The translations under genes and the position numbers were made by a program. This document shows, piece after piece, positions 1 through 64,000 of a stretch of DNA of 64,000 nucleotides. The notes below the pieces were generated by a model. The model was not told where the DNA came from, searched no databases, and was given only the letters and a program-made list of their open reading frames with translations. The DNA is taken from the NCBI GenBank assembly GCA_023663945.1, contig JAMPGL010000009.1, forward strand, positions 22,783 through 86,782, read 5' to 3'. Numbering within the stretch: position 1 is the stretch's first letter; each line of letters starts with the position of its first letter. This DNA comes from Lachnospiraceae bacterium. GTDB lineage: Bacteria; Bacillota; Clostridia; Lachnospirales; Lachnospiraceae.

Positions 1-369
1 GCCCTTTAGGATTCGTTTTTCCTTTCGGAGATAAATGGTCTTAATCAGCTTAATCCATGCAACGCAGCTTCCTTCGTGCATGTACTCTTTGTAAGTGCGT
101 TCTAAGGTCTTCTCGTCTGCAAGCGGGATAAGCGGAATGTCGGGGATGGATTGTATCAGTTCATCCGCTTCCTTGCGGGAAGCAGCCCTGCGGATAGACT
201 TTTCGGCGGCGTCTAAGGGAACGTACACGGTGCTTGTGGACTGAAAAACGGGTTTAAGCAGGTAATACTTTCTCGTTTTGTCAACACCGCTGATGTTCAG
301 CGTGGTGACATCCTGCACACAGCAGATGCCGTTATTGCCGCAAATCACATAATCACCTTTTTGAAACAT
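1..369 (-). CDS. CarD-like transcriptional regulator, C-terminus cut by window edge
   Basis: The reverse strand is open from an ATG at 369 to base 1 (123 codons, no stop). A GGAGGC ribosome-binding site lies six bases upstream. The protein begins MFQKGDYVICGNNGICCVQDV, which matches the start of the CarD/CdnL RNA-polymerase-interacting domain (a Tudor-like fold shared with Mfd). The family binds the RNA polymerase beta subunit and affects promoter opening; many Firmicutes carry several paralogues with unknown targets. The C-terminal helical half is partly present and the end lies outside the window. Start and family are well supported, the specific role is not. Confidence 0.8.
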   Translation of the reverse strand, partial: MFQKGDYVICGNNGICCVQDVTTLNISGVDKTRKYYLLKPVFQSTSTVYVPLDAAEKSIRRAASRKEADELIQSIPDIPLIPLADEKTLERTYKEYMHEGSCVAWIKLIKTIYLRKEKRILKG

Positions 370-623
370 AAAAAGCCTCCTGAAAAATAGTGCTAAGGAT
401 AAAAATACTATAATATCAGTTTACCCCAAATTTTAAAAAAATGTCAGTGGAGATTGAAAAAATCACCCAAATTCAGCACTTTTGCTAATAGCGGAGCAGG
501 TGTTTATTGTCTACTTTTCACAGTAGGGGCAGTGCAAAAACGGAATATGGCACGGAAACTTTCCCGCATCCGGAACTGCAAGGCGGAACTGCCGTAAATT
601 TTTCTGCCGGGCACACTTCCTTC

Positions 624-652
624 TGGCATTAGCAGGGGGCGGGTGTTATAAT
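624..652 (+). promoter_or_regulatory. Putative extended -10 promoter for the histidine phosphatase gene
   Basis: TATAAT at 647-652 is preceded by TGT, giving an extended -10, with a weak TGGCAT at the -35 position 17 bases upstream. It lies about 66 bases before the preferred start at 719. The rest of the 370-718 gap shows no convincing gene on either strand. Confidence 0.45.
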
Positions 653-718
653 AAAACCGGACAGCCCATTATGTGCAGAATAGCCGAAACAGCCCGGAGA
701 ATCAGTGAGAGGATTGAA

Positions 719-1300
719 ATGAAATTTTATCTTATAAGACATGGCGAAACTGACTGGAATATTCAAAACAGAATACAGGGACAGACGGACACCCTGCTGA
801 ATGAAAGGGGCAGGGAGCAGGCGCATGAACTGGCGGAACGTTTGAAGGATGGATATGAGATTAACACCATCTATACCAGCAGGCAGAAGCGCGCCCGGGA
901 AACCGCGGAAGTTATCGGAGAGGCAATTCAGGTAACCCCTATTGTCAGAGAGGGACTTGAGGAGATTTCGCTTGGAATCTGGGAGGGCTATACTTGGAAG
1001 CAGGTGCGGGAACAGTTTCGGGATGAATATCAGGCGTGGTATGTAAACCGGCGTTATGAGGTGCCGCCCGGCGGAGAGTCTTATCAACAGCTTCTTGACC
1101 GGCTTCTTCCTGTGCTGGCGGATATTTTTGCACAGAATCCGGAAAACGTGCTGATTGTGACTCACAGCGCAGTGATTATGACGCTGCTGACGTATCTTTA
1201 TGATACCCCCTTTGAGGATATGGCTAAAAATTACAAAACCGGCAATACCGGAATCGTGGAAATAGACCAAAATCTATTTCATAGAAGGTATATTAAATGA
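719..1300 (+). CDS. Histidine phosphatase (phosphoglycerate mutase-like) family protein
   Basis: The protein starts MKFYLIRHGETDWN, carrying the RHG motif whose histidine is the phospho-acceptor in this superfamily. A second catalytic histidine is visible near the C-terminus in VLIVTHSAV. At 193 residues it is the size of small-molecule phosphatases such as the CobC/PhoE/GpmB-like group. I chose the ATG at 719 because GAGAGG lies just upstream and the family motif begins at once; the frame is open further upstream without family similarity. The substrate cannot be read from the sequence. A ROK kinase follows after 26 bases, suggesting one transcript. Confidence 0.85.
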   Translation: MKFYLIRHGETDWNIQNRIQGQTDTLLNERGREQAHELAERLKDGYEINTIYTSRQKRARETAEVIGEAIQVTPIVREGLEEISLGIWEGYTWKQVREQFRDEYQAWYVNRRYEVPPGGESYQQLLDRLLPVLADIFAQNPENVLIVTHSAVIMTLLTYLYDTPFEDMAKNYKTGNTGIVEIDQNLFHRRYIK

Positions 1301-1326
1301 AATAACTAACAGAAGGAGAAGCAAAA

Positions 1327-2205
1327 ATGAGACTTGGAGCATTGGAAGCAGGCGGGACAAAGATGGTGTGTGCAATTGGAGACGATGCGGGGAAGATTTT
1401 TGAACAGATTTCCATCCCCACCAGAACTCCGGCGGATACGATTCCGGAGATAATCGCTTATTTTCAGCAGGCGCGGATTGAGGCGCTGGGAATCGGCTGC
1501 TTTGGACCGATTGACCCGGACAAGCGTTCGGCGACTTATGGATATATCACCAGCACGCCCAAGCTGGCGTGGGCGGATTACCCGATTGTGGGAGAGTTTG
1601 AAAAGGCGTTAAATTGTCCGGTGGGCTTTGACACGGATGTAAACGGCTCCGTGCTGGGAGAGGTCACCTTCGGGCAGGCAAAAGGAAAGACTTGTGTGGT
1701 TTACGTGACCATCGGAACCGGCGTGGGTGCGGGAATCTATGTGGAAGGGAAGCTTCTTCACGGGATGCTTCATCCGGAAGCCGGACATGTGATGGTCAGG
1801 AGGCGTGAGGGCGATGATTATCCCGGGAAATGCCCTTACCACAAGAGCTGTCTGGAAGGGATGGCGGCAGGTCCGGCAGTGGAGGAGCGCTGGGGCAGAA
1901 AAGCCGTTGATTTAAAAGACCGGAGGGAAGTTTGGGATTTGGAAGCGTATTATATTGCACAGGCACTGACAGGATATGTGTTGACGCTTTCGCCGGAGAT
2001 GATTATTTTGGGCGGAGGAATCATGCATCAGGAACAGCTCTTCCCTATGATACGCGGCTATGTGAAGGAGATGCTCAACGGCTACATTCAGACGGAAGAG
2101 TTGAATCACATGGAGCAATATATTGTGCCTGCAAGTCTAAATGACGATCAGGGAATCATGGGAGCATTGGAATTGGGAAGAAGGGCATTAGCGGAAAGCA
2201 GATAA
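1327..2205 (+). CDS. ROK family sugar kinase, fructokinase-like
   Basis: The N-terminus has the ROK phosphate-binding pattern (LEAGGTKMVCAIG), and the middle has a second glycine-rich ATP site (VYVTIGTGVGAGIYV). The ROK zinc-binding region follows, with HPEAGH then a CPYHKSCLEG cysteine cluster. The C-terminal LGGGI motif is also present. The length (292 aa) and the start resemble Bacillus fructokinases of the YdhR/GmuE type, which phosphorylate fructose or mannose. An AGAAGGAGAAGC ribosome-binding site precedes the ATG. The gene lies between a phosphatase and a ribosomal GTPase on the same strand, so no sugar transporter context refines the substrate. Confidence 0.87.
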   Translation: MRLGALEAGGTKMVCAIGDDAGKIFEQISIPTRTPADTIPEIIAYFQQARIEALGIGCFGPIDPDKRSATYGYITSTPKLAWADYPIVGEFEKALNCPVGFDTDVNGSVLGEVTFGQAKGKTCVVYVTIGTGVGAGIYVEGKLLHGMLHPEAGHVMVRRREGDDYPGKCPYHKSCLEGMAAGPAVEERWGRKAVDLKDRREVWDLEAYYIAQALTGYVLTLSPEMIILGGGIMHQEQLFPMIRGYVKEMLNGYIQTEELNHMEQYIVPASLNDDQGIMGALELGRRALAESR

Positions 2206-2250
2206 GAGTTTTTGGGGAGAACCGCATGAGAATGCCGGATGGGGATTAGG

Positions 2251-4953
2251 ATGAAGAGACTTGCAGTAGGGATTTTGGCGCATGTGGACGCAGGAAAAAC
2301 CACATTATCGGAGGCAATGCTCTATGCCTGCGGCAGTATCCGCAGGCTGGGCAGGGTGGATAAAAAAGATGCTTTTTTGGATCATGACGCGCAGGAGCGG
2401 GAAAGAGGAATCACCATTTTTTCCAAACAGGCAAGGATGACCGTAAAGGATCTTCAGATTACGCTGTTAGATACTCCGGGACATGTTGACTTCAGCGCGG
2501 AAATGGAACGCACGCTGCAGATTTTAGATTATGCAATTCTGGTAGTCAGTGGATGTGACGGCGTACAGGGGCATACTTACACTCTTTGGAAGCTGCTTGG
2601 GCGTTATCGGATACCGGTATTTGTCTTTGTGAATAAAATGGACCGTGTGCAGACTGAGCGGAGGGAACTGCTTTCACAGCTCCGCACAAAGTTAGGAGAG
2701 GGTTTTGTGGATTTTTCGGGGGAGGATGAGCAGGAATTTTATGAGGAGACTGCGGTCTGTAAGGAAGAGCTTCTGGATGAATTTTTGCAGAAAGGAACAA
2801 TAGCACCGGAGAATATCAGAAAGGGTATCAGGGAAAGAAAAATCTTTCCCTGCTTTTTTGGCTCTGCCTTAAAGCTTACCGGAGTGCAGGAATTTTTGAA
2901 TGGGATGTTCCGGTACACGGAGGAACCGTCTTATCCGCCCGAATTTGGAGCAAGGGTGTTTAAGATCACAAGAGACGCTCAGGGGAACAGGCTTACGCAC
3001 TTAAAGATAACCGGCGGAGCTTTAAGAGCAAGAGATGTGGTCAGCGGCATGACCAGAGACGAAAAGGAAAAGGATGGTCAGGAAAAGCGGCAGGAAAAGG
3101 TGAATCAAATTCGCCTTTATTCCGGAGAAAAGTATGAGACGGCGGAGGAAGCTCAGGCGGGCGAAGTCTGTGCAGTGACCGGCTTATCCTGCACCTGGTC
3201 CGGAGAAGGGCTGGGAGCGGAGGAAAGGATTTATTATCCGCTGTTAGAGCCGGTGCTTGGCTACCGGATTCTTTTGCCGGAGGGTTGTGATCCGGCGCAG
3301 ATGCTTCCCAAACTGCGGATGCTGGAGGAAGAGGAGCCTCAGCTTCATATTTTGTGGGATGAGCGGAATAAGGAAATCAAAGCAAAGGTTATGGGGCCGG
3401 TTCAGACAGAGATTCTGCGAACCATGATCAAAGAACGTTTTGAGACCTGCGTGGAGTTCGGAGAAGGGTCGATTATTTATAAAGAAACCATCGGAGACCG
3501 GGTGGAGGGTGTGGGGCATTTCGAGCCTCTCCGCCACTATGCGGAGGTTCACCTTTTGCTGGAACCGGGAGAGCCGGGGAGCGGAGTGCGCATTGGCTCG
3601 TCATGCAGTCTGGATCTTTTGGATCGGAACTGGCAGCGCCTGGTCCTTACCCATCTGGAAGAGCGGGAGCATGTAGGAGTGCTGACCGGTTCAGCGATTA
3701 CGGATATTAAGATTACGCTGACGGCAGGGCGGGCGCACCAAAAGCATACGGAGGGCGGGGATTTCCGGCAGGCGGTCTACCGGGCGCTGCGGCAGGGATT
3801 GATGCAGGCGCACAGCGTTCTTTTGGAGCCTTGGTACGAATTTCGGCTGGAAGTGCCGGTCAGTCTGGTGGGACGGGCGATGAATGATCTGGAAAAATAC
3901 GGAGCGCGGTTTGAGCTGGAAGGGCAGAGTGAAGAACTGGCGGTTTTAACCGGGGAAGCGCCGGTCTCCAAGATGCAGGAATATCCCAAGGAGGTGGCGG
4001 CATATACAGGGGGAACCGGAAGGCTGTCCTGTACCATGAAAGGTTATTTTCCCTGCCACAATACCGACGAAGTGATAGAACAGATTTCTTATGACCCGCT
4101 GCGTGATTTGGAAAATCCGGCGTCGTCGGTGTTTTGTGCCCACGGGGCAGGATTTGTGGTGGAATGGGATCAGGTGCCTGCTTACATGCATCTGGAAAGC
4201 ACACTGAAGACGGATGATATAGAGCCGGAGGAGCAATGGGAGGCAGAGCGCGGAGAGGGACGGGATTTGGGAATCCGTCCTCAAGGAATCCGTCCGCAGG
4301 GAGTCCAGGCCGAAAGGGAAAGAGATGCCGGAGAGAAGGAGCCCCGGCTGGGGCTTGATGAAATCGATGAGATTTTATTACGGACCTCTCACGCAAACCG
4401 GAAGGAGAGCAGGACTGCCGGAAGAGAGGGATGGAAGCGTACAAGACCCCGGCAGGGAGCCGCAGCGCAGGCGGAGAGCAGGGTTTACAAGCCTCAGCCG
4501 GTAAAAGAAAGGTATCTTCTGGTAGACGGCTATAATATTATATTTGCATGGCAGGAGCTGAAGGAGCTTGCGCAGATTAATTTGGACGGGGCAAGAGGAA
4601 AGCTTTTGGATATTCTGTGCAATTATCAGGCAATCCGCAAGTGCAATTTAATTGTGGTGTTCGATGCCTACCGGCTTGCAGGACATCCCACGGAGGTTCT
4701 GGAATATCACAATATTCATGTGGTTTACACCAAGGAGGCGGAGACTGCGGACCGTTATATTGAGCGGTTTGCCCATGAGAACGGAAAGAAGTATAATGTG
4801 ACGGTGGCAACCTCTGACGGGCTGGAACAGATTATTATCCGGGGAGAAGGATGCGCGCTTTTGTCCGCCAAGGATCTCTGGGAAGAAATCAAGCTGGCAG
4901 AGCAGAATCTTAGGGAAGATTATGAGAATTACCAGCGGTCCCAGAAAAGATAA
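2251..4953 (+). CDS. TetM-like ribosomal GTPase fused to a C-terminal Rae1/YacP-type NYN nuclease domain
   Basis: Residues 1-660 have the architecture of EF-G-like ribosomal protection proteins. The G motifs AHVDAGKTT, RGIT, DTPGH and NKMD are all visible, followed by the later EF-G domains. A charged linker with a short repeated GIRPQ unit follows at about 665-745. Residues about 752-890 form a second domain starting YLLVDGYNII and containing VVFDAYR, TADRYIE and VATSDG. These conserved acidic positions match YacP/Rae1 NYN nucleases; Rae1 of Bacillus subtilis cleaves mRNA on the ribosome. I prefer the ATG at 2251 because GGGG lies six bases upstream and TetM-type proteins begin here; an in-frame ATG exists at 2239. 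Whether it gives tetracycline resistance is unknown. Its last 25 bases overlap the convergent gene. Confidence 0.88.
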   Translation: MKRLAVGILAHVDAGKTTLSEAMLYACGSIRRLGRVDKKDAFLDHDAQERERGITIFSKQARMTVKDLQITLLDTPGHVDFSAEMERTLQILDYAILVVSGCDGVQGHTYTLWKLLGRYRIPVFVFVNKMDRVQTERRELLSQLRTKLGEGFVDFSGEDEQEFYEETAVCKEELLDEFLQKGTIAPENIRKGIRERKIFPCFFGSALKLTGVQEFLNGMFRYTEEPSYPPEFGARVFKITRDAQGNRLTHLKITGGALRARDVVSGMTRDEKEKDGQEKRQEKVNQIRLYSGEKYETAEEAQAGEVCAVTGLSCTWSGEGLGAEERIYYPLLEPVLGYRILLPEGCDPAQMLPKLRMLEEEEPQLHILWDERNKEIKAKVMGPVQTEILRTMIKERFETCVEFGEGSIIYKETIGDRVEGVGHFEPLRHYAEVHLLLEPGEPGSGVRIGSSCSLDLLDRNWQRLVLTHLEEREHVGVLTGSAITDIKITLTAGRAHQKHTEGGDFRQAVYRALRQGLMQAHSVLLEPWYEFRLEVPVSLVGRAMNDLEKYGARFELEGQSEELAVLTGEAPVSKMQEYPKEVAAYTGGTGRLSCTMKGYFPCHNTDEVIEQISYDPLRDLENPASSVFCAHGAGFVVEWDQVPAYMHLESTLKTDDIEPEEQWEAERGEGRDLGIRPQGIRPQGVQAERERDAGEKEPRLGLDEIDEILLRTSHANRKESRTAGREGWKRTRPRQGAAAQAESRVYKPQPVKERYLLVDGYNIIFAWQELKELAQINLDGARGKLLDILCNYQAIRKCNLIVVFDAYRLAGHPTEVLEYHNIHVVYTKEAETADRYIERFAHENGKKYNVTVATSDGLEQIIIRGEGCALLSAKDLWEEIKLAEQNLREDYENYQRSQKR

Positions 4954-6527
4954 ATAATTTGGACTGCACCCAGAATAAAGAGGATTCCCCAGTTGATGAT
5001 GTGCATGATGTGGGAAGCCGCTTTGGCAGGAAAACGACCGGGAGAGGTTTGGGGAAGCTGGATAAAATAACGATTGCCTAACCCAAGGGCAATGGAGATA
5101 TAGACCAGACATACAGCTACATAGCGGAAATCACTGCTGCAAGTGTAGGGATAAATGATTACAAAAGCGGCAAAGGAAATCAGCATGATTACATAGCCTG
5201 CCAGTAAGAAAACCCGTGTCTCTATATCTGTGCGTTTATGCAGAAGCACAACCGCCAGCAGAACGGCAGTTGCAATGCCGAGAATCACAGCCAGTACAAA
5301 GGTAATCTGACAGAGAATCAGAAGGATGTCGGACAGGTCGGCGGGATATTCCTCCGCAAATAGGGAAGTGTGAAACATAATTGCCCAGGTATTGCAGCAA
5401 GCCTTCGCACTGATCGGATGAAAAGGAAAATCAAAATGCCACTGAGAAAGGGCAGGAATCCCCAGCCGCTCCCACAGGGAAAAGTCAGCGGTGTACATGG
5501 GAGAGGTTTCTCCGGGCACCGGAACGCCGGGCTTTTCCCCAAAGCGAATCAGATTTCTCACGATCCAGGACAGACCGATTGGGCAGACAATCACAGCAAA
5601 AATACAGTAATTTTTAATCCATGTTAAGATGGAACGCTTTTCTTTGGTGCGGATGACAGAAATAAAATGCATCAGAAAAATCACTGCCAGAGGAATAGCC
5701 AGAACAGCCGAATTTAGCTTGGTAATCATGCCAAGACCAATAGAAAAAGCCAGAGGAACAAGGCGCTTTAAATCCTTGTGCCTGATCCATGTTAAGGCGC
5801 CAAGAATAGTCAGGCACATAAACAAAATGGTAAGCATATCGTTATTCACACTGCCTGCCATAATGATGGTGGCAGGATGCAGGGCAATAAAAGCAAGCCC
5901 GATGAAAAGACCATTTCCTTCTACTTCCAGAACCTTCAAAATCTTCCAGGTGACTGTCATGCACAGGCAGGAATAGAACAGCGGAAGTATCTGTAGATTT
6001 TCAAATGCCAGTTCTTCGCTTACGCCCAGCCAGATATTCAGTTGAAGCCAAAGATAGGAGATGATGTGATGCAGGGGCGGATGATAGTAGGCAAAAAGCT
6101 CATAAGGATTCAAATCCGGGAGCTTATGAAACTTGTAAATGTATTCAATATAACCGATGTGTCCGGGATTGACAAAGGGCGTTCCCATTCCGGTATACGC
6201 TCCCGCGTCATGCTGGCGGTCATAAAGTCCGGACCAGAGTACATAGCTGCACCGGAGCAGGATCCCCAGAAGAATAAGCATAAACACTATGGTGTTTTCA
6301 TTAAGCGACCTGATGGATTTCAGGTATCCCCAAAGACCCATGTAAAGCAGAAAAAAGCACACGATAACAAAAGTCCTGACATAGTGGCTGCCGAAAAGGA
6401 AGCTGTCTGCCTGCATGACGGCAGTTAAAATACAGGAGCCTATGATAGTAAGGAGTATGCTCAAATTTAATTTGGGCTGGGATGAAAAGGAGCCAAATTC
6501 TTTTTTGTGTAAATGTATGGTCTTCAT
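4929..6527 (-). CDS. Polytopic membrane glycosyltransferase, GT39/ArnT-like (GT-C fold)
   Basis: A 532-residue protein with roughly a dozen hydrophobic segments. The first large loop contains DAGAYTGMG and later YYHPPLHHIISY, the acidic and His/Pro-rich features of GT-C enzymes that use lipid-linked sugars (GT39, ArnT, PMT). A ribosome-binding site AAAGGA precedes the ATG. The gene lies 40 bases downstream of a lipoprotein gene on the same strand, so the two probably form an operon acting at the cell surface. Donor and acceptor cannot be deduced. Its 3' end overlaps the convergent TetM-like gene by 25 bases. Confidence 0.75.
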   Translation of the reverse strand: MKTIHLHKKEFGSFSSQPKLNLSILLTIIGSCILTAVMQADSFLFGSHYVRTFVIVCFFLLYMGLWGYLKSIRSLNENTIVFMLILLGILLRCSYVLWSGLYDRQHDAGAYTGMGTPFVNPGHIGYIEYIYKFHKLPDLNPYELFAYYHPPLHHIISYLWLQLNIWLGVSEELAFENLQILPLFYSCLCMTVTWKILKVLEVEGNGLFIGLAFIALHPATIIMAGSVNNDMLTILFMCLTILGALTWIRHKDLKRLVPLAFSIGLGMITKLNSAVLAIPLAVIFLMHFISVIRTKEKRSILTWIKNYCIFAVIVCPIGLSWIVRNLIRFGEKPGVPVPGETSPMYTADFSLWERLGIPALSQWHFDFPFHPISAKACCNTWAIMFHTSLFAEEYPADLSDILLILCQITFVLAVILGIATAVLLAVVLLHKRTDIETRVFLLAGYVIMLISFAAFVIIYPYTCSSDFRYVAVCLVYISIALGLGNRYFIQLPQTSPGRFPAKAASHIMHIINWGILFILGAVQIIYLFWDRW

Positions 6528-6567
6528 TTGTGAAATCCTTTCGCTTTATGCCTTTGCCGTAAGTGCC

Positions 6568-7671
6568 TCAATATAAGGCAGTAATATCGGTCAGTAAGTT
6601 ATCCTGCACCCGGAACTGCCAGATGGAATGTCCGGGAATCCGGTGTTCCGTCAGATACCAGAAATCATCAATCCGGGTCATGTAGTAGGGGGTTCCGCCG
6701 CCGATGAAAGAGTCATAGATGTCCTCGTAATTTCCATCAGCAAGACCGTCTAAATCCTTGGTGCGGATGATAGTGGCGTAATCCTGATTGCCGGATGCAT
6801 CCGTGGAGACGGTGATATAATAGTAATCGTCAATGGGAGTAAGCTGTATCATGCCGGAAAGCTGGGCGGGAACGGGATACTCCTTTTTGATTTCAAAGGT
6901 ATACAGGTCAGCCTCAAGAATGCTGGAATTGCCGGAGACAAAGTAAATCCGATCCCCTGCAATGGTGAAAGAGCGCACATAAACGCCGTCCAAGGAAGGA
7001 ATTGACAAAACTTGCGTCAAATACATCCGGGAATCATCCTCTGCGTGACGGAACAGATACATTTCTCCGCTCATGGAGCTCCATGCATAAAAAGTATCGG
7101 TATATTCATCGTATAGAATATAGTGCGGACGGTTTCCAATGTGGGTAAATTCCTGAGTAGGAATAAAAACCGGCTGTCCGTTTTCGTTAACAGATTCTTC
7201 CATAACCAGAATACGGTTGTTCTCCGTGTCGTCAATCAGATAAACGGTTCCGTCGCTTGCGAGAGTATGTCCCATGTTGATGTCGTCAGTCATAATCTGC
7301 CATTGATATAAGGGATCCGTCAGATTGTCATGGTAGATGACTTGATTGTTATAACAATCCACAATAAAATAAGTGTCTTTAACCTTGGTAAGATAAGTAG
7401 GCACGCTGAGGGTGGGAAATGGATTGTTCGGAATCTGGTTAAGCTGCGCAGGGTCATAAGAAATAAGCTCTGAGACGGCAAGATAGTCCGTGGGAATATA
7501 GACGGATGCCGGTTCAGGGTGTTTGTGGGCGCAGGAGACCAGAAGCCACGCCAAAAGGCAAATGCATATGCACATACATATACATTTGCAATTGCAGCTG
7601 CAGTTGTAAATGCTAAGAGATGGAATTATTTTTTTATGTAAAGTAGATAATAGTTTTTCTTTTGTTCTCAT
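6568..7671 (-). CDS. Lipoprotein with propeller-like C-terminal region, function unknown
   Basis: The 367-residue protein has a basic N-terminus, a hydrophobic stretch and a lipobox-like LLVSC, so it is probably lipid-anchored outside the membrane. Before the lipobox lies an odd run in which cysteine alternates with other residues (NCSCNCKCICMC), encoded by near-alternating purine-pyrimidine DNA at about 7560-7615. The rest is rich in short beta-strand-like repeats (YDEYTDTFYAW, FTIAGDRIYFV), suggesting a beta-propeller. No ribosome-binding site precedes the ATG, and a -10 box ends only six bases upstream, so the transcript may be leaderless. The membrane glycosyltransferase follows in the same direction. 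Confidence 0.7.
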   Translation of the reverse strand: MRTKEKLLSTLHKKIIPSLSIYNCSCNCKCICMCICICLLAWLLVSCAHKHPEPASVYIPTDYLAVSELISYDPAQLNQIPNNPFPTLSVPTYLTKVKDTYFIVDCYNNQVIYHDNLTDPLYQWQIMTDDINMGHTLASDGTVYLIDDTENNRILVMEESVNENGQPVFIPTQEFTHIGNRPHYILYDEYTDTFYAWSSMSGEMYLFRHAEDDSRMYLTQVLSIPSLDGVYVRSFTIAGDRIYFVSGNSSILEADLYTFEIKKEYPVPAQLSGMIQLTPIDDYYYITVSTDASGNQDYATIIRTKDLDGLADGNYEDIYDSFIGGGTPYYMTRIDDFWYLTEHRIPGHSIWQFRVQDNLLTDITALY

Positions 7672-7677
7672 AAAGCT

Positions 7678-7706
7678 ATTATAATTTTTTTGCTTTTATT
7701 GTACAA
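7678..7706 (-). promoter_or_regulatory. Promoter directly abutting the lipoprotein start codon
   Basis: On the reverse strand TTGTAC (7706-7701), a 17-base spacer and TATAAT (7683-7678) form a good sigma-A promoter. Only six bases separate the -10 from the ATG at 7671, so transcription would start at or next to the initiation codon. Confidence 0.6.
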
Positions 7707-7752
7707 TGTTTTTTTGTATACTAAAGATAGAATTTTTGTAAGGAGCGTACTT

Positions 7753-8847
7753 ATGACGGAGGTTAAGGAGAATCGGGAGTTCCGGGTTTTGTCTGCAATT
7801 GGCATGATACTGGTTGTTTCCGGACATTTGGGATATGATTTGTTTGATATTGGCGGTTTGTTTCCCTATTATTCATTTCATGTATTTTTATTTTTGTTTG
7901 TATCCGGTTACTTTTATAAACGGGAAGAGGAGGAGCAGATCCTCAGTTACATATTAAAAAAGTGCCGGACACTGCTTTTGCCGTATTTTTTGTGGAATTT
8001 ATTTTATGGGCTTGCGGCGTCGCTGCTGCATCAGGCGGGATTTTCCATAGGCGGAGAGCTTTCGCTGAAAACGCTTTTTTGGTCTCCGTTTCTGGACGGG
8101 CATCAATTTATGTATAATTTTCCGGCATGGTTTGTGCCAGCCCTCTTTTTGATTGAGGTGGTCAATGTGCTGATGCGGAAAGCGTTGTCGCTGATTCGCT
8201 CGGATAATGAGTGGCTGATTTTTGGCTTATGCCTGCTGGCGGGGGTGCTCACCGTATGGCTTGCCATCGGCGGTCATATTTGGGGCTGGCATAAGTTCCC
8301 GGGACGGATTCTGTTTATGCTTCCGGGATTTCAGATGGGAAGGATTTATAAAGAAAAGCTGGAGGCTTTTGACCGGGCGGAGGATGGCCCGTATTTTCTG
8401 GCTGTGATGGGCGTGCAGGTGCTGATTACCATATTTTGCGCCGGCCTTGCATTCAGTGCCGTATGGGTGACAAGCTTTGCCAACGGACCGCTGATCCCTT
8501 ACGTTACAATCATTACCGGAATTGCATTTTGGCTTCGGATCGCAAAGATCATCAGCAGGATTCCTTATTTATGCAATAAAATGGTTTCCATAGGACGGAA
8601 TACTTATGGAATCATGATGCATCATGCGGCATGCTTTATGCTTGTGAAAGGATTTTTTTACCTGCTCAGCAAAGGAACGCCGTTTTGCGCAGAGTTTGAT
8701 GCGGAACTCTTTTTCAGTGAAATTAATTTTGTATACCTGCCCGGAGGTTCGGAGGCAGGAAAGTGGATTTACCTGTTTGCAGGTATCGGCATTCCGATGA
8801 TCTTGTCGGGAGCGTGGGCGTGGCTTAGAAGACAGATTAGGCGTTAG
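7753..8847 (+). CDS. Acyltransferase 3 family membrane protein (OafA/NodX type)
   Basis: A 364-residue protein with about ten hydrophobic segments. The first carries an SAIGMILVVSGHLG stretch, with the histidine typical of acyltransferase-3 enzymes, which O-acetylate or O-acylate cell-surface sugars. A second conserved region (VSGYFYKR) follows. The ATG at 7753 is preceded by AAGGAGCG, while the frame's upstream extension has no ribosome-binding site. It is divergent from the lipoprotein/GT39 pair and separated by an 81-base region, so the three may all serve envelope polysaccharide modification. That link is inference from position only. Confidence 0.8.
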   Translation: MTEVKENREFRVLSAIGMILVVSGHLGYDLFDIGGLFPYYSFHVFLFLFVSGYFYKREEEEQILSYILKKCRTLLLPYFLWNLFYGLAASLLHQAGFSIGGELSLKTLFWSPFLDGHQFMYNFPAWFVPALFLIEVVNVLMRKALSLIRSDNEWLIFGLCLLAGVLTVWLAIGGHIWGWHKFPGRILFMLPGFQMGRIYKEKLEAFDRAEDGPYFLAVMGVQVLITIFCAGLAFSAVWVTSFANGPLIPYVTIITGIAFWLRIAKIISRIPYLCNKMVSIGRNTYGIMMHHAACFMLVKGFFYLLSKGTPFCAEFDAELFFSEINFVYLPGGSEAGKWIYLFAGIGIPMILSGAWAWLRRQIRR

Positions 8848-8857
8848 CTACAGTTAA

Positions 8858-8877
8858 CATTATGTCGTTTACTATAA
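8858..8877 (+). repeat. Copy of a dispersed intergenic motif (ATGYCGTTNACTATA)
   Basis: The motif ATGTCGTTTACTATA occurs here just after the acyltransferase stop. Close relatives occur at about 24464, 44648 and 51722, always at gene borders. The rest of the 8848-9211 gap holds the promoter at 8985 and the leader of the coiled-coil gene. Confidence 0.4.
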
Positions 8878-8984
8878 TCATCGATTCCCCAAAGATATTC
8901 CAGTCGGTCTTCCGCATTGTCCAGGCTGTCTTGCCGGGAACGGCTGAACTGTTACGCGGCAGTTGGTGAATGCTGGATTTTGAC

Positions 8985-9013
8985 TTGACATTTTTCATTA
9001 CGGAGGGTATACT
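8985..9013 (+). promoter_or_regulatory. Strong sigma-A promoter upstream of the coiled-coil gene
   Basis: TTGACA at 8985-8990, a 17-base spacer and TATACT at 9008-9013 make a near-consensus promoter. The predicted transcript has a leader of about 190 bases before the start at 9212. Confidence 0.75.
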
Positions 9014-9211
9014 CACTTTATTGCTATCAAATCTATGTGAAAATCTATCCATAAATAACATGGAATCATTGGTATATCGCCGATATTTTCACATATTGCA
9101 AACTAACTATCAAGGTCAAAACGGAGAAAAGATGTATAAAACGTCTGGTGATTAACTGTTTTATGAACATATGTTTCGCATTGACCGTAAAAAGAAAGAG
9201 AGGTAAACTGA

Positions 9212-9670
9212 ATGTACAAGGAGATGGAAGGTATGACGAATGAAGAAATGTTTTCAGCTATTATAAGCCATATGGATTCTATGGAATCAAGGCTGAATGA
9301 ACGGATGGATAATCTGGAATTGGAGCTGACGGAAAGAATGGACAACCTGGAGTCGAGATTGAATGCTCGGCTGGATAGTCTGGAATCAAGAATGGACAAT
9401 CTGGAATCAAGAATGGACAGTCTGGAGTCAAGAATGGACAGTCTGGAATCAAGGCTGGATGCTTTGGAATCAGACATGGATATGGAATTTAAAGCAGTGC
9501 GGACAGAAATGGATATGGTATATAAAACTTTAAAGAAAGATATTTCCATTTTGGATGAGAAGGTTAACCGGCTCATGTATACAAAAGACGTTGACGGCTA
9601 TGAAAAAATGAAAACACAGGTAGAATTACTGACAAAGGGGTATCAGGAGCTGAAGGCAAAGATTGGTTAA
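9212..9670 (+). CDS. Coiled-coil protein with tandem heptad repeats
   Basis: This 152-residue protein consists mostly of heptads of the type ESRMDSL, encoded by near-identical 21-base units. The repeat section (residues about 30-88) should form one long, highly acidic coiled coil and probably oligomerises. There is no signal peptide or membrane segment, so it is likely cytoplasmic. GAGAGG precedes the ATG at 9212; an in-frame ATG at 9233 with its own GGAGATGGAAGG is an alternative. I do not recognise the family, and no function is proposed. Confidence 0.7.
   Translation: MYKEMEGMTNEEMFSAIISHMDSMESRLNERMDNLELELTERMDNLESRLNARLDSLESRMDNLESRMDSLESRMDSLESRLDALESDMDMEFKAVRTEMDMVYKTLKKDISILDEKVNRLMYTKDVDGYEKMKTQVELLTKGYQELKAKIG
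9342..9473 (+). repeat. 21-bp tandem repeat encoding coiled-coil heptads
   Basis: About six imperfect 21-base units, each coding for one heptad of the ESRxDxL type. Unit length equals one heptad, so copy-number change would keep both frame and coiled-coil register. Confidence 0.8.
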
Positions 9671-9709
9671 CTGCGGTTACACTATTTTACAAAAACTTAA
9701 AAGAAATAT

Positions 9710-9739
9710 TTGACAATTGTTTCCGAAGTGTGCTATCCT
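9710..9739 (+). promoter_or_regulatory. Putative promoter of the His/Cys-rich surface protein
   Basis: TTGACA at 9710-9715 and TATCCT at 9734-9739 with an 18-base spacer. The predicted leader then contains a perfect inverted repeat at 9802-9820 before the gene start. Confidence 0.6.
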
Positions 9740-9801
9740 AGATTCACTATCCGCTTAGAAATTCAATTCAAATGAATACAGATGATTATGCAAACGACCT
9801 G

Positions 9802-9830
9802 TCCGTGAAATTTTCACGGATGGGTTTTTA
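9802..9830 (+). terminator. Inverted repeat with T-rich tail, terminator or leader attenuator
   Basis: TCCGTGAAA, a single central T and TTTCACGGA form a perfect stem, followed by TGGGTTTTTA. It lies downstream of both the coiled-coil gene and the promoter at 9710. It could therefore end the upstream transcript or attenuate the surface-protein transcript. Confidence 0.55.
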
Positions 9831-9889
9831 TGTTTAAAAACAAAACTGCCGGATTAAAATCTGCCGGCAAGGAAATCAATGGAGGAATC

Positions 9890-11839
9890 ATGAGGAAAAG
9901 AATTTCTAAGCTTAAGAGGGCTTTATTAAAAAGGGAAACAGGGAAAAGATTTGTCGGGCTGATGCTGTTGATTGCTTTATTATCTGCATCAGCAGGAACA
10001 ATTATGCCGGTGCATGGAGAAGAGCTGCACCCGAGAACCGTTGTCACTGAAATTTATCACAAACATATAGGAAATCCAAATGAGAAGGGGGGATGTTACC
10101 AACAGGAAATTCCCCATATCCATCAGGGAAGCGAGCAGGAAGGCGGAAGCTGTTATCAGAATCAAATCGAGCATGTACATCAGGGGGACGAGGCTTCTGG
10201 TACAGGCTGTTATTCCAAGGTCATTTATCACACGCATGCAGGTGACGGACAAAGTGAAGAAGGATGTTATAAGGCAGTTTACCACATTCACGAGGAAAGC
10301 TGTTACAAGAATAAGATTTGCACCATCCGCTACACCAAAGGAGAAGTGATCGGGACGGAAATGAAGGAGTGCATAGCTCACGGGCAGGCGCTTCATGAGA
10401 AGGCGGAAGGAGTCGGAACCCATGTGAATTGTAGCATTGGGGAGGAAGACGTTCATCTGGAATACTGTAAGGAATGCGGCATCATGACATACAGTTACCA
10501 TGATTATCAAGAGCTGGCATGCGGTAAAAGCACGGAAGCGGCGGAAGAGTATGTGCCTGCCTGCGGAAAGGATGAGACTACAGCAGAGGGCTACGAGACC
10601 GGATGCGGGCTGGAACAGGGGAGCGTGGAACGTTATGAGCTTTCCTGCAGTCAGAAAGTGGAAGGTTATGCGCGAAACTGTGAATTGGACGAAAAAACGC
10701 CTTTGGGAAAAATGATTGTCACCAATGAAACAGAGGGAAACAGCGAAAAGGTTACGCTCAGCGTGCGGATAGAAGACTTGTCAGGAGGAAAGCTTTTGCC
10801 GGAGGAACCGCCTTTTATCTGGCGCGATGAGACTGGAAAGCAAATCGGAAGCGGCGAGCAGATTGAGGTGGATAAAAATGGGAATTATACGGTAGAGGTG
10901 CGTCTGCGGAACCGGGATGTGGATGAGGACAGCTTAAAAAGCGGCATTACCATTGATAATGTACTTTTAAAGGAAAATGCATCTCCCTCCCCGGAAGATC
11001 AAAAATCACCATCGCCTGCAGTTTCCGAAACTCCGGATTCCGGGAAACCATCGCCTGAGGCCTCCCCAACTCCGGATTCCGGAGATCCAACGCCTACAGC
11101 AAATCCAAGCTCTACGGAGGAACCAAGTTCCACGAAGGAACCAAGTTCTACAGAGGAACCAAGTCCTGCGGAAGAACCAAGCTCTGCGGAAGACCCGGAA
11201 CCGACGCAGGAACCGTCCGAAGGAGAAATCCTTCCGCAAAAGACTCCGTCGCCACAGCCTGTTTTGCCTGCGGATAATGGGGAAGCAGGCAGTGTTGGAG
11301 GCGGAGAACACAGGGCTTTAGAAGTAAAGAAAGCAGACGGCTCCGGCGGACAGGCTCCATCCGCAGCCCCTCAATCGAAGGGACAAAAACAAAATCCGGA
11401 AATAAAGAAGGAGACGGAAAAGAAGGAGATAGAGAAAAATATGACACAACCGTCAGAAACAGTGGAAGTAAAAAACCTTAGCTTTTGGCAAAGAGTATTT
11501 GCAAATCCCAAAGTGAAAATTTTTTCCATTGCGGCAGGCGTGCTGATACTTTTATCGGGGCTCTTCTTCCTATTGCTTTATCTTCTGAAAAGTGTGCGGG
11601 TTTATAATGATGACGGGCAAGGCAGGTTTGTAAGATTAGGACGCGCCCGCGTCTGCCGGGAGGAGGAAGGATACACGGTGACCATATCCGAGCAGATGGA
11701 GGAAAAGGCGTATACAAACCGCTATTGCATAAAGCCGGGATTGTTCCGGTTAGGAAAGAATCAGCAGGAGATTTTGGTGTATAAAGATACCAAGAGGGTT
11801 TCGGTGGAATTAAACAGGGAAATGATATTTATTATCTAA
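9890..11839 (+). CDS. Large secreted, membrane-anchored His/Cys-rich surface protein
   Basis: The 649-residue protein has a signal peptide (residues about 1-43, ending near VHGEE). A repeated region at 50-150 follows, with units of the form CY...HxH (for example GGCYQQEIPHIHQG, SGTGCYSKVIYHTHAG). A further cysteine-rich section runs to about 265. Then come a predicted beta domain, a Pro/Ser/Thr/Glu linker with EEPSS repeats, and one C-terminal transmembrane helix near residue 545 with a cytoplasmic tail of about 80 residues. Similar GGCY/HxH repeats occur in other gut Clostridia surface proteins of unknown role. Regular Cys and His suggest metal binding or disulfides, which is inference. GGAGG precedes the ATG at 9890. 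Confidence 0.78.
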   Translation: MRKRISKLKRALLKRETGKRFVGLMLLIALLSASAGTIMPVHGEELHPRTVVTEIYHKHIGNPNEKGGCYQQEIPHIHQGSEQEGGSCYQNQIEHVHQGDEASGTGCYSKVIYHTHAGDGQSEEGCYKAVYHIHEESCYKNKICTIRYTKGEVIGTEMKECIAHGQALHEKAEGVGTHVNCSIGEEDVHLEYCKECGIMTYSYHDYQELACGKSTEAAEEYVPACGKDETTAEGYETGCGLEQGSVERYELSCSQKVEGYARNCELDEKTPLGKMIVTNETEGNSEKVTLSVRIEDLSGGKLLPEEPPFIWRDETGKQIGSGEQIEVDKNGNYTVEVRLRNRDVDEDSLKSGITIDNVLLKENASPSPEDQKSPSPAVSETPDSGKPSPEASPTPDSGDPTPTANPSSTEEPSSTKEPSSTEEPSPAEEPSSAEDPEPTQEPSEGEILPQKTPSPQPVLPADNGEAGSVGGGEHRALEVKKADGSGGQAPSAAPQSKGQKQNPEIKKETEKKEIEKNMTQPSETVEVKNLSFWQRVFANPKVKIFSIAAGVLILLSGLFFLLLYLLKSVRVYNDDGQGRFVRLGRARVCREEEGYTVTISEQMEEKAYTNRYCIKPGLFRLGKNQQEILVYKDTKRVSVELNREMIFII

Positions 11840-11894
11840 AAAATCCTTGCTTTTGGCGGATGAACGTGATAGACTCATAATGTTTATAAGTAAA

Positions 11895-11908
11895 TGCATA
11901 ATTATGCA
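11895..11908 (+). promoter_or_regulatory. Palindrome resembling an ArgR box
   Basis: TGCATAATTATGCA is a perfect 14-base palindrome ending two bases before the ribosome-binding site AGGAGG of the amino acid-binding protein gene. It differs from the ARG-box core TGAATWWWWATTCA at one symmetrical position per half. ArgR control of an amino acid transporter would make sense but is inferred. Confidence 0.45.
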
Positions 11909-11922
11909 TAAGGAGGATGATT

Positions 11923-12837
11923 ATGAAAAAGTTTTTAGCGGTTTTATCAGCAACAGTGATGACCATGAGCCTTTTAACCGCCTGTGGCGGCAGTGGCGCG
12001 GCTCCGGCAGAGGCAGAGACACAGGAGGCGGCAGCGCCCGAAGCGGAGGCAGAGACACAGGAGGCGGCAGCGCCCGAAGCGGAGGCAGAGACACAGGAGG
12101 CGGCAGCGCCCGAAGCAGAAGCAGAGACAGCGCCTGAGACAGACGCAGCGGGTTCAGCGGCGCTTGCAGACGGAGTTCTTACTGTAGGAACTAATGCAGA
12201 ATTTCCGCCTTTTGAGTATGTGGGCGACGATGGGGAGCCGGACGGATTTGATGTGGCTCTTATCAAAGCAATCGGCGAAAAGCTGGGGGTAACCGTGGAG
12301 GTTGAAAACATGGAGTTTGACTCTCTGGTAGCTTCCATCGGAAACAAAATTGATGTGGCAATTGCAGGCATGACGGTGACTGATGAGCGGAAAAATTCCG
12401 TAGACTTTTCCAATTCTTATTATGATGCGGTTCAGTATGTGATTGTTCCGGAAGGGTCAGAGATTGCTGCTTTTGACGATCTTGCAGGAAAGGCAATCGG
12501 CGTTCAGCTTGGAACCACCGGCGACTTCATTGCAAGTGATGATGTGGAAGGAGCTTCTGTTTCTCAGTATAACAAGGCGGTTGACGCTGTGAACGATTTG
12601 ATCAATGGAAGAGTAGATTGTGTTATTATTGATAAGAATCCGGCATTGGTGTTTGAATCTAAATTTTCCGGTCAGGTAAAAGCAATTGACGGTGCGCAGT
12701 TTGATTTTGGTGTGGAGAATTACGCAATTGCACTTCCTAAGGGAGACGCAGTGCTGGCTGACCAGATTAATCAGGCGCTGGAAGAGCTGAAAGCAGACGG
12801 AACCTTCGATAAGCTTGTTGAAGAGTATATCGGTTAG
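11923..12837 (+). CDS. Polar amino acid ABC transporter, substrate-binding lipoprotein
   Basis: The protein (304 aa) has a lipoprotein signal with lipobox LTAC. A low-complexity linker made of a 12-residue EAETQEAAAPEA-type unit repeated three and a half times follows. Next is a family-3 solute-binding domain beginning LTVGTNAEFPPFEYVGDDG, which has the usual GFDVALIKAIGEKLG and GMTVTDERKNSVDFSNSY motifs. It binds an amino acid outside the membrane and delivers it to the permease encoded downstream. The start at 11923 is set by AGGAGG at 11911-11916; the ATG at 11917 is too close. A hairpin follows before the permease gene, which would allow more binding protein than permease. Confidence 0.92.
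   Translation: MKKFLAVLSATVMTMSLLTACGGSGAAPAEAETQEAAAPEAEAETQEAAAPEAEAETQEAAAPEAEAETAPETDAAGSAALADGVLTVGTNAEFPPFEYVGDDGEPDGFDVALIKAIGEKLGVTVEVENMEFDSLVASIGNKIDVAIAGMTVTDERKNSVDFSNSYYDAVQYVIVPEGSEIAAFDDLAGKAIGVQLGTTGDFIASDDVEGASVSQYNKAVDAVNDLINGRVDCVIIDKNPALVFESKFSGQVKAIDGAQFDFGVENYAIALPKGDAVLADQINQALEELKADGTFDKLVEEYIG
12010..12130 (+). repeat. 36-bp tandem repeat in the binding-protein linker
   Basis: Three 36-base copies (12010-12045, 12046-12081, 12082-12117), the third differing in its last base, and a partial fourth. They encode the acidic, alanine-rich linker between the lipid anchor and the binding domain. Confidence 0.9.
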
Positions 12838-12885
12838 TAAAGAAAGCATTAAAACAGCAAAGCAGGCTATACAGAAAGAAAAGTC

Positions 12886-12924
12886 AAAGAGGATAGCAGC
12901 ATTACAGGTCTGCTATCCTCTTTT
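12886..12924 (+). terminator. Hairpin with T-tail between binding-protein and permease genes
   Basis: AAAGAGGATAGCAG and its complement CTGCTATCCTCTTTT enclose a ten-base loop. It has the form of an intrinsic terminator but sits inside the transporter operon, so partial read-through or 3' protection of the binding-protein mRNA is likely. Confidence 0.75.
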
Positions 12925-12944
12925 AAAAGAAAGGATTTGGGGCT

Positions 12945-13646
12945 ATGCAGGCATGGTTTGAAAGAGTATCAGAGTTGTTTCAGATTGCTTTTATTTCCGG
13001 CGACCGGTGGAAGCTTTATATAAGCGGTCTTGGAACCACATTGGAGATCGCTTTTCTGGCGGCGATACTGGGATTGATTATCGGTACGATTGTAGCTCTT
13101 ATGAAGTTGTCTACGAATCGGCAGGGAAAGAAAACGATATGGGCAAGAATTGCTACGGTGTATATTGACATAATCCGGGGAACGCCCTCCGTGCTTCAGC
13201 TTCTCATCATGTGGTTTATCATTATGAAGAGCTGTAAAAACGGCGTTCTTGTGGCGGTATTGTCCTTCGGTATCAACAGCGGTGCTTATGTGGCGGAAAT
13301 TGTGAGAGCCGGTATTCTTGCCGTGGACAGGGGACAGACGGAAGCGGGAAGGTCGCTGGGGCTTTCTAAGACGCAGACCATGCTCTACATTATCCTGCCT
13401 CAGGCAGTCAAAAATGCACTTCCGCCCATCGGCAATGAATTTATTGTTTTGCTGAAGGAGACGGCAATCGTGGGGTATGTAAGCCTTACGGATTTAACCA
13501 GAACGGCAAGCCAGATATCCTCAAGAACTTATGAAGCGTTTATGCCGTTAATCGGAGCCGCGGTTATTTATTTTGTGATTATTAAGATACTGACAATCCT
13601 GTTGGACAAGCTGGAGAGGAGGCTGCGTAAGAGTGATAATCGTTAA
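12945..13646 (+). CDS. Polar amino acid ABC transporter, permease
   Basis: A 233-residue inner-membrane protein of the HisM/GlnP type. Its segment near residues 22-45 begins the transport domain ([20 protein letters not shown]). The EAA loop for ATPase contact is visible as [30 protein letters not shown] lies upstream of the ATG. It forms the channel for the amino acid captured by the lipoprotein encoded before it, and overlaps the ATPase gene by 14 bases. No separate second permease gene is present, so it probably forms a homodimer. Confidence 0.92.
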
Positions 13647-14355
13647 GGACTTACATAAAAAATTCGAGGACAACCATGTGCTCCGGGGCATCAATTACCA
13701 TGTGCATCCGGGGGAAAAGATTGTTGTGATTGGACCATCCGGATCCGGAAAGAGCACATTTCTTCGCTGCTTGAATCTTCTGGAGACACCCACCAGCGGT
13801 GAAATTTGGTTTGACGGCAAGCTGATTACAGACCATAAGGTGAATATCGATAAGGTCAGAGAGCATATGGGCATGGTATTTCAGAACTTTAACCTGTTCA
13901 ATAATCTTTCCATTATGGATAATATCACTCTTGCCCCGGTGAAGCTGAGGCTTATGGGAAAAGAGGAAGCGAAGGAAAAGGCGCTTTCCCTTTTGGAGAG
14001 AGTAGGGCTTAAAGAAAAGGCGGATTCCTATCCAAGCCAGTTATCCGGCGGGCAGAAACAGAGAATCGCCATTGTCCGGTCTCTTGCCATGAATCCCAAG
14101 GTGATGCTTTTTGATGAGCCCACTTCGGCGCTTGACCCGGAGATGGTAGGCGAAGTGTTAGATGTTATGAAAGAGCTTGCGGAAAGCGGCATGACCATGG
14201 TAGTTGTCACCCATGAAATGGGGTTTGCCAGAGAGGTAGGAACCAAAGTTCTGTTTATGGACGAGGGGAATATTATGGAGGAGAACACTCCTGCGGAGTT
14301 TTTCAATAACCCCCAGAGCCAGAGATTACAGGATTTTTTGTCAAAGGTTTTATAA
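13633..14355 (+). CDS. Polar amino acid ABC transporter, ATP-binding protein
   Basis: A 240-residue ATPase of the GlnQ/HisP family. Walker A (GPSGSGKST), Q-loop (MVFQNFNLF), signature (LSGGQKQR), Walker B ([14 protein letters not shown]) and the H-loop (VVTHEMGFA) are all present. It starts with GTG at 13633 inside the end of the permease gene, implying translational coupling. The substrate is likely a polar or basic amino acid from the family; it is not fixed by sequence alone. A strong terminator follows directly. Confidence 0.93.
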
Positions 14356-14360
14356 AAGAG

Positions 14361-14393
14361 AAAGAGCTGGGGCGCATATCCAGCTCTTTTTTT
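14361..14393 (+). terminator. Intrinsic terminator of the ABC transporter operon
   Basis: AAAGAGCTGG and CCAGCTCTTT pair around a nine-base loop and are followed by a run of seven or more T. Confidence 0.88.
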
Positions 14394-14450
14394 GTCATCT
14401 ATTTTGTGAACAGGGCTGCGGGGCAGGGACTTTGCCGTTTGTAAAGAAAA

Positions 14451-16277
14451 TTAATCCGTGTCGGGCAGGCGGATTGACGCGCACACCAAGTAAAAGGGCA
14501 GTCCGAATACAAGGAAATATACATAGCGAAATTCCGTGGCAACCGGCGTTGCAATCAGTACCGTGAGCAGCAGCGCGGCGCCTGGAAGGTAAAGAATTAG
14601 TTTCTTTTTCTCATTCCGGACAAAGGCGTTTCCGATGCAGAAAAGGAAAATCCAGCAGATTACGCCCATGCTCCAAAGGGTGCCGTAGATGGGAACCGTG
14701 CTTCCCAATTTAATGGCTATTTCTTTGGCTTTGACCACCAGTGGACCGCGAATCAGCGGAGTGTGGGATACGCCCAGGTCAGTAGCGCTGACCCCTTCCG
14801 CTTCCGCTACCAGATAAAAAGAATCCGGATACCAGTAACCGTAGGTCTCGTTGATATAGGCGGTGAGATAATCGCCCGGATAGGCAAGCCCCAAATCCAA
14901 CCAAAGATGTAAAAATTCCTTTTTATGGTCGGTAAGATATTCCGGATGACCGGCGCGGATCAGCTCCTTGATATTATCAGCATAGTAAGGATTATAGAGC
15001 TCTTTTATGTAAGTGAGGTCGATGACGTTTTCAATCAGCTCCCTTTGGTTTTCCGTTAAAGGACGGTCGCTGCAAAGCACAGCAGCAACCTGCTGGACAG
15101 GAATCGCAAGGGATTCCACGGAATCCGGCTGAGTGACTTGAAAAGCGTTCATGACCGGATATTTAATCAAAAGCGCAGCGGCGAAAATGCCAAGAAGCAC
15201 CGGAATAAATGTTTTGGACTTTTTGCCAAAAGTAAACAAAAGAAACGGCAGGCACAGGCAGAAGGCATACCAGCCGTTGGAACGGAACAGGCATATCACC
15301 AGACCGGAAAGCGCAAACACCGCAAAAGATATTGAAGAGCACTTTTGAATCAGCCGGAGCATGGAACAGTTAAAGAGCATAACCCCGGCGGCAAAAGGAA
15401 TATCCTTCCATACGGTTACAGAAAATACTCCGTGGTATGGAACCAGAGCAAAAAACAGCGTGACAATCAGGCAGACCAAGGGACGGAAGCGATACTGTCT
15501 CATGGTGGCAATCAGGTATGAGGCGGCAAAAGCCAATAAGCACAGTTGAAAAAAGGTGTAAAAGGACATGGCTGTGACCATGTTTCCGGTGAGTTTATAG
15601 CCAAGATTATAAAATACGCCAATCAGGAGTGTATGCATCCAAGGGTGATGGTTGCTGTAGGGGATTACATGTAGAACCTGCTCCAACTGGTTAATGCTGT
15701 CGGGAGTCATAATGCCGGGATACTGATACAAAAAGTAAGGAAGCCAGCACAGGAGGTACAGGAAAAAGGAGCAAACTCCGGCGTGATTTTGATACAGCAC
15801 CGTGAATCGGTTTAACAGAGAGCTTAACCGACCGGAAGAGCGGAACCAAACGCCGGAATGGGAATTCGCTGTTTCAAAAAGAAGATCATCCAGCTTTTCT
15901 TTATCTCCGGTATAAGAAAAAAGGAGAAGGAGCAGGTTGTAAAATAAAATGAGAAAACCAATCAAAACAAAAGAGATAATCCCGATGCGGAACAGGGGAC
16001 TTGTCAATTCTTCAATATAATAGCGGTAGTCAACTGCCATATATAACGCTGAAAACAGGAACGAAAGAAAACCGGCGGTAAGCCGGGTGCGCCTGCCTTT
16101 CTCGAAACCGGAGAGAGGCAGTCTGTCGTCAATGTGGCAGAAAAAGAAAAAGCATAAAAGAAAAAAAACAAAGGTGAGAATATTGCCCGGCTGCATTCGG
16201 CAGGCTTTCATCAGCGCCCACACGGAAAAAAAGCTTTGGATAGATTTGATCATAATGCTTTTTCCATTCATCTTCAT
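14451..16277 (-). CDS. Large polytopic membrane protein, DUF6020-like
   Basis: This 608-residue protein has about 14 hydrophobic segments and a long loop before the last ones. Segments such as PGIMTPDSINQLEQV, HHPWMHTLLIGVFY and VTVWKDIPFAAG resemble the DUF6020 family of Firmicute membrane proteins. These probably have a GT-C glycosyltransferase-like fold acting on envelope polymers. The start at 16277 is chosen because AGGAGT precedes it; the frame is open 35 codons further upstream without a ribosome-binding site. It is divergent from the GT2 gene next door, consistent with shared work on surface sugars, which is inference. Confidence 0.65.
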   Translation of the reverse strand: MKMNGKSIMIKSIQSFFSVWALMKACRMQPGNILTFVFFLLCFFFFCHIDDRLPLSGFEKGRRTRLTAGFLSFLFSALYMAVDYRYYIEELTSPLFRIGIISFVLIGFLILFYNLLLLLFSYTGDKEKLDDLLFETANSHSGVWFRSSGRLSSLLNRFTVLYQNHAGVCSFFLYLLCWLPYFLYQYPGIMTPDSINQLEQVLHVIPYSNHHPWMHTLLIGVFYNLGYKLTGNMVTAMSFYTFFQLCLLAFAASYLIATMRQYRFRPLVCLIVTLFFALVPYHGVFSVTVWKDIPFAAGVMLFNCSMLRLIQKCSSISFAVFALSGLVICLFRSNGWYAFCLCLPFLLFTFGKKSKTFIPVLLGIFAAALLIKYPVMNAFQVTQPDSVESLAIPVQQVAAVLCSDRPLTENQRELIENVIDLTYIKELYNPYYADNIKELIRAGHPEYLTDHKKEFLHLWLDLGLAYPGDYLTAYINETYGYWYPDSFYLVAEAEGVSATDLGVSHTPLIRGPLVVKAKEIAIKLGSTVPIYGTLWSMGVICWIFLFCIGNAFVRNEKKKLILYLPGAALLLTVLIATPVATEFRYVYFLVFGLPFYLVCASIRLPDTD

Positions 16278-16478
16278 GCCGATAACTCCTGTTCCGAACC
16301 GATATTTTGTGTTATAATTGATAGCGTCTTGTACCAATATCACTACTATAATATAATTTATAGAAATTATATTGTCAATCAATACCGCTGTGAAACGGAC
16401 GGCGTAAATATTGACAGGAAGCGGACAGCGTTAATACTGCCGTGGGTTATGCGGCGTTTACCGGCAAGGAGAACAGGG

Positions 16479-17498
16479 ATGACAACGATCAGTTTGTGTA
16501 TGATTGTAAAAAATGAAGAAAAGGTGCTTGCGAGATGTCTCGACAGCCTCCGGGGGCTGATGGACGAGATTATCATTGTAGATACGGGCTCGGAAGACTG
16601 GACGAAGAAGATTGCGCGGAATTATACGGACAAGGTATATGATTTTCAGTGGATTGATGACTTTTCCGCCGCCCGGAATTTTGCATTTTCCAAAGCTTCC
16701 TGCGCGTATATCTATTCGGCGGATGCGGATGAGGTTTTGGATGACGAGAACCGGGAAAAATTCCGGCTTTTGAAGGAAACGCTAGTCCCTGATGTGGAGA
16801 TTGTGCAGATGTATTATGGAAATCAGCTCTCTTACGGAACCGTCTACAATTATGACAGGGAGCTTCGCCCCAAGCTGTTTAAGCGGGTGCGCAGTTTTCA
16901 GTGGATTGAACCGGTTCACGAGACGGTGCGCCTTTTGCCGGTGGTGTTTGACAGTGACATTGAGATTACGCACCGCCCCCATGCCAGTCATGCCGGAAGG
17001 GATATTCAGATTTTTGAAAAGATGATTCAAAGGGGAGAGAGGCTTTCACAGCGTCTGTTCACGATGTATGCCAAGGAGCTTTTGATTTCCGGCGATGAGG
17101 AGCAGATGAGAAGAGCGGAGGACTATGTGACGCAGACCGCAGATGGGGGAGAGACCGCACCGGAGCAGATGAAGGAGGCGCTCTGCGTCACTGTGCGCGC
17201 CGCAAGACTGCGGGGCGATTACCTGAAAATGTACCGGTACGCTATGAAGGGAGTAACGGATGAGGGCATCAGTGAGGTCTGCTTTGAAATGGGAGAGTAC
17301 TATTTGGAGCAAAAAGATTATGAGGAGGCTTCTATCTGGTATTATAATGCGGCGTATGAGACTTCCAGCATTTTAAATATTCACATGGGAGGAGACCTGC
17401 CCTTAGAGCGCCTTGCCGATTGTTATGAGGCGCTGGGGATTTTGGAGCAGGCAGAGGAGTACCGCAAAGCGGCTAAAGAGTGGAAGGCGGAGCAGTAA
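16479..17498 (+). CDS. Glycosyltransferase family 2 protein with TPR-like C-terminus
   Basis: The N-terminal half is a GT2 GT-A domain starting TTISLCMIVKNEEKVLARCL. It includes IIIVDTGSEDWT for nucleotide binding and the DXD-like SADADEVL. The second half is helical and TPR-like (for example EMGEYYLEQKDYEEASIWYY). This architecture resembles SunS-type and related transferases that modify peptides or proteins, though the acceptor here is unknown. There are no membrane segments. AAGGAG lies upstream of the ATG at 16479; upstream open frame has no family similarity. It is monocistronic as far as can be seen. Confidence 0.83.
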   Translation: MTTISLCMIVKNEEKVLARCLDSLRGLMDEIIIVDTGSEDWTKKIARNYTDKVYDFQWIDDFSAARNFAFSKASCAYIYSADADEVLDDENREKFRLLKETLVPDVEIVQMYYGNQLSYGTVYNYDRELRPKLFKRVRSFQWIEPVHETVRLLPVVFDSDIEITHRPHASHAGRDIQIFEKMIQRGERLSQRLFTMYAKELLISGDEEQMRRAEDYVTQTADGGETAPEQMKEALCVTVRAARLRGDYLKMYRYAMKGVTDEGISEVCFEMGEYYLEQKDYEEASIWYYNAAYETSSILNIHMGGDLPLERLADCYEALGILEQAEEYRKAAKEWKAEQ

Positions 17499-17588
17499 AA
17501 GCAGAATAGTGCTTGCAGTCATTTCAGGATAATGTTACCATTAGTAAGCGTGGTTGGAAATATAGGGATTAAGGATGGATGAGCGGAT

Positions 17589-18662
17589 ATGGAGAGACGC
17601 TGGGAAGAGAATATCAGGAGAGTGACGCCTTATGTTGCAGGCGAACAGCCCAAAGAAGAGAATATTATCAAGCTGAATACCAATGAGTGCCCTTATCCTC
17701 CGGCACCGGGGGTGAGAGAGGCACTGCAAAATCTGGACAGTGAGAAGCTTCGTCTTTACCCGGATATGGATGCGGGAAAGCTGGTGGATGCACTGGCGGA
17801 GCATTATGGGGTAAAGCCGGAGCAGATTTTTGTAGGAGTGGGTTCGGATGATGTGCTGGCGTTGGCGTTTATGACTTTTTTTCATGGGGAAAAGCCGATT
17901 TTATTCCCGGATATTACTTATTCCTTTTATGATGTGTGGGCGGAAGTATTCCAGATTCCTTGGGAACTCTGCCCTTTAGATGAGCAATTCCGGATCTGTA
18001 AGGAAGATTACCTAAAGCCAAACGGCGGAATCGTGATTCCCAATCCCAACGCGCCTACCGGAGTGTTTGCGGAGCTTTCCGTGCTGGAAGAAATAATAGC
18101 TTCCAATCAGGACTCTGTGGTAATCATTGACGAGGCTTATATAGACTTTGGCGGTGAGAGTATCCTGCCCTTGATTGACAAGTATGAAAATTTGCTGGTG
18201 GTGCAGACCTTTTCCAAATCCCGCGCAATGGCGGGGATGAGAATTGGATTTGCCATGGCGGACGAGAGGCTGATACGCTATTTAAAGGATGTAAAATTTT
18301 CCTTTAATTCTTATACCATGAATCTGCCCTCCATTGAGGCGGGGACGGCTGCCGTTAAGGATGATGCGTATTTTAAGGAAATTGTGGGTAAAATTATCGC
18401 AACAAGAGAGTGGACCAAGGAGCACCTTGCGTCTTTGGGATTCCGGTTTACAGATACAAAGAGCAACTTCTTGTTTGTGACTCATGAGAGCATCTCCGCC
18501 GAAGAAATTTTTCAGGCGTTAAAGGACGCCGGTATTTATGTAAGATATTGGAAGAAACCCCGGATCAGCAACTATCTTCGCATCACTGTGGGAACCGATG
18601 CCCAGATGGAAAAGCTGGTGGAGTTTCTGACCAATTATATAAAGGAGAGAAAAGATGATTAA
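17589..18662 (+). CDS. hisC: Histidinol-phosphate aminotransferase-like PLP enzyme
   Basis: A 357-residue fold-type I aminotransferase of the HisC family. It begins with the substrate-arm motif KLNTNECPYPP and contains NPNAPTG and the DEAYIDF stretch. The PLP lysine is Lys210 in QTFSKSRAMAGMRIG. HisC converts imidazole-acetol phosphate to histidinol phosphate in histidine synthesis, but close relatives act on aromatic or phosphonate substrates. No other his gene is nearby; the gene overlaps the DUF368 gene by eight bases. The family is certain, the exact substrate less so. Confidence 0.82.
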   Translation: MERRWEENIRRVTPYVAGEQPKEENIIKLNTNECPYPPAPGVREALQNLDSEKLRLYPDMDAGKLVDALAEHYGVKPEQIFVGVGSDDVLALAFMTFFHGEKPILFPDITYSFYDVWAEVFQIPWELCPLDEQFRICKEDYLKPNGGIVIPNPNAPTGVFAELSVLEEIIASNQDSVVIIDEAYIDFGGESILPLIDKYENLLVVQTFSKSRAMAGMRIGFAMADERLIRYLKDVKFSFNSYTMNLPSIEAGTAAVKDDAYFKEIVGKIIATREWTKEHLASLGFRFTDTKSNFLFVTHESISAEEIFQALKDAGIYVRYWKKPRISNYLRITVGTDAQMEKLVEFLTNYIKERKDD

Positions 18663-19500
18663 GAACATACTAAAAGGCATGGTAGTGGGTGTCGCCAATA
18701 TTATACCCGGTGTCAGCGGAGGAACCATGATGGTGTCCATGGGAATTTATGATAAGCTCATTCACTGTCTGACACATTTATTTAAGGAATTTAAGGAAAG
18801 CATGAAGTTTTTGATTCCCATTTTTGTGGGAGTGGGCATCGCGCTGGTTGGCTTATCCTTTATTATTCAGCCGGCATTCGAGCATTTTCCGCTTCAGACA
18901 AGCTGTTTGTTTATCGGTCTGATTGTGGGCGGACTTCCGGCGGTATGGAAAAAGGTAAAGGGAAAAGGAGTCAAAGTCAGTTATATCATTCCCTTTTTGG
19001 TATTTTTTGTGCTGGTGGTTGGGCTTGCGCTGATTGGAGAAAAGGAAGGAAACGCCGCAGACCTGACCTTTGGACTCTGGTCCTGCGTGAAATTATTTTT
19101 GGTTGGAATTATTGCATCGGCAACCATGGTGATACCCGGGGTGAGCGGTTCCATGATGCTTTTATTGCTTGGATATTACAATCCCATAGTGAGCGCAATC
19201 AAAGATTTTGTGACGGCGCTTGCCTCCCTTGACATGCAGGGGATTTTACAGGGATGCGGAGTCTTGGTGCCCGCAGGGCTGGGAATTGTGGTAGGTATTT
19301 TCGCAATTGCCAAGTTAATTGAAATTATTTTTGAGAGATTTCCGATGCAGGCTTATTGGGCGATCATTGGATTGATTGTTGCATCTCCCTTTGCAGTTCT
19401 CTTAATGGCGCAGCTGGGGACGGTCACGGCGCTCAGCATTGCAGTCAGTGTTGTTACCTTTGCAGTGGGATTTGTGATTGCCATGAAGCTGGGAGATTAA
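18655..19500 (+). CDS. DUF368 membrane protein, PopT-type undecaprenyl phosphate translocase
   Basis: The 281-residue protein has about eight hydrophobic segments and two copies of the DUF368 signature. These are seen as ANIIPGVSGGTMM near the N-terminus and MVIPGVSGSMML in the middle, an internal inverted duplication. DUF368 proteins (PopT) recycle the lipid carrier undecaprenyl phosphate across the membrane in Gram-positive and some other bacteria. The start overlaps the aminotransferase end, and AAGGAGAG is the ribosome-binding site. The gene supports cell wall and surface polymer synthesis; the neighbouring glycosyltransferase genes use the same carrier type, a link that is inferred. Confidence 0.85.
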   Translation: MIKNILKGMVVGVANIIPGVSGGTMMVSMGIYDKLIHCLTHLFKEFKESMKFLIPIFVGVGIALVGLSFIIQPAFEHFPLQTSCLFIGLIVGGLPAVWKKVKGKGVKVSYIIPFLVFFVLVVGLALIGEKEGNAADLTFGLWSCVKLFLVGIIASATMVIPGVSGSMMLLLLGYYNPIVSAIKDFVTALASLDMQGILQGCGVLVPAGLGIVVGIFAIAKLIEIIFERFPMQAYWAIIGLIVASPFAVLLMAQLGTVTALSIAVSVVTFAVGFVIAMKLGD

Positions 19501-19504
19501 GAAA

Positions 19505-20338
19505 TTGGAAGCATATACGGATTTTGCCGATGTTTATGATATTTTTATGGACGAGACCCCTTATGAGCAGTGGGCGGACTTTCTTGCAGGACTGATACGG
19601 CAGTACGGCGTGTCCAGAACAACCGCGGAGATGGAGAAAGCTGCAGGGACGGAAAGTGAAACTGCCGGAAGAGAGGAAGCTCTTCTTGCGGAGCGAAATC
19701 TGGTTCTTGACCTAGGATGCGGTACGGGAACTTTGGCGGAGCTTCTTGCAGGCAAAGGCTACGATATGATCGGTGTGGACATTTCTCAGGAGATGCTGAA
19801 TATTGCGCTGGACAAAAAAGAAAAATCCGGCAGCGGTATTTTATATCTCTGTCAGGATATGCGGGAGCTGGATTTGTACAGTACGGTGGGGACGGTTTTA
19901 AGCGTCTGCGATTCCGTGAATTATCTGCTTGACGACGAGGAGGTTGTCACAGTTTTTTCGTTAGTGAATAATTATCTTTACCCCGGCGGGATTTTTATCT
20001 TTGATTTTAACACAGTATATAAGTATGAGCAGGTGATTGGCGACGCCACCATTGCGGAGAATCGGGAGACCTGCAGTTTTATCTGGGAAAATTATTATCA
20101 TCAGGAACAGCATGTCAATGAGTATGATTTGACGATTTTTACCAGAACAGGGACGGAAGGGCTGTACCGGCGTTTTACGGAAACGCATTTTCAGAGAGGA
20201 TACACTAAGGAAGAAATGATTCGGTTTGTGGAGCTGGCGGGGATGAAGGCAGTGCTTTTGCTGGATGCAGATACGCATAAAGCGCCAACCGAAACCAGTG
20301 AGCGGATTTATGTGATAGCGAGAGAGGATGGAAAATGA
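19505..20338 (+). CDS. Class I SAM-dependent methyltransferase
   Basis: The protein (277 aa) begins MEAYTDFADVYDIFMDE, typical of small-molecule methyltransferases. The SAM-binding motif I is LVLDLGCGTGTLAELLA, and the acidic VDIS follows. Residues about 37-60 form an extra Glu/Ala-rich insertion between the first helix and motif I. It starts with TTG at 19505, four bases after the DUF368 stop, and overlaps the hslO start by four bases, so it is translated as part of a run of genes. The methyl acceptor is unknown. Confidence 0.83.
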   Translation: MEAYTDFADVYDIFMDETPYEQWADFLAGLIRQYGVSRTTAEMEKAAGTESETAGREEALLAERNLVLDLGCGTGTLAELLAGKGYDMIGVDISQEMLNIALDKKEKSGSGILYLCQDMRELDLYSTVGTVLSVCDSVNYLLDDEEVVTVFSLVNNYLYPGGIFIFDFNTVYKYEQVIGDATIAENRETCSFIWENYYHQEQHVNEYDLTIFTRTGTEGLYRRFTETHFQRGYTKEEMIRFVELAGMKAVLLLDADTHKAPTETSERIYVIAREDGK

Positions 20339-21213
20339 CGGACTATATCGTGAGAGCAACGGCGGCAAATGCGGGAATCAGGGCATTTGCCGCTACTACA
20401 AAGAATCTTGTGGAACGGGCAAGGCAGGCGCATGACACCAGCCCGGTGGTGACGGCGGCGCTGGGAAGACTGCTCACCGGCGGTGTGATGATGGGAGCGA
20501 TGTTGAAAGGTGAGAAAGACCTGCTCACGCTTCAAATCAGCGGGGACGGACCCATCGGAGGAATGACAGTGACCGCTGATTCCAAGGGAAATGTAAAGGG
20601 ATATGCCAATAATCCTCAGGTGATGCTTCCCCCCAGCAAGGCGGGAAAGCTGGATGTAGGCGGCGGTGTGGGAAATGGAATCCTTCGTGTGATTAAGGAT
20701 ATGGGATTAAAGGAGCCTTATGCAGGGCAGACTGTATTACAGACCGGAGAGATTGCGGAGGATCTCACCTATTACTTTGCCACATCGGAACAGGTTCCTT
20801 CCAGCGTCGGGCTTGGCGTACTGATGGAAAAGACCAATACAGTCAAGCAGGCAGGCGGGTTCATTGTTCAGCTTATGCCCTTTACGGAGGAGGCTGTGAT
20901 CGCCCGGCTGGAAGAAAATCTTTCAAGGTTTTCTACGGTCACCAGTGTGTTGGAAGAGGGAAAGACGCCGGAGGAGATGCTGGGGCTTTTACTTTCCGGA
21001 CTGGATATGGAGGTTGTGGATACCATACCGGCACAGTTCTTTTGCAGCTGTGATAAGAAACGAGTGGAAAAGGCAGTAATCAGCATCGGTTCCAGAGAAA
21101 TTAAAGAGATGATAGCGGAAAACAAAGATATTGAAGTGAAGTGTCATTTTTGCAACAGCGCGTATACATTTACCATTGAAGATTTGAAAGAATTATTAAA
21201 GAAAAGCAGATAG
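20335..21213 (+). CDS. hslO: Hsp33 redox-regulated chaperone
   Basis: The 292-residue protein matches Hsp33 over its full length. It has an N-terminal domain starting DYIVRATAANAGIRAFA and the family stretch GGVMMGAMLKGEKDLLTLQISG. The C-terminal zinc switch is present as CSC and CHFC. In Hsp33 these four cysteines bind zinc when reduced; oxidation releases zinc and switches on holdase activity. This suits a strict anaerobe meeting oxygen. The ATG overlaps the methyltransferase stop by four bases, and nadE follows after eight bases. Confidence 0.95.
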   Translation: MTDYIVRATAANAGIRAFAATTKNLVERARQAHDTSPVVTAALGRLLTGGVMMGAMLKGEKDLLTLQISGDGPIGGMTVTADSKGNVKGYANNPQVMLPPSKAGKLDVGGGVGNGILRVIKDMGLKEPYAGQTVLQTGEIAEDLTYYFATSEQVPSSVGLGVLMEKTNTVKQAGGFIVQLMPFTEEAVIARLEENLSRFSTVTSVLEEGKTPEEMLGLLLSGLDMEVVDTIPAQFFCSCDKKRVEKAVISIGSREIKEMIAENKDIEVKCHFCNSAYTFTIEDLKELLKKSR

Positions 21214-21221
21214 GGGCGGAT

Positions 21222-23132
21222 ATGAAACAGGGATTTATCAAAGCGGCGGCGGTCACGCCCAATATAAAAGTGGCAGATACCATTTATAATTCGGAACAGA
21301 TTTGTGCAGGGGTCGATGAGGCTTTCCGGAAAGGAGCAAAAATCATTGTATTTCCGGAGCTGTGCATCTGCGGTTACACCTGTGAAGACCTTTTTTTGCA
21401 GGAAAGACTGCTTGCCTCCTGCAGGCAGCAGCTTAAGCAGATTGCAGAGCATACCAGAGGAAAGGATGGGCTGGTATTTGTAGGGCTTCCTCTTGAAAAG
21501 AAAGGAAAGCTTTATAATGTGGCGGCAGTTATCAGCGGTGGAGAAGTACTGGCTTTTATTCCGAAACTGAACATTCCTTCTTACGGAGAGTTTTATGAGA
21601 ACCGGCATTTTCAGCCGGGAAATCATCAGCCGGAGATGTTTTCCTTTGACGGGAGAGAGGTTCCTTTTGGAGCGGATATTCTTTTTCAGGCAGAGGGGAT
21701 GGAAGGGCTTCTGGTGGGCTGTGAGATTTGCGAGGACATCTGGGTTCCGGATTCTCCGGGAATCTCCCACGCTATGGCAGGCGCAGCCGTGCTGGTGAAT
21801 TTGTCGGCATCCAGTGAGACCATCGGAAAGGATTCTTACCGTCAGATGCTTGTTAAATCGGCAAGTGCAAAATTAATCTGCGGATATGTGTATTGCAGCA
21901 GCGGAGAGGGGGAGTCCACTCAGGATTTGGTATTTGGCGGACACAATATCATCGCGGAGGATGGAACGATTTTAAAGGAAGCAGTGAGGTTTGAAAACCA
22001 GATTACCTATGGGGATTTGGATTTGGGACGAATCCGCATGGAGCGGAGAAGAATGAATACCTTCGGCTGTGAAAAGAGCCAGAGTTATGAAGTTATTCCT
22101 TTTAAGCTGAACACAGTGGAAACTCCCTTAGAAAGAAGCTTTTCCTGCACGCCCTTTGTGCCGGAAGATTTTGGGGAGCGGAGCAGACGGTGTGAGGAGA
22201 TTTTGTCTATCCAATCTATGGGATTAAAGAAGAGGCTGGAGCATACCGGATGCCGGAAGGCTGTGATTGGAGTGTCGGGAGGTCTTGATTCCACCCTTGC
22301 CCTGCTTGTGGCTGCCAGAAGCTTTGATTTGCTTGGGCTTGAAAGGGACAATATCCGGGCGGTGACAATGCCTTGTTTTGGGACTACGGACCGGACTTAC
22401 GAGAATGCCTGCAAGCTTGCCAAAATCCTGGGAGCATCATTGGAAGAGGTGGACATCCGGGAAGCGGTGGAAGTTCATTTCCGGGACATTAAGCAGAGCA
22501 CAGATAATCATAATGTGACCTACGAAAACGGACAGGCGCGGGAGAGAACTCAGGTTTTGATGGATATTGCAAACCGGGAAAACGGTCTTGTAATCGGCAC
22601 GGGAGATATGTCGGAGCTTGCCCTTGGCTGGGCGACCTATAACGGGGACCATATGTCCATGTACGGCGTCAATGCCGGCGTGCCTAAGACACTGGTGCGC
22701 CATCTGGTAAGGTATTATGCGGATACCTGTGAAAGCGGGGAGTTAAAGAATGTGCTTTTGGATGTTCTGGATACTCCGGTAAGTCCGGAACTGCTTCCGC
22801 CCTCTGGTGAAACAATTACTCAAAAGACAGAGGATCTGGTGGGTCCTTATGAACTGCACGACTTCTTTTTATACTATCTGCTCCGCTGGGGGTATGAACC
22901 GGCTAAGATTTACCGGATTGCACGGATGTCCTTTGCCGGACAGTACGAGGAGCGGACGATTTTGAAATGGCTGAAAACCTTTTACCGCCGTTTCTTTTCC
23001 CAGCAGTTTAAGCGTTCCTGCCTGCCGGATGGACCGAAGGTGGGAAGCGTGGCGCTGTCTCCCAGAGGGGATTTGCGGATGCCGTCGGATGCCTGCGTGA
23101 GGATATGGATGGAACAAATCGAGGAGATGTGA
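21222..23132 (+). CDS. nadE: Glutamine-hydrolysing NAD+ synthase
   Basis: This 636-residue protein has two domains. The N-terminal nitrilase-like glutaminase (about 1-290) has the Glu of FPELCICGY, the Lys region IPKLNIP, and the nucleophile Cys in VGCEICEDIW. The C-terminal NAD synthetase (about 325-636) has the ATP P-loop IGVSGGLDSTLAL and the GDMSELALGWATYNGD stretch. It makes NAD from deamido-NAD using glutamine as ammonia donor. The length equals that of other bacterial two-domain enzymes. It is the last gene of the run and is followed by a terminator whose sequence is duplicated 1.26 kb downstream. Confidence 0.95.
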   Translation: MKQGFIKAAAVTPNIKVADTIYNSEQICAGVDEAFRKGAKIIVFPELCICGYTCEDLFLQERLLASCRQQLKQIAEHTRGKDGLVFVGLPLEKKGKLYNVAAVISGGEVLAFIPKLNIPSYGEFYENRHFQPGNHQPEMFSFDGREVPFGADILFQAEGMEGLLVGCEICEDIWVPDSPGISHAMAGAAVLVNLSASSETIGKDSYRQMLVKSASAKLICGYVYCSSGEGESTQDLVFGGHNIIAEDGTILKEAVRFENQITYGDLDLGRIRMERRRMNTFGCEKSQSYEVIPFKLNTVETPLERSFSCTPFVPEDFGERSRRCEEILSIQSMGLKKRLEHTGCRKAVIGVSGGLDSTLALLVAARSFDLLGLERDNIRAVTMPCFGTTDRTYENACKLAKILGASLEEVDIREAVEVHFRDIKQSTDNHNVTYENGQARERTQVLMDIANRENGLVIGTGDMSELALGWATYNGDHMSMYGVNAGVPKTLVRHLVRYYADTCESGELKNVLLDVLDTPVSPELLPPSGETITQKTEDLVGPYELHDFFLYYLLRWGYEPAKIYRIARMSFAGQYEERTILKWLKTFYRRFFSQQFKRSCLPDGPKVGSVALSPRGDLRMPSDACVRIWMEQIEEM

Positions 23133-23141
23133 TGATATAGG

Positions 23142-23171
23142 AAACGGAGCGGTCTGAGGATCGCTCCGTTT
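23142..23171 (+). terminator. nadE terminator, first of two identical copies
   Basis: AAACGGAGCG and CGCTCCGTTT pair around a ten-base loop. The same 30 bases recur exactly at 24400-24429, flanking the regulator gene in between. Confidence 0.8.
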
Positions 23172-23237
23172 ATTTCCGCGAGCAACGAGTCAAAGTCATG
23201 CTTAGAACCAGCTGAGGCTGGTTTTGACCTTTGACTC
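23171..23237 (+). repeat. Palindromic dispersed repeat, left copy
   Basis: Bases 23171-23202 recur in inverted orientation at 31170-31201 with one mismatch. The element folds on itself: GAGTCAAAGTC near 23187 pairs with GACCTTTGACTC near 23226 around an inner ACCAGC/GCTGGT hairpin. Confidence 0.7.
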
Positions 23238-23253
23238 CTGTAAAGAGTTTGGA

Positions 23254-24291
23254 CTATCTGATTGTGACACGATGAATCATTCGCTCAATGGCATCACTTG
23301 TATTGATACAACGGAGTTCAATATCTGGATGATTTGTCTGATAAACACGAAATAGCTCATCGGCAAAACCCTGTCCAATTTCTTCAACATCTTTAAAATC
23401 GAGAATAATAGTTTTAAATTTATCAAATCCAAAATATAGACGTTTGGCTTGAGATCTGGATACAGGATAGCCGCTGTCGCAAATATGTTTAATAGGAATT
23501 TGCGTTATAGTAAATCCGCCGTCATCATCAGAATACATATCAAAAATCTCCTTTATTGATCTGGTAGTGTCGTTGGCTAAAGCCATGATAATCAGGGTTC
23601 CTTTCCAATCCTGCATCTTTTGGAATGCTGGCGTTGCATTGGCTAAATCTGCAACGACCTCTTTCGTGTTGTCTTGAGAAAAGATTTTGTGATCGGAAAT
23701 TGCCCCAAAATGATCCATAACCTTTGAGGTAAAAAAGATTCCTTCCCCGGAATGGTTGTCATGGTCAGTAGTAAGTTTTCCCTTAAACAGACTGAAAATG
23801 GCGTCATCAAGACTGTCATAATGGTAAAAATCAGCAATTTTACGGAAGATACCAATTCCGTTGTCCCAAATATTCACCCAAGTGTATAAAGCATTTTGGT
23901 TAATGCTTACAATAACTTTTTCTGCATTGGAATGGTCAATTACGTTATTAAACATCTCCATGAAAGCATATTCCCAAATGCGGACAACATTTGATGAAAA
24001 ATGTTGGACGTAAGGACATAGTGTTTGACGATATATTATGTCTTCTTCCAAGGCTTTTTCTCTTAGCTGAAAAGTAAAAGACTGGCCTGCCGTTTTTACA
24101 AGATAATAATTGTCGGAGTTGTCTCGCGCGATGAATCCATCTTGTTCCATTTCATTTATATATTTGTAAACAGTGGTAGAAGAAATAGAAAATGTATCGG
24201 CAGTTCTTTTAACAAAATCAGGCTGTTTCTTAAAAATTTTTTCCATTATGTAATTTTTTATTCGATTACGTTTTTCTCTGGTAAATGACAT
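23254..24291 (-). CDS. HTH regulator with GHKL ATPase-like and STAS-like DUF4325 domains
   Basis: The 345-residue protein has an N-terminal winged-helix region (residues about 20-60, TFSISSTTVYKYINEMEQDG). A histidine-kinase-type ATPase domain with N-box FNNVIDHS, G1 box WDNGIGIF and a lid near SGEGIFFTSK follows. The C-terminal part resembles STAS-like DUF4325 (TIILDFKDVEEIGQGFADELF). It has no His-phosphorylation box, so it is probably a switch that couples ATP binding to DNA binding, as in anti-sigma-factor logic. The gene stands alone between two identical terminators, which suggests insertion as a cassette. Its target is unknown. Confidence 0.72.
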   Translation of the reverse strand: MSFTREKRNRIKNYIMEKIFKKQPDFVKRTADTFSISSTTVYKYINEMEQDGFIARDNSDNYYLVKTAGQSFTFQLREKALEEDIIYRQTLCPYVQHFSSNVVRIWEYAFMEMFNNVIDHSNAEKVIVSINQNALYTWVNIWDNGIGIFRKIADFYHYDSLDDAIFSLFKGKLTTDHDNHSGEGIFFTSKVMDHFGAISDHKIFSQDNTKEVVADLANATPAFQKMQDWKGTLIIMALANDTTRSIKEIFDMYSDDDGGFTITQIPIKHICDSGYPVSRSQAKRLYFGFDKFKTIILDFKDVEEIGQGFADELFRVYQTNHPDIELRCINTSDAIERMIHRVTIR

Positions 24292-24399
24292 TTAAATACC
24301 CTCCAAGCTTATTCTAATACATTAATAAACATAAATCAATATATTTTAAACTTATTGATGGAGATATTTAATTTAACTTATCTGTTTGTATAATATACT

Positions 24400-24430
24400 A
24401 AACGGAGCGGTCTGAGGATCGCTCCGTTTT
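24400..24430 (+). terminator. Second copy of the nadE terminator
   Basis: The 30 bases are identical to 23142-23171 and are followed by one more T. Before insertion of the regulator cassette, one copy probably served nadE and the convergent gene at 24479 in both directions. Confidence 0.75.
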
Positions 24431-24478
24431 GGCAGAAATATAATATAGGAAAAGGCAGTTTTAATGTCGTTGACTATA

Positions 24479-24961
24479 TCATGTAGCTGCCGGTGAAACA
24501 GACGGACTGGCAGAAGGTGAAGGTGCAGCCGCCTTTTCCAGTGAAGTTTTAATCGCATTGAGCAGTACCATGGAAGTATATTTGTTGTCATCCGAATACG
24601 TAATGCCGTCCAGGGACTGATTCTGTAAAATCTGATTGGCAAGAGAGTCAAAGGATGGCTCAATAAGCGGAAACATGGTAGCAACTGCCTCATCCAGATT
24701 TACGATGCGGATATCGTTGATATTATTTTCGTCCACAGTAACCTCCACATCCACGGCATTGTCATTTAAAATCAGGGAAGTGGTGTAGATACCGGGAACA
24801 TAGGAATCCGCAGGAGTTTCCACAGCGTTAGTTTCTTTTTTCTCTTTGGGAACGAACATGATGATCAGGAGGATGATAAATAATATTCCCAGCAGTGCGA
24901 AAATGCCGGTATATATCAATTCTTTCAGATGAAGTACAACAATTTTGGTTTTGGAGCTCAT
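24479..24961 (-). CDS. Single-pass membrane protein, FMN-bind-like extracellular domain
   Basis: A 160-residue protein with one N-terminal transmembrane helix (about 15-40). An outside domain follows, beginning YVPGIYTTSLILND and containing VTVDENNINDIRIVNLD, similar in pattern to FMN-bind-type domains. No Ser/Thr flavinylation signature is clear. The C-terminus is a Pro/Ser/Ala tail. It is convergent with nadE and has no gene partner on its strand. I do not assign a function. Confidence 0.6.
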   Translation of the reverse strand: MSSKTKIVVLHLKELIYTGIFALLGILFIILLIIMFVPKEKKETNAVETPADSYVPGIYTTSLILNDNAVDVEVTVDENNINDIRIVNLDEAVATMFPLIEPSFDSLANQILQNQSLDGITYSDDNKYTSMVLLNAIKTSLEKAAAPSPSASPSVSPAAT

Positions 24962-25170
24962 GGAATATCTCCGTTACGTTCTTTTTATTATCATATTAAG
25001 GAGGGTGGGGTTTTATGCAAAGAATTGGGAGAAACAGGAAGGGAAATATGCTGCAAATATAAAAAGAAAATTTGAAATATAAATTGGAAGATATGTTGTC
25101 TTATGATAAAATAATAGTAAATTTGGATTTGGATTCTAACTATACTATGCTGTGATATGGAGTGAATCGT

Positions 25171-25605
25171 GTGGACAATCTTACAAAGGAACAACGACAC
25201 AAAAATATGCGTAATATCAAATCCAGCGATACCAGCATTGAGCTGATGCTTAGAAAAGAACTGTGGGCAAGGGGCATGCATTATAGAAAGAATTATGCTT
25301 CTCTGCCGGGAAAGCCGGACATTGCGTTGACAAAGTATAAAATAGCAATTTTTTGCGACAGCGAATTTTTCCATGGGAAGGATTGGGAGGTTTTGAAACC
25401 GCGTCTGGAAGCAGGCAGTAATCCTGAGTATTGGAAGAAAAAGATTTTGAGAAACATTGAGCGGGATGACGAGGTGAATAAGGCACTTATGTTTATGGGG
25501 TGGACCGTAATCCGGTTTTGGGGAAAAGACATTATGAAGAATCGTGAGGAATGCATTCAAGTGATTGAGGAGTGCATCTTTGAACAAAAAATACAGAAGG
25601 TTTGA
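25171..25605 (+). CDS. vsr: Very short patch repair (Vsr)-type endonuclease
   Basis: The 144-residue protein shows the Vsr pattern: RHKNMRNIKSSDTSIELMLRKELWARG, then LPGKPDIALTKYKIAIF, and a C-terminal GWTVIRFWGKDI. Vsr nicks 5' of the T in T:G mismatches created when 5-methylcytosine deaminates, so it usually accompanies a cytosine-5 methyltransferase. One is encoded 2 kb downstream. The usual zinc-site stretch reads CDSEFFHGKDW here. I chose GTG at 25171, since GGAG at 25159-25162 overlaps the alternative GTG at 25162. The gene opens the restriction-modification cluster. Confidence 0.88.
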   Translation: MDNLTKEQRHKNMRNIKSSDTSIELMLRKELWARGMHYRKNYASLPGKPDIALTKYKIAIFCDSEFFHGKDWEVLKPRLEAGSNPEYWKKKILRNIERDDEVNKALMFMGWTVIRFWGKDIMKNREECIQVIEECIFEQKIQKV

Positions 25606-25618
25606 TTGGAGATTTAAA

Positions 25619-26836
25619 ATGTTTTATGACAAACAGCCCAGAGAAAAGCAGGAAGAATACAAGAGAATGTTGACAATAATAGGGGAGTTATCCAGACTAT
25701 TTTCAGAAAGCGAATGCCCGTATTTGGCGTATCGTGCGCATGAAAATGTATTTTGTAAGTATCTGGAAGCAGAAAATCTTGCCCGTTTCGACTGTTCTGC
25801 CGATGCCAAAAAGGAAACGACAGGGGTTGGACTGAAAACATGGATGGGAAATGATGACCAAAAGGTAGCTGAGTTTGGAAAGCTGAAAAAGAACTATACA
25901 AATCTTTCGGGAATAGACTTGGTAAAGACAATTGCCGAGTATAGAAATGAGCGGATAAGAGTCACGATGAGGCTGCATGGCATAGACAAAATGATATATC
26001 ATGTTGTCAGACGCATTCCAAACGCAATGGAGATTTTGGAATGCGCGTTTGACCCGATTGATATAGAAAATGTGTCATTGATCGAAGACCGGGGGAATGA
26101 CAATAATACATATTTCACGGATGGAAAACATACTTATCATTTCAGTGTGTCGAAGAATACATTGTATATGCTGTTTGACGATTTGGAATTATTGGATACG
26201 TTTAAGGTTGATATTAAAGAAGACCCTTATATTCTTTTAATGCGCTTATTAGGCAGGGCACAGCAGAAGGAGTACGATGATTCAACGCAGTATGATGAAG
26301 CAAAGCTGGCAGTTGAAGTTGTTAAAGCAAGCACGGCAGTTAAAAAGGAGAAGCTGTGTTTACCACTATATTCAAAATCTGCAAAGCAGGGTAAATTTGT
26401 TGCTGAAAAAAGCGGGTTGAATCAGTGGAACGCAGGCGGCAGGGCAAGACATGAGGATGAATTGTATATACCTTATCAGGCTGTCGACAGAGAGCGGAAT
26501 ATGACATTTTTTCCGCCAAGGGATACTTCGTTTATACTGCATCTTCCGGACGGCTCCGAAGTGTCAGCTAAAGTGTGTCAGGAGGCAGATAAAAGTAATC
26601 CGCTTATCGGAAAGGCAATTATGAGCAACCCTAACAAAGTTTTAGGGAAATGGCTGCTTCGTGATGTTTTTGAAATTAAGCCGGGAACAGTAGTGACCTA
26701 TGAAATGTTGGAAAAATTCGGCATTGACAGTGTAATCTTCACGAAAAATTCTGAACTGGATTATTCAGTGGATTTTTCTGAGATAGGGACTTACGAAGAA
26801 TTTTATGATTGCGGGGGGCAGGAGTCGGATGAGTGA
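25619..26836 (+). CDS. Putative restriction endonuclease with C-terminal B3-like (NgoFVII-type) DNA-binding domain
   Basis: The 405-residue protein has a C-terminal region (about 255-400) with LNQWNAGGRAR, ELYIPYQAV, FFPPRDTSFIL and KVLGKWLLRDVF. These match the B3-like target-recognition domain of NgoFVII/BfiI-type enzymes. The N-terminal part (about 1-240) includes ENLARFDCSADAK and GVGLKTW. A nuclease role is likely, but I see no clear phospholipase D HKD motif, unlike BfiI. The ATG at 25619 follows GGAG and lies 13 bases after the vsr stop. It overlaps the next gene by eight bases, so R, R and M are transcribed together. Confidence 0.75.
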   Translation: MFYDKQPREKQEEYKRMLTIIGELSRLFSESECPYLAYRAHENVFCKYLEAENLARFDCSADAKKETTGVGLKTWMGNDDQKVAEFGKLKKNYTNLSGIDLVKTIAEYRNERIRVTMRLHGIDKMIYHVVRRIPNAMEILECAFDPIDIENVSLIEDRGNDNNTYFTDGKHTYHFSVSKNTLYMLFDDLELLDTFKVDIKEDPYILLMRLLGRAQQKEYDDSTQYDEAKLAVEVVKASTAVKKEKLCLPLYSKSAKQGKFVAEKSGLNQWNAGGRARHEDELYIPYQAVDRERNMTFFPPRDTSFILHLPDGSEVSAKVCQEADKSNPLIGKAIMSNPNKVLGKWLLRDVFEIKPGTVVTYEMLEKFGIDSVIFTKNSELDYSVDFSEIGTYEEFYDCGGQESDE

Positions 26837-27614
26837 CAAACGATTTTACCATTTGAAAAAAATGCGTGATGATGAATATGCTTTTGTTATAAGCAAAAAT
26901 TTTCGTTGTGATGGGGAATTGGCAGAATCACAGGTCAGGAATTGTTTTTATTTTGCATATGATATGTCCTTTGGAGCGGGAGAGCACAGAGCATCCAGAA
27001 GTGGGGGAACCCATGAGAGGACTCCTTCAGAAATATTTATGAACACATTTCAGGGAAAAATATCAGAATGTGCTTTGTGTGATTACTTAAAAAAGGAAGA
27101 TATTGAGACTTCACAGGTGGATTTTCATGTGGAAGGGCTTGGAAAATGGGATTCTTATGATATTGAGTGTGGTGGAAAGCACATTGCCGTAAAATCAACA
27201 AAACATTATGGACAGCTTTTACTGTTAGAGACTCAGGACTGGAATAAGGAAGGAAAGTATATTACGAATTTAGAGACAGGAAATGAAGTATATGATTCGT
27301 TTGTTTTGGTTCGTATAAAACCGCCCATAGAGAAGAAGATAAAGGATTCCTTTTGGAGGCTTGACAAATCAGCGAAACTTAAGTATTTAATTGGCTGTGA
27401 ATGGAAGTATAATATAGCCGGATATATAACGAATGACGATTTAAAATACATTATTGAAAATAATTATATTATCAAAAAGGATCAAAAGATTGGAAAATAT
27501 AAAGAACCGTATAAAGGAACTAAGATGGATGCGGATAATTATTATGTTCAGGCTTCCAGTATGCGGAACAGCATCGACTTTATAAAGCGGATGAAAGAGT
27601 ATGCAAAAAGATAA
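26829..27614 (+). CDS. Putative second restriction nuclease, PD-(D/E)XK-like
   Basis: A 261-residue protein without a close named family that I recognise. The region GKWDSYDIECGGKHIAVKST resembles a PD-(D/E)XK core in which D is followed by a strand ending in VKST. Conserved aromatic and basic residues follow. The start at 26829 overlaps the upstream restriction gene by eight bases, with GGCAGGAG as ribosome-binding site. Position between the B3-domain protein and the methyltransferase suggests a partner subunit or a second nuclease of the same system. That role is inference. Confidence 0.65.
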   Translation: MSDKRFYHLKKMRDDEYAFVISKNFRCDGELAESQVRNCFYFAYDMSFGAGEHRASRSGGTHERTPSEIFMNTFQGKISECALCDYLKKEDIETSQVDFHVEGLGKWDSYDIECGGKHIAVKSTKHYGQLLLLETQDWNKEGKYITNLETGNEVYDSFVLVRIKPPIEKKIKDSFWRLDKSAKLKYLIGCEWKYNIAGYITNDDLKYIIENNYIIKKDQKIGKYKEPYKGTKMDADNYYVQASSMRNSIDFIKRMKEYAKR

Positions 27615-27685
27615 AGGAAAGAAATATTTGCGGTATGCCGCAGTATGTGATATGTTTTTAAAGGATAAAGCGAGGGAAAATTACT

Positions 27686-28693
27686 ATGTTACGATGTGCA
27701 TCCTTTTTTGCCGGTGTCGGCGGAATTGACAAAGGATTTGAAAATAATGAGCTGTTTAAGGTTGTATATGCAAATGAATTTGATCCTTATCCGGTCAGGA
27801 CTTATGAATTAAATTCCCGGCTGAAGGTAGACTGCCGGGATATTCGTGAAATTAAGGCGGATGAGATACCTGATTTTGATGTGCTTCTTGCGGGGTTTCC
27901 CTGTCAGGCTTTCAGCGTCGCCGGATACAGAAAGGGATTTGAGGACGAAAAAGGAAGAGGGACTTTATTTTTTGAGTTAATCAGAATCATAGAAGTCAAA
28001 AATCCGCAGATAGTTTTTCTTGAAAATGTTAAGAACTTAGTGGGACATGACGGAGGAAACACATTTAAAGTTATCAGTGAAGCTCTCAAAAAACACGGAT
28101 ATTTCGTGGAGCCGAAGGTTCTAAATGCGATGGAATATGGGAACACGCCTCAGAATCGGGAAAGAATCTATATTGTCTGCTTTAAAGATGAGAATGCGCG
28201 CAAGAACTTTCAATTTCCCCAGCCCATGCAGCTAAAGAAGAAGCTGGACGAGATTATTGATTTTAACGGGGGTGTGGATGAAAAATACTATTATCGGGAA
28301 GGAAAATATAAGGGAGACATTTATGAGAAGCTTGTAGAGGCGATGGATGACGACAGGGCAGTCTATCAATGGAGAAGAACGTATGTGAGAAAAAACAAAA
28401 GCGGTGTTGTTCCGACGCTGACGGCAAATCAGGGAGAAGGCGGGCATAATGTATGTTTGATAAAAACGCTTGGCGGCATAAGGAAAATGACGCCGCATGA
28501 ATGTTTTAATGCACAGGGATTTCCTGAGGATTTTAAGCTGCCGGATGATATGAGTGATGCAAGGCTTTATAAGCAGGCGGGAAATTCCGTATGCGTCTCT
28601 GTAATAGAGCGGATAGCTGATGAAATCGCCAATGCATATAACAAAAGTAAGGCGTCAGAATCTGCAAAAGGAAGTGCTTTGAGTGATCATTAA
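27686..28693 (+). CDS. dcm: DNA (cytosine-5-)-methyltransferase
   Basis: A 335-residue C5 methyltransferase with the motifs in the standard order. Motif I is ASFFAGVGGIDKGFE, motif IV FPCQAFS carries the catalytic Cys, motif VI is FLENVKNL, motif VIII is QNRERIY, and motif X is QAGNSVCVSVIERIA. The target-recognition region lies between VIII and IX (about 180-270). It protects host DNA against the restriction genes just upstream. The 3' end overlaps the following lipoprotein gene by 11 bases. Recognition sequence is unknown. Confidence 0.95.
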   Translation: MLRCASFFAGVGGIDKGFENNELFKVVYANEFDPYPVRTYELNSRLKVDCRDIREIKADEIPDFDVLLAGFPCQAFSVAGYRKGFEDEKGRGTLFFELIRIIEVKNPQIVFLENVKNLVGHDGGNTFKVISEALKKHGYFVEPKVLNAMEYGNTPQNRERIYIVCFKDENARKNFQFPQPMQLKKKLDEIIDFNGGVDEKYYYREGKYKGDIYEKLVEAMDDDRAVYQWRRTYVRKNKSGVVPTLTANQGEGGHNVCLIKTLGGIRKMTPHECFNAQGFPEDFKLPDDMSDARLYKQAGNSVCVSVIERIADEIANAYNKSKASESAKGSALSDH

Positions 28694-29789
28694 TAGATGG
28701 AAAAATAAAAGTGCTGCGATCTTATTCATGCTGACCGCAGCACTGATTTTGACCAGCTCCTGCGGATATAAAGAAGCAGAGGGTGTGGTTGAAAATCACA
28801 AACAAGCCGGAACAGAAAATGCTTCTGAACCTGAAAAATCAAAAGAGGAAGCCGTTCAGGAAAAAACGCCGGAAGAAATACTGGAAACGGCTCCTGAAGC
28901 TGGTTTAAATCAGACAGTTGCTGTTCACTATGGGGAGGCGTTCTCCGACTGTGGATTAAGTGTGAGCGGGGATATGCTGTACATGGATAGAAGCGCTCCT
29001 GATGAGAACAGCTTTTACATTGCAGAAATACCGGAAGCAGGACAGCAGATACCATGGATTTCCATAGGGCTGCCGGATCATATGGCAGTAAGGATGTTAA
29101 CAACCGACTATCAGGACAAATATCATGTATTATTGATGAAGATGGGTATGACGGTGATAGAGGATAGAGAATTTTATGTTCCAACCTATGAGGTCAGTTA
29201 TATTTGGACAATTAACCGAGAGGGAGAGGTAGAAAGAAAGCTGGATATTTCGGATTTATTTGCGGAAGAACAGAGAACCCCGACATGTTTTATCACGGAC
29301 TTAGAAGGAAATTATTACTTTGATATTGAAAACAAGATTTATAGGTTCAATCCGGATAGCGGCATTACAATGAAGTGGTCTTGCGAGGGGTATGAAATCG
29401 AAGCCCTTGCCTGCGGAAAATCAGGAAAGATTTACTGTATTTATGAAGATTATCAAGGGGTAGATGTTTTCGAACGATTAGAGGAAGATGGGATAAAAGA
29501 TATATGCATTTCATTGCCGAATTATGGCTGTAAATATGACTGTATGGCTGCAGGACTGGATACGGAGTTACTTATCTTTAATATGGAAGGAGGCATGTAT
29601 GCGTATGCAGACGGGGCTGACACTGTAAAGCAGCGTATATCGAAGAAAGACATGCCGGTGTCCGGCGAAAATGCGGCTATTCATGAAATTCTCTGCGATG
29701 GAAGATTATGGATAAGAGTCTATGATAAAGAGACTAAAGGGTGTACATTTTATTATATTCCGACAGCGGTTGAAGGAGGAAACGAATGA
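28683..29789 (+). CDS. Lipoprotein, propeller-like, function unknown
   Basis: The 368-residue protein starts with GTG inside the methyltransferase end. It has a lipoprotein signal with lipobox LTSSC, a charged linker (about 30-70), and a body with repeated strand patterns (ITDLEGNYYFDIENKIYRF, ALACGKSGKIYCIYEDY) suggesting a beta-propeller. The next gene, encoding a solute-binding lipoprotein, overlaps it by four bases, so the two are coupled. In related Firmicutes such regions can be joined in one longer protein; this looks like a split version. Ligand unknown. Confidence 0.7.
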   Translation: MIINRWKNKSAAILFMLTAALILTSSCGYKEAEGVVENHKQAGTENASEPEKSKEEAVQEKTPEEILETAPEAGLNQTVAVHYGEAFSDCGLSVSGDMLYMDRSAPDENSFYIAEIPEAGQQIPWISIGLPDHMAVRMLTTDYQDKYHVLLMKMGMTVIEDREFYVPTYEVSYIWTINREGEVERKLDISDLFAEEQRTPTCFITDLEGNYYFDIENKIYRFNPDSGITMKWSCEGYEIEALACGKSGKIYCIYEDYQGVDVFERLEEDGIKDICISLPNYGCKYDCMAAGLDTELLIFNMEGGMYAYADGADTVKQRISKKDMPVSGENAAIHEILCDGRLWIRVYDKETKGCTFYYIPTAVEGGNE

Positions 29790-31075
29790 AAAAGAGGATT
29801 ATGTTACTATTCGCTTTGGCTTTCTGCTTATCCTCCTGTGGAAGAAAGGAATCTCAGGAACCGGTTGTGCTGGTGCTTGCCGCCTTTCAGGAGCATTCGG
29901 AACTGCACAGGCAGGTGGACATATTTAACCAAAATCACCCGGATTATCAGATTGAAATAAAAAACTATCAAAGAGCAGACAGATCTGAGGAGGATGGGAT
30001 TGCCCAGATTCAGAGGGAAATTATATCCGGCGGAGGACCGGATTTGATTGATTTTGGAGATTCCTATTCTAATACGGATGTTATGGGAGGTTATACGGAG
30101 GATTTATTGCCATATCTTGAAGGAGAACGGGAGGAATATTTTACCAATATACTGGATTCTTTCTGCTATAAGGGCTGTTTATACGCCATTCCTACGCAAT
30201 TTTCCTTAGATACCTTTGCAGGCAGCAAGGAAGCGTTAGGCGGGCTGGAGCAGTGGAATGTTCAGGAAATGATCGCCTGTTATCAGGAACAGACGGAAGG
30301 CGTTATGCTGTACCCCGGTGAGACCAGATATGATGTTTTGAGCCGCATTCTTACAGGGAGCATGGAATATTATATTGACTGGGAAAGCGGCACATGCAGT
30401 TTCAATCAGGAGGAATTTAAGCAGGTGCTCTCTTTTGCCGCTTCTTTTCCAGAGGGATTGGAGCTGGATAATGATTTTTCCGTCAAGCAGGCATTCCTAG
30501 ACGGAAAAGCTTTGATTATTCCCACCCGTATCATGGGGATTTATGATATTGCCAGAGCAGAATATATTTTTGCCAGTACAGATATATCCTATATTGGTTA
30601 TCCGGTGGAGGGCACAAGCGGAACGGTGATTTCTCCAAAATCACCAGTGCTTGCAATCAGCGGGAAAAGCGAATATAAGGAAATCTGCTGGGAATTTATT
30701 AGTCAGTATCTTGGCGAAGAGTATCAAAAGAAGCTGAGCTTTCCGATTAACCGTGCGGCTATGGAGGAGAAGCTTGCGCAAAGTCTGGAAACGGAATATG
30801 ACATGGTAGATGGAGAGAAACAGCCGATGGTGAAGAGTCAGGTGAACTTTGAGGGAGACGACCAGCCTCAGGACATTTACTGCCTGACCAAGGAGCAGAC
30901 ACAGAGGCTTATGCAGTTGATAGAGTCCGCCAGTATCAATGACGCCTATGATCATCACTTATATCGGATTATTATGGATGAGGCAGACGGTTATTTCAGC
31001 GGTGATAAGACGCTGGATGAGACGGCGGACATTATACAGAATAAGGCGTCAATTTATGTCAGTGAAAATTCATAG
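29786..31075 (+). CDS. Extracellular solute-binding protein, family 1 (orphan)
   Basis: A 429-residue lipoprotein (lipobox LSSC). Its body follows the family-1 binding protein pattern: VLVLAAFQEHSELHRQVDIFNQNHPDYQIEI, then GGGPDLIDFGDSY. A late hinge region with CWEFISQYL is also visible. Family-1 proteins usually bind sugars or oligosaccharides for ABC importers. No permease or ATPase gene is near, so it would have to work with a transporter encoded elsewhere, or as a sensor. It overlaps the upstream lipoprotein gene by four bases (ATGA). Confidence 0.82.
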   Translation: MKKRIMLLFALAFCLSSCGRKESQEPVVLVLAAFQEHSELHRQVDIFNQNHPDYQIEIKNYQRADRSEEDGIAQIQREIISGGGPDLIDFGDSYSNTDVMGGYTEDLLPYLEGEREEYFTNILDSFCYKGCLYAIPTQFSLDTFAGSKEALGGLEQWNVQEMIACYQEQTEGVMLYPGETRYDVLSRILTGSMEYYIDWESGTCSFNQEEFKQVLSFAASFPEGLELDNDFSVKQAFLDGKALIIPTRIMGIYDIARAEYIFASTDISYIGYPVEGTSGTVISPKSPVLAISGKSEYKEICWEFISQYLGEEYQKKLSFPINRAAMEEKLAQSLETEYDMVDGEKQPMVKSQVNFEGDDQPQDIYCLTKEQTQRLMQLIESASINDAYDHHLYRIIMDEADGYFSGDKTLDETADIIQNKASIYVSENS

Positions 31076-31080
31076 TCAAA

Positions 31081-31201
31081 TACCCCGTAGCAAGCTGACG
31101 GGGCATCAAACTTGTAACGCAGCAAGCTGCGGGGTATTAGACCCTCGCGGCAGTCGTCAAGGTCATGCAAGCATGACTTTGACTCGTTGCTCGCGGGAAT
31201 A
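31081..31201 (+). repeat. Palindromic dispersed repeat, right copy, with an extra hairpin
   Basis: Bases 31170-31201 are the reverse complement of 23171-23202 with one mismatch. The unit is itself an imperfect hairpin (CTCGCGG ... CTCGCGGG). Just upstream is a CCCCGTAGC/CGGGG hairpin. It follows the last gene of the accessory block. Confidence 0.7.
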
Positions 31202-31226
31202 AAGGATTATGAAAAGAGACAGTTAG

Positions 31227-31255
31227 TTGATAATATGGATAAAAGTTGATATAAT
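31227..31255 (+). promoter_or_regulatory. Sigma-A promoter of the AbrB-type gene
   Basis: TTGATA at 31227-31232, a 17-base spacer and TATAAT at 31250-31255, followed by GAGAGGAGG before the ATG at 31299. Confidence 0.8.
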
Positions 31256-31298
31256 AAATGTAAGGAAAGTAAGGAATCCTTAGAGAGGAGGTTAATAT

Positions 31299-31556
31299 AT
31301 GGAACTTGCAAAAGTTACGTCAAAAGGACAAATTACAATTCCGATAGAGATTAGAAAAAAACTAGGTATCAAAGAAGGGAGTAAGGTACTGTTTTTGGAG
31401 GAAGCGGGGCGAATATATTTAGCAAATTCTTCTATGGAAGCATTGTTGGAGGCTCAGGCTGCATTTGCAGGAGAGGCAGAACGTGTTGGTCTGAAAACAG
31501 AAGAGGATGTTGTGGCGATGATTAAAGAACTGAGAAAGGATAGAACGGTGGTATAA
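31299..31556 (+). CDS. AbrB/MazE-type antitoxin, orphan
   Basis: An 85-residue protein with a swapped-hairpin AbrB domain in the first 47 residues (AKVTSKGQITIPIEIRKKLGI, GSKVLFLEE). A helical tail that would wrap a toxin partner follows. A strong promoter and GGAGG support expression. Such genes are normally followed by a PIN-domain or MazF toxin. Here only a 17-codon segment resembling a PIN toxin C-terminus follows, so the antitoxin seems to have lost its partner. Confidence 0.85.
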   Translation: MELAKVTSKGQITIPIEIRKKLGIKEGSKVLFLEEAGRIYLANSSMEALLEAQAAFAGEAERVGLKTEEDVVAMIKELRKDRTVV

Positions 31557-31558
31557 GC

Positions 31559-31612
31559 GTTGAAAAGCCGGAAATTCTGACGCCGATAGAATTTGCGGAG
31601 AGGTACTGTTGA
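31559..31612 (+). pseudogene. Possible C-terminal remnant of a PIN-domain toxin
   Basis: The frame starting at 31559 reads VEKPEILTPIEFAERYC then stop. PIN toxins of the COG1569 type commonly end in an ILTPxEF-like sequence, and such a toxin gene is expected directly after this antitoxin. The segment is short, so the assignment is tentative. Confidence 0.4.
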
Positions 31613-31620
31613 TGGAAGCA

Positions 31621-31644
31621 CCCTTTTAAACAAGGGATTATAAT
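31621..31644 (+). promoter_or_regulatory. -10 element and adjacent inverted repeat before glnA
   Basis: TATAAT at 31639-31644 lies about 20 bases before the glnA ribosome-binding site. A short inverted repeat, CCCTT and AAGGG around six bases, sits between the -35 and -10 positions and could be an operator. No good -35 is visible. Confidence 0.45.
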
Positions 31645-31665
31645 AAAGAAAGGAACGAAGCGGAA

Positions 31666-33000
31666 ATGAGAAAGAATTACTCCAAAGAAGATATTGTGAA
31701 TCTGGTGAAGGATGAGGACGTGGAATTTATCCGGTTACAGTTTACGGATATGTTCGGGAGCCTTAAGAACGTGGCAATTACTGCAAGCCAGCTTGAAAAG
31801 GCGTTGGATAACGAGTGCATGTTTGACGGCTCTTCCATAGAGGGATTTGTCCGGATTGAGGAGTCGGACATGTACCTGCATCCGGATCTTGATACCATGG
31901 CGATTTTTCCATGGAGGCCACAGCAGGGAAAGGTGGCAAGACTTATCTGTGATGTTTACCGGCCCGGCGGGGAGCCTTTTGAGGGGGATCCAAGGTATAT
32001 TTTGAAGCGTGCGCTGAAGGAAGCGGCTGACATGGGATATGTTTTCGAGGTGGGACCGGAGTGCGAATTTTTCCTTTTTCACACGGATGAAAATGGGCTG
32101 CCTACAACGCTGACTCACGAGAAGGCGGGATATTTCGATTTGGGACCGCTGGATTTGGGGGAAAATGCCAGGAGAGACATGGTGCTGACTCTTGAAGATA
32201 TGGGATTTGTGATTGAAACCTCTCATCATGAGGTGGCTCCGGCGCAGCACGAAATTGATTTTAAGTATGACGAGGCGCTCGCCACGGCGGATAATATTAT
32301 GACCTTCAAGCTGGCGGTCAAGACCATTGCAAAGCGGCATGGTCTGCATGCAACCTTCATGCCTAAGCCCAAGTTCGGCGTAAACGGCTCCGGTATGCAT
32401 ATTAACATGTCGATGTCAAAGGATGGCAGGAATGTGTTCCATGACCCGAATGATAAGCAGGGATTGAGTCAGGAAGCATACTATTTTATAGGGGGAATCA
32501 TGAAGCACATGAAGGGGATGACAGCCATCACGAATCCGCTGGTCAATTCCTACAAACGGCTGGTGCCCGGATATGAAGCACCGGTTTACCTTGCATGGAG
32601 CGCAACCAACCGCAGCCCGTTAATCCGGATACCGGCGACCAAGGGAGATAGAACGAGGATTGAGCTCCGCTGTCCGGATCCTTCCGCCAATCCTTATCTT
32701 GCATTGGCGGTATGTCTGCGGGCGGGACTTGACGGGATTGCAAACCAAATTCAGCCGCCGGCAAGCGTGGACTGTAATATTTTTGCTTTGTCCAAGGAGG
32801 AAAAGAAGGCTCTTGGCATTGAAGCTATCCCGGGGACATTGATTGAGGCGGTCAATGAGCTGGAGAAGGACGAGTTCATTCAGGAAGTTTTGGGAAAGCA
32901 TGTATCTTCCAAGTATATAGAGGCAAAGAAAGAGGAGTGGGCCGCTTACCGCGCTCAGGTCACAGACTGGGAGATTGCACAGTACTTGTATCAGTTTTAA
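31666..33000 (+). CDS. glnA: Glutamine synthetase, type I
   Basis: The 444-residue enzyme joins glutamate and ammonia with ATP. Visible GSI motifs include FDGSSIEGF, the metal-ligand region [28 protein letters not shown] and the [26 protein letters not shown] stretch split over the active site. Where GSI-beta enzymes carry the adenylylation tyrosine in NLYDLP, this one reads NIFALS. It therefore belongs to the GSI-alpha type, controlled by feedback and protein partners rather than by adenylylation. An ANTAR antiterminator gene lies 64 bases downstream on the same strand. Confidence 0.96.
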
Positions 33001-33064
33001 TCCAAAACATCAGTTTTAGAAACAAAACTATAACGATACAATGAGGAGATGAGGTGGTGTACAC

Positions 33065-33616
33065 ATGACGGGTGTAATCGTTGTCCTCCCCAAAATAGAT
33101 GATGCCAGAAACATTAAAAATCTGCTGGTGCGGAACGGAATTTCGGTTCCCGGCATCTGCACAACGGGGGCGCAGGCAATTGCGCTGGCGGATGGGCTCA
33201 GCGACGGCGTCGTGCTGTGCGGGTATAAGCTTGCCGACATGTTGTACTCACAGCTTAGGGAGGATCTTCCGCCGGGATTTGAGATGGTGCTTATGGCATC
33301 CCAGCAGGTGATAGGCAGCGGAACCGTAGCAGATGACATGATGTGTCTTGTAATGCCGCTTAAGGTTCATGACTTGATCAACACCATCGACATGGTGGTG
33401 CAGGGGATTGAGAGGCGGAAGCGGAAAAGGCGTGCCGCGCCAAAGGAGAGAAGCCAGGGAGACCGGCAGTTGATTGAGGAGGCTAAGAGCGTGCTGATGA
33501 GCCGGAACCACATGTCGGAGGAGGAAGCACACAGATATATTCAAAAATGCAGTATGGACAGCGGAACGAACATGGTGGAGACAGCGCAGATGGTGCTTGC
33601 CATGATGAGAGGCTGA
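33065..33616 (+). CDS. ANTAR-domain RNA-binding response regulator
   Basis: The 183-residue protein has a receiver-like N-terminal half (about 1-110). It then has a basic linker RRKRKRRAA and a C-terminal ANTAR domain (about 128-182) with EEAKSVLMSRNHMSEEEAHRYI and NMVETAQMVL. ANTAR domains bind paired hexanucleotide-loop hairpins in mRNA leaders and prevent termination. In Clostridia such regulators next to glnA are linked to nitrogen control. The usual phospho-accepting Asp position seems replaced (VVLCGYK), so it may sense another signal. No ANTAR-type double hairpin was seen in the short glnA leader. Confidence 0.86.
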   Translation: MTGVIVVLPKIDDARNIKNLLVRNGISVPGICTTGAQAIALADGLSDGVVLCGYKLADMLYSQLREDLPPGFEMVLMASQQVIGSGTVADDMMCLVMPLKVHDLINTIDMVVQGIERRKRKRRAAPKERSQGDRQLIEEAKSVLMSRNHMSEEEAHRYIQKCSMDSGTNMVETAQMVLAMMRG

Positions 33617-33639
33617 CCGATATATAAGTCGAAAACGGG

Positions 33640-33677
33640 TACCGTTTGAGTCAAAATGATTCAGACGGTATTTTTTT
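33640..33677 (+). terminator. Intrinsic terminator after glnA-ANTAR
   Basis: TACCGTTTGAGTCA and TGATTCAGACGGTA pair around a short loop and are followed by seven T. Confidence 0.88.
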
Positions 33678-33857
33678 ATAAATTTTTCTTTAGAAATATT
33701 TAAGAACTGGATACAGTTCTTGTTTAGATTTTCATTTTATGATGTCATTAATGATTAAAATCAAAAAAGGAAAATAATTGAAACATTTTTGATAGAATCC
33801 TCGTTATAAAAAATAGAGAACTGAGTAAGTCAATCAAAAGGGAAGCAGGAGGAGCAT

Positions 33858-34367
33858 ATGGAAATTGAAGCAATTATGGAATATTTTGTAAAATACGGAG
33901 GCGTTGCGATTTTTGTGATCGTGTTATTGGAATATTTAAATCTGCCCGGATTTCCGGCAGGGGTAATCATGCCTCTTGCAGGCGTATGGGCGGCAAGAGG
34001 AAATATTAGGTTTATCCCGGCAATTTTGATTACCGTAGCGGCGGGGTTAACGGGAAGCCTTATTTTGTACTTTGTTGGGTATGCCGGCGGTGATTTTGTC
34101 CTAAAAAAGTATTTGAACAAGTTCCCGAAGCAGCGTCCCGCGATTGAACAAAAACTGGAATGGGTGAGGGAGCGGGGATGCGCAGGGATTTTTTTCAGTA
34201 AGCTGATTCCCATGATCCGCACGCTGATTTCCATACCGGCAGGCGTATCAAAGATGAATCTGTTAAAATACACCATCAGCTCCGCCTTGGGAATTTTGGT
34301 CTGGAATTTGTTTTTTGTGGGAGCCGGGTATTTTCTCGGCGATGCAGTTTTTAAATATCTGGTATAG
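33858..34367 (+). CDS. DedA family membrane protein
   Basis: A 169-residue protein with four to five hydrophobic segments and the DedA/VTT-domain pattern: YGGVAIFVIVLLEYLNLPGFPAG near the start, and the later FFSKLIPMIRTLISIPAGVSKMN. DedA proteins are membrane transporters or scramblases; some members recycle undecaprenyl phosphate or move phospholipids. AGCAGGAGGAGC precedes the ATG. The GT4 glycosyltransferase starts 13 bases downstream, so the pair probably works on membrane lipids or envelope precursors. Confidence 0.86.
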   Translation: MEIEAIMEYFVKYGGVAIFVIVLLEYLNLPGFPAGVIMPLAGVWAARGNIRFIPAILITVAAGLTGSLILYFVGYAGGDFVLKKYLNKFPKQRPAIEQKLEWVRERGCAGIFFSKLIPMIRTLISIPAGVSKMNLLKYTISSALGILVWNLFFVGAGYFLGDAVFKYLV

Positions 34368-34380
34368 GGAGGCACTGTGA

Positions 34381-35598
34381 ATGAAGATTGCAATGATGAC
34401 AAACAGTTATAAGCCTTTTGTGGCGGGCGTGCCGATTTCCGTGGAAAGGCTGACAAAGGGGCTTCGGGCGCTGGGGCATCAGGTAGTAGTTTTTGCGCCA
34501 AGCTATGACAATCAGCAGCAGGAAGAGGATGTAGTGCGGTACGGTTCGCTCCTGCGCGGCATCGTGGGTGGGTTTTCCGTTCCAAATCATTTAGACCCCA
34601 AAATTGAGCGGGAATTTCGGAAGGGAAAGTTTGACGTGATTCATGTGCATCATCCCATGATGATTGGCAGTACGGCACGCTATCTGTCATGGAAATATCA
34701 AGTGCCGTTAGTCTATACCTATCATACAAGGTATGAGCAGTATTTGCACTATGTGGGGCTCAGTGGTTTAAAAGGGCTGATGCCGTTATACCTTCACACG
34801 GTTCTCCGCGGATGCGACATGGTGATTGCGCCTACTCCTGCCATTTCAAACTATCTTGAACAGATTCCGCTTCATGCGCAGGTGGAAGTGCTCCCCACAG
34901 GGCTGTCGGATGACAGTTTTTGGCCGGATGAAGACAGGGCGCAGAGGCTTCGGGAGGAGCTGGCAGGGTCAAAAACGCATCTATTCTGCACGGTGGCAAG
35001 GCTGGCAAAAGAAAAGAATCTGGAATTTCTATTGGAAAGCCTTTGGCATTATAAACAAAAAGCGGGTGCAGACTTTAAGCTGGCGCTCGTAGGCGATGGA
35101 CCGGAGCGGTCAAAACTGATGAAGCGTGCAAAGGCGCTTGAGATGGAGGAAGAGATTGTTTTTGCCGGACAGGTTCCCAATGAGGAGATTAAAAACTACT
35201 GCCGTGCCTCGGACTTGTTTTTGTTCACTTCCTGCTCGGAGACTCAGGGAATTGTTCTTTTGGAAGCTATGGCGGCAGGAACGCCGGTGCTTGCACTTAG
35301 GGCGACCGGAACAGACGATATTGTCATAAACGGGGAAAACGGATATATGACAGATGTGTCAGGTGAAAGAAGGAGGGATGAACAGCTTTTTGCACAAAAA
35401 CTGATGGATATTCTGGAAAAGAAGGAGCTGGATTTTCTGCGTCAGGGAGCGCTCCGCACGGCAGGCGGTTATAAGGGACTGCGGATTGCCGGATGTGCAG
35501 AAAAGTATTACAGCAAGGTTCTCTTTGCATATCAGGAAAAGAAGAGCAGATTTAGTGGGAACCCTTTGGCAGATATGCTATACTGGACAGGGCATTAA
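34381..35598 (+). CDS. Glycosyltransferase family 4, diacylglycerol glucosyltransferase-like
   Basis: The 405-residue GT-B enzyme starts MKIAMMTNSYKPFVAGVPISVERL with the GT4 acceptor-side pattern. Its C-terminal half has VARLAKEKNLEFLLES, ALVGDGPERSKL and the donor-binding CSETQGIVLLEAMAAGTPV. The start and HHPMMIGSTARYL resemble processive and non-processive glucosyl- and galactosyl-diacylglycerol synthases of Firmicutes, which make membrane glycolipids. GGGAGG lies upstream of the ATG. Following DedA closely, a membrane lipid role is plausible but not proven. Confidence 0.84.
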   Translation: MKIAMMTNSYKPFVAGVPISVERLTKGLRALGHQVVVFAPSYDNQQQEEDVVRYGSLLRGIVGGFSVPNHLDPKIEREFRKGKFDVIHVHHPMMIGSTARYLSWKYQVPLVYTYHTRYEQYLHYVGLSGLKGLMPLYLHTVLRGCDMVIAPTPAISNYLEQIPLHAQVEVLPTGLSDDSFWPDEDRAQRLREELAGSKTHLFCTVARLAKEKNLEFLLESLWHYKQKAGADFKLALVGDGPERSKLMKRAKALEMEEEIVFAGQVPNEEIKNYCRASDLFLFTSCSETQGIVLLEAMAAGTPVLALRATGTDDIVINGENGYMTDVSGERRRDEQLFAQKLMDILEKKELDFLRQGALRTAGGYKGLRIAGCAEKYYSKVLFAYQEKKSRFSGNPLADMLYWTGH

Positions 35599-35679
35599 GG
35601 ACAGCTCTGGAAAGCCGCGGGGATTATTGGCTTTGCGGACTGCTTATGAGAATCAGAGAAATTAGGAGGACGGGGAGAA

Positions 35680-36387
35680 ATGGAAGCGTATCATATCTTG
35701 ATTGTTGAAGATGACAAGGAAATCCGGGAGGGAATAGAAATCTATCTGAAAAATCAGGGATATGTGGTTTATCAGGCGGCGGACGGAGAGGAAGGGCTTT
35801 TGCAGATTGAAAAGCAGGAGATCCACCTTGCCATTGTGGATGTGATGATGCCGAAGATGGACGGAATTACCATGATGATGGCGGTGCGGGAGCGGGGATA
35901 TGAATTTCCGGTGATCATGCTTTCCGCCAAATCGGAGGAAGTGGACAAGATCATGGGGCTCAATATGGGAGCCGATGATTATGTGACCAAGCCTTTTACC
36001 ACCATGGAGCTTTTGGCAAGGGTCAATTCCCATCTGCGCAGATACGGAAGATTTTTGGAGATGGCAAACGAGCGGAAGGAAAATGACAAGGTCTACGTGA
36101 TTGGAGGCTTGGAGCTGAACGAGGAGACGGTGGAGGTGTTTGTGGATGGAAATCCGGTCAAGATGACGCCGTTAGAATTTAAGATTTTATTACTTCTCAT
36201 GAAAAATCCGGGAAGAGTGTTTTCCGCAGAGGAGATTTATGAGAGGGTCTGGAATGAACAGGCAATCAATACAGATACGATTATGGTGCATATCAGGAAA
36301 ATCCGGGAGAAGATTGAGATCAATCCCAGGGAGCCCAAATATTTAAAGGTGGTGTGGGGAATTGGATACAAAATTGAAAAACAATAA
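35680..36387 (+). CDS. OmpR-family response regulator
   Basis: A 235-residue protein with a receiver domain (1-120), with the acidic pair EDD, phospho-acceptor Asp in LAIVDVMMPKMDG, and Lys in YVTKPF. A C-terminal winged helix (about 140-235) has FKILLLLMKNPGRVFSAEEIYERVW and DTIMVHIRKIREKIE. AGGAGGACGGGGAG is the ribosome-binding site. The partner kinase gene overlaps its end by 26 bases. Targets are unknown; no operator repeat is obvious upstream. Confidence 0.94.
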   Translation: MEAYHILIVEDDKEIREGIEIYLKNQGYVVYQAADGEEGLLQIEKQEIHLAIVDVMMPKMDGITMMMAVRERGYEFPVIMLSAKSEEVDKIMGLNMGADDYVTKPFTTMELLARVNSHLRRYGRFLEMANERKENDKVYVIGGLELNEETVEVFVDGNPVKMTPLEFKILLLLMKNPGRVFSAEEIYERVWNEQAINTDTIMVHIRKIREKIEINPREPKYLKVVWGIGYKIEKQ

Positions 36388-38659
36388 AAGAATCAGTTTC
36401 TTATTGGCATTTTTGCTTGTCACTGTGGCAGTGGTCATCTTTTGTTCGCAGTATCCTGTGTTTGAAAAAAATGTGCAAAAACACAAGGTCAATGTCTTAC
36501 AGTCAGAGGAATTTCTGACTGAGGTCTACAGGGGAAATCTTGTCTTGTACCGGGAGCTGGCAGAAAAGGCGGCGGGAGAGCTTGTGCAGTACAAGGATCT
36601 TTTTTTACAGGTGGAAGAAAAAGAGGCTGACATTGTCTACGATGGTTCCTACTACTCCGTTGGTGCCCTTTGGAGCGAAACGGCAGGCGAGATTTTAAAC
36701 GATCTTTTGAAACAATGGGAAGATATGGTGCTTGACCGGGAGCATGGAATTGTCTGGGAAGCGGACTATTGCATGGTGGATCGTGTTACTGGAACAAGAA
36801 TCAGCAATACGGGAAACGCGATTGATAAGCTGGGCACAACAGAGGCGGATGAGGAGCTTAAGGCTTATTATCCTTACTATATTAAAATGTCCTTTAACGA
36901 TACCGGATATTTGGAGCAGGTATCCGTGAAAGGGGAAAATCCCGATGAACTGCTGAGAGCGGTGCAGAACCTTATGGGAAGAAGCAAGTTCCTATCGAAC
37001 AGCTTTTGGAGCCGCTCACCATTTGGAGGGGAAGGAGAAGATATTTACTTTTATTATGATAATACGGAGATGAAAGCGTCCACCACGATTTACAATGCCC
37101 CGAGAAACTGCACCGTCTGCTATGCGTTCAGCAGGCAGCAGATAAATAATCTGAATGCCGCGAATGATCGGGACTGGTATAATTACTATGCTTATTCGGG
37201 AGTTTCCGGAAGCCTGCTGGAGCTGTTCCTCTTGCTTGCCGCCACAGCCTTCCTCCTGCCGTTGTGGAAACGATATACCCTGCATAAGGGAAAGGCAGTG
37301 CAGATTCCCGTTGAGCTTACGGCGGTGGTTATGCTTTTGGAGCTGGGGATTGGGGTTGACTGGATAAGAAGTCTGGTCAGCGGAATGAATGGCGGAAGCC
37401 TTGCAGGGATGATCAGCGGAAACATCGGCTTTGTCAGAGAATACCTCAGTGACCGGACGGCGTGGGTGATTGCGGAGACAATCAATGTGGTGGTTCTCTA
37501 TCTGGCGTTCGGCGGCTGGTATTATCTGGTGACTGCGCTGGGAGGAGTGTGGGAGCTTGGAATTGCAGGGTTTATCAGGGAAAGGAGCCTGATTTACCGC
37601 TATGCAGGAAAAATATGGAGATTCTTAAAGAGAACAGTTCAAAGATTTGCGGATGAGCTTCTTCATGTAGACCTCGGGGAAAAGGCAAATAAAACCGTTT
37701 TCCGGCTGGTGGCTGTAAACTTTATTATTTTGGGGCTTATCTGTGCTATGTGGCTGTTCGGCTGGCTGGCATTGATTCTGTACTCGGTGGTTCTCTATAT
37801 TGTTCTGAAAAAATATGTGCAGAGGATTCAGGAACAGTACCGCCGCCTGCTGGAGGCGACAGAGTCCATTGCAGGAGGAAATCTGCATACAGAGTTTGAT
37901 AAAGACTGGGGAATATTTGAATCCTATAAAGAAGAGCTGGCTGAAATCCAGAGCGGATTTTCCAAGGCGGTGGAAGAGGAGGTAAAGAGCCAGAAGATGA
38001 AGACCGAGCTGATTACCAATGTATCCCACGACCTGAAAACACCCCTTACGGCAATCACGACTTATATTGAACTGCTGAAAGAGGAAAATCTTACAGAGGG
38101 GCAGAGAGAGGAGTATCTCGCTGTTTTGGAGAACAAGGCGCTCCGGTTAAAGACACTTATCGAGGATTTGTTTGAGGTGAGCAAGGCAGGCAGCGGAAAT
38201 GTGACGCTGAATCTTCAGGATGTGGATATTGGAAATCTGATGCGTCAGGTTTATCTGGAATACGAAGATAAAGTGGAAGAAGCCGACTTAATTTTCCGGT
38301 TCCGCCTGCCGGAGGAGAAGGTGATTCTGAAACTTGACAGTCAAAAGACCTATCGCATTTTTGAGAACCTGTATACCAATATCATCAAATACGCCATGCC
38401 CCACACCAGAGTGTATGTAAATCTGGAGCGGATAGGGGACGAGATTGTGATTGAGCTGAAAAACATGTCCAGCGTGGAGCTGAATATTCCGGCGGAGAGC
38501 CTGACGGAGCGGTTTGTCCGCGGGGATAGTTCCCGAAATACGGAGGGAAGCGGGCTTGGGCTTGCCATTGCAAGGAATTTTGCGGAGCTGCAAAAAGGAC
38601 AGATGAAGGTGGATATTGACGGAGATTTGTTTAAGGTGACGCTGCGGTGGCGTATGTAA
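36362..38659 (+). CDS. Membrane sensor histidine kinase
   Basis: The 765-residue kinase has an N-terminal transmembrane helix (about 13-32). A large outside region (about 35-285) follows, then a block of several further helices (about 285-490). The cytoplasmic core has the H-box NVSHDLKTPLTAI and ATPase motifs including GSGLGLAIARNFAEL. Initiation is at a TTG inside the response-regulator gene, so the two proteins are coupled. A second in-frame TTG lies four codons later. The outside domain has no family I recognise; the many helices suggest sensing of a membrane or envelope signal. Confidence 0.9.
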   Translation: MDTKLKNNKRISFLLAFLLVTVAVVIFCSQYPVFEKNVQKHKVNVLQSEEFLTEVYRGNLVLYRELAEKAAGELVQYKDLFLQVEEKEADIVYDGSYYSVGALWSETAGEILNDLLKQWEDMVLDREHGIVWEADYCMVDRVTGTRISNTGNAIDKLGTTEADEELKAYYPYYIKMSFNDTGYLEQVSVKGENPDELLRAVQNLMGRSKFLSNSFWSRSPFGGEGEDIYFYYDNTEMKASTTIYNAPRNCTVCYAFSRQQINNLNAANDRDWYNYYAYSGVSGSLLELFLLLAATAFLLPLWKRYTLHKGKAVQIPVELTAVVMLLELGIGVDWIRSLVSGMNGGSLAGMISGNIGFVREYLSDRTAWVIAETINVVVLYLAFGGWYYLVTALGGVWELGIAGFIRERSLIYRYAGKIWRFLKRTVQRFADELLHVDLGEKANKTVFRLVAVNFIILGLICAMWLFGWLALILYSVVLYIVLKKYVQRIQEQYRRLLEATESIAGGNLHTEFDKDWGIFESYKEELAEIQSGFSKAVEEEVKSQKMKTELITNVSHDLKTPLTAITTYIELLKEENLTEGQREEYLAVLENKALRLKTLIEDLFEVSKAGSGNVTLNLQDVDIGNLMRQVYLEYEDKVEEADLIFRFRLPEEKVILKLDSQKTYRIFENLYTNIIKYAMPHTRVYVNLERIGDEIVIELKNMSSVELNIPAESLTERFVRGDSSRNTEGSGLGLAIARNFAELQKGQMKVDIDGDLFKVTLRWRM

Positions 38660-38720
38660 CCGTTCAGCTTTGCGGTTCCGGATGCAGGAAAGCCCCGTGT
38701 TCGCAAGGCTGAACGGTTAC
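38656..38720 (+). repeat. Long inverted repeat between kinase gene and dapF
   Basis: Arms at 38656-38674 and 38702-38720 match over 19 bases with one T/C difference that still allows a G-U pair in RNA. The left arm overlaps the kinase stop codon. No T-run follows, so it is not a standard terminator. Part of the arm (GCTGAAC-GTTACG) also occurs near 8943. Confidence 0.65.
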
Positions 38721-38749
38721 GATACAAATTATTTGCAGATACAAATACA

Positions 38750-38778
38750 TTGCGCATATCTCCCAATTTGGATATAAT
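38750..38778 (+). promoter_or_regulatory. Sigma-A promoter of dapF-dapL
   Basis: TTGCGC at 38750-38755, a 17-base spacer and TATAAT at 38773-38778. The start codon of dapF is about 90 bases downstream. Confidence 0.65.
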
Positions 38779-38867
38779 AGCATTGCAGGGAAAGAAGCAG
38801 TTTATGCCGTTTGTATGGCGGAATTGGATTTCCGCGGCAGCGAGCCGGACGGCAGGGAGGTATGGGC

Positions 38868-39707
38868 ATGAAATTTACAAAGATGCATGGATGCGGAAAT
38901 GATTATATCTATGTGGATGGCAGTAAAGAGCATATTTTGCCGGAAGATAAGCCGGAGATTGTAAGGCGGTTAAGCGACAGGCATTTTGGAATCGGCGGGG
39001 ACGGCGTGATTTTTATCAATCCGTCCGAGGAAGCTGATTTTGAGATGGAGATGTACAATATGGATGGAACCAGGGCGGAAATGTGCGGAAACGGGATTCG
39101 GTGCGTTGCAAAGTTTGTCTATGACAAAGGGCTTACCGATCGGACGTCAATCAGCATCGTCAGCTGTGGAAAGGTGAAATACTTAGAACTGAACATAGAG
39201 GATGAAAAGGTATCGACCGTAAAGGTCAATATGGGCTCGCCGGTGTTAAAAGCAAGTGATATTCCTGTCATTGCCGATGGAGAGGAAGTCATATCGGAAC
39301 GGATAGAAGTTGACGGGCAGGTTTATCAAATGACATGCGTGTCAATGGGAAATCCCCACGCGGTCGTGTTCGTGGATGATGTGAAGTCCCTGCCAATAGA
39401 AAAGATTGGACCTCAGTTTGAAAATCATGTGAGATTTCCCAAGCGGGTCAATACGGAATTTGTCAAGGTCTTGGATTCCGGAACGATTGAAATGCGGGTA
39501 TGGGAGAGAGGCACCGGGGAAACTTTGGCGTGTGGAACCGGAGCCTGTGCCAGCGTAGTGGCATGTATATTAAATGGTTTGACTGGGGAGCAGGTAACTG
39601 TTAAACTATTAGGTGGAAATTTACAGATTTGGTGGGACAGAAAGGAAAATCGGGTTATGATGACCGGTCCGGCATCCACCGTATTTGAAGGAGAAGTAGA
39701 ACTGTAA
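38868..39707 (+). CDS. dapF: Diaminopimelate epimerase
   Basis: The 279-residue enzyme begins MKFTKMHGCGNDYIYVDG. It shows both catalytic cysteines of DapF: one in AEMCGNGIRCVAKF, the other in TLACGTGACASVV. It converts LL- to meso-diaminopimelate for lysine and peptidoglycan. GGGAGG at 38855-38860 fits the ATG at 38868 with seven bases spacing and is too near the in-frame ATG at 38862. The gene for LL-diaminopimelate aminotransferase follows after 33 bases, so the two last steps of the DapL pathway are together. Confidence 0.96.
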   Translation: MKFTKMHGCGNDYIYVDGSKEHILPEDKPEIVRRLSDRHFGIGGDGVIFINPSEEADFEMEMYNMDGTRAEMCGNGIRCVAKFVYDKGLTDRTSISIVSCGKVKYLELNIEDEKVSTVKVNMGSPVLKASDIPVIADGEEVISERIEVDGQVYQMTCVSMGNPHAVVFVDDVKSLPIEKIGPQFENHVRFPKRVNTEFVKVLDSGTIEMRVWERGTGETLACGTGACASVVACILNGLTGEQVTVKLLGGNLQIWWDRKENRVMMTGPASTVFEGEVEL

Positions 39708-39740
39708 AGGAAAACCGAAGTTTAATAAAGGAGAAAGCAG

Positions 39741-40955
39741 ATGTTTAAAATCAATGATAATTACTTAAAACTTCCCGGAAGTTATCTTTTTTCCACCATT
39801 GGCAAAAAGGTGAACGCTTACGCCGCAGCCCATCCCGATAAAAGGATCATTCGTCTTGGAATCGGTGATGTGACCCAGCCGTTAGCGCCGGCAATCATTA
39901 CGGCGCTGCATGGAGCGGTGGATGAGATGGCGGAGGCGGAGACTTTCCGCGGATATGCGCCGGATCTGGGCTATGAGTTTTTGAGAAATGCCATAGCGGA
40001 GAATGACTATAAAGCAAGGGGATGCAAGATTGAGGCGGATGAGATTTTTGTGTCCGACGGGGCAAAATGTGATTCCGGAAATATTCAGGAGATTTTCAGC
40101 ACGGATAATAAGATTGCCGTGTGCGACCCGGTATATCCCGTTTATGTGGATACCAATGTTATGGCGGGAAGAACGGGAACTTACGACAGTAAGACGGAGA
40201 CTTGGAGCGACGTGATTTATATGCCCTGTACGGCTGAAAATGATTTTGCGCCTCAGCTTCCAAAGGAGACGCCGGACTTGATTTATTTATGTTTTCCCAA
40301 TAATCCGACCGGCTCCACCATCAAGAAGACTCAGCTTCAGGAGTGGGTGGATTATGCCAACAAAGCGGGGGCAGTGATCATTTATGATGCGGCGTACGAG
40401 GCGTACATTTCGCAGGAGGATGTACCCCATTCCATTTATGAGTGTGAGGGGGCAAGGACTTGTGCCATTGAGCTTCATTCCTTTTCCAAAAATGCAGGAT
40501 TTACCGGCGTGCGTTTGGGCTATACCGTGATTCCCAAGGATTTAAAGTGCGGTGAGGTACAGTTACACTCACTTTGGGCGAGAAGGCATGGAACCAAGTA
40601 CAACGGCGCGCCTTACATTGTGCAGCGCGCGGGGGAGGCAGTGTATTCCCCGGAAGGGAAGCGGCAGCTTAAGGAGCAGGTTGCTTATTATATGAAGAAT
40701 GCCAAATACATTTTAGAAGGGCTTAAGAGCGCCGGATATACGGTATCCGGAGGCGTTGACGCACCGTATATCTGGTTAAAAGCACCAAAGGGCATGACCA
40801 GCTGGGAGTTTTTTGACTATCTTCTTGAAAAGGCAAATGTGGTAGGAACGCCGGGGTCGGGATTCGGTCCAAGCGGGGAAACATACTTTAGACTGACTGC
40901 TTTTGGAAGTTATGAAAATACCGTGGAAGCAATCGACAGAATCAAAGCATTGTAA
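39741..40955 (+). CDS. dapL: LL-diaminopimelate aminotransferase
   Basis: A 404-residue PLP aminotransferase starting FKINDNYLKLPGSYLFSTIG, characteristic of DapL. NNPTGS is visible, and the PLP lysine is in LHSFSKNAGFTGVRLGY. It makes LL-diaminopimelate directly from tetrahydrodipicolinate with glutamate, bypassing the acylated intermediates. With dapF it completes meso-diaminopimelate synthesis. AAGGAGAAAGC is the ribosome-binding site. A compact terminator follows. Confidence 0.95.
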   Translation: MFKINDNYLKLPGSYLFSTIGKKVNAYAAAHPDKRIIRLGIGDVTQPLAPAIITALHGAVDEMAEAETFRGYAPDLGYEFLRNAIAENDYKARGCKIEADEIFVSDGAKCDSGNIQEIFSTDNKIAVCDPVYPVYVDTNVMAGRTGTYDSKTETWSDVIYMPCTAENDFAPQLPKETPDLIYLCFPNNPTGSTIKKTQLQEWVDYANKAGAVIIYDAAYEAYISQEDVPHSIYECEGARTCAIELHSFSKNAGFTGVRLGYTVIPKDLKCGEVQLHSLWARRHGTKYNGAPYIVQRAGEAVYSPEGKRQLKEQVAYYMKNAKYILEGLKSAGYTVSGGVDAPYIWLKAPKGMTSWEFFDYLLEKANVVGTPGSGFGPSGETYFRLTAFGSYENTVEAIDRIKAL

Positions 40956-40962
40956 GAGGCAT

Positions 40963-40986
40963 AACGCCGCCGAAAGGCGGCGTTTC
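40963..40986 (+). terminator. Intrinsic terminator of dapF-dapL
   Basis: AACGCCGCC and GGCGGCGTT pair around a GAAA tetraloop, followed by a short T tract. Confidence 0.85.
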
Positions 40987-41140
40987 CTATATACATATAT
41001 ATAGAAGATTCTTCCCAAGGAAATTCCTTCAAAGAGTGGAAGAACCAAAGGTTCTTATAAGAAAAGAACATTTTTAATAAAAAGGAAACCATAAATCAAA
41101 GCAGGCTAAATCGTATCTAAAACCAGAGAGGGAGAAAACC

Positions 41141-41710
41141 GTGACAGAGCATCAATTTGAACAGGCAGTTGAACGGATGGTGCGCGGGGATAAGACGGGG
41201 CTTAAAGAAATTTATGAAAATTATCTTGGCTATATATACCGGATTATCTATGAGATTGTACAGTCCAAGGAAAACGCGGAAGATATTGCCAGTGAGTTTT
41301 TTATTAAGCTGTGGGACCGGGCGGAACAGTTTAAGCCGGGCGGCGGACATAAGGGCTACCTTGCCGCGATGGCAAGAAATATGGCAATTGACTTTTTGCG
41401 GAAACACAAAAGAGAAGAGCTTACCGCGATGCTTCAGGATATTGAAAGCGCCCCGGAGGAATCCGAAAAGCCGGGGAGGAGCGGAATTAACAGAAGCTCC
41501 GCGGACGTGGAGGCGGAAGTGGTGCAGAATTTGTCCGTGCAGGAGGCAATGGCGCTGTTAAAGCCCGGCGAACGGCAGATTGTGAGCATGAAAGTGCTTT
41601 TAGGGCTTACATTTAAAGAAATAGCGGCAATCATGGAGCTTCCCATGGGAACCGTGACTTGGAAATATCAGAACGCGATCAAAAAGTTGAGGAGGTGTGG
41701 ATATGAGTAA
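41141..41710 (+). CDS. ECF-type RNA polymerase sigma factor
   Basis: The 189-residue protein has region 2 in its first half (YLGYIYRIIYEIVQSKENAEDIASEFFIKLW) and region 4 at the end (LLGLTFKEIAAIMELPMGTVTWKYQNAIKKLRR). A variable linker lies between them and the usual region 1 and 3 are absent. It starts with GTG after GGGAGAAAAC. The next gene begins within its last codons and encodes a membrane protein with an anti-sigma arrangement. A GGAAACC sequence at about 41083 resembles an ECF -35 element, but a matching -10 at proper distance is not clear. Confidence 0.92.
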   Translation: MTEHQFEQAVERMVRGDKTGLKEIYENYLGYIYRIIYEIVQSKENAEDIASEFFIKLWDRAEQFKPGGGHKGYLAAMARNMAIDFLRKHKREELTAMLQDIESAPEESEKPGRSGINRSSADVEAEVVQNLSVQEAMALLKPGERQIVSMKVLLGLTFKEIAAIMELPMGTVTWKYQNAIKKLRRCGYE

Positions 41711-42578
41711 GAACTTTGCAGAAGAATATAAAGCTCTGGCTGATGAAGAATTACCGGATCTGTGGAACCGCATTGAAGCAGGGCTTACTCCCAAAACTAC
41801 AGCTCCGGCAGAAAGTTCCCGGTCCTCAAAGGGAAAAGTAATCACATTTTTCCGGCGTTACCGGACAGTTGTAGCCGCCGCCGTCTGCGTCCTTGTAATT
41901 CTGCCTGCAATAGCAGTGATTGGAAGAACGGGGCAGAAAAATAGTTCCGGAGGGGCGGCAAGGGACAGTGCCGCGCCGGCAGAGGGTGAATTTGAAACCG
42001 CAGAATTACATGATGAGGAACCAGCAGAGGGTGAATTTGAAACCGCAGAATTATATGATGAGGAACCGGCAGAGGATGAGTTTAAATCTGCGGAATTATA
42101 TAACGAGGCACCGGCGGAGGAGCCTGCATCCGCAGAAATGTGGAGTGGAGAAGATGGAGGTACGGCGGGAGCAGGGGGCGTTGACACCACAAAAGCGGAG
42201 AGTGCAGATGTGGCGGAAGATACGGCAGGTGTATTGGAAGCACCAGAACATTCTGAATCCAAAAAGATGGACTTGCAGGGTGACCGCAGTTCCTCCGCAT
42301 CTATGAGCGACAGTCTTGCAAAGACGTATGAGAAGGTTACGATAAAAATCTTGGACCGTATGGAGGAGATAGAAACCGATGAAGGGTTTTATTATGGGAT
42401 GATGGCGGAAATAATCCGCAGTTCTTATGGTGAACTTCCCGAAGATACGCAGATTACCATATGGGTATCGGCATCTTCTTCTATGGCATATATACTGGGA
42501 GAAGAGTATGAGATGGATCTCTCCTACGATTCGGGAAGGGAATGCCCTTATCAGGTTGAGCAAAACTATTTTTCCTAA
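41703..42578 (+). CDS. Putative anti-sigma factor, single-pass membrane protein with 15-residue repeats
   Basis: The 291-residue protein has a short cytoplasmic N-terminus (about 1-50). One transmembrane helix follows (about 55-75, VVAAAVCVLVILPAIAVIG). An outside part then has three units of a 15-residue repeat (PAEGEFETAELHDEE type), an acidic low-complexity stretch and a C-terminal domain. GGAGG at 41691-41695 sets the start at 41703, overlapping the sigma-factor gene by eight bases. The overlap and topology fit an anti-sigma factor, although no zinc anti-sigma motif is visible in the N-terminus. Confidence 0.7.
   Translation: MSKNFAEEYKALADEELPDLWNRIEAGLTPKTTAPAESSRSSKGKVITFFRRYRTVVAAAVCVLVILPAIAVIGRTGQKNSSGGAARDSAAPAEGEFETAELHDEEPAEGEFETAELYDEEPAEDEFKSAELYNEAPAEEPASAEMWSGEDGGTAGAGGVDTTKAESADVAEDTAGVLEAPEHSESKKMDLQGDRSSSASMSDSLAKTYEKVTIKILDRMEEIETDEGFYYGMMAEIIRSSYGELPEDTQITIWVSASSSMAYILGEEYEMDLSYDSGRECPYQVEQNYFS
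41976..42128 (+). repeat. 45-bp tandem repeat in the putative anti-sigma gene
   Basis: Three 45-base units (41976-42020, 42021-42065, 42066-42110) and a partial fourth, coding for acidic 15-residue units. The first two are nearly identical, the third more diverged. Confidence 0.88.
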
Positions 42579-42591
42579 AAGCTCTTTTCAT

Positions 42592-42630
42592 AAAAATACC
42601 GCACAGTCTTTGGGGACTGAGCGGTATTTT
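42592..42630 (+). terminator. Bidirectional terminator between convergent genes
   Basis: AAAAATACCGC and GCGGTATTTT pair, with an inner CAGTC/GACTG extension of the stem. Both ends carry A/T runs, so it can serve the sigma operon and the convergent gene at 42644. Confidence 0.85.
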
Positions 42631-42643
42631 CATCCTATCAAAA

Positions 42644-43033
42644 TTATTCCTGCGGTCCGATATATTTGGCACTGCCAAATCCAAGGATCATGGTAAAAAT
42701 CGGGGTCAAGAAAATAAGACCGATTCCAAATCCGATTCCCTGACCGAAAGCCTTAGCCATTTTGAGATATAACATAATCATAACTACTATGTTGACGCAG
42801 GGAATCAACATGAGCAAAAACAGCCAGCCGTTTCCCCATGCCATCTCAAACTGGCAGTATTGGGAATAGAACGGAATAATACATGCCCAGCCCGGCTTGC
42901 CTGCTTTCGTGAACATCTTCCAAAGCCCAACAAGAGTTATGACAGCAACAATTAATGAGATTATGGAGACGATTAGCGAAGCTATTATCGAAGCACCGGC
43001 AGCGCTTGCATACAAAATGTCATAAGAATCCAT
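42644..43033 (-). CDS. DUF5684-like small integral membrane protein
   Basis: A 129-residue protein with four hydrophobic segments. The sequence WKMFTKAGKPGWACIIPFYSQYCQFEMAWGNGW is characteristic of the DUF5684 group often found near signal peptidase-like proteins. Function is unknown. The ATG at 43033 is preceded by AAGGGGG; the open frame upstream has no ribosome-binding site. It is convergent with the sigma-factor operon and shares its terminator. Confidence 0.75.
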   Translation of the reverse strand: MDSYDILYASAAGASIIASLIVSIISLIVAVITLVGLWKMFTKAGKPGWACIIPFYSQYCQFEMAWGNGWLFLLMLIPCVNIVVMIMLYLKMAKAFGQGIGFGIGLIFLTPIFTMILGFGSAKYIGPQE

Positions 43034-43252
43034 ATGGATTACCCCCTTTCTGCAAATGATAACAAAATCTTTACTTATCATACAGGATAGAGCATAGGAT
43101 GTCAATTTTAGTTCTTAATTTTCTATAAAAATGGGAAATATTTTCTAAATATATCTGGAATTTTTTGTAAAAGCCCTGCGCGGACATTTCCATTGAAGAA
43201 AAAAGAGAGTAAAATAATACATTAGTCAATCTTGAAAGGGGAAATATAATAA

Positions 43253-44029
43253 ATGGAATTGCTGATAAAGTTAGCAGTCTGCTTTTTTGCCGGAATGGGA
43301 GCGGGACTTGGAACAGGCTTTGCCGGAATGAGCGCGGCGGCTGTGATCTCGCCGATGCTGATTACCTTTCTTGGAATGCCGGCTTATCAGGCGGTGGGGA
43401 TTGCGTTAGCTTCCGACGTGCTTGCCAGTGCGGTTTCCGCTTACACTTACGGAAAAAATAAAAATTTGGATATTAAGAACGGTCTGGTCATGATGGTCAC
43501 GGTGCTGATTTTTACCACCATAGGAAGTTACATATCCAGTCTGGTGCCCAACACTACCATGGGAAGCTTTTCCATGGTCATGACCTTGTTTTTGGGAATT
43601 AAATTTATCGTAAGGCCGGTCATGACTACGAAGGAGGCTATGAATGCAGTCTCCGCAAAGAAAAGAGTGGTGCAGTCCATTTTGTGCGGATGCGTGATTG
43701 GGTTTATCTGCGGATTTGTGGGTGCAGGGGGCGGAATGATGATGCTCCTGATTTTGACCAGCGTTTTGGGATATGAGTTAAAGACGGCGGTGGGAACCAG
43801 CGTATTTATTATGTCTTTCACCGCGTTTACCGGCGCGGTCTCCCATTTTGCCATTGGCGGAGCACCGGATGTGCTGATTTTGGTCTTGTGCGTGGCGTTC
43901 ACCCTTTTATGGGCGCGGATTGCGGCGCGGTTTGCCAATAAGGCATCAGCAATTGTGTTAAATCGGGCAACCGGCGTGATTTTAGCGCTCCTAGGAACCG
44001 TGATTCTGGTTTTTAATAATTTGTTTTAG
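43253..44029 (+). CDS. TSUP family (TauE/SafE) membrane transporter
   Basis: The 258-residue protein has about seven hydrophobic segments and the TSUP pattern in duplicate: ACFFAGMGAGLGTGFAGMSAAAVISP near the start and CGFVGAGGGMMMLLILTSVLGYELKTAVGTS in the second half. Family members export or import sulfite, sulfoacetate or other small organosulfur anions; the substrate here is not evident. GAAAGGGGAAA is the ribosome-binding site. It is transcribed alone. Confidence 0.88.
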   Translation: MELLIKLAVCFFAGMGAGLGTGFAGMSAAAVISPMLITFLGMPAYQAVGIALASDVLASAVSAYTYGKNKNLDIKNGLVMMVTVLIFTTIGSYISSLVPNTTMGSFSMVMTLFLGIKFIVRPVMTTKEAMNAVSAKKRVVQSILCGCVIGFICGFVGAGGGMMMLLILTSVLGYELKTAVGTSVFIMSFTAFTGAVSHFAIGGAPDVLILVLCVAFTLLWARIAARFANKASAIVLNRATGVILALLGTVILVFNNLF

Positions 44030-44081
44030 GCTGAGCTTTTGACTGAAATAAATTCTGTGACAATTTCTGTTGAAATTGCTG

Positions 44082-44110
44082 TTGAAAAAAGAGAGCTTTT
44101 CCGTTACAAT
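44082..44110 (+). promoter_or_regulatory. Promoter of the 38-residue membrane protein
   Basis: TTGAAA at 44082-44087, a 17-base spacer and TACAAT at 44105-44110, about 44 bases before the start at 44154. Confidence 0.7.
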
Positions 44111-44153
44111 AATTTTGTTGAGATTTATAACAAAGTCCAAAGGAGCGGTTAAA

Positions 44154-44270
44154 ATGGAATTTATGTTATTAGCTGGCGGTCTGGTAATCATATTGATAGC
44201 AGTTGTCGTATCGGTGGTATCTTCCGTGGTTTCGGCTGTTGCAGCAGAACAGGACGAGGAAGAGGTCTGA
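44154..44270 (+). CDS. Small single-pass membrane protein (38 aa)
   Basis: A short gene starting MEFMLLAGGLVIILIAVVV, with one transmembrane helix and an acidic tail EQDEEEV. AAAGGAGCGG lies at proper distance before the ATG, and a good promoter precedes it, so it is likely expressed. Size and shape resemble small regulatory membrane proteins. No family recognised. Confidence 0.65.
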   Translation: MEFMLLAGGLVIILIAVVVSVVSSVVSAVAAEQDEEEV

Positions 44271-44329
44271 ACAATTTTGAATAGGAAAGTGTCTCCCTCC
44301 ACATAATAATTGCGGAGGTGCAGATTACA

Positions 44330-44557
44330 ATGGATTTTAATAATCAGGCAGGAAATCTTCCTCTGGGATTATCTATGGCGGTTGCCATGAATGAGCAGGC
44401 AAAAGCAGGCTATGACAGCCTGACCGAAGCGGAGAAGGAGCATCTGATCCTAAAATGCAAGGATGCCAAGTCTAAGGAAGAGGTGGATCGGATTATTGCG
44501 TCTCTTTATCCGGCAGAAAACATCGGCAGTCTGTTTCGAGGTCCCAGTATCGGGTAA
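44330..44557 (+). CDS. Small soluble protein of unknown function (75 aa)
   Basis: The protein starts MDFNNQAGNLPLGLSMAVAMNEQA and contains an amphipathic helical part (YDSLTEAEKEHLILKCKDA). It has no membrane segment. GCGGAGG lies upstream of the ATG at 44330. A terminator follows ten bases after the stop, so it is a complete unit, perhaps co-transcribed with the small membrane protein before it. Function unknown. Confidence 0.7.
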   Translation: MDFNNQAGNLPLGLSMAVAMNEQAKAGYDSLTEAEKEHLILKCKDAKSKEEVDRIIASLYPAENIGSLFRGPSIG

Positions 44558-44566
44558 AAGATCATG

Positions 44567-44593
44567 AAGTACGGGCAGATGCCCGTACTTTTT
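44567..44593 (+). terminator. Intrinsic terminator after the 75-residue protein gene
   Basis: AAGTACGGGC and GCCCGTACTT pair around AGAT and are followed by TTT. Confidence 0.85.
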
Positions 44594-44647
44594 GTTGTGG
44601 GGCATGAATGGGAAAGAGCTTTTGTAAGGCCGGAATGGCAATTTTTG

Positions 44648-44690
44648 ATGCCGTTAACTATAAAAATATATTATGTCATTAACGATAGAA
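44648..44690 (+). repeat. Copies of the ATGYCGTTNACTATA intergenic motif
   Basis: ATGCCGTTAACTATA at 44648 and a diverged ATGTCATTAACGATAG at 44673 lie in the leader of the protease gene. They match the motif seen at 8860, 24464 and 51722. Confidence 0.4.
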
Positions 44691-44707
44691 AGCGAGGACG
44701 CTGCATA

Positions 44708-45514
44708 ATGATGTTTACGCCAAGGAGCCTTTTGATATTGATCGCGGCATCTGCCTTTCTCACTGCCGGAGAGCCCCGGATGCAGGAGATAACAGAAAAG
44801 CCCAGAAGCAGTTACGGGCTTGGAAGCGCCAAGTATCTGGAGGGTAAAAATCTGCTCTATAGTCTGTTTGTGGATACGCCCCAGAGCACATGGAGTCCGG
44901 AGGAGAAGGCGGAAACCTTAAAGAATTTAAATAAAGCGGCTTTTTACATAGAAGAAACAGCGCGGGAGTATGACCGGGAAACAGAGCTGGTCTGCGACTG
45001 GCAGGAAAACGCGGATTTAACCGGCAGTGCGGCGGTTGATTTTGAAATCGCGGATGAATTTAACTTTATGGACAAGCTGGATGCGGAAATCGGAGTCTGG
45101 GCAGAGGACTTGGTGGATTATGACGGACTGACGGCGGAATATCAGGCGGAAGGGATTGCAATGCTGGTTTTTGTAAACAATCCGGGAACCTCCTACGCCA
45201 TTGTTTATGACGGGACGGACAATCCCAAGGAAAGCGTCATCTTTTTTGCAGAGGAACCGCCTGCGGTCTACGCCCATGAGATTCTTCATTTGTTCGGCGC
45301 CCATGACCTGTACCGGGATGCGGAGTATTCAAGAGAAATCACGGATTATATTGAAGAGACTTATCCTATGGAAATCATGCGGACGGTAACCGGCGAAGGG
45401 GGAAAGACGCTTGAAGATGCCATTGCCAATACGGTCTCTCCGCTGACGGCATACCATTTGGGGTGGATAGAACAGGTTGAGGAAACAGAGAGCTTTCCCC
45501 AGCTTAAAAGATAA
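44708..45514 (+). CDS. Secreted or membrane-tethered zinc metallopeptidase, metzincin-like
   Basis: The 268-residue protein begins with a hydrophobic segment (SLLILIAASAFLTAG) fit for a signal or anchor. The key motif is YAHEILHLFGAHD: HExxH, then G at the metzincin position, then a third potential zinc ligand (Asp, as in snapalysin-like and similar families). The rest is acidic. Upstream open frame crosses a terminator, so the ATG at 44708 is preferred although its ribosome-binding site is weak. Substrate unknown. metF follows after 14 bases. Confidence 0.75.
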   Translation: MMFTPRSLLILIAASAFLTAGEPRMQEITEKPRSSYGLGSAKYLEGKNLLYSLFVDTPQSTWSPEEKAETLKNLNKAAFYIEETAREYDRETELVCDWQENADLTGSAAVDFEIADEFNFMDKLDAEIGVWAEDLVDYDGLTAEYQAEGIAMLVFVNNPGTSYAIVYDGTDNPKESVIFFAEEPPAVYAHEILHLFGAHDLYRDAEYSREITDYIEETYPMEIMRTVTGEGGKTLEDAIANTVSPLTAYHLGWIEQVEETESFPQLKR

Positions 45515-45528
45515 GGAGGTCGAAGAAA

Positions 45529-46401
45529 ATGAGAGTAACAGAGATTTTTGAGGCAAAAAAGAAGGAAGGAAAGCCGGTTTTATCTTTTGAGATTTTTCCG
45601 CCCAAGAAGGAAGAGGCATTAAAAAATATTGATGCGACGCTGGAAAAGCTCTGCGATCTGCATCCGGATTTTATCAGCGTGACATTTGGAGCCGGAGGCA
45701 GTGCGGCGGACAATCAGACGGTGGAGATTGCCCGGAAGATTAAGGAGCGTTACCGGGTGGAACCGATTGTTCATCTTACCTGCCTTCATTATGATAAAGA
45801 AGAGATTCGTGTAATCTTAAATCAGCTCATGGACTTCGGGATTGAAAATGTGCTGGCACTCCGGGGGGATGTGAATCCCAGCCTTCCCATGAAGCACGAT
45901 TTCAAGTATGCAGATGAGCTGACAGCATACATTAAGGAATGTGGAGATTTTCACATCAGCGGAGCGTGCTATCCGGAGACCCACTTAGAAGCGCCGGATT
46001 CCATCACAGACATCCGCAATTTAAAGAAAAAGGTGGATGCAGGAGTTACCCATCTGGTATCCCAGCTGTTTTTTGAGAACGATGCTTTTTACCGCTTTTA
46101 TGAAAAAACAAGGATTGCGGGAATCGATGTCCCGGTGGAAGCGGGAATTATGCCGGTGACAAACCGGGCGCAGATTGAGAGGATGGTCAATACCTGCGGA
46201 GCTACTCTTCCAAAGAAGTTTGAAAAAATCCTTCATAAGTATGAAAATAATAAGGAAGCGCTGTTTGACGCGGGGATGGCGTACGCAATCAACCAGATTG
46301 TGGATTTGATTGCGGGCGATGTGGACGGCATTCATGTTTTTACCATGAATAATCCCAGAGTGGCAGGAAGAATCTGCGACGGCATTCGGAACTTAATATA
46401 A
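45529..46401 (+). CDS. metF: Methylenetetrahydrofolate reductase
   Basis: A 290-residue TIM-barrel flavoenzyme starting with VLSFEIFPPKKEEALKNID. It contains DFISVTFGAGGSAADNQTVEIA, then HLTCLHYDKEEI and LALRGD. It reduces 5,10-methylene- to 5-methyl-tetrahydrofolate for methionine synthesis or C1 metabolism. AGGAGG lies upstream. The next genes encode an SDR oxidoreductase and a thioredoxin-reductase-like flavoprotein in close spacing, probably one transcript. No metV partner is seen. Confidence 0.94.
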   Translation: MRVTEIFEAKKKEGKPVLSFEIFPPKKEEALKNIDATLEKLCDLHPDFISVTFGAGGSAADNQTVEIARKIKERYRVEPIVHLTCLHYDKEEIRVILNQLMDFGIENVLALRGDVNPSLPMKHDFKYADELTAYIKECGDFHISGACYPETHLEAPDSITDIRNLKKKVDAGVTHLVSQLFFENDAFYRFYEKTRIAGIDVPVEAGIMPVTNRAQIERMVNTCGATLPKKFEKILHKYENNKEALFDAGMAYAINQIVDLIAGDVDGIHVFTMNNPRVAGRICDGIRNLI

Positions 46402-46411
46402 GGAAATGACA

Positions 46412-47128
46412 ATGAGAAAGAAAGCATTGATTACCGGGGCATCCAGAGGAATCGGAGCCGCCGCGGCGGGGATATTAGCCAAGGACGGATACGACCTCTG
46501 TCTGGTGTGCCAAAATTCGGCAAAAGAAATGGACAGGGTCAGGGAGGAGACGGAAAGAGAAGGAATTTCCTGTCAGACCTTTTTGTGCGACGTATCAGAT
46601 CCGAAGCAGGTGGAAACAATGATAGGGCAGGCAGGGGAGATTCATGTCCTGATTAACAACGCCGCCAAGTCTTATGTAGGGCTTTTGACAGATATGTCAT
46701 TGGAACAGTGGCACCAGATCATAAATACAAATTTAAATTCTCTCTTTTACCTCTGCCGTCTGGTCGTACCCCAGATGGTCAGAAGAAAGAGCGGAAAAAT
46801 CATCAACATTTCCTCCGTGTGGGGAAACGCGGGCGCGTCCATGGAAACAGCGTACAGCGCCTCCAAAGGCGGAGTGAACAGCTTTACCAGAGCTCTTGCA
46901 AAAGAACTGGCGCCCAGCAATATCCAAGTCAACGGGATTGCCTTCGGGGTGATTGATACCGATATGAACCGCTGCTTTTCTGAGGAGGAACTGCGCGCTT
47001 TGCGGGAGGAGATCCCCATAGGCCGCATGGGGAGCACCAAGGAGGCGGCACAGATGATACGGCAGGTTTTAAATGCGCCGGATTACCTTACCGGGCAGAT
47101 TATAACCATGGATGGGGGCTGGATTTGA
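46412..47128 (+). CDS. Short-chain dehydrogenase/reductase, FabG-like
   Basis: The 238-residue protein shows the SDR cofactor motif (ITGASRGIGAAAAG), the NNAAKSYVG structural motif, and the catalytic Ser with YSASKGGV. The late GRMGSTKEAAQMI region is as in FabG. It probably reduces a keto-acyl or similar substrate with NAD(P)H; the exact substrate is unknown. AGGA at 46401-46404 supports the ATG at 46412 rather than 46406. It starts 11 bases after metF. Confidence 0.87.
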   Translation: MRKKALITGASRGIGAAAAGILAKDGYDLCLVCQNSAKEMDRVREETEREGISCQTFLCDVSDPKQVETMIGQAGEIHVLINNAAKSYVGLLTDMSLEQWHQIINTNLNSLFYLCRLVVPQMVRRKSGKIINISSVWGNAGASMETAYSASKGGVNSFTRALAKELAPSNIQVNGIAFGVIDTDMNRCFSEEELRALREEIPIGRMGSTKEAAQMIRQVLNAPDYLTGQIITMDGGWI

Positions 47129-47153
47129 GAACGGCAAGAAAGGAGCAGTTAAC

Positions 47154-48110
47154 ATGTATGATGTAGTAATCGCAGGTTCCGGACCGGCGGGATTGTCGGC
47201 GGCTATTTATGCAAAGAGGGCGGGGCTTCATGCACTTGTGCTGGAAAAGAATCCCATGAGCGGGGGACAGGTGTTAAATACTTACGAGGTGGACAATTAT
47301 CCGGGACTCCCGGGAATCAACGGTTTTGATCTGGGAATGAAGTTTCGGGAACATGCGGATAAACTGGGGTGCGAGTTCCGGGAGGCGGAGCTTCGCGGCA
47401 TCCGGAAGCTGGAAGTGCAGGATGAGGCAGAAATTCAGGCGGCGTCCGAAGCTTCGGCGGACGGCTTTCTGCTGGAAACGGATCAGGGAGAGATTGAGGC
47501 AAAGACAGTTCTTGCGGCAACCGGAGCTACCCATGCAAAGCTGGGCATACCCGGCGAGGAGGAGCTTGCCGGAATGGGCGTTTCTTACTGTGCAACCTGT
47601 GACGGAGCCTTTTTTAAAGGAAAGGTGACAGCCGTAATCGGCGGCGGTGATGTGGCGGCGGAGGATGCCATATTTCTCGCAAGAGGATGTGAAAAGGTCT
47701 ATTTGATTCACCGGAGAGGGGAACTGCGGGCGGCGGCGATCCTTCAAAAGGAGCTTATGTCCCTTCCCAACGTGGAGATTCTCTGGGACACCGTGGCGGA
47801 ACAGATTAACGGGCAGGATCAGGTGGAGTCCTTGTCCCTCAAAAATGTAAAGACAGGCGCGCAGACGGAACTTCCGGTTCAGGGAGTGTTTGTGGCTGTG
47901 GGAATTATCCCTTACAGCGAAGTTTTCGGACGGCTGGCAGAATGCGACGAGAAAGGATATTTAATCGCCGGAGAAGACTGCGCCACAACAGCGCCGGGAA
48001 TCTATGCGGCAGGAGACGTGAGAGGAAAGAAGCTTCGTCAGGTGGTGACGGCGGCTGCGGATGGGGCAAATGCGGTTGCGTCTATTTTGGAGTATTTGGT
48101 GAATGGGTGA
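47154..48110 (+). CDS. trxB: Thioredoxin-disulfide reductase
   Basis: A 318-residue flavoprotein with FAD motif IAGSGPAGLSAAIYA and the redox-active CxxC in YCATCDGAFF. The NAD(P)H motif is IGGGDVAAEDAIFLA, and the C-terminal GIYAAGDVR is also present. It matches TrxB in length and order. The ATG at 47154 follows AAAGGAGC; the open frame upstream overlaps the SDR gene. No thioredoxin gene is adjacent, so a related flavoprotein role is possible. Confidence 0.9.
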   Translation: MYDVVIAGSGPAGLSAAIYAKRAGLHALVLEKNPMSGGQVLNTYEVDNYPGLPGINGFDLGMKFREHADKLGCEFREAELRGIRKLEVQDEAEIQAASEASADGFLLETDQGEIEAKTVLAATGATHAKLGIPGEEELAGMGVSYCATCDGAFFKGKVTAVIGGGDVAAEDAIFLARGCEKVYLIHRRGELRAAAILQKELMSLPNVEILWDTVAEQINGQDQVESLSLKNVKTGAQTELPVQGVFVAVGIIPYSEVFGRLAECDEKGYLIAGEDCATTAPGIYAAGDVRGKKLRQVVTAAADGANAVASILEYLVNG

Positions 48111-48129
48111 ATTTTGCAAATACTGTAGC

Positions 48130-48173
48130 AAGACTTTTATCGCAGCGTAGATGCCGCGGTAAAGGTCTTTTTT
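48130..48173 (+). terminator. Intrinsic terminator after the trxB gene
   Basis: AAGACTTTTATCGC pairs imperfectly with GCGGTAAAGGTCTT, followed by a T-run. It lies between the trxB stop and the hflK ribosome-binding site. Confidence 0.75.
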
Positions 48174-48216
48174 CATCCGGCAGGCATCTGCCAAACACAA
48201 AAAGGAGGGCAATGAT

Positions 48217-49269
48217 ATGTTCAAAAAACAAAAGGGCAATGTTTATCAGCAAAAGGAGCCGGGACAACTGGGCGCAAAGTTGGGAAAGAGTGCAGGCATC
48301 ATTGCAGTTATCGTGATAGCAGGGTACCTGCTGTCAGGAAGCATTTATTCCCTAAAAGAAAATGAATATGCCGTGGTGAGCACCTTCGGAGTGCCGTCGA
48401 TTGTGGAGGAATCCGGCATTCACTTGAAACTGCCGTATATACAGAGGCTTCACAAGGTTCCCAAGACCATCAACGGTTTTCCAATCGGTTACCGCACGGA
48501 CAGTGACGAATCGGTGGATGAGGAGTCTTTTATGATTACCAGAGACTACAACTTTGTCAATGTGGACTTTTACGTGGAATACCGGGTGACAGACCCGATT
48601 AAGTTCCTTTATGCATCGGAAAGCCCGATTGATATTCTAAAGATGCTGACGCAGAGCTATATCAGGGATACCATCGGGCTGTATGATGTAGACAGCGTGA
48701 TTACCACCGGCAAGAACGAAATACAGGCATCTATTAAGGAAAAGATTATCGGACGGTTAGAGCAGGAGGATATTGGGATTCAGCTTGTGAATATCACCAT
48801 ACAGGATGCGGAGCCGCCTACTCAGGAAGTGATCAGCGCTTTTAAGAACGTGGAGAATGCAAAGCAGGGGAAGGAAACTTCCATTAATAAGGCAAATCAA
48901 AAGAGAAATGAGGATATTCCCGCCGCCAGAGCTTTAGCCGATGAGACGGTTAAGACCGCGCAGGCGCAGTCGGAGGAGCGTGTGAATGAGGCGAAAGGCC
49001 AAGCGGCGCGTCTCAACGAGCTTTATGCGGAATACCAAAAATATCCGCTGATTACCAAGCAGAGAATGTTTTATGAAACTATGGAAGAAATTCTTCCGGA
49101 TATGAAGGTGATCATCGAGCGGAGCGACGGAAGCACCCAGACAATGCTGCCGCTGGAATCCTTTACCGGAACTGCGGACAGCGCCAAGGGAGATGACACT
49201 GCCGGGCAGACGAGAGCACAGCAGACAGAAGCCGTTCCTGAGACACAGACTTTGGAAGAGGAAGAGTAA
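48217..49269 (+). CDS. hflK: HflK-like SPFH-domain membrane protein
   Basis: The 350-residue protein has one N-terminal transmembrane helix (about 24-43). An SPFH domain follows (SLKENEYAVVSTFGVPS to about 200), then a long charged helix (ENAKQGKETSINKANQKRNEDIP) and an acidic tail. In Escherichia coli HflK and HflC form a cage around the FtsH protease and modulate membrane protein turnover. A Gln/Glu-rich tail replaces the usual HflK ending. AAAGGAGGGC precedes the ATG. hflC follows after an unusual 240-base gap holding a 17-bp tandem repeat. Confidence 0.87.
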   Translation: MFKKQKGNVYQQKEPGQLGAKLGKSAGIIAVIVIAGYLLSGSIYSLKENEYAVVSTFGVPSIVEESGIHLKLPYIQRLHKVPKTINGFPIGYRTDSDESVDEESFMITRDYNFVNVDFYVEYRVTDPIKFLYASESPIDILKMLTQSYIRDTIGLYDVDSVITTGKNEIQASIKEKIIGRLEQEDIGIQLVNITIQDAEPPTQEVISAFKNVENAKQGKETSINKANQKRNEDIPAARALADETVKTAQAQSEERVNEAKGQAARLNELYAEYQKYPLITKQRMFYETMEEILPDMKVIIERSDGSTQTMLPLESFTGTADSAKGDDTAGQTRAQQTEAVPETQTLEEEE

Positions 49270-49313
49270 CTACGAGGAAATGCAATAAATGAATGAGAGA
49301 TATAAACGTGGAA

Positions 49314-49432
49314 GCAGAATAAAAGCAGAAGCAGAATAAAAGCAGAAGCAGAATAAAAGCAGAAGCAAAATAAAAGCAGAAGCAAAATAAAAGCAGAAGC
49401 GGGATAGAAGCAGAAGCGGAATAGAAGCAGAA
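49314..49432 (+). repeat. Seven-copy 17-bp tandem repeat between hflK and hflC
   Basis: Seven contiguous units of GCAGAATAAAAGCAGAA or close variants, with no spacers. The unit length is not a multiple of three, so it is not a coding repeat. It lies within what should be one operon. Confidence 0.92.
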
Positions 49433-49509
49433 TAAATGCGGAATCAGATGAAAATGCAAGAATAAATAGATTCATATTGGAGTATTTTTTTGAAAGGAAG
49501 GGCATAATT

Positions 49510-50385
49510 ATGAAGAAAAAATCATTAACTACTATAATTGTAATATTGTTTCTGGCAATTATTTTATTAAGCTCCGGGGTGGTAGTTACGAATCCCAACG
49601 AGTATACCGTTATCAAGCAGTTTGGAAGGATTGAGAGCATCCGGAAGGAGCCGGGGCTCAGCGTGAAAATCCCCTTCATCCAGACGGCGGAAAAAATTCA
49701 GAACGAAGTGCTGCTATACGACCTTGCAGTGAGCGACGTTATGACGAAGGACAAGAAATCCATGATTGCGGACTGTTTTGTCCTGTGGAAGATTGATGAT
49801 CCCTATAAATATACGCAGACATTGAGCGCACAAAAAAGCAATGCAGAGTTCCGTATCGACACCATTGTGTACAACAGCTTAAAAAACGTGATCAGCAGTC
49901 TCAGTCAGGAGGAGGTCATCAGCGGTCGTGACGGGGAGCTTGCTCAGGCGATTGAGGACAATATCGGTGATACCTTAAGCCAGTACGGAATTACCCTTTT
50001 GGCGGTGGAGACCAAGTCGCTGGATCTTCCCGATGAGAACAAAAACGCGGTGTACGAGCGCATGATTTCCGAAAGAAATAATATTGCCGCAACTTATCAG
50101 GCGGAAGGCCAGGAGGAAGCAAAGGAAATTTCCAATAATACCAATGCGGAGATTATCGTCATGCAGTCGGAGGCGGATGCACAGGCAGAGGAGATTATCG
50201 CAAAAGGGGAAGCGGAGTATATGCGGATTTTGAGCGATGCCTATAATGACCCCGAAAAGGCGGACTTTTATCTATTCCTTAGGTCTTTGGATGCGGCAAA
50301 GAAGACTATGACGGGTGATAATAAGACATTAATTATTGATGAGACCTCACCCATTGCGCAGATTTTTTATTCCCGTGGGCAATGA
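49510..50385 (+). CDS. hflC: HflC-like SPFH-domain membrane protein
   Basis: The 291-residue protein has an N-terminal transmembrane helix (about 8-27) and an SPFH domain (VTNPNEYTVIKQFGRIESI to about 185). A coiled-coil helix with ERNNIAATYQAEGQEEAKEI and a C-terminal region ending near the HflC-type VIDE pattern follow. It pairs with HflK upstream as a scaffold for FtsH regulation. GGAAGGGC supports the ATG at 49510 rather than 49477. No terminator is obvious before the thl promoters. Confidence 0.88.
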   Translation: MKKKSLTTIIVILFLAIILLSSGVVVTNPNEYTVIKQFGRIESIRKEPGLSVKIPFIQTAEKIQNEVLLYDLAVSDVMTKDKKSMIADCFVLWKIDDPYKYTQTLSAQKSNAEFRIDTIVYNSLKNVISSLSQEEVISGRDGELAQAIEDNIGDTLSQYGITLLAVETKSLDLPDENKNAVYERMISERNNIAATYQAEGQEEAKEISNNTNAEIIVMQSEADAQAEEIIAKGEAEYMRILSDAYNDPEKADFYLFLRSLDAAKKTMTGDNKTLIIDETSPIAQIFYSRGQ

Positions 50386-50400
50386 GTTGAAGGGAATTGA

Positions 50401-50429
50401 TTGCAAAAATAAGCATGCTGTGATATAAT
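50401..50429 (+). promoter_or_regulatory. Upstream promoter (P1) of the butyryl-CoA operon
   Basis: TTGCAA at 50401-50406, a 17-base spacer and TATAAT at 50424-50429. A second promoter lies 53 bases further downstream. Confidence 0.65.
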
Positions 50430-50453
50430 GATGCCGTTGGCAATGATAAAAAA

Positions 50454-50482
50454 TTAACAATCGTTGCGGGACATAGTATACT
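50454..50482 (+). promoter_or_regulatory. Downstream promoter (P2) of the butyryl-CoA operon
   Basis: TTAACA at 50454-50459, a 17-base spacer and TATACT at 50477-50482, with the thl ribosome-binding site ACGGAGGAA about 20 bases on. Confidence 0.75.
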
Positions 50483-50517
50483 AAAAATAAGTTTTCAATC
50501 AAACGGAGGAATGAACA

Positions 50518-51702
50518 ATGGCAAAGAAAGTAGTTTTAGCCGGTGCATGTCGTACTGCAATCGGCACCATGGGCGGCTCACTGAGCACAACACCTGCCGC
50601 TGAACTTGGTGCAATTGTTATCAAGGAGGCTTTGAACAGAGCAGGGGTTGCTCCCGAAGCGGTAGACCAAGTATATATGGGATGCGTTATTCAGGCAGGG
50701 CTTGGACAGAACGTGGCGCGTCAGGCATCTATCAAAGCAGGATTACCCATCGAAGTACCGGCAGTTACCATGAACGTAGTCTGTGGTTCCGGGCTTAACT
50801 GCGTGAATCAGGCGGCGCAGATGATCATGGCAGGAGATGCAGATATTGTTGTGGCAGGCGGTATGGAAAATATGTCCATGGCTCCCTATGCGATTCCTCA
50901 GGGACGTTACGGATATAGAATGAACAACGGCGTTTTGGTGGATACCATGATCAAGGATGCCCTTTGGGATGCATTCAACGATTATCACATGATCATGACC
51001 GCGGACAACATCTGCAGGGAATGGGGACTGACCAGAGAAGAGCTGGATGAGTTTGCATTAAAGAGCCAGAACAAGACCGAAGCGGCTCAGAAATCCGGCG
51101 CATTTGACGCAGAGATCGTACCGGTCATGGTAAAAAAGAAAAAAGAAACGATCGAGTTCAAGGTTGACGAGGGACCTCGTCCGGGCTCTACCATGGAAGG
51201 GCTTGCAAAGCTCCGTCCGATCAATCCCGACGGATTTGTTACCGCAGGAAACGCTTCCGGTATCAACGACGGCGCTGCCGCAATCGTTGTGATGAGTGAG
51301 GAGAAGGCGAAGGAGCTGGGCGTTAAGCCGATGGCGACTTATGTGGCCGGTGCGCTTGCAGGCGTGCGCCCTGAGGTTATGGGCATCGGTCCTGTTGCGG
51401 CTACCAAGAAGGTTCTTGCAAAGACAGGCATGAAGATTGAAGACTTTGATATTATAGAGGCAAACGAAGCGTTTGCCGCACAGTCCGTAGCAGTGGGCAA
51501 GGAGCTGGGAATTGACGTTGATAAGCAGCTCAATCCTAACGGCGGCGCAATTGCGCTTGGACATCCTGTGGGAGCTTCCGGATGCCGTATCCTTGTAACA
51601 TTGCTTCATGAGATGCAGGCAAAGGGCGCAAAGACCGGTCTTGCTACCTTGTGTATCGGCGGCGGCATGGGCTGCTCCACAATCGTTAAAATTGAGGATT
51701 AA
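50518..51702 (+). CDS. thlA: Acetyl-CoA C-acetyltransferase (thiolase)
   Basis: A 394-residue thiolase with the acyl-accepting Cys in [13 protein letters not shown], the His in [14 protein letters not shown], and the second catalytic Cys in LCIGGGMGC. It condenses two acetyl-CoA to acetoacetyl-CoA, the first step toward butyryl-CoA. Two tandem promoters and a strong ribosome-binding site suggest high expression. crt, hbd, bcd, etfB and etfA follow in the same direction in pathway-like order. Confidence 0.96.
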
Positions 51703-51706
51703 AAGG

Positions 51707-51735
51707 ATAGTGAACGGCATGATGCCGTTCACTAT
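51707..51735 (+). repeat. Perfect palindrome after thl, intra-operon hairpin
   Basis: Fourteen-base arms around a single central G (ATAGTGAACGGCAT and its complement). It includes a copy of the dispersed ATGYCGTTNACTATA motif. No T-run follows, so RNA processing or stabilisation is more likely than termination. Confidence 0.8.
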
Positions 51736-51740
51736 AACAT

Positions 51741-51774
51741 GATAAGCAGGCTTAAATTTTTAGGTCTGCTTATC
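51741..51774 (+). repeat. Second hairpin in the thl-crt gap
   Basis: GATAAGCAG and CTGCTTATC enclose a 16-base A/T-rich loop, six bases after the first palindrome. The pair occupies the start of the 192-base gap between thl and crt. Confidence 0.7.
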
Positions 51775-51894
51775 GGAATGTCTGGGAATAGATCAGTTTA
51801 CGAAAGCTTCATGCTTTCAGCAATAACGGCACTGAAGACCAGTGCAGAAATTTTCAATAATGGCACGGAATGCTAGTGCAGAAATGAGGGTAAA

Positions 51895-52680
51895 ATGGAA
51901 TTTATTGTATACGAGCAGAAAGGCGCATACGGCATCATCACCATCAGCCGTGAAAAGGCGCTGAACGCATTGAACTCGCAGGTTCTTGAGGAGCTGGACA
52001 AGACTCTGGATGAGGTAAATCTTGACGAAGTGAGATGCCTGATTTTAACAGGAGCAGGACAGAAATCATTTGTGGCAGGCGCGGACATCGGTGAGATGAG
52101 CACTCTGACTAAGGCGGAGGGCGAAGCTTTCGGCAAAAAGGGGAATGACGTATTCCGCAGGCTGGAAACCTTCCCGATTCCTGTGATCGCGGCAGTCAAC
52201 GGCTTTGCATTAGGCGGAGGCTGTGAGATTTCCATGAGCTGTGACATCCGTATCTGCTCCGACAACGCTGTATTTGGACAGCCGGAGGTTGGTCTCGGCA
52301 TTACGCCGGGCTTTGGCGGAACACAGAGACTTGCACGCCTTGTAGGCGCAGGCATGGCAAAGCAGATGATTTACACGGCAAGGAATATCAAGGCGGACGA
52401 GGCGTACCGGATTGGTCTTGTCAACGCGGTTTATACGCAGGAAGAGCTGATGCCCGCCGCAGAAAAGATGGCGGCAGGGATTGCAAAGAATGCTCCCATT
52501 GCAGTAAGGAACTGCAAAAAGGCAATCAACGAGGGATTAGATGTTGATATGGATCAGGCAATCGTGATTGAGGAGAAGCTTTTTGGCGACTGCTTCGAGA
52601 CCGAAGACCAGAAGTACGGCATGGCATTTTTCCTTGACAAGAACAAAGAAAAGGTGAAAGAGCCCTTCAAAAACTGCTAG
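51895..52680 (+). CDS. crt: 3-hydroxybutyryl-CoA dehydratase (crotonase)
   Basis: A 261-residue enoyl-CoA hydratase-family enzyme with the oxyanion-hole segment FVAGADIGEM. The region with both catalytic glutamates is GGGCEISMSCDIR and FGQPEVGLGITPGFGG. It dehydrates 3-hydroxybutyryl-CoA to crotonyl-CoA. GAGGG is the ribosome-binding site. It sits between thl and hbd. Confidence 0.96.
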   Translation: MEFIVYEQKGAYGIITISREKALNALNSQVLEELDKTLDEVNLDEVRCLILTGAGQKSFVAGADIGEMSTLTKAEGEAFGKKGNDVFRRLETFPIPVIAAVNGFALGGGCEISMSCDIRICSDNAVFGQPEVGLGITPGFGGTQRLARLVGAGMAKQMIYTARNIKADEAYRIGLVNAVYTQEELMPAAEKMAAGIAKNAPIAVRNCKKAINEGLDVDMDQAIVIEEKLFGDCFETEDQKYGMAFFLDKNKEKVKEPFKNC

Positions 52681-52802
52681 GAGCCGGAGACAATGCCAAA
52701 TCTCACGGATGCGGCATCTGAAATTATGATTTTACAACTGCCGGGGACAGCCGTTATCCGGCAGTGGAAAATACAAACTAATTAATGATAGGAGGAAAGA
52801 AA

Positions 52803-53645
52803 ATGAAAGTAGGTATTATTGGTGCGGGCACTATGGGCGCCGGAATTGCACAGGCTTTTGCAATGACAGACGGTTATGAAGTATGCCTCTGCGACATTAA
52901 GATGGAATTTGCAGAAGGCGGAAAAGCAAGAATCCAGAAGAACATGAATTTTCTGGTAGGCAAGGAGAAAATCACACAGGAAAAGGCAGATGCGGTTATG
53001 GCTAAGATTACCTGTGGTTTAAAGGATATCTGTACGGACTGTGACCTGATTGTGGAGGTTGCTCCTGAGAACATGAAGATTAAGAAGGATACCTTCAAGG
53101 AATTAATGGACATTGTGAAGCCCGACTGCATGTTTGCTTCCAACACTTCTTCTCTGTCCATCACCGAAATCGGCGCTGGTCTTGACAGACCGATGATCGG
53201 CATGCACTTCTTTAACCCGGCAGACCGCATGAAGCTGGTGGAAGTGATCGCAGGTGAGAATACGCCGGATGACATGGTAGAAAAGATTAAAGCTATTGCA
53301 ACAGAAATCGGCAAGACGCCTGTACAGGTTAAGGAAGCTCCCGGATTTGTCGTAAATAGAATTTTGATTCCGATGATCAACGAAGCAATCGGCATCTATG
53401 CTGACGGCATTGCAAGCGTGGCTGATATTGACGAGGCTATGAAGCTTGGCGCAAGCCACCCCATGGGACCTCTGGCTTTGGGCGATTTGGTTGGTCTGGA
53501 CATTGTACTTGCAATTATGGAAGTGCTTCAGAGCGAGACCGGCGATCCCAAGTATCGTCCTCATCCCCTTCTCCGCAAGATGGTCCGCGCAGGCAAGCTT
53601 GGCAAGAAGACAGGCGTAGGATTCTACGACTACTCCAAAAAATAA
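52803..53645 (+). CDS. hbd: 3-hydroxybutyryl-CoA dehydrogenase
   Basis: The 280-residue enzyme has an N-terminal Rossmann motif [16 protein letters not shown], the [11 protein letters not shown] stretch and the catalytic His in [18 protein letters not shown]-terminal helical dimer domain includes [15 protein letters not shown]. It reduces acetoacetyl-CoA to 3-hydroxybutyryl-CoA. TAGGAGGAAAG precedes the ATG at 52803, so the open frame from 52785 is not used. Confidence 0.96.
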
Positions 53646-53732
53646 TCAGGGCGTTTGGGGCAGGCGTAATGCTCCCGCTCCCGGTTTAAGGAAATATAAC
53701 GATAGAAAACAACAAATGGAGGAAGTAATATC

Positions 53733-54887
53733 ATGGATTTTATGTTAACCAAACAACATGAAATGGCAAGAACTCTTTTCAAAGAGTTTGCAGAAAAAGA
53801 AGTAAAGCCTTTGGCGCAGGAAGTCGATGAGACAGAAGTTTTCCCCAGAGGAACCGTTGAAAAGATGGCAAAAGCCGGTTTCCTTGGAATCCCTGTTCCG
53901 AAGGAGTACGGCGGACAGGGCTGCGATCCGTTAACCTATGCAATGTGCGTAGAGGAGCTTTCCAAGGTCTGCGGTACAACAGGCGTTATCGTTTCAGCGC
54001 ATACATCACTCTGCTGCGATCCGATTATGACATACGGAACAGAAGAGCAGAAGCAGAAATACTTAGTACCCCTTGCAAAAGGCGAGAAGCTGGGCGCATT
54101 CGGTTTAACAGAACCCGGTGCAGGTACGGACGCACAGGGACAGCAGACCAAGGCTGTTTTGGATGGAGACGAGTGGGTGCTTAACGGCTCCAAGATCTTT
54201 ATCACAAACGGTAAGGAAGCTGACGTTTATGTAATCTTTGCAGTTACCAGCGTTGTAACGGATGCAAAGGGCAGAAACAAAAAGATGATCTCCGCATTTA
54301 TCGTTGAAAAGGGAACGCCCGGCTTTACCTTTGGTACAAAGGAAAAGAAGATGGGTATCCGCGGTTCCTCTACTTATGAGCTGATCTTTACAGACTGCCG
54401 TATCCCGAAGGAAAACCTCCTTGGACAGGAAGGCAAGGGCTTCGGTATCGCTATGCACACCCTTGACGGCGGTCGTATCGGTATCGCTGCGCAGGCTCTC
54501 GGCATTGCGGAGGGCGCTTTGGACAGGACGATCGAGTATGTAAAAGAGAGAAAGCAGTTCGGCAGGGCAATCGGCGCATTCCAGAATACCCAGTTCCAGA
54601 TTGCAGATATGGCAACCAAGGTTCAGGCGGCGCAGTTTATGGTATACCGTGCGGCAATGGCTAAGGCTACCCAGAAGGTTTACTCCGTAGAGGCGGCAAT
54701 GGCTAAGCTGTATGCGGCAGAGGTTGCAATGGAAGTGACAACCAAGGCAGTTCAGCTCCACGGCGGATACGGCTATATCAGAGAGTACGACGTAGAGCGC
54801 ATGATGAGAGATGCCAAGATTACCGAAATCTACGAAGGAACAAGCGAAGTTCAGAGAATGGTCATTTCCGGGGCTCTGCTTAAGTAA
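53733..54887 (+). CDS. bcd: Butyryl-CoA dehydrogenase
   Basis: A 384-residue acyl-CoA dehydrogenase with the FAD/substrate regions [14 protein letters not shown] and [10 protein letters not shown], and the catalytic Glu in [15 protein letters not shown]. In butyrate-forming Clostridia it reduces crotonyl-CoA to butyryl-CoA in complex with EtfAB, coupling this to ferredoxin reduction by electron bifurcation. The etfB and etfA genes follow. TGGAGGAAG is the ribosome-binding site. Confidence 0.95.
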
Positions 54888-54957
54888 GACGGCTTGGAAT
54901 TTGGATGGAACAGATGCCATGCTTGCATGGGCAGATGTGACAGCCAAATTTCAAAGA

Positions 54958-54977
54958 GCGGTGCAACGCTGCACCGC
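54958..54977 (+). repeat. Hairpin in the bcd-etfB gap
   Basis: GCGGTGCA and TGCACCGC pair around ACGC. A second smaller hairpin (GAAAACAT/ATGTTTTC) follows at about 54984-55002, just before the repeated small frame at 54990. Confidence 0.6.
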
Positions 54978-54989
54978 GAACGAGAAAAC

Positions 54990-55106
54990 ATGAAATGTTT
55001 TCGAGTGCCGGATTACGGCATGACAGTGCCGGATTACGGTATGGAAATACCGGATTACGGCATGGAAGATGCCGGCTTACCCAACGAACCGGCAGCAGAA
55101 AATTAA
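54990..55106 (+). CDS. Possible 38-codon frame with VPDYGM heptad repeats in the etfB leader
   Basis: From the ATG at 54990 the frame reads MKCFR, then three units of the type VPDYGMT/E encoded by 21-base repeats, then a diverged fourth and a stop. The only upstream ribosome-binding sequence is weak (ACGAGAA). It could be a translated leader peptide or just a DNA repeat in a spacer; translation is not shown. Confidence 0.35.
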   Translation: MKCFRVPDYGMTVPDYGMEIPDYGMEDAGLPNEPAAEN

Positions 55107-55133
55107 CAGATAATAAATAAGGAGAGAAATACA

Positions 55134-55916
55134 ATGAAAATTGTTGTTTGTGTGAAACAGGTACCTGACACCAAGGGCGGCGTTAAGTTTAATCCCGACG
55201 GAACCCTTGACAGAGGTGCAATGCTTACAATCATGAATCCTGATGACAAAGCAGGTCTTGAAGCAGCTCTTAGATTAAAAGATCAGTACGGAGCAGAAGT
55301 TACCGTAGTAACCATGGGTCTTCCCAAGGCGGAAGAGGTTCTGCGTGAAGCAATGGCTATGGGCGCTGACAAGGGAATCCTTGTAACAGACAGAGTGCTT
55401 GGCGGTGCAGATACATGGGCAACCTCCCAGACATTAGCAGGGGCTATCCGCAACTTGGAGTATGACCTGATCATCACAGGACGTCAGGCAATCGACGGCG
55501 ATACCGCACAGGTCGGGCCTCAGATTTCCGAGCATCTTGGAATCCCGGTAATTTCTTATGCACAGAATATTAAGATTGACGGCGACAGCGTGATCGTTGA
55601 GCGTCAGTATGATGACAGATACCACGTATTAAAAGCAAAAATGCCCTGTCTGATCACAGCGCTTGCTGAATTAAATGAGCCTCGTTATATGACTCCCGGC
55701 GGAATCTTTGATGCGTACAATGCAGAGATCACCGTATGGGGAAGGGCTAATCTGGTTGATGTAGAAGACTCCAATTTAGGGCTTAAAGGGTCGCCTACCC
55801 AGATCGCAAAGGCTTCCGATAAGGTAAGAAAGGGTGCAGGCGAAAAGGTTAACCTTGACCCCGCCGAATCCGTAAATTACATTATCGATAAGTTAAAAGT
55901 AAAACACGTCATCTAA
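55134..55916 (+). CDS. etfB: Electron transfer flavoprotein, beta subunit
   Basis: A 260-residue EtfB starting MKIVVCVKQVPDTKGGVKFNPDGTLDR. It has the nucleotide-binding and family regions ADTWATSQTLAGAI and LIITGRQAIDGDTAQVGPQ. With EtfA it passes electrons from NADH to Bcd and, in bifurcating systems, to ferredoxin. AAGGAGAGAAA is the ribosome-binding site. A 246-base gap with repeats separates it from bcd; etfA follows after 24 bases. Confidence 0.95.
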   Translation: MKIVVCVKQVPDTKGGVKFNPDGTLDRGAMLTIMNPDDKAGLEAALRLKDQYGAEVTVVTMGLPKAEEVLREAMAMGADKGILVTDRVLGGADTWATSQTLAGAIRNLEYDLIITGRQAIDGDTAQVGPQISEHLGIPVISYAQNIKIDGDSVIVERQYDDRYHVLKAKMPCLITALAELNEPRYMTPGGIFDAYNAEITVWGRANLVDVEDSNLGLKGSPTQIAKASDKVRKGAGEKVNLDPAESVNYIIDKLKVKHVI

Positions 55917-55940
55917 TAAAGATATTAATGGAGGTTCAAA

Positions 55941-56984
55941 ATGAATATTCAAGATTATAAGGGCGTATTTGTCTTCGCTCAGCAGGTTGATAATGAGCTT
56001 AGCGGGATTGCTTTGGAATTAGTCGGAAAAGGCAAAGACCTCGCTAAGGATTTAGACACAGAAGTAACGGCAGTACTGGTTGGCTCAGGCGTTGGCGCTT
56101 TGGCAGATACGCTTGGGGAATACGGCGCTGACAAGGTTATCATTGTTGATGACCCGGAATTAAAAGAATACAGAACAGAGCCTTATGCGCATGCGCTGGC
56201 ATCTGTGATTAACGAGTTTAAGCCTGAGATTTTCTTAGTGGGCGCTACGGCAATCGGACGTGATTTAGGTCCCCGCGTGTCTGCAAGAATCCACACAGGT
56301 CTGACCGCAGACTGTACACAGCTTGATATTGGTGATTTCCCGATTAACCCAATCCCCGGCAAAGAGCAGCTTCACAACCAGCTCCTCATGACCCGTCCGG
56401 CTTTTGGCGGAAACACTATCGCAACAATCGCCTGCCCGGAGTTCCGTCCTCAGATGGCAACCGTCCGTCCCGGCGTTATGCAGAAAGCGCCTAAGGAAGC
56501 AGGCAGAAAAGCAGAGATCATCAACTATAATCCCGGCTTTACGCCCAATGACAAATATGTTGAAATCTTAGAGGTTGTAAAGGCAGTTTCAGACGTAGCA
56601 GATATTATGGATGCCAAAATCTTAGTATCCGGCGGACGCGGCGTGGGAAGCCCGGAGAACTTTAAGATTCTGGAAGAACTGGCAGAGGTGATCGGCGGTA
56701 CCGTGAGCTGTTCCCGTGCAGTGGTAGACGCAGGCTGGAAGCCCAAAGATTTACAGGTAGGACAGACCGGTAAGACCGTCCGCCCCAATGTATACTTTGC
56801 AATCGGCATCTCCGGTGCAATCCAGCACGTAGCAGGTATGGAAGAGGCTGACATCATTATTGCAATCAATAAGGATGAGACAGCACCTATCTTTGAAGTA
56901 GCTGATTACGGAATCGTCGGCGACCTGAATAAGATTGTTCCGGCACTGACAGAGAGATTGAAAGTGGAATTAGCTGAGAAATAA
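55941..56984 (+). CDS. etfA: Electron transfer flavoprotein, alpha subunit
   Basis: The 347-residue EtfA has its C-terminal FAD-binding domain clearly visible: SGGRGVGSPENFKIL, then QVGQTGKTVRPNVYFAIGISGAIQH and INKDETAPIFEVADYGIVGD. It is the last gene of the butyryl-CoA operon. A ribosome-binding site AATGGAGG precedes it. A terminator follows about 22 bases after the stop. Confidence 0.95.
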   Translation: MNIQDYKGVFVFAQQVDNELSGIALELVGKGKDLAKDLDTEVTAVLVGSGVGALADTLGEYGADKVIIVDDPELKEYRTEPYAHALASVINEFKPEIFLVGATAIGRDLGPRVSARIHTGLTADCTQLDIGDFPINPIPGKEQLHNQLLMTRPAFGGNTIATIACPEFRPQMATVRPGVMQKAPKEAGRKAEIINYNPGFTPNDKYVEILEVVKAVSDVADIMDAKILVSGGRGVGSPENFKILEELAEVIGGTVSCSRAVVDAGWKPKDLQVGQTGKTVRPNVYFAIGISGAIQHVAGMEEADIIIAINKDETAPIFEVADYGIVGDLNKIVPALTERLKVELAEK

Positions 56985-57005
56985 GAGAAGCAATAGTTCA
57001 TGTAA

Positions 57006-57036
57006 GCCCGGCAGAGGTAATCCTTTGCCGGGTTTT
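57006..57036 (+). terminator. Terminator of the butyryl-CoA operon
   Basis: GCCCGGCA and TGCCGGG form the main stem, extended by AGAGG/CCTTT pairing, then TTTT. Confidence 0.85.
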
Positions 57037-57091
57037 GTGATTCTGCCGTCAGGTGATTGAGAAATGATTTCGCTGCATTAGTAGAAAAAAT

Positions 57092-57195
57092 TGGAATATG
57101 AAATTGACGAGAACTCAGAAAAATTAGTGAAATCATAAAGAACATATGTTATACTGGTTTAAAGTAACAAAAATAACAGTATTTTATATGACAGA
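57092..57195 (+). repeat. 104-bp direct repeat, copy A1
   Basis: Identical to 59572-59675 except for one base (57170, A instead of C). It contains a TATACT -10 box near 57150 and ends inside the MNT-type gene, so it looks like the upstream region of an MNT-HEPN operon. Confidence 0.93.
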
Positions 57196-57426
57196 GGGGA
57201 TTTTGATGCCGAATCAGATATCGATGTTATGATTATTATGAATTGCAACAAGGAGAAAGTTTGCAGTTATAGAAAACAGATCAGCAGAGTTGCCAGCCGG
57301 ATTGGATTGGAGAATGATATAGAAGTATCGCTGCTTTTGCGCGACAGGGATACCTTTGAACAGGGGGAGGATGTTTTGCCGTTTTATAAAAATATCCAGA
57401 GGGAAGGAATTGCCTTGTATGGATAA
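57181..57426 (+). pseudogene. Degenerate MNT-type nucleotidyltransferase (antitoxin) gene
   Basis: The frame reads ILYDRGDFDAESDIDVMIIMNC and continues 65 more residues to a stop at 57426. MNT antitoxins have ILYGSYARGDFDAESDIDV here; the Gly-Ser part of the catalytic GSxxxGD motif is missing, and stops lie upstream in frame. The remaining body is intact and its end overlaps the HEPN start by eight bases, as in working MNT-HEPN operons. This module appears inactive. Confidence 0.75.
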
Positions 57427-57627
57427 AAGACAACAGGAATTATCAGATTATCGGTTGGAACAGGCAGAGATGTATATATAAAGACAGGTATTTTTAATAC
57501 AGAATTATCGAATATATTAAGAGAAGCATTTGACATACGAAATGATAGTGACTATGACGATTATTATATTTTGTCAAAAGATGATATAGAGAAGCAAATT
57601 GAAAATGCAGAAAAATTTTATCATTAG
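57419..57627 (+). pseudogene. HEPN-domain toxin gene with internal deletion
   Basis: The start (MDKRQQELSDYRLEQAE) is followed after 20 codons by a stop. From 57481 the C-terminal part continues in another frame (KTGIFNTELSNILREAF, then RNDSDYDDYYILSKDD) to a stop at 57627. About 50 residues of the middle are missing compared with the second copy at 61329. The junction lies in a short TATA microhomology. Confidence 0.8.
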
Positions 57628-57749
57628 ACCGAAAGATACGTTAGAGGAAAAAGGACGAATGAGGATACATTTTAAGTACCAGAAATTTTAGGCAGATGCT
57701 ATGACTGGCGGGATAGGTAAAATAGAGAGTGAAGAAACAGAGGAATGTA

Positions 57750-58715
57750 ATGAATAAGCTGGATATTATTGAAATGCACAGGAATTGCCTAGACTTTCTT
57801 TTAAAATGGCAGTTAGAGCATGAAAAGTTTTATTTTGTGCCAAGAAAGAAAAATAATAGTGGCAGGCTTGATAAAGGCATGTACTTTCGTGGTAATGATG
57901 ACTATATTGTGCTTACGTTCTGGAATATGTCCGACAAGGTTGACCAGATTTATTTGATTAACTGGGATTGCAATACGTCAGGAGAAGTATCTATTACCTT
58001 GTGTTGTCGGAACGACCCTAAGAAGCTGCCTTATATTCTTGCTATTAAAGATATGATAGAGGACACAGGCAAGAAGTTTGAGGAATTTTCGCCAAGTACA
58101 AATAAATGGAAATGGTATTATCCGTCAGACATGAGTTATATTGAAACTCTGGAAGATTTTGTCACGCATGAAAAACCCATGATTGATAAATACCTGCTTG
58201 CGCATCCAGAAAGCGGCATCCCATTAGCTGATGTAGAGATTGATAACAAGTATGTAAAAACGCTGCCAGGCTGTTATGACCATGTTGCAGATATTTTAAT
58301 ACAGAAGAAAACAGGGGTTGTGGAGGCAGTCAAGGCAGAATACATAATGACACTGAAGCACAACGAGCTATCAAATAAAATGGTTAAATATCTGAGAAGC
58401 AAAGGATACAAAGAAGTTGCAACAGATAAAGATTTTGTTGATATACAGGCGGTAGACTCACAGGGGAATAAAGTATATTTTGAATTAAAGACGGCGGACA
58501 GCGTAAGACTGGCAATAAGACAGGCGTTAGGTCAGCTTTTGGAATATAATCATTATCCTAATAAAAAGAATGCTGATAAACTTATCATCGTGACAGAGTT
58601 AGAAGCGACTCAGGAAGATATGCAATATCTGATAGGAATGCGAAGCAGGTATAATATTCCTGTATACTATCAGCAGTTTGATATGGATAAAAAATCTTTA
58701 TCAAAAGAATATTGA
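57750..58715 (+). CDS. PD-(D/E)XK nuclease-like protein, possible defence gene
   Basis: The 321-residue protein has an unrecognised N-terminal part (about 1-200). Its C-terminal domain has the PD-(D/E)XK pattern: a lysine-rich helix, then FVDIQAVDSQGNKVYFELKTAD, then IRQALGQLLEYNHY, which supplies the QxxxY helix of RecB-like nucleases. AGAGGAA supports the ATG at 57750 over the GTG at 57729. It lies among toxin-antitoxin remnants, which suggests a defence or mobile origin. No partner gene is clear. Confidence 0.7.
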   Translation: MNKLDIIEMHRNCLDFLLKWQLEHEKFYFVPRKKNNSGRLDKGMYFRGNDDYIVLTFWNMSDKVDQIYLINWDCNTSGEVSITLCCRNDPKKLPYILAIKDMIEDTGKKFEEFSPSTNKWKWYYPSDMSYIETLEDFVTHEKPMIDKYLLAHPESGIPLADVEIDNKYVKTLPGCYDHVADILIQKKTGVVEAVKAEYIMTLKHNELSNKMVKYLRSKGYKEVATDKDFVDIQAVDSQGNKVYFELKTADSVRLAIRQALGQLLEYNHYPNKKNADKLIIVTELEATQEDMQYLIGMRSRYNIPVYYQQFDMDKKSLSKEY

Positions 58716-58833
58716 TGCAGATTCATTTATATGTAATTCGCCGTGTATTTCTTGTATTGATTTGTGCTGCATTTGTTTTGTCAGATAAGGTATACACGGC
58801 TTAAATCATGCTTATTAAGTTTGAATAATTAGT

Positions 58834-58935
58834 TCACTTTATGAGAATCCGGACTGTTCTTTTTTCTGCCATAATTTTTTGTTCATCCCACCGGGATAAA
58901 ATATAGTCCTGCTCTTCTTTTAAATGGGATTCCGC
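58834..58935 (-). pseudogene. In-frame coding-like extension beyond the PH-like gene stop
   Basis: Directly after the TAG of the neighbouring gene the same frame stays open for 33 codons. It reads AESHLKEEQDYILSRWDEQK and then KIMAEKRTVRILIK before TGA. The charged, helix-like content looks like former coding sequence, so the TAG may be a recent nonsense change. Confidence 0.4.
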
Positions 58936-59412
58936 CTAGCTGTTGTTTCTCTTTCCGGTTTTAAAGAGACGGGATGCCAGAGAAGATGACGGAACAACAG
59001 GGATATTTTGTGATTCCAGATAGGAAAGCGCGGCACAGCTCCCCGCCATATTCAGCTCAAAGCAGGCAAGACGTTTCCCTTCCGGAGAGCGGAGCTTGAC
59101 GGAGGTCATAGCATCAAGCGTGATAACCTGAACATCACTGACAGAAAAGGTTCTGGCGGAACCAAAGGCAGGCGTATAGGAAATCTGAGTGCCGTTAATA
59201 ATCAGTCTGCGCCGAAAATAGGACACAATCAGGTAAATGCCCGGAAACGAGACACTTCCGAAGAGCAGGGTGAAAAGAAGTGCAACCCCAAAATCAGCGC
59301 AATACCAAACTGCATAAATCATACTCAGCGCATAAAGACCAAGAAAGAAAATAGTATATGGGAGACCGATAAATAAGACGATTTTGGGTTCTTTGACCGT
59401 GTATTCATTCAT
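58936..59412 (-). CDS. Membrane protein with PH-like domain, DUF6560-like
   Basis: A 158-residue protein with two transmembrane helices (about 12-30 and 35-55). A small domain follows, starting RRLIINGTQISYTPAFGSARTFSVSDVQVI, in the pattern of bacterial PH-like domains. AAAGGAAA precedes the ATG at 59412. An open frame extends upstream into the 104-bp repeat but has no ribosome-binding site. It is the only reverse-strand gene between the two repeat copies. A TATACT box on this strand near 59455 may be its promoter. Confidence 0.65.
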   Translation of the reverse strand: MNEYTVKEPKIVLFIGLPYTIFFLGLYALSMIYAVWYCADFGVALLFTLLFGSVSFPGIYLIVSYFRRRLIINGTQISYTPAFGSARTFSVSDVQVITLDAMTSVKLRSPEGKRLACFELNMAGSCAALSYLESQNIPVVPSSSLASRLFKTGKRNNS

Positions 59413-59571
59413 AGGATAATTTCCTTTCGCTCGAGTGGAAATGACTAAGGCAAGTATATCATAGATTTTGGATAGGTAAAATAGAAAGTGGAATGAGTAA
59501 AAACGAATGCATAAAAGGAAAGAGAAGAGGATTTTCTTTGCAAAAAGGATTCGCTGTATTATGTAAAAAAA

Positions 59572-59675
59572 TGGAATATGAAATTGACGAGAACTCAGAA
59601 AAATTAGTGAAATCATAAAGAACATATGTTATACTGGTTTAAAGTAACCAAAATAACAGTATTTTATATGACAGA
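59572..59675 (+). repeat. 104-bp direct repeat, copy A2
   Basis: Second copy of the element at 57092-57195, one base different. Similarity also extends weakly about 25 bases upstream. Here it precedes the Schlafen-type gene instead of an MNT gene. Confidence 0.93.
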
Positions 59676-59759
59676 TGCAGAATTTTGAAATGGTATATAT
59701 ATCCTTTTGTGCTGTGAGATGTGTACAGCATGGAAAATAAAGTAGAGGAGGTCGGACGG

Positions 59760-61328
59760 ATGTGGATAGAAGAAATTATTCGTGATGAATCCCCAAATAT
59801 TGAGTTCAAATTGTCGTTACCGAAAGATTCTGAGAAATATGTAAAAACAATTATAGCTTTTGCGAACACGCAAGGCGGGCAGTTGATTGTTGGTGTTGAT
59901 GATAAGACTAGGGAGATTAAGGGCGTGGCGGAGGATATTCTTTTTAGGACAATGGACAGCATCTCAAATGCGGTGTCAGATTCCTGCGAACCACAGATTG
60001 TCCCATCCATTGAGCCTTACACGATTGATGGAAAGACTATCATTATTGTGACAGTCGTACCGGAACCACATAGACCGTATTATTTGAAATCCAAAGGCAA
60101 AGAGCGTGGTACTTACATTCGCGTGGCAGCTACATCGCGTATTGCTGATCAGGATAAAATCAGAGAGTTGGAGTTGGAAGGTGAAAGGATTTCGTGGGAT
60201 GAATTGAACTGTGTCGGATACAGAGTCACGGAAAATGCCATCAAACAGCTTTGCCGTGATATAAATAAGTATCGAAAAGAAATGCAGGAACGCAGAGAGT
60301 TATTTGCAAAATTGCCCATTGTCACAAGGGTAAATCTTGAGAACTGGCACATATTGAAAAAAATGGGAGAAGGATACCTTGCATCTAATGCATTTGCGCT
60401 TTTGACAGGAGAACATTTTCGGTATTCAAAAACGCAGTGTGCTGTTTTTGCAGGAACGGAGAGGGGAGAATTTATTGATAAGCAGGATTACACAGGTCCG
60501 TTATATGAACAGATTGAAAAAGCATATGCTTTTGTTCTTAGAAATATCAGAAAATCAGCAAAAGTGGATGGATTAATCCGCAGGGAAAGTTATGAGCTGC
60601 CATTAAGAGCAGTACGTGAGATGATTGTCAACGCCCATTGTCATCGTAATTTTATGGATGAATCCTGTGTTCAGGTGGCATTATATGAAGACCGGCTGGA
60701 AGTAACATCACCGGGCGGGCTTTGCCATGGGCTGACGCTGGCTGAAGCGTTGAGCGGCCGCTCTCGCCAGCGAAATCGGGCTGTGGCAGAAGTATTTAGC
60801 CAGATGGGGCTTATTGAAGCATGGGGCAATGGGCTCAGAAGTATCTGTGCGGACGCAGAGGAATACGAACTTCCGAAGCCGGAGTTCATTGAGATGCCGG
60901 AGACATTCAGGGTGAATTTGTATCGTAAGCCATTGCCGATGACAGATAAGCCAAATGACGGTGAGCCATCGGCGGAACATTGGCAGAATGTCGGCGAATC
61001 ATTAGCAGAATATAGGCTGAACATCGATGAAGCATCGGTGAAACATCGGCAGAACATCGGTGGAGCATCGGTGGAACATCGGCGGAACATCGGTGGAGCA
61101 TCGGTGGAACATCGGCGGAACATCGGTGATACTCAATTGAATGACACACAGCGCAAGATAGTAGAATATCTATTGGAGGATAATACTCTGACTGGCGCAG
61201 CATTGGCAGAAAAAATTGGGATTTCCAAGAGAAATATTGAAAATAATATCAAAAAGTTGAAAGATATGGGTATGCTGGTGCGTCACGGTTTTCCCAAGGG
61301 CGGATATTGGGAAGTCAAGGAAAAATAA
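59760..61328 (+). CDS. Schlafen/AlbA-type ATP-binding protein with tandem repeats and C-terminal winged helix
   Basis: The 522-residue protein has an AlbA_2 (Schlafen-type) N-terminal domain, with ESPNIEFKLSLP and IAFANTQGGQLIVGVDD. A helical and ATPase-like middle part follows (LRAVREMIVNAHCHRNF, VTSPGGL, EAWGNGLRSI), as in many bacterial 'ATP-dependent DNA helicase RecG-like' proteins. Three 33-base repeat units (NIGGASVEHRR) at about 421-453 come next. Last is a winged helix (LTGAALAEKIGISKRNIENNIKKLKDMG). GAGGAGG at 59745 supports the ATG at 59760; the frame is open to 59721. The family is regulatory or defensive. Confidence 0.82.
   Translation: MWIEEIIRDESPNIEFKLSLPKDSEKYVKTIIAFANTQGGQLIVGVDDKTREIKGVAEDILFRTMDSISNAVSDSCEPQIVPSIEPYTIDGKTIIIVTVVPEPHRPYYLKSKGKERGTYIRVAATSRIADQDKIRELELEGERISWDELNCVGYRVTENAIKQLCRDINKYRKEMQERRELFAKLPIVTRVNLENWHILKKMGEGYLASNAFALLTGEHFRYSKTQCAVFAGTERGEFIDKQDYTGPLYEQIEKAYAFVLRNIRKSAKVDGLIRRESYELPLRAVREMIVNAHCHRNFMDESCVQVALYEDRLEVTSPGGLCHGLTLAEALSGRSRQRNRAVAEVFSQMGLIEAWGNGLRSICADAEEYELPKPEFIEMPETFRVNLYRKPLPMTDKPNDGEPSAEHWQNVGESLAEYRLNIDEASVKHRQNIGGASVEHRRNIGGASVEHRRNIGDTQLNDTQRKIVEYLLEDNTLTGAALAEKIGISKRNIENNIKKLKDMGMLVRHGFPKGGYWEVKEK
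61020..61118 (+). repeat. 33-bp tandem repeat in the Schlafen-type gene
   Basis: Three units (61020-61052, 61053-61085, 61086-61118); the last two are identical. Each codes for 11 residues of the type NIGGASVEHRR in the linker before the winged helix. Confidence 0.9.
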
Positions 61329-61613
61329 GGCGATGGAGGATCGGCAGAGAGATGTATAAAATCTGCAAAAATATTAGAGGCAGATAATGACTATAAGGGG
61401 GTGGCTAACTGCTCTTATTATGCGATTTTTCATTGTATGAGAAGTGTGTCGGCATTAGAGGGTGTAGATTTCTCGAAATATTCAGGGGTGTTTTCATGCT
61501 TTCGTAAACAATATATAAAGACAGGTATTTTTAATACAGAATTATCGAATATATTGAGAGAAGCATTTGACATACAAAATGATAGTGACTACGACGATTA
61601 TAATATTTCGTCA
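61329..61613 (+). pseudogene. HEPN-domain toxin remnant lacking both ends (second copy)
   Basis: Directly after, and in frame with, the Schlafen-gene stop the sequence reads AERCIKSAKILEADNDYKGV, then ANCSYYAIFHCMRSV and on through KTGIFNTELSNILREAF to SDYDDYNIS. This is the core of an HEPN protein. The first 15 or so residues and the last 20 are missing; those parts survive in the copy at 57419. DNA identity with that copy is high between 61519 and 61605. Confidence 0.8.
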
Positions 61614-61765
61614 TATCTACTTATTAGAATTTCACGTCCGCATCAAATAAGAAATTTCAGCTTAGGTACAAAATCAAGTATCAAACAAAAGAAAAATCAA
61701 ATTTTCATACCATATATTGTATTGTGCACTTTTTTATTCGAGACTTTTTTCTTTAAAATTTCTAC

Positions 61766-61794
61766 ATGACAAACATCTTTTTCCGTGCTATACT
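61766..61794 (+). promoter_or_regulatory. Promoter of the Rpn-family gene
   Basis: ATGACA at 61766-61771, a 17-base spacer and TATACT at 61789-61794. The leader of about 160 bases to 61963 has a CCGT/ACGG hairpin near 61835. The stretch 61614-61765 has no supported gene. Confidence 0.65.
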
Positions 61795-61962
61795 CCTTTC
61801 AAAGCAGAAATTTCAATATTCTATAATAGTTCTTGCCGTTTTAACAAAGACGGTGTTGTCAGCCCGGAGGGCGTCAGACGAAATCATGCTTTTATTTCAA
61901 TTAATCACGAATAGAGCAGAAGTTTCGTGCCGGACGCATGTATCTTCTGCACGGGAGGTACT

Positions 61963-62991
61963 ATGGGGAAAGAAGACATTAAACTGAAAACTTACTTGGA
62001 GGATACCAGAAGATACGCGGATTTATGGAACGGCAGTGTCTTTCACGGACGGCAGATACTGAAACCGGAGGAGCTGCATGCGGTCAGTCCGGTTTTGACG
62101 CATACATCTGGTGGACATGTTATGGAGAGAATCCGTGACTTGGTTATGATGCAGAGCGGTACGGGACAGTGTTTTGCTGTTTATGCGGTTGAAAATCAAG
62201 AGAATATTGATTATAGTATGCCTGCCCGCATTATGATTCAGGAAGCTCTGGAATACAGTGGACAGCTTCGGAAAATCATACGCGCAAATGAACTGAAGGA
62301 TAAGAAATACCGAACAGGCAGGGGAGAAAAGATTTTTCGGAATGCCGGTGAACGAATGTGCATGGTGCGCAGAATCGATAAGTTATATCCGGTGATAACC
62401 CTGCTCATCTATTGGGGTGAAGAAAAATGGGATGGACCGAAAAGCCTTCATGAGATGATGGACTTTGGAGAGAGGGACGCATATCTTGGGAAGGAACTTC
62501 AAAAGCTTGTTCCGGAATATCCGCTGCATTTTCTTGACCTGACAGATTTTAAGCATTTTGAGCATTTCCAAACAGAGTTACGCCCGCTTTTGGAGCTTTA
62601 CCAAAAGCGAAACCGCAAGGAAGAATTTATTGAATATCTAAAAGATGAGAGAAACTGCATCAACATGGATGATGAGAGCTGGCATCTGCTTAGCAATCTG
62701 ACCCGCTCAAAAGGGATAAAGAAGCTGGTGCAGGAAAAAAGCCGAAAAGAAGAAGGGAGCAGGATTATGTGCAGGGCAATGGATGAATGGGAAGCAGATT
62801 GTATAGCTAAGGGAAGAACTGAGGCAAGTGCAGAGTATATTATTGATCTTCTGGAAGATTATGGGGAAGTCCCCGACGAATTGAAGAATCGTGTTTTTTC
62901 ACAAAATGATTTATCTTTGCTGGGACGCTGGCATAAATTAGCGGCGCGTGCGGGGAGCATTGAAGAATTTGTCAGTCAGATAAACAGTTAG
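61963..62991 (+). CDS. Rpn-family recombination-promoting nuclease (PD-(D/E)XK transposase-like)
   Basis: The 342-residue protein has an N-terminal nuclease-like domain with YADLWNGSVFHGRQIL and the ENQENIDYSMPARIM stretch (ExQ catalytic pattern). A region with LYPVITLLIYWGEEKWDGPKSLHEM follows. These match the Rpn/PDDEXK-family putative transposases that are common and multi-copy in gut Firmicutes. CGGGAGG at 61953 sets the ATG at 61963. The family degrades or nicks DNA in a RecA-independent recombination assay; its natural role is unclear. The gene has its own promoter. Confidence 0.85.
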   Translation: MGKEDIKLKTYLEDTRRYADLWNGSVFHGRQILKPEELHAVSPVLTHTSGGHVMERIRDLVMMQSGTGQCFAVYAVENQENIDYSMPARIMIQEALEYSGQLRKIIRANELKDKKYRTGRGEKIFRNAGERMCMVRRIDKLYPVITLLIYWGEEKWDGPKSLHEMMDFGERDAYLGKELQKLVPEYPLHFLDLTDFKHFEHFQTELRPLLELYQKRNRKEEFIEYLKDERNCINMDDESWHLLSNLTRSKGIKKLVQEKSRKEEGSRIMCRAMDEWEADCIAKGRTEASAEYIIDLLEDYGEVPDELKNRVFSQNDLSLLGRWHKLAARAGSIEEFVSQINS

Positions 62992-63170
62992 GGGCATAAA
63001 ATGGGTTGTTAAGTATAATGTGTAAGCTGTGGGGTTTCTGCTTTACGAAATTTTATTCGTGGATGTGGAAGCCTCATTTGACTACAGCATTACAATTTAA
63101 TGAACCTTACCTTTATTTTTTTTTCATTATGTGAGAAAATAGAGTGGTATGGAAAGGGAGTAAATTAATT

Positions 63171-63656
63171 ATGGCGAAAAATAAGGAAATCAAAACCAAT
63201 GCAATGCGCATACTGGAAAGAGACAAAATCCCCTTTACCCACTACACTTATGAATGTGATGAATTTGTGGATGGGATGCAGATTGCGGACAAGCTTTCTC
63301 TTCCCTATGAGAAGGTGTATAAAACATTGGTGACTCAGGGGAACAGCAAAAACTATTTTGTTTTTGTTATTCCTGTGGCAGAGGAGCTGGATTTGAAAAA
63401 GGCGGCAAAAAGCGTAGGGGAAAAATCCGTGTCCATGATTCATGTAAAGGATATTAATGGGATTACGGGATATATCCGCGGGGGCTGTACTGCTATTGGC
63501 ATGAAAAAGCAGTATGTAACCAGATTAGATTTATCTGCAAGAGGAAAAGAACACATTATAGTAAGCGGTGGGCGGATTGGGTCGCAGATTGAACTTGCTC
63601 CGGAGGATTTTCTCAAGGCATGCCGGGGAGAATATGGGGATATTATAGTATCATAG
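63171..63656 (+). CDS. ybaK: YbaK-type Cys-tRNA(Pro) deacylase
   Basis: A 161-residue YbaK/ProX-like editing enzyme. It starts KTNAMRILERDKIPFTHYTYE, followed by EKVYKTLVTQG with the conserved Lys. The GYIRGGCTAIGMKK loop forms the active site. It hydrolyses Cys mischarged on tRNA(Pro). AAAGGGAG precedes the ATG at 63171. It is transcribed alone and borders the accessory zone. Confidence 0.92.
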   Translation: MAKNKEIKTNAMRILERDKIPFTHYTYECDEFVDGMQIADKLSLPYEKVYKTLVTQGNSKNYFVFVIPVAEELDLKKAAKSVGEKSVSMIHVKDINGITGYIRGGCTAIGMKKQYVTRLDLSARGKEHIIVSGGRIGSQIELAPEDFLKACRGEYGDIIVS

Positions 63657-63747
63657 CATAAGGTTTGACAGGCAATACTGTGTAAGCATGACCGCCAGGC
63701 TCATCGTATGCGGCAATAAATTATTACGACTATAGGAGTCAATGAAT

Positions 63748-63831
63748 ATGAGCAAAATGTCACAAAACAGATTACAAAAATATGATATGAAACAGGTGGG
63801 AGGCTGCGTATTATGGCAAGGACAAATGTAG
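63748..63831 (+). CDS. Possible 27-codon peptide overlapping the UPF0175 gene start
   Basis: ATG at 63748 follows TAGGAG at good distance. The frame reads MSKMSQNRLQKYDMKQVGG and ends in TAG at 63831, overlapping the next gene by 19 bases. It may be a leader peptide or the stub of an older gene. Translation is not established. Confidence 0.3.
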   Translation: MSKMSQNRLQKYDMKQVGGCVLWQGQM

Positions 63832-64000
63832 AAATTTCTTTGGTAAATATTACTGTACCTACAGAAATGGTATCCTATGTTACGATGGAAGATAAAGATA
63901 TGGAGTTACAAAGAAATGCTCTTTTGCTGTATCCATATATAAAAAATCTGACAATTTCACATGGAAGAGCAGCGGAAATGCTTGGAATATCGAAATGGGA
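63813..64000 (+). CDS. UPF0175/HTH-type antitoxin, 3' end beyond the window
   Basis: The partial protein (62 residues visible) starts MARTNVEISLVNITVPTEM. It contains ELQRNALLLYPYIKNLTISHGRAAEMLGISKWD, the conserved helix-turn-helix of the UPF0175 family. Members are often antitoxins followed by a PIN-type toxin gene. GGGAGG lies upstream. The C-terminus and any partner lie outside the window. Confidence 0.7.
   Translation, partial: MARTNVEISLVNITVPTEMVSYVTMEDKDMELQRNALLLYPYIKNLTISHGRAAEMLGISKW

Follow-up and report, generated by a model that had tools for sequence, protein, structure and literature searches.

The best-described relative of the nuclease studied here is Rae1 (YacP) of Bacillus subtilis, which the literature describes as an endoribonuclease acting in the ribosomal A site, with access that may rise upon stalling (PMC6613710). 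Its described substrates are translated mRNAs, and in B. subtilis its activity needs no fused GTPase. Before that, NYN/YacP proteins had been proposed to serve in rRNA and tRNA maturation, as cited in the consulted part of Atkinson et al. 2015, where EF-G is also said to take part in ribosome recycling (PMC4342817). The same part of that paper lists Tet proteins with a YacP-like NYN RNase domain in ten clostridiales species and reads the architecture as possible RNase-based antibiotic resistance (PMC4342817). A second report of the fusion was not found among the titles and abstract starts from literature searches or in passages of PMC6613710, PMC11780869, PMC10632193, PMC10100781 and PMC11346440.

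A gene with two such parts lies in a Lachnospiraceae window of 64,000 nucleotides (the whole stretch of DNA that was analysed) and was confirmed to consist of an EF-G/Tet-like GTPase, a variable linker and a complete YacP/Rae1-type NYN nuclease domain (Table 1). The Rae1 paper dates from 2017 and is later than Atkinson et al. 2015. The reading frame runs without interruption from 2239 to 4953; an alternative ATG at 2239 would give 904 amino acids, and the ATG at 2251 lies approximately at the start position of the aligned relatives and has a GGGG 7–10 bases 5' of it. All G-domain motifs (AHVDAGKTT, RGIT, DTPGHVDF, NKMD and GSAL) are found and are conserved among relatives. Domains G, II, IV and V exceed their Pfam cut-offs (EF-G_D2 with 29.4 bits, cut-off 27), whereas EFG_III reaches 18.9 bits against a cut-off of 27.

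Table 1. Features of the fusion gene and its upstream neighbour, in window coordinates.
Feature	Residues	Positions	Strand	Basis or remark
Upstream open reading frame		1327..2205	+	Putative ROK-family sugar kinase by motifs; 45 bases 5' of fusion ATG
Fusion gene	900 aa	2251..4953	+	Aligned with 80 relatives (L034-L113)
G domain	4-223	2260..2919	+	Pfam GTP_EFTU, E 2e-53
Domains II and III	232-404	2944..3462	+	Pfam; domain III weak, under cut-off
Domain IV	407-520	3469..3810	+	Pfam EFG_IV, E 5e-17
Domain V (EFG_C)	523-604	3817..4062	+	Pfam EFG_C, E 4e-15
Clade C-terminal element	605-650	4063..4200	+	NPxxSVFCAHGAGFxVxWDxVxxYMH; alignment
Low-conservation linker	651-754	4201..4512	+	Contains 15-base repeat
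Recurring linker motif	704-712	4360..4386	+	EIDEILLRT; relatives ELxxIFxRTYG
NYN_YacP (Rae1-type) nuclease domain	756-898	4516..4944	+	Pfam, E 3e-49
NYN aspartates	D759, D805, D834, D856	codons 4525, 4663, 4750, 4816	+	Alignment

The C-terminal domain scored 167.6 bits with the NYN_YacP profile (PF05991, cut-off 24.6) and matched the solved YacP entries 5MQ8/5MQ9 with E 1e-21 over 133 residues. The NYN domain and its four acidic positions are common to the fusion and B. subtilis Rae1/YacP (5MQ8/5MQ9), and the aspartates, which we take to be catalytic, are kept in 136/136 fusions counted (136 of 137, L169 being dropped by the search pattern; some sequences are near-identical, and some fusions, e.g. 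L073 and L144, are counted twice because the named and unnamed collections overlap) and in 20/20 standalone copies. Both ends of the fusion are under purifying selection: compared with L034, dN/dS values were 0.107/1.63 for the GTPase and 0.047/1.09 for the NYN domain, and for the linker dN was 0.33 with a dS that was not computable. Unlike Rae1/YacP, the fusion sits behind an EF-G-like GTPase and away from the rlmB site, and the example in the window has no standalone-type C-terminal tail after the NYN core. Measured from six residues before VDGYN, its NYN domain has 149 residues; by this measure, which replaced two Rae1 tail patterns matching 5/137 fused and 5/20 standalone, and 27/136 and 7/20, respectively, 38/136 fusions fall below 150 residues and 82/136 reach at least 160, as do 20/20 standalone copies.

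The initial annotation had described a 900-residue frame with complete GTPase motifs, a repeat-containing linker and a YacP/Rae1 NYN domain with its acidic residues, and the frame, both domains and the acidic residues all bore this out. The repeat is real as well (a 15-base unit in 2.5 copies at 4270-4306) but small, and it is not a defining feature of the linker, because most relatives have gaps at that stretch. The annotation's link to Rae1 was likewise right, though the fusion was already in print, with resistance as the proposed role (PMC4342817). Its proposal of a factor that would clear or sense stalled ribosomes and cut the mRNA afterwards stays at the level of inference. The architecture is the same in both cases, a Tet-like GTPase with a C-terminal YacP-like NYN domain in clostridiales; the replacement of Rae1, the clade position, the co-loss and the linker motif described below do not appear in section 9 of that paper (PMC4342817).

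A role of the fusion as a tetracycline ribosomal-protection protein, with the RNase domain adding a new resistance mechanism, was suggested by Atkinson et al. 2015 and is echoed in NCBI names: RefSeq calls one fusion (WP_306784676.1) as well as the unfused sister GTPase of Ligilactobacillus salivarius a member of the 'TetM/TetW/TetO/TetS family'. The best curated model for the GTPase is indeed tet_protect, the nearest solved structures are TetO/TetM, and the fusion resembles Tet(M), Tet(O) and Tet(W) in its EF-G-like arrangement of domains and is about 30% identical to them along 600 residues. However, the fusion reached only 390.7 bits with the NF012153 equivalog (cut-off 775), and the L066 fusion 425.2, as opposed to 879.8 for the Tet(M) control, although two other Tet-like rows stayed below the cut-off too (L211 453, L200 602). 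The EF-G equivalog TIGR00484 gave 281.4 bits against a cut-off of 659.4. The domain IV tip loop reads AHQKHTEGGDFRQA in the fusion and YYSPVSTPADFR in Tet(M/O/W). The SPV of the latter, which in the domain IV loop of Tet proteins reaches the drug site, was present in 3/3 Tet(M/O/W) and absent from all 50 fusions and all 11 unfused orthologs, but its absence alone cannot exclude protection, since 0/8 other Tet-like rows carry it.

A quick tree sampled 50 selected fusions; its only named resistance proteins were Tet(M), Tet(O) and Tet(W), without Tet(Q) or Otr(A). In it, fused and unfused GTPases grouped together (SH-aLRT 99), separate from both Tet(M/O/W) and the Tet-like rows. The unfused members have 651–674 amino acids, end at about residue 655 without linker or NYN domain, and share with the fusion the domain IV tip and the C-terminal element; ten full-length ones from the search scored 714–792 bits against a fusion-derived profile. 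The element was found in the unfused GTPases shown and in none of the aligned Tet and EF-G rows, and together with the tip, where HxKHTEGGDF stands in place of SPV, the SVFCAHGAGF within it and the added linker and NYN domain, it sets the fusion apart from Tet(M/O/W). By this phylogeny, the GTPase part is a sister of the tetracycline ribosomal-protection proteins and does not belong to them. The description as TetM-like thus holds for the overall architecture only, the clade being separate and existing also unfused. The cut-off, the tree, the tip loop and the distribution, which is core-like in the family, argue against tetracycline resistance, as does the fact that the fusion holds the organism's only NYN_YacP; this role is judged very unlikely, even with the other Tet-like rows sharing the low score and the lack of SPV, and the earlier view that the gene is not a simple tetracycline protection gene is supported. 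Some gut records named as tetracycline resistance, such as WP_306784676.1, may then be housekeeping RNA-decay factors, which would matter for resistance surveys.

Orthologous fusions were found in Lachnospiraceae and in Faecalibacterium, Gemmiger, Ruminococcus and Flavonifractor relatives. Within the family, 119/150 sampled genomes encode the NYN domain within a reading frame no shorter than 848 residues (the GTPase was seen directly in 26, with loci among L002-L031, and assigned by frame length in the rest), and 118 of these 119 hold no second NYN above the cut-off. Likewise, all 28 fused genomes of the phylum sample have a single NYN. As with Rae1/YacP, nearly every genome carries just one copy. 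Two matches in G039, G076 and G130 are explained by a contig-end fragment, a hit below cut-off and two pieces of one frame, and some family matches (e.g. G031, G094 and G086) list internal stop codons, perhaps from reads beyond the C-terminus.

The standalone gene has a characteristic place. In 17/20 standalone loci rlmB lies immediately 5' of yacP, and in 15/20 cysS and mrnC are there as well; the C. difficile annotation has the same neighbourhood of cysS, mrnC and rlmB. No yacP was found in the stretch surrounding rlmB in any of 30 fused genomes examined. The neighbours are preserved, cysS-mrnC-rlmB being retained in 24/24 fused genomes of the same family, and a sigma gene follows rlmB within 300 bases 3' in 18/24 of these and in 5/6 from outside the family. 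Fused copies are not alone in having left the rlmB site, as the standalone yacP genes of G059, G020 and G433 also lie elsewhere. The data show the domains, the orthology and the replacement of yacP, and the fusion looks like the Rae1 (YacP) of a broad set of gut Clostridia, moved onto the C-terminus of an EF-G-like translational GTPase. The GTPase tree requires two changes of fusion state, and in the NYN tree (57 fused and 20 standalone NYNs) one fused clade was not rejected (p-AU 0.26); these trees fit a single fusion event.

The ancestral neighbours rlmB, a 23S rRNA methyltransferase gene, and an RNase III-domain gene (C. difficile annotation) could also suggest that rRNA or tRNA, and not mRNA, is the target of the NYN domain, which would serve in maturation while the GTPase helps in assembly. 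The product of such an RNase III-domain gene has a role in 23S maturation. This would agree with the original proposal for NYN/YacP cited in PMC4342817, but the substrates described for Rae1 in the literature, PMC6613710 included, are translated mRNAs, and it is the least probable of the readings weighed here.

In the family sample, the GTPase was lost together with the nuclease: it is absent from 15/15 genomes without NYN (among them incomplete ones, G146 68%, G137 81% and G030 86%), and an unfused GTPase occurs in 5/9 carriers of a standalone NYN as opposed to 0/15 without NYN (Fisher p 0.003, relatedness ignored; G095, G042, G098, G140, G006, G135 and G128 were left out, all seven being split, rearranged or at a contig edge). 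The phylum sample showed no enrichment of the unfused GTPase with standalone NYN: 4/6 carriers have NYN, as do 183/364 other genomes.

The best explanation derived from these data, to which we give even weight for and against, is a Rae1 that is gated by GTP, is tethered to the ribosome and cuts the messages of paused ribosomes. We infer ribosome binding, GTP gating and A-site cleavage for the fusion as follows. The GTP-bound body would recognise ribosomes whose A site is empty or paused, like EF-G, Tet and related factors, and would bring the tip of domain IV to the decoding centre. Domain IV and Rae1 would compete for the same A site, hence a two-step hand-over must be assumed: upon GTP hydrolysis domain IV would withdraw, and the NYN domain, kept close by a linker of about 70-140 residues, would then enter and cut the message within or next to the A site, as the lone B. 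subtilis Rae1 does. Unaided diffusion of Rae1 would thereby be replaced by a GTP-licensed, tethered delivery step. Several observations count against this explanation, as does the need to assume such a hand-over. Rae1 of B. subtilis works without any fusion, presence of the unfused GTPase is not linked to standalone NYN in the phylum sample, a standalone NYN without a GTPase of the fusion clade occurs in G007, G020 (67% complete) and G016 (87% complete), and the G135 fusion has lost domains IV-V and kept NYN domain and linker motif, which makes the full GTPase body dispensable in at least one lineage.

The same G135 fusion would suit a GTPase that is a mere ribosome tether or co-expression partner, with independent activities and a fusion that raises the local concentration of Rae1 without GTP gating. 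So would the linker, which spans 67–138 residues across 135 fusions and evolves fast, the unfused GTPases without any NYN in G461 and G506, and the activity of standalone Rae1 in B. subtilis (PMC6613710). The linker is, however, not free sequence, as a motif recurs in it: E704, I708 and T712 are each present in at least 90% of 49 aligned rows, and the strict pattern was matched in 92/135 fusions (a count without L168 and L169, which the pattern dropped). Strong conservation of the GTPase motifs and the domain IV tip, and the missing GTPase in family genomes without NYN, also speak against a mere tether, which is regarded as rather unlikely.

Another possibility is that rescue comes first: the GTPase would remove or split ribosomes that have stalled or collided, and the NYN domain would then clear the mRNA, or that of a neighbouring ribosome. 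With the nuclease acting after removal or splitting, cleavage could also fall outside the A site of the bound ribosome. All sequence data are compatible with this order, and the role of EF-G in recycling (part of PMC4342817) lends it some support. Rae1, the nearest characterised nuclease, is described as an A-site enzyme (PMC6613710), and genes of whatever kind flanking the fusion show no conservation; rescue before cleavage is considered improbable.

A more far-reaching form of GTP-gated cleavage can be put forward only tentatively. The fusion would be a GTP-licensed mRNA endonuclease and, for many gut bacteria, a sensor devoted to stalled ribosomes, in which a Tet-like domain IV probes the A site of a stalled ribosome, GTP is hydrolysed and the site is handed to the tethered Rae1, the linker motif serving as switch or docking site; a single polypeptide would then join the jobs of rescue GTPase and nuclease in a no-go-decay factor. 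If GTP gating holds, A-site mRNA cleavage would be under GTPase control in many gut commensals, and Rae1 would gain a partner telling how paused ribosomes are recognised. The fusion renders testable what licenses the entry of Rae1 into the ribosome.

As to the genomic context, the upstream reading frame is possibly co-transcribed with the fusion. Among the flanks of 80 named loci (open reading frames of at least 110 amino acids), no family of neighbours was present at more than six loci. No PADLOC model for defence systems matched. Matches over 97% and 99% were obtained with two faecal contigs that are named 'Bacteriophage sp.', flagged UNVERIFIED and unannotated; they were not counted as evidence of phage carriage. 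A mobile or plasmid gene was also rejected, as a single place covering 80% of the query was found in 2/1320 matching plasmid records. A 275-kb plasmid of L. salivarius carries the GTPase only, and the fusion-bearing records of Monoglobus (517 kb) and Agathobacter (251 kb) look, in our impression, chromosome-like.

The initial annotation had placed a TetM-like GTPase and a Rae1-type NYN domain in one frame, and this was confirmed by Pfam searches. The GTPase part matched the EF-Tu/EF-G GTP-binding domain, domain II and EF-G domains IV and V, with domain III as a weak match below the cut-off, and a YacP-like NYN domain followed behind the linker (NYN_YacP, E 3e-49). The best solved-structure matches of the GTPase part were TetO and TetM, and the NYN part matched the YacP entries 5MQ8/5MQ9 (E 1e-21). 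The repeat described in the linker is present, as a 15-base unit in 2.5 copies. As Atkinson et al. (2015, PMC4342817) had already described a Tet-NYN architecture in ten species of clostridiales and had suggested a role in antibiotic resistance, what is new here is restricted to the reinterpretation of the fusion and does not extend to its architecture. Our literature search found no later report of it; Condon et al. 2018, on Rae1 distribution, may mention it.

Features of the window, with position, strand and basis
Feature	Position	Strand	Basis
Fusion gene, 900 residues, single uninterrupted frame	2251-4953	+	ORF reading
Recurring linker motif in an otherwise variable linker	4360-4386	+	relatives compared
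152-aa ORF, consecutive repeats of seven residues (MDNLESR / MDSLESR), probably a coiled coil	9212-9670	+	
669-aa ORF, His/Cys-rich repeats (CYQ..IPHIHQG), long Pro/Ser/Thr/Glu-rich stretch, hydrophobic segment; surface protein	9830-11839	+	
ORF like amino-acid-binding lipoprotein; repeated EAETQEAAAPEA stretch behind lipobox-like start	11917-12837	+	

The fusion is probably not a Tet protein, and the earlier doubt about simple tetracycline protection was supported by the curated cut-off, the tree position and the domain IV tip. Against the curated tetracycline-protection model it scored 390.7 bits (cut-off 775; Tet(M) control 879.8), and two other Tet-like sequences likewise stayed below the cut-off (453 and 602 bits). 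In a tree of 79 GTPases, whose named resistance proteins were only Tet(M), Tet(O) and Tet(W), not Tet(Q) or Otr(A), the fused GTPases and their unfused orthologs formed one clade (SH-aLRT 99) apart from the three Tet proteins and the Tet-like sequences. The tip of domain IV reads YYSPVSTPADFR in Tet(M/O/W), whereas the fusions carry AHxKHTEGGDFRQA. SPV at this tip occurred in 3/3 Tet proteins, 0/50 fusions, 0/11 unfused orthologs and 0/8 other Tet-like sequences, and an HTxGGD-like tip in 48/50 fusions (one HTEPPD) and 11/11 unfused orthologs. A C-terminal element, SVFCAHGAGFxVxWDxVxxYMH, is common to fused and unfused proteins and was seen in none of the aligned Tet and EF-G sequences. In RefSeq, one fusion is called 'translation factor GTPase family protein' and another 'TetM/TetW/TetO/TetS family'. 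An unfused GTPase on a 275-kb plasmid of Ligilactobacillus salivarius (L216, 4001-5920), which the tree places among the fusions and which lies near an IS1380 transposase, is named there as a tetracycline resistance protein.

From one scan of genome contigs, 364 relatives were obtained, of which 80 were kept (L034-L113), from Lachnospiraceae, Faecalibacterium, Gemmiger, Ruminococcus, Flavonifractor and other Clostridia; in all 80 the match starts no later than residue 30 and ends no earlier than residue 877. NYN_YacP was found in 135 of 150 genomes of the window's family, in frames of at least 848 residues in 119 and in shorter frames in 16. Nine of these 16 appear truly standalone (G059, G024, G099, G007, G020, G016, G054, G029, G068); those in G095, G042, G098, G140 and G006 resemble fusions broken by a frameshift or contig end, that of G128 lies at a contig end where the GTPase was not found, and that of G135 is rearranged. 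The G135 locus (L209, 1058-3100, minus strand) encodes an intact 680-aa natural variant in which the G domain, domain II, a linker motif and the NYN are present and domains IV and V gave no match. In the phylum sample, NYN was present in 219 of 398 genomes (215 above the cut-off), mostly in short frames among the matches listed. The GTPase clade reached at least 731 bits in 34 of the 398 (28 fused, 6 unfused), followed after a clear gap by a score of 534, then about 460, then EF-G2-like proteins near 370.

Several lines point to a replacement of the ancestral yacP gene. The only NYN_YacP match in the window's own genome is the fusion. A second NYN above the cut-off was absent from 118 of 119 long-frame family genomes (the exception, G039, has a fragment at a contig end), and in the phylum sample each of the 28 fused genomes has a single NYN. 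Directly 5' of standalone yacP lies rlmB in 17/20 loci, accompanied by cysS and mrnC in 15/20, and 12/20 have a sigma gene no more than 300 bases 3' of yacP; in G059, G020 and G433 yacP lies elsewhere. The annotated order in C. difficile is cysS, RNase III-domain gene, thyX, rlmB, NYN, sigH. When rlmB was located in 30 fused genomes (24 of the family, 6 others), no yacP was found in any of them within about 1.5 kb to either side of rlmB (in L240, 0.7 kb on the downstream side). The cysS-mrnC-rlmB order is kept in 24/24 fused family genomes, and a sigma gene follows rlmB within 300 bases in 18/24 of these and in 5/6 others; the window's own genome (L238) has no yacP by rlmB and is among the 6 family genomes without an adjacent sigma gene. 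Given the empty rlmB site and the single fused NYN, yacP most likely departed its ancestral place and now sits at the C-terminal end of the GTPase, and the fusion looks like the organism's own Rae1. Of 12 Clostridioides 'plasmid' records matching NYN, the one inspected (L251, NZ_CP149721.1, from C. difficile) looks like a chromosome piece from its gene order cysS-rlmB-NYN-sigH-tuf-rplK.

On the GTPase tree, two changes of fused/unfused state are required, most simply read as one gain of NYN and one loss, in the Ligilactobacillus plasmid copy, whose nesting among fusions is forced by no starred branch. The NYN tree likewise needs two changes, because standalone copies of the family separate two fused groups, a placement that has modest support; a single fused NYN clade was not rejected (p-AU 0.26). 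None of the 15 family genomes that lack NYN has the GTPase. These patterns would fit a single fusion event, with loss as a unit. A strict GTPase-NYN pair is contradicted by G007, G020 and G016 (NYN present, GTPase absent) and by G461 and G506 (unfused GTPase, no NYN); in the phylum sample, NYN is about equally frequent in carriers of the unfused GTPase (4/6) and in the others (183/364).

The acidic NYN residues, whose conservation had been left to be checked, are D759, D805, D834 and D856, present in 136/136 fusions. Compared with the nearest relative (L034), the GTPase is 83% identical, the linker 58% and NYN 92%, and dN lies far below dS in both domains; judged by these comparisons, both ends of the fusion are under selection. 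The linker spans 67-138 residues (median 80; 135 fusions, pattern-based cut). Its motif, ELxxIFxRTYG or EIDxIIxxTxxAN, was found in 92/135 fusions by a strict and 101/135 by a looser pattern, and on visual inspection many of those missed have a variant of it; at least 90% of 49 aligned proteins retain E704, I708 and T712. Since standalone NYN frames start no more than about 50 residues ahead of the NYN core and unfused GTPases stop at about residue 655, the motif is a feature of the fusion. In the window, NYN has a short C-terminus (149 residues); standalone NYNs have at least 160 in 20/20, and 38/136 fusions fall below 150. Residue R166 of B. subtilis Rae1 presumably falls in the C-terminal tail, given a protein of 170 residues. 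The missense change R166P is grouped with loss-of-function changes in one study (PMC6613710). The GTPase may therefore substitute for the role of this tail.

With GTP, EF-G-like factors place their domain IV at the decoding centre. Rae1 is described (PMC6613710) as an endoribonuclease that acts in the A site and is favoured when ribosomes stall. Domain IV and the NYN domain cannot occupy the A site together, so a hand-over is proposed, in which the GTPase part would engage a paused ribosome, GTP hydrolysis would withdraw domain IV from the A site, and the tethered NYN would then enter and cut the mRNA. The cut message would leave a non-stop ribosome to tmRNA or other rescue. Ribosome binding, GTP gating and cleavage are all proposed for the fusion; the main rival explanation takes the GTPase as a passive tether for NYN.

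In the window's own genome, an EFG_IV search did not find a canonical EF-G, perhaps owing to an assembly gap (94% complete); the only other match (L032, contig 45) is a divergent EF-G-like protein with GHGGCGKTS and no RGIT motif. The fusion was also matched near full length on two UNVERIFIED faecal 'Bacteriophage sp.' contigs (L249, MT835563.1; L250, MT835514.1), which are possibly bacterial DNA.
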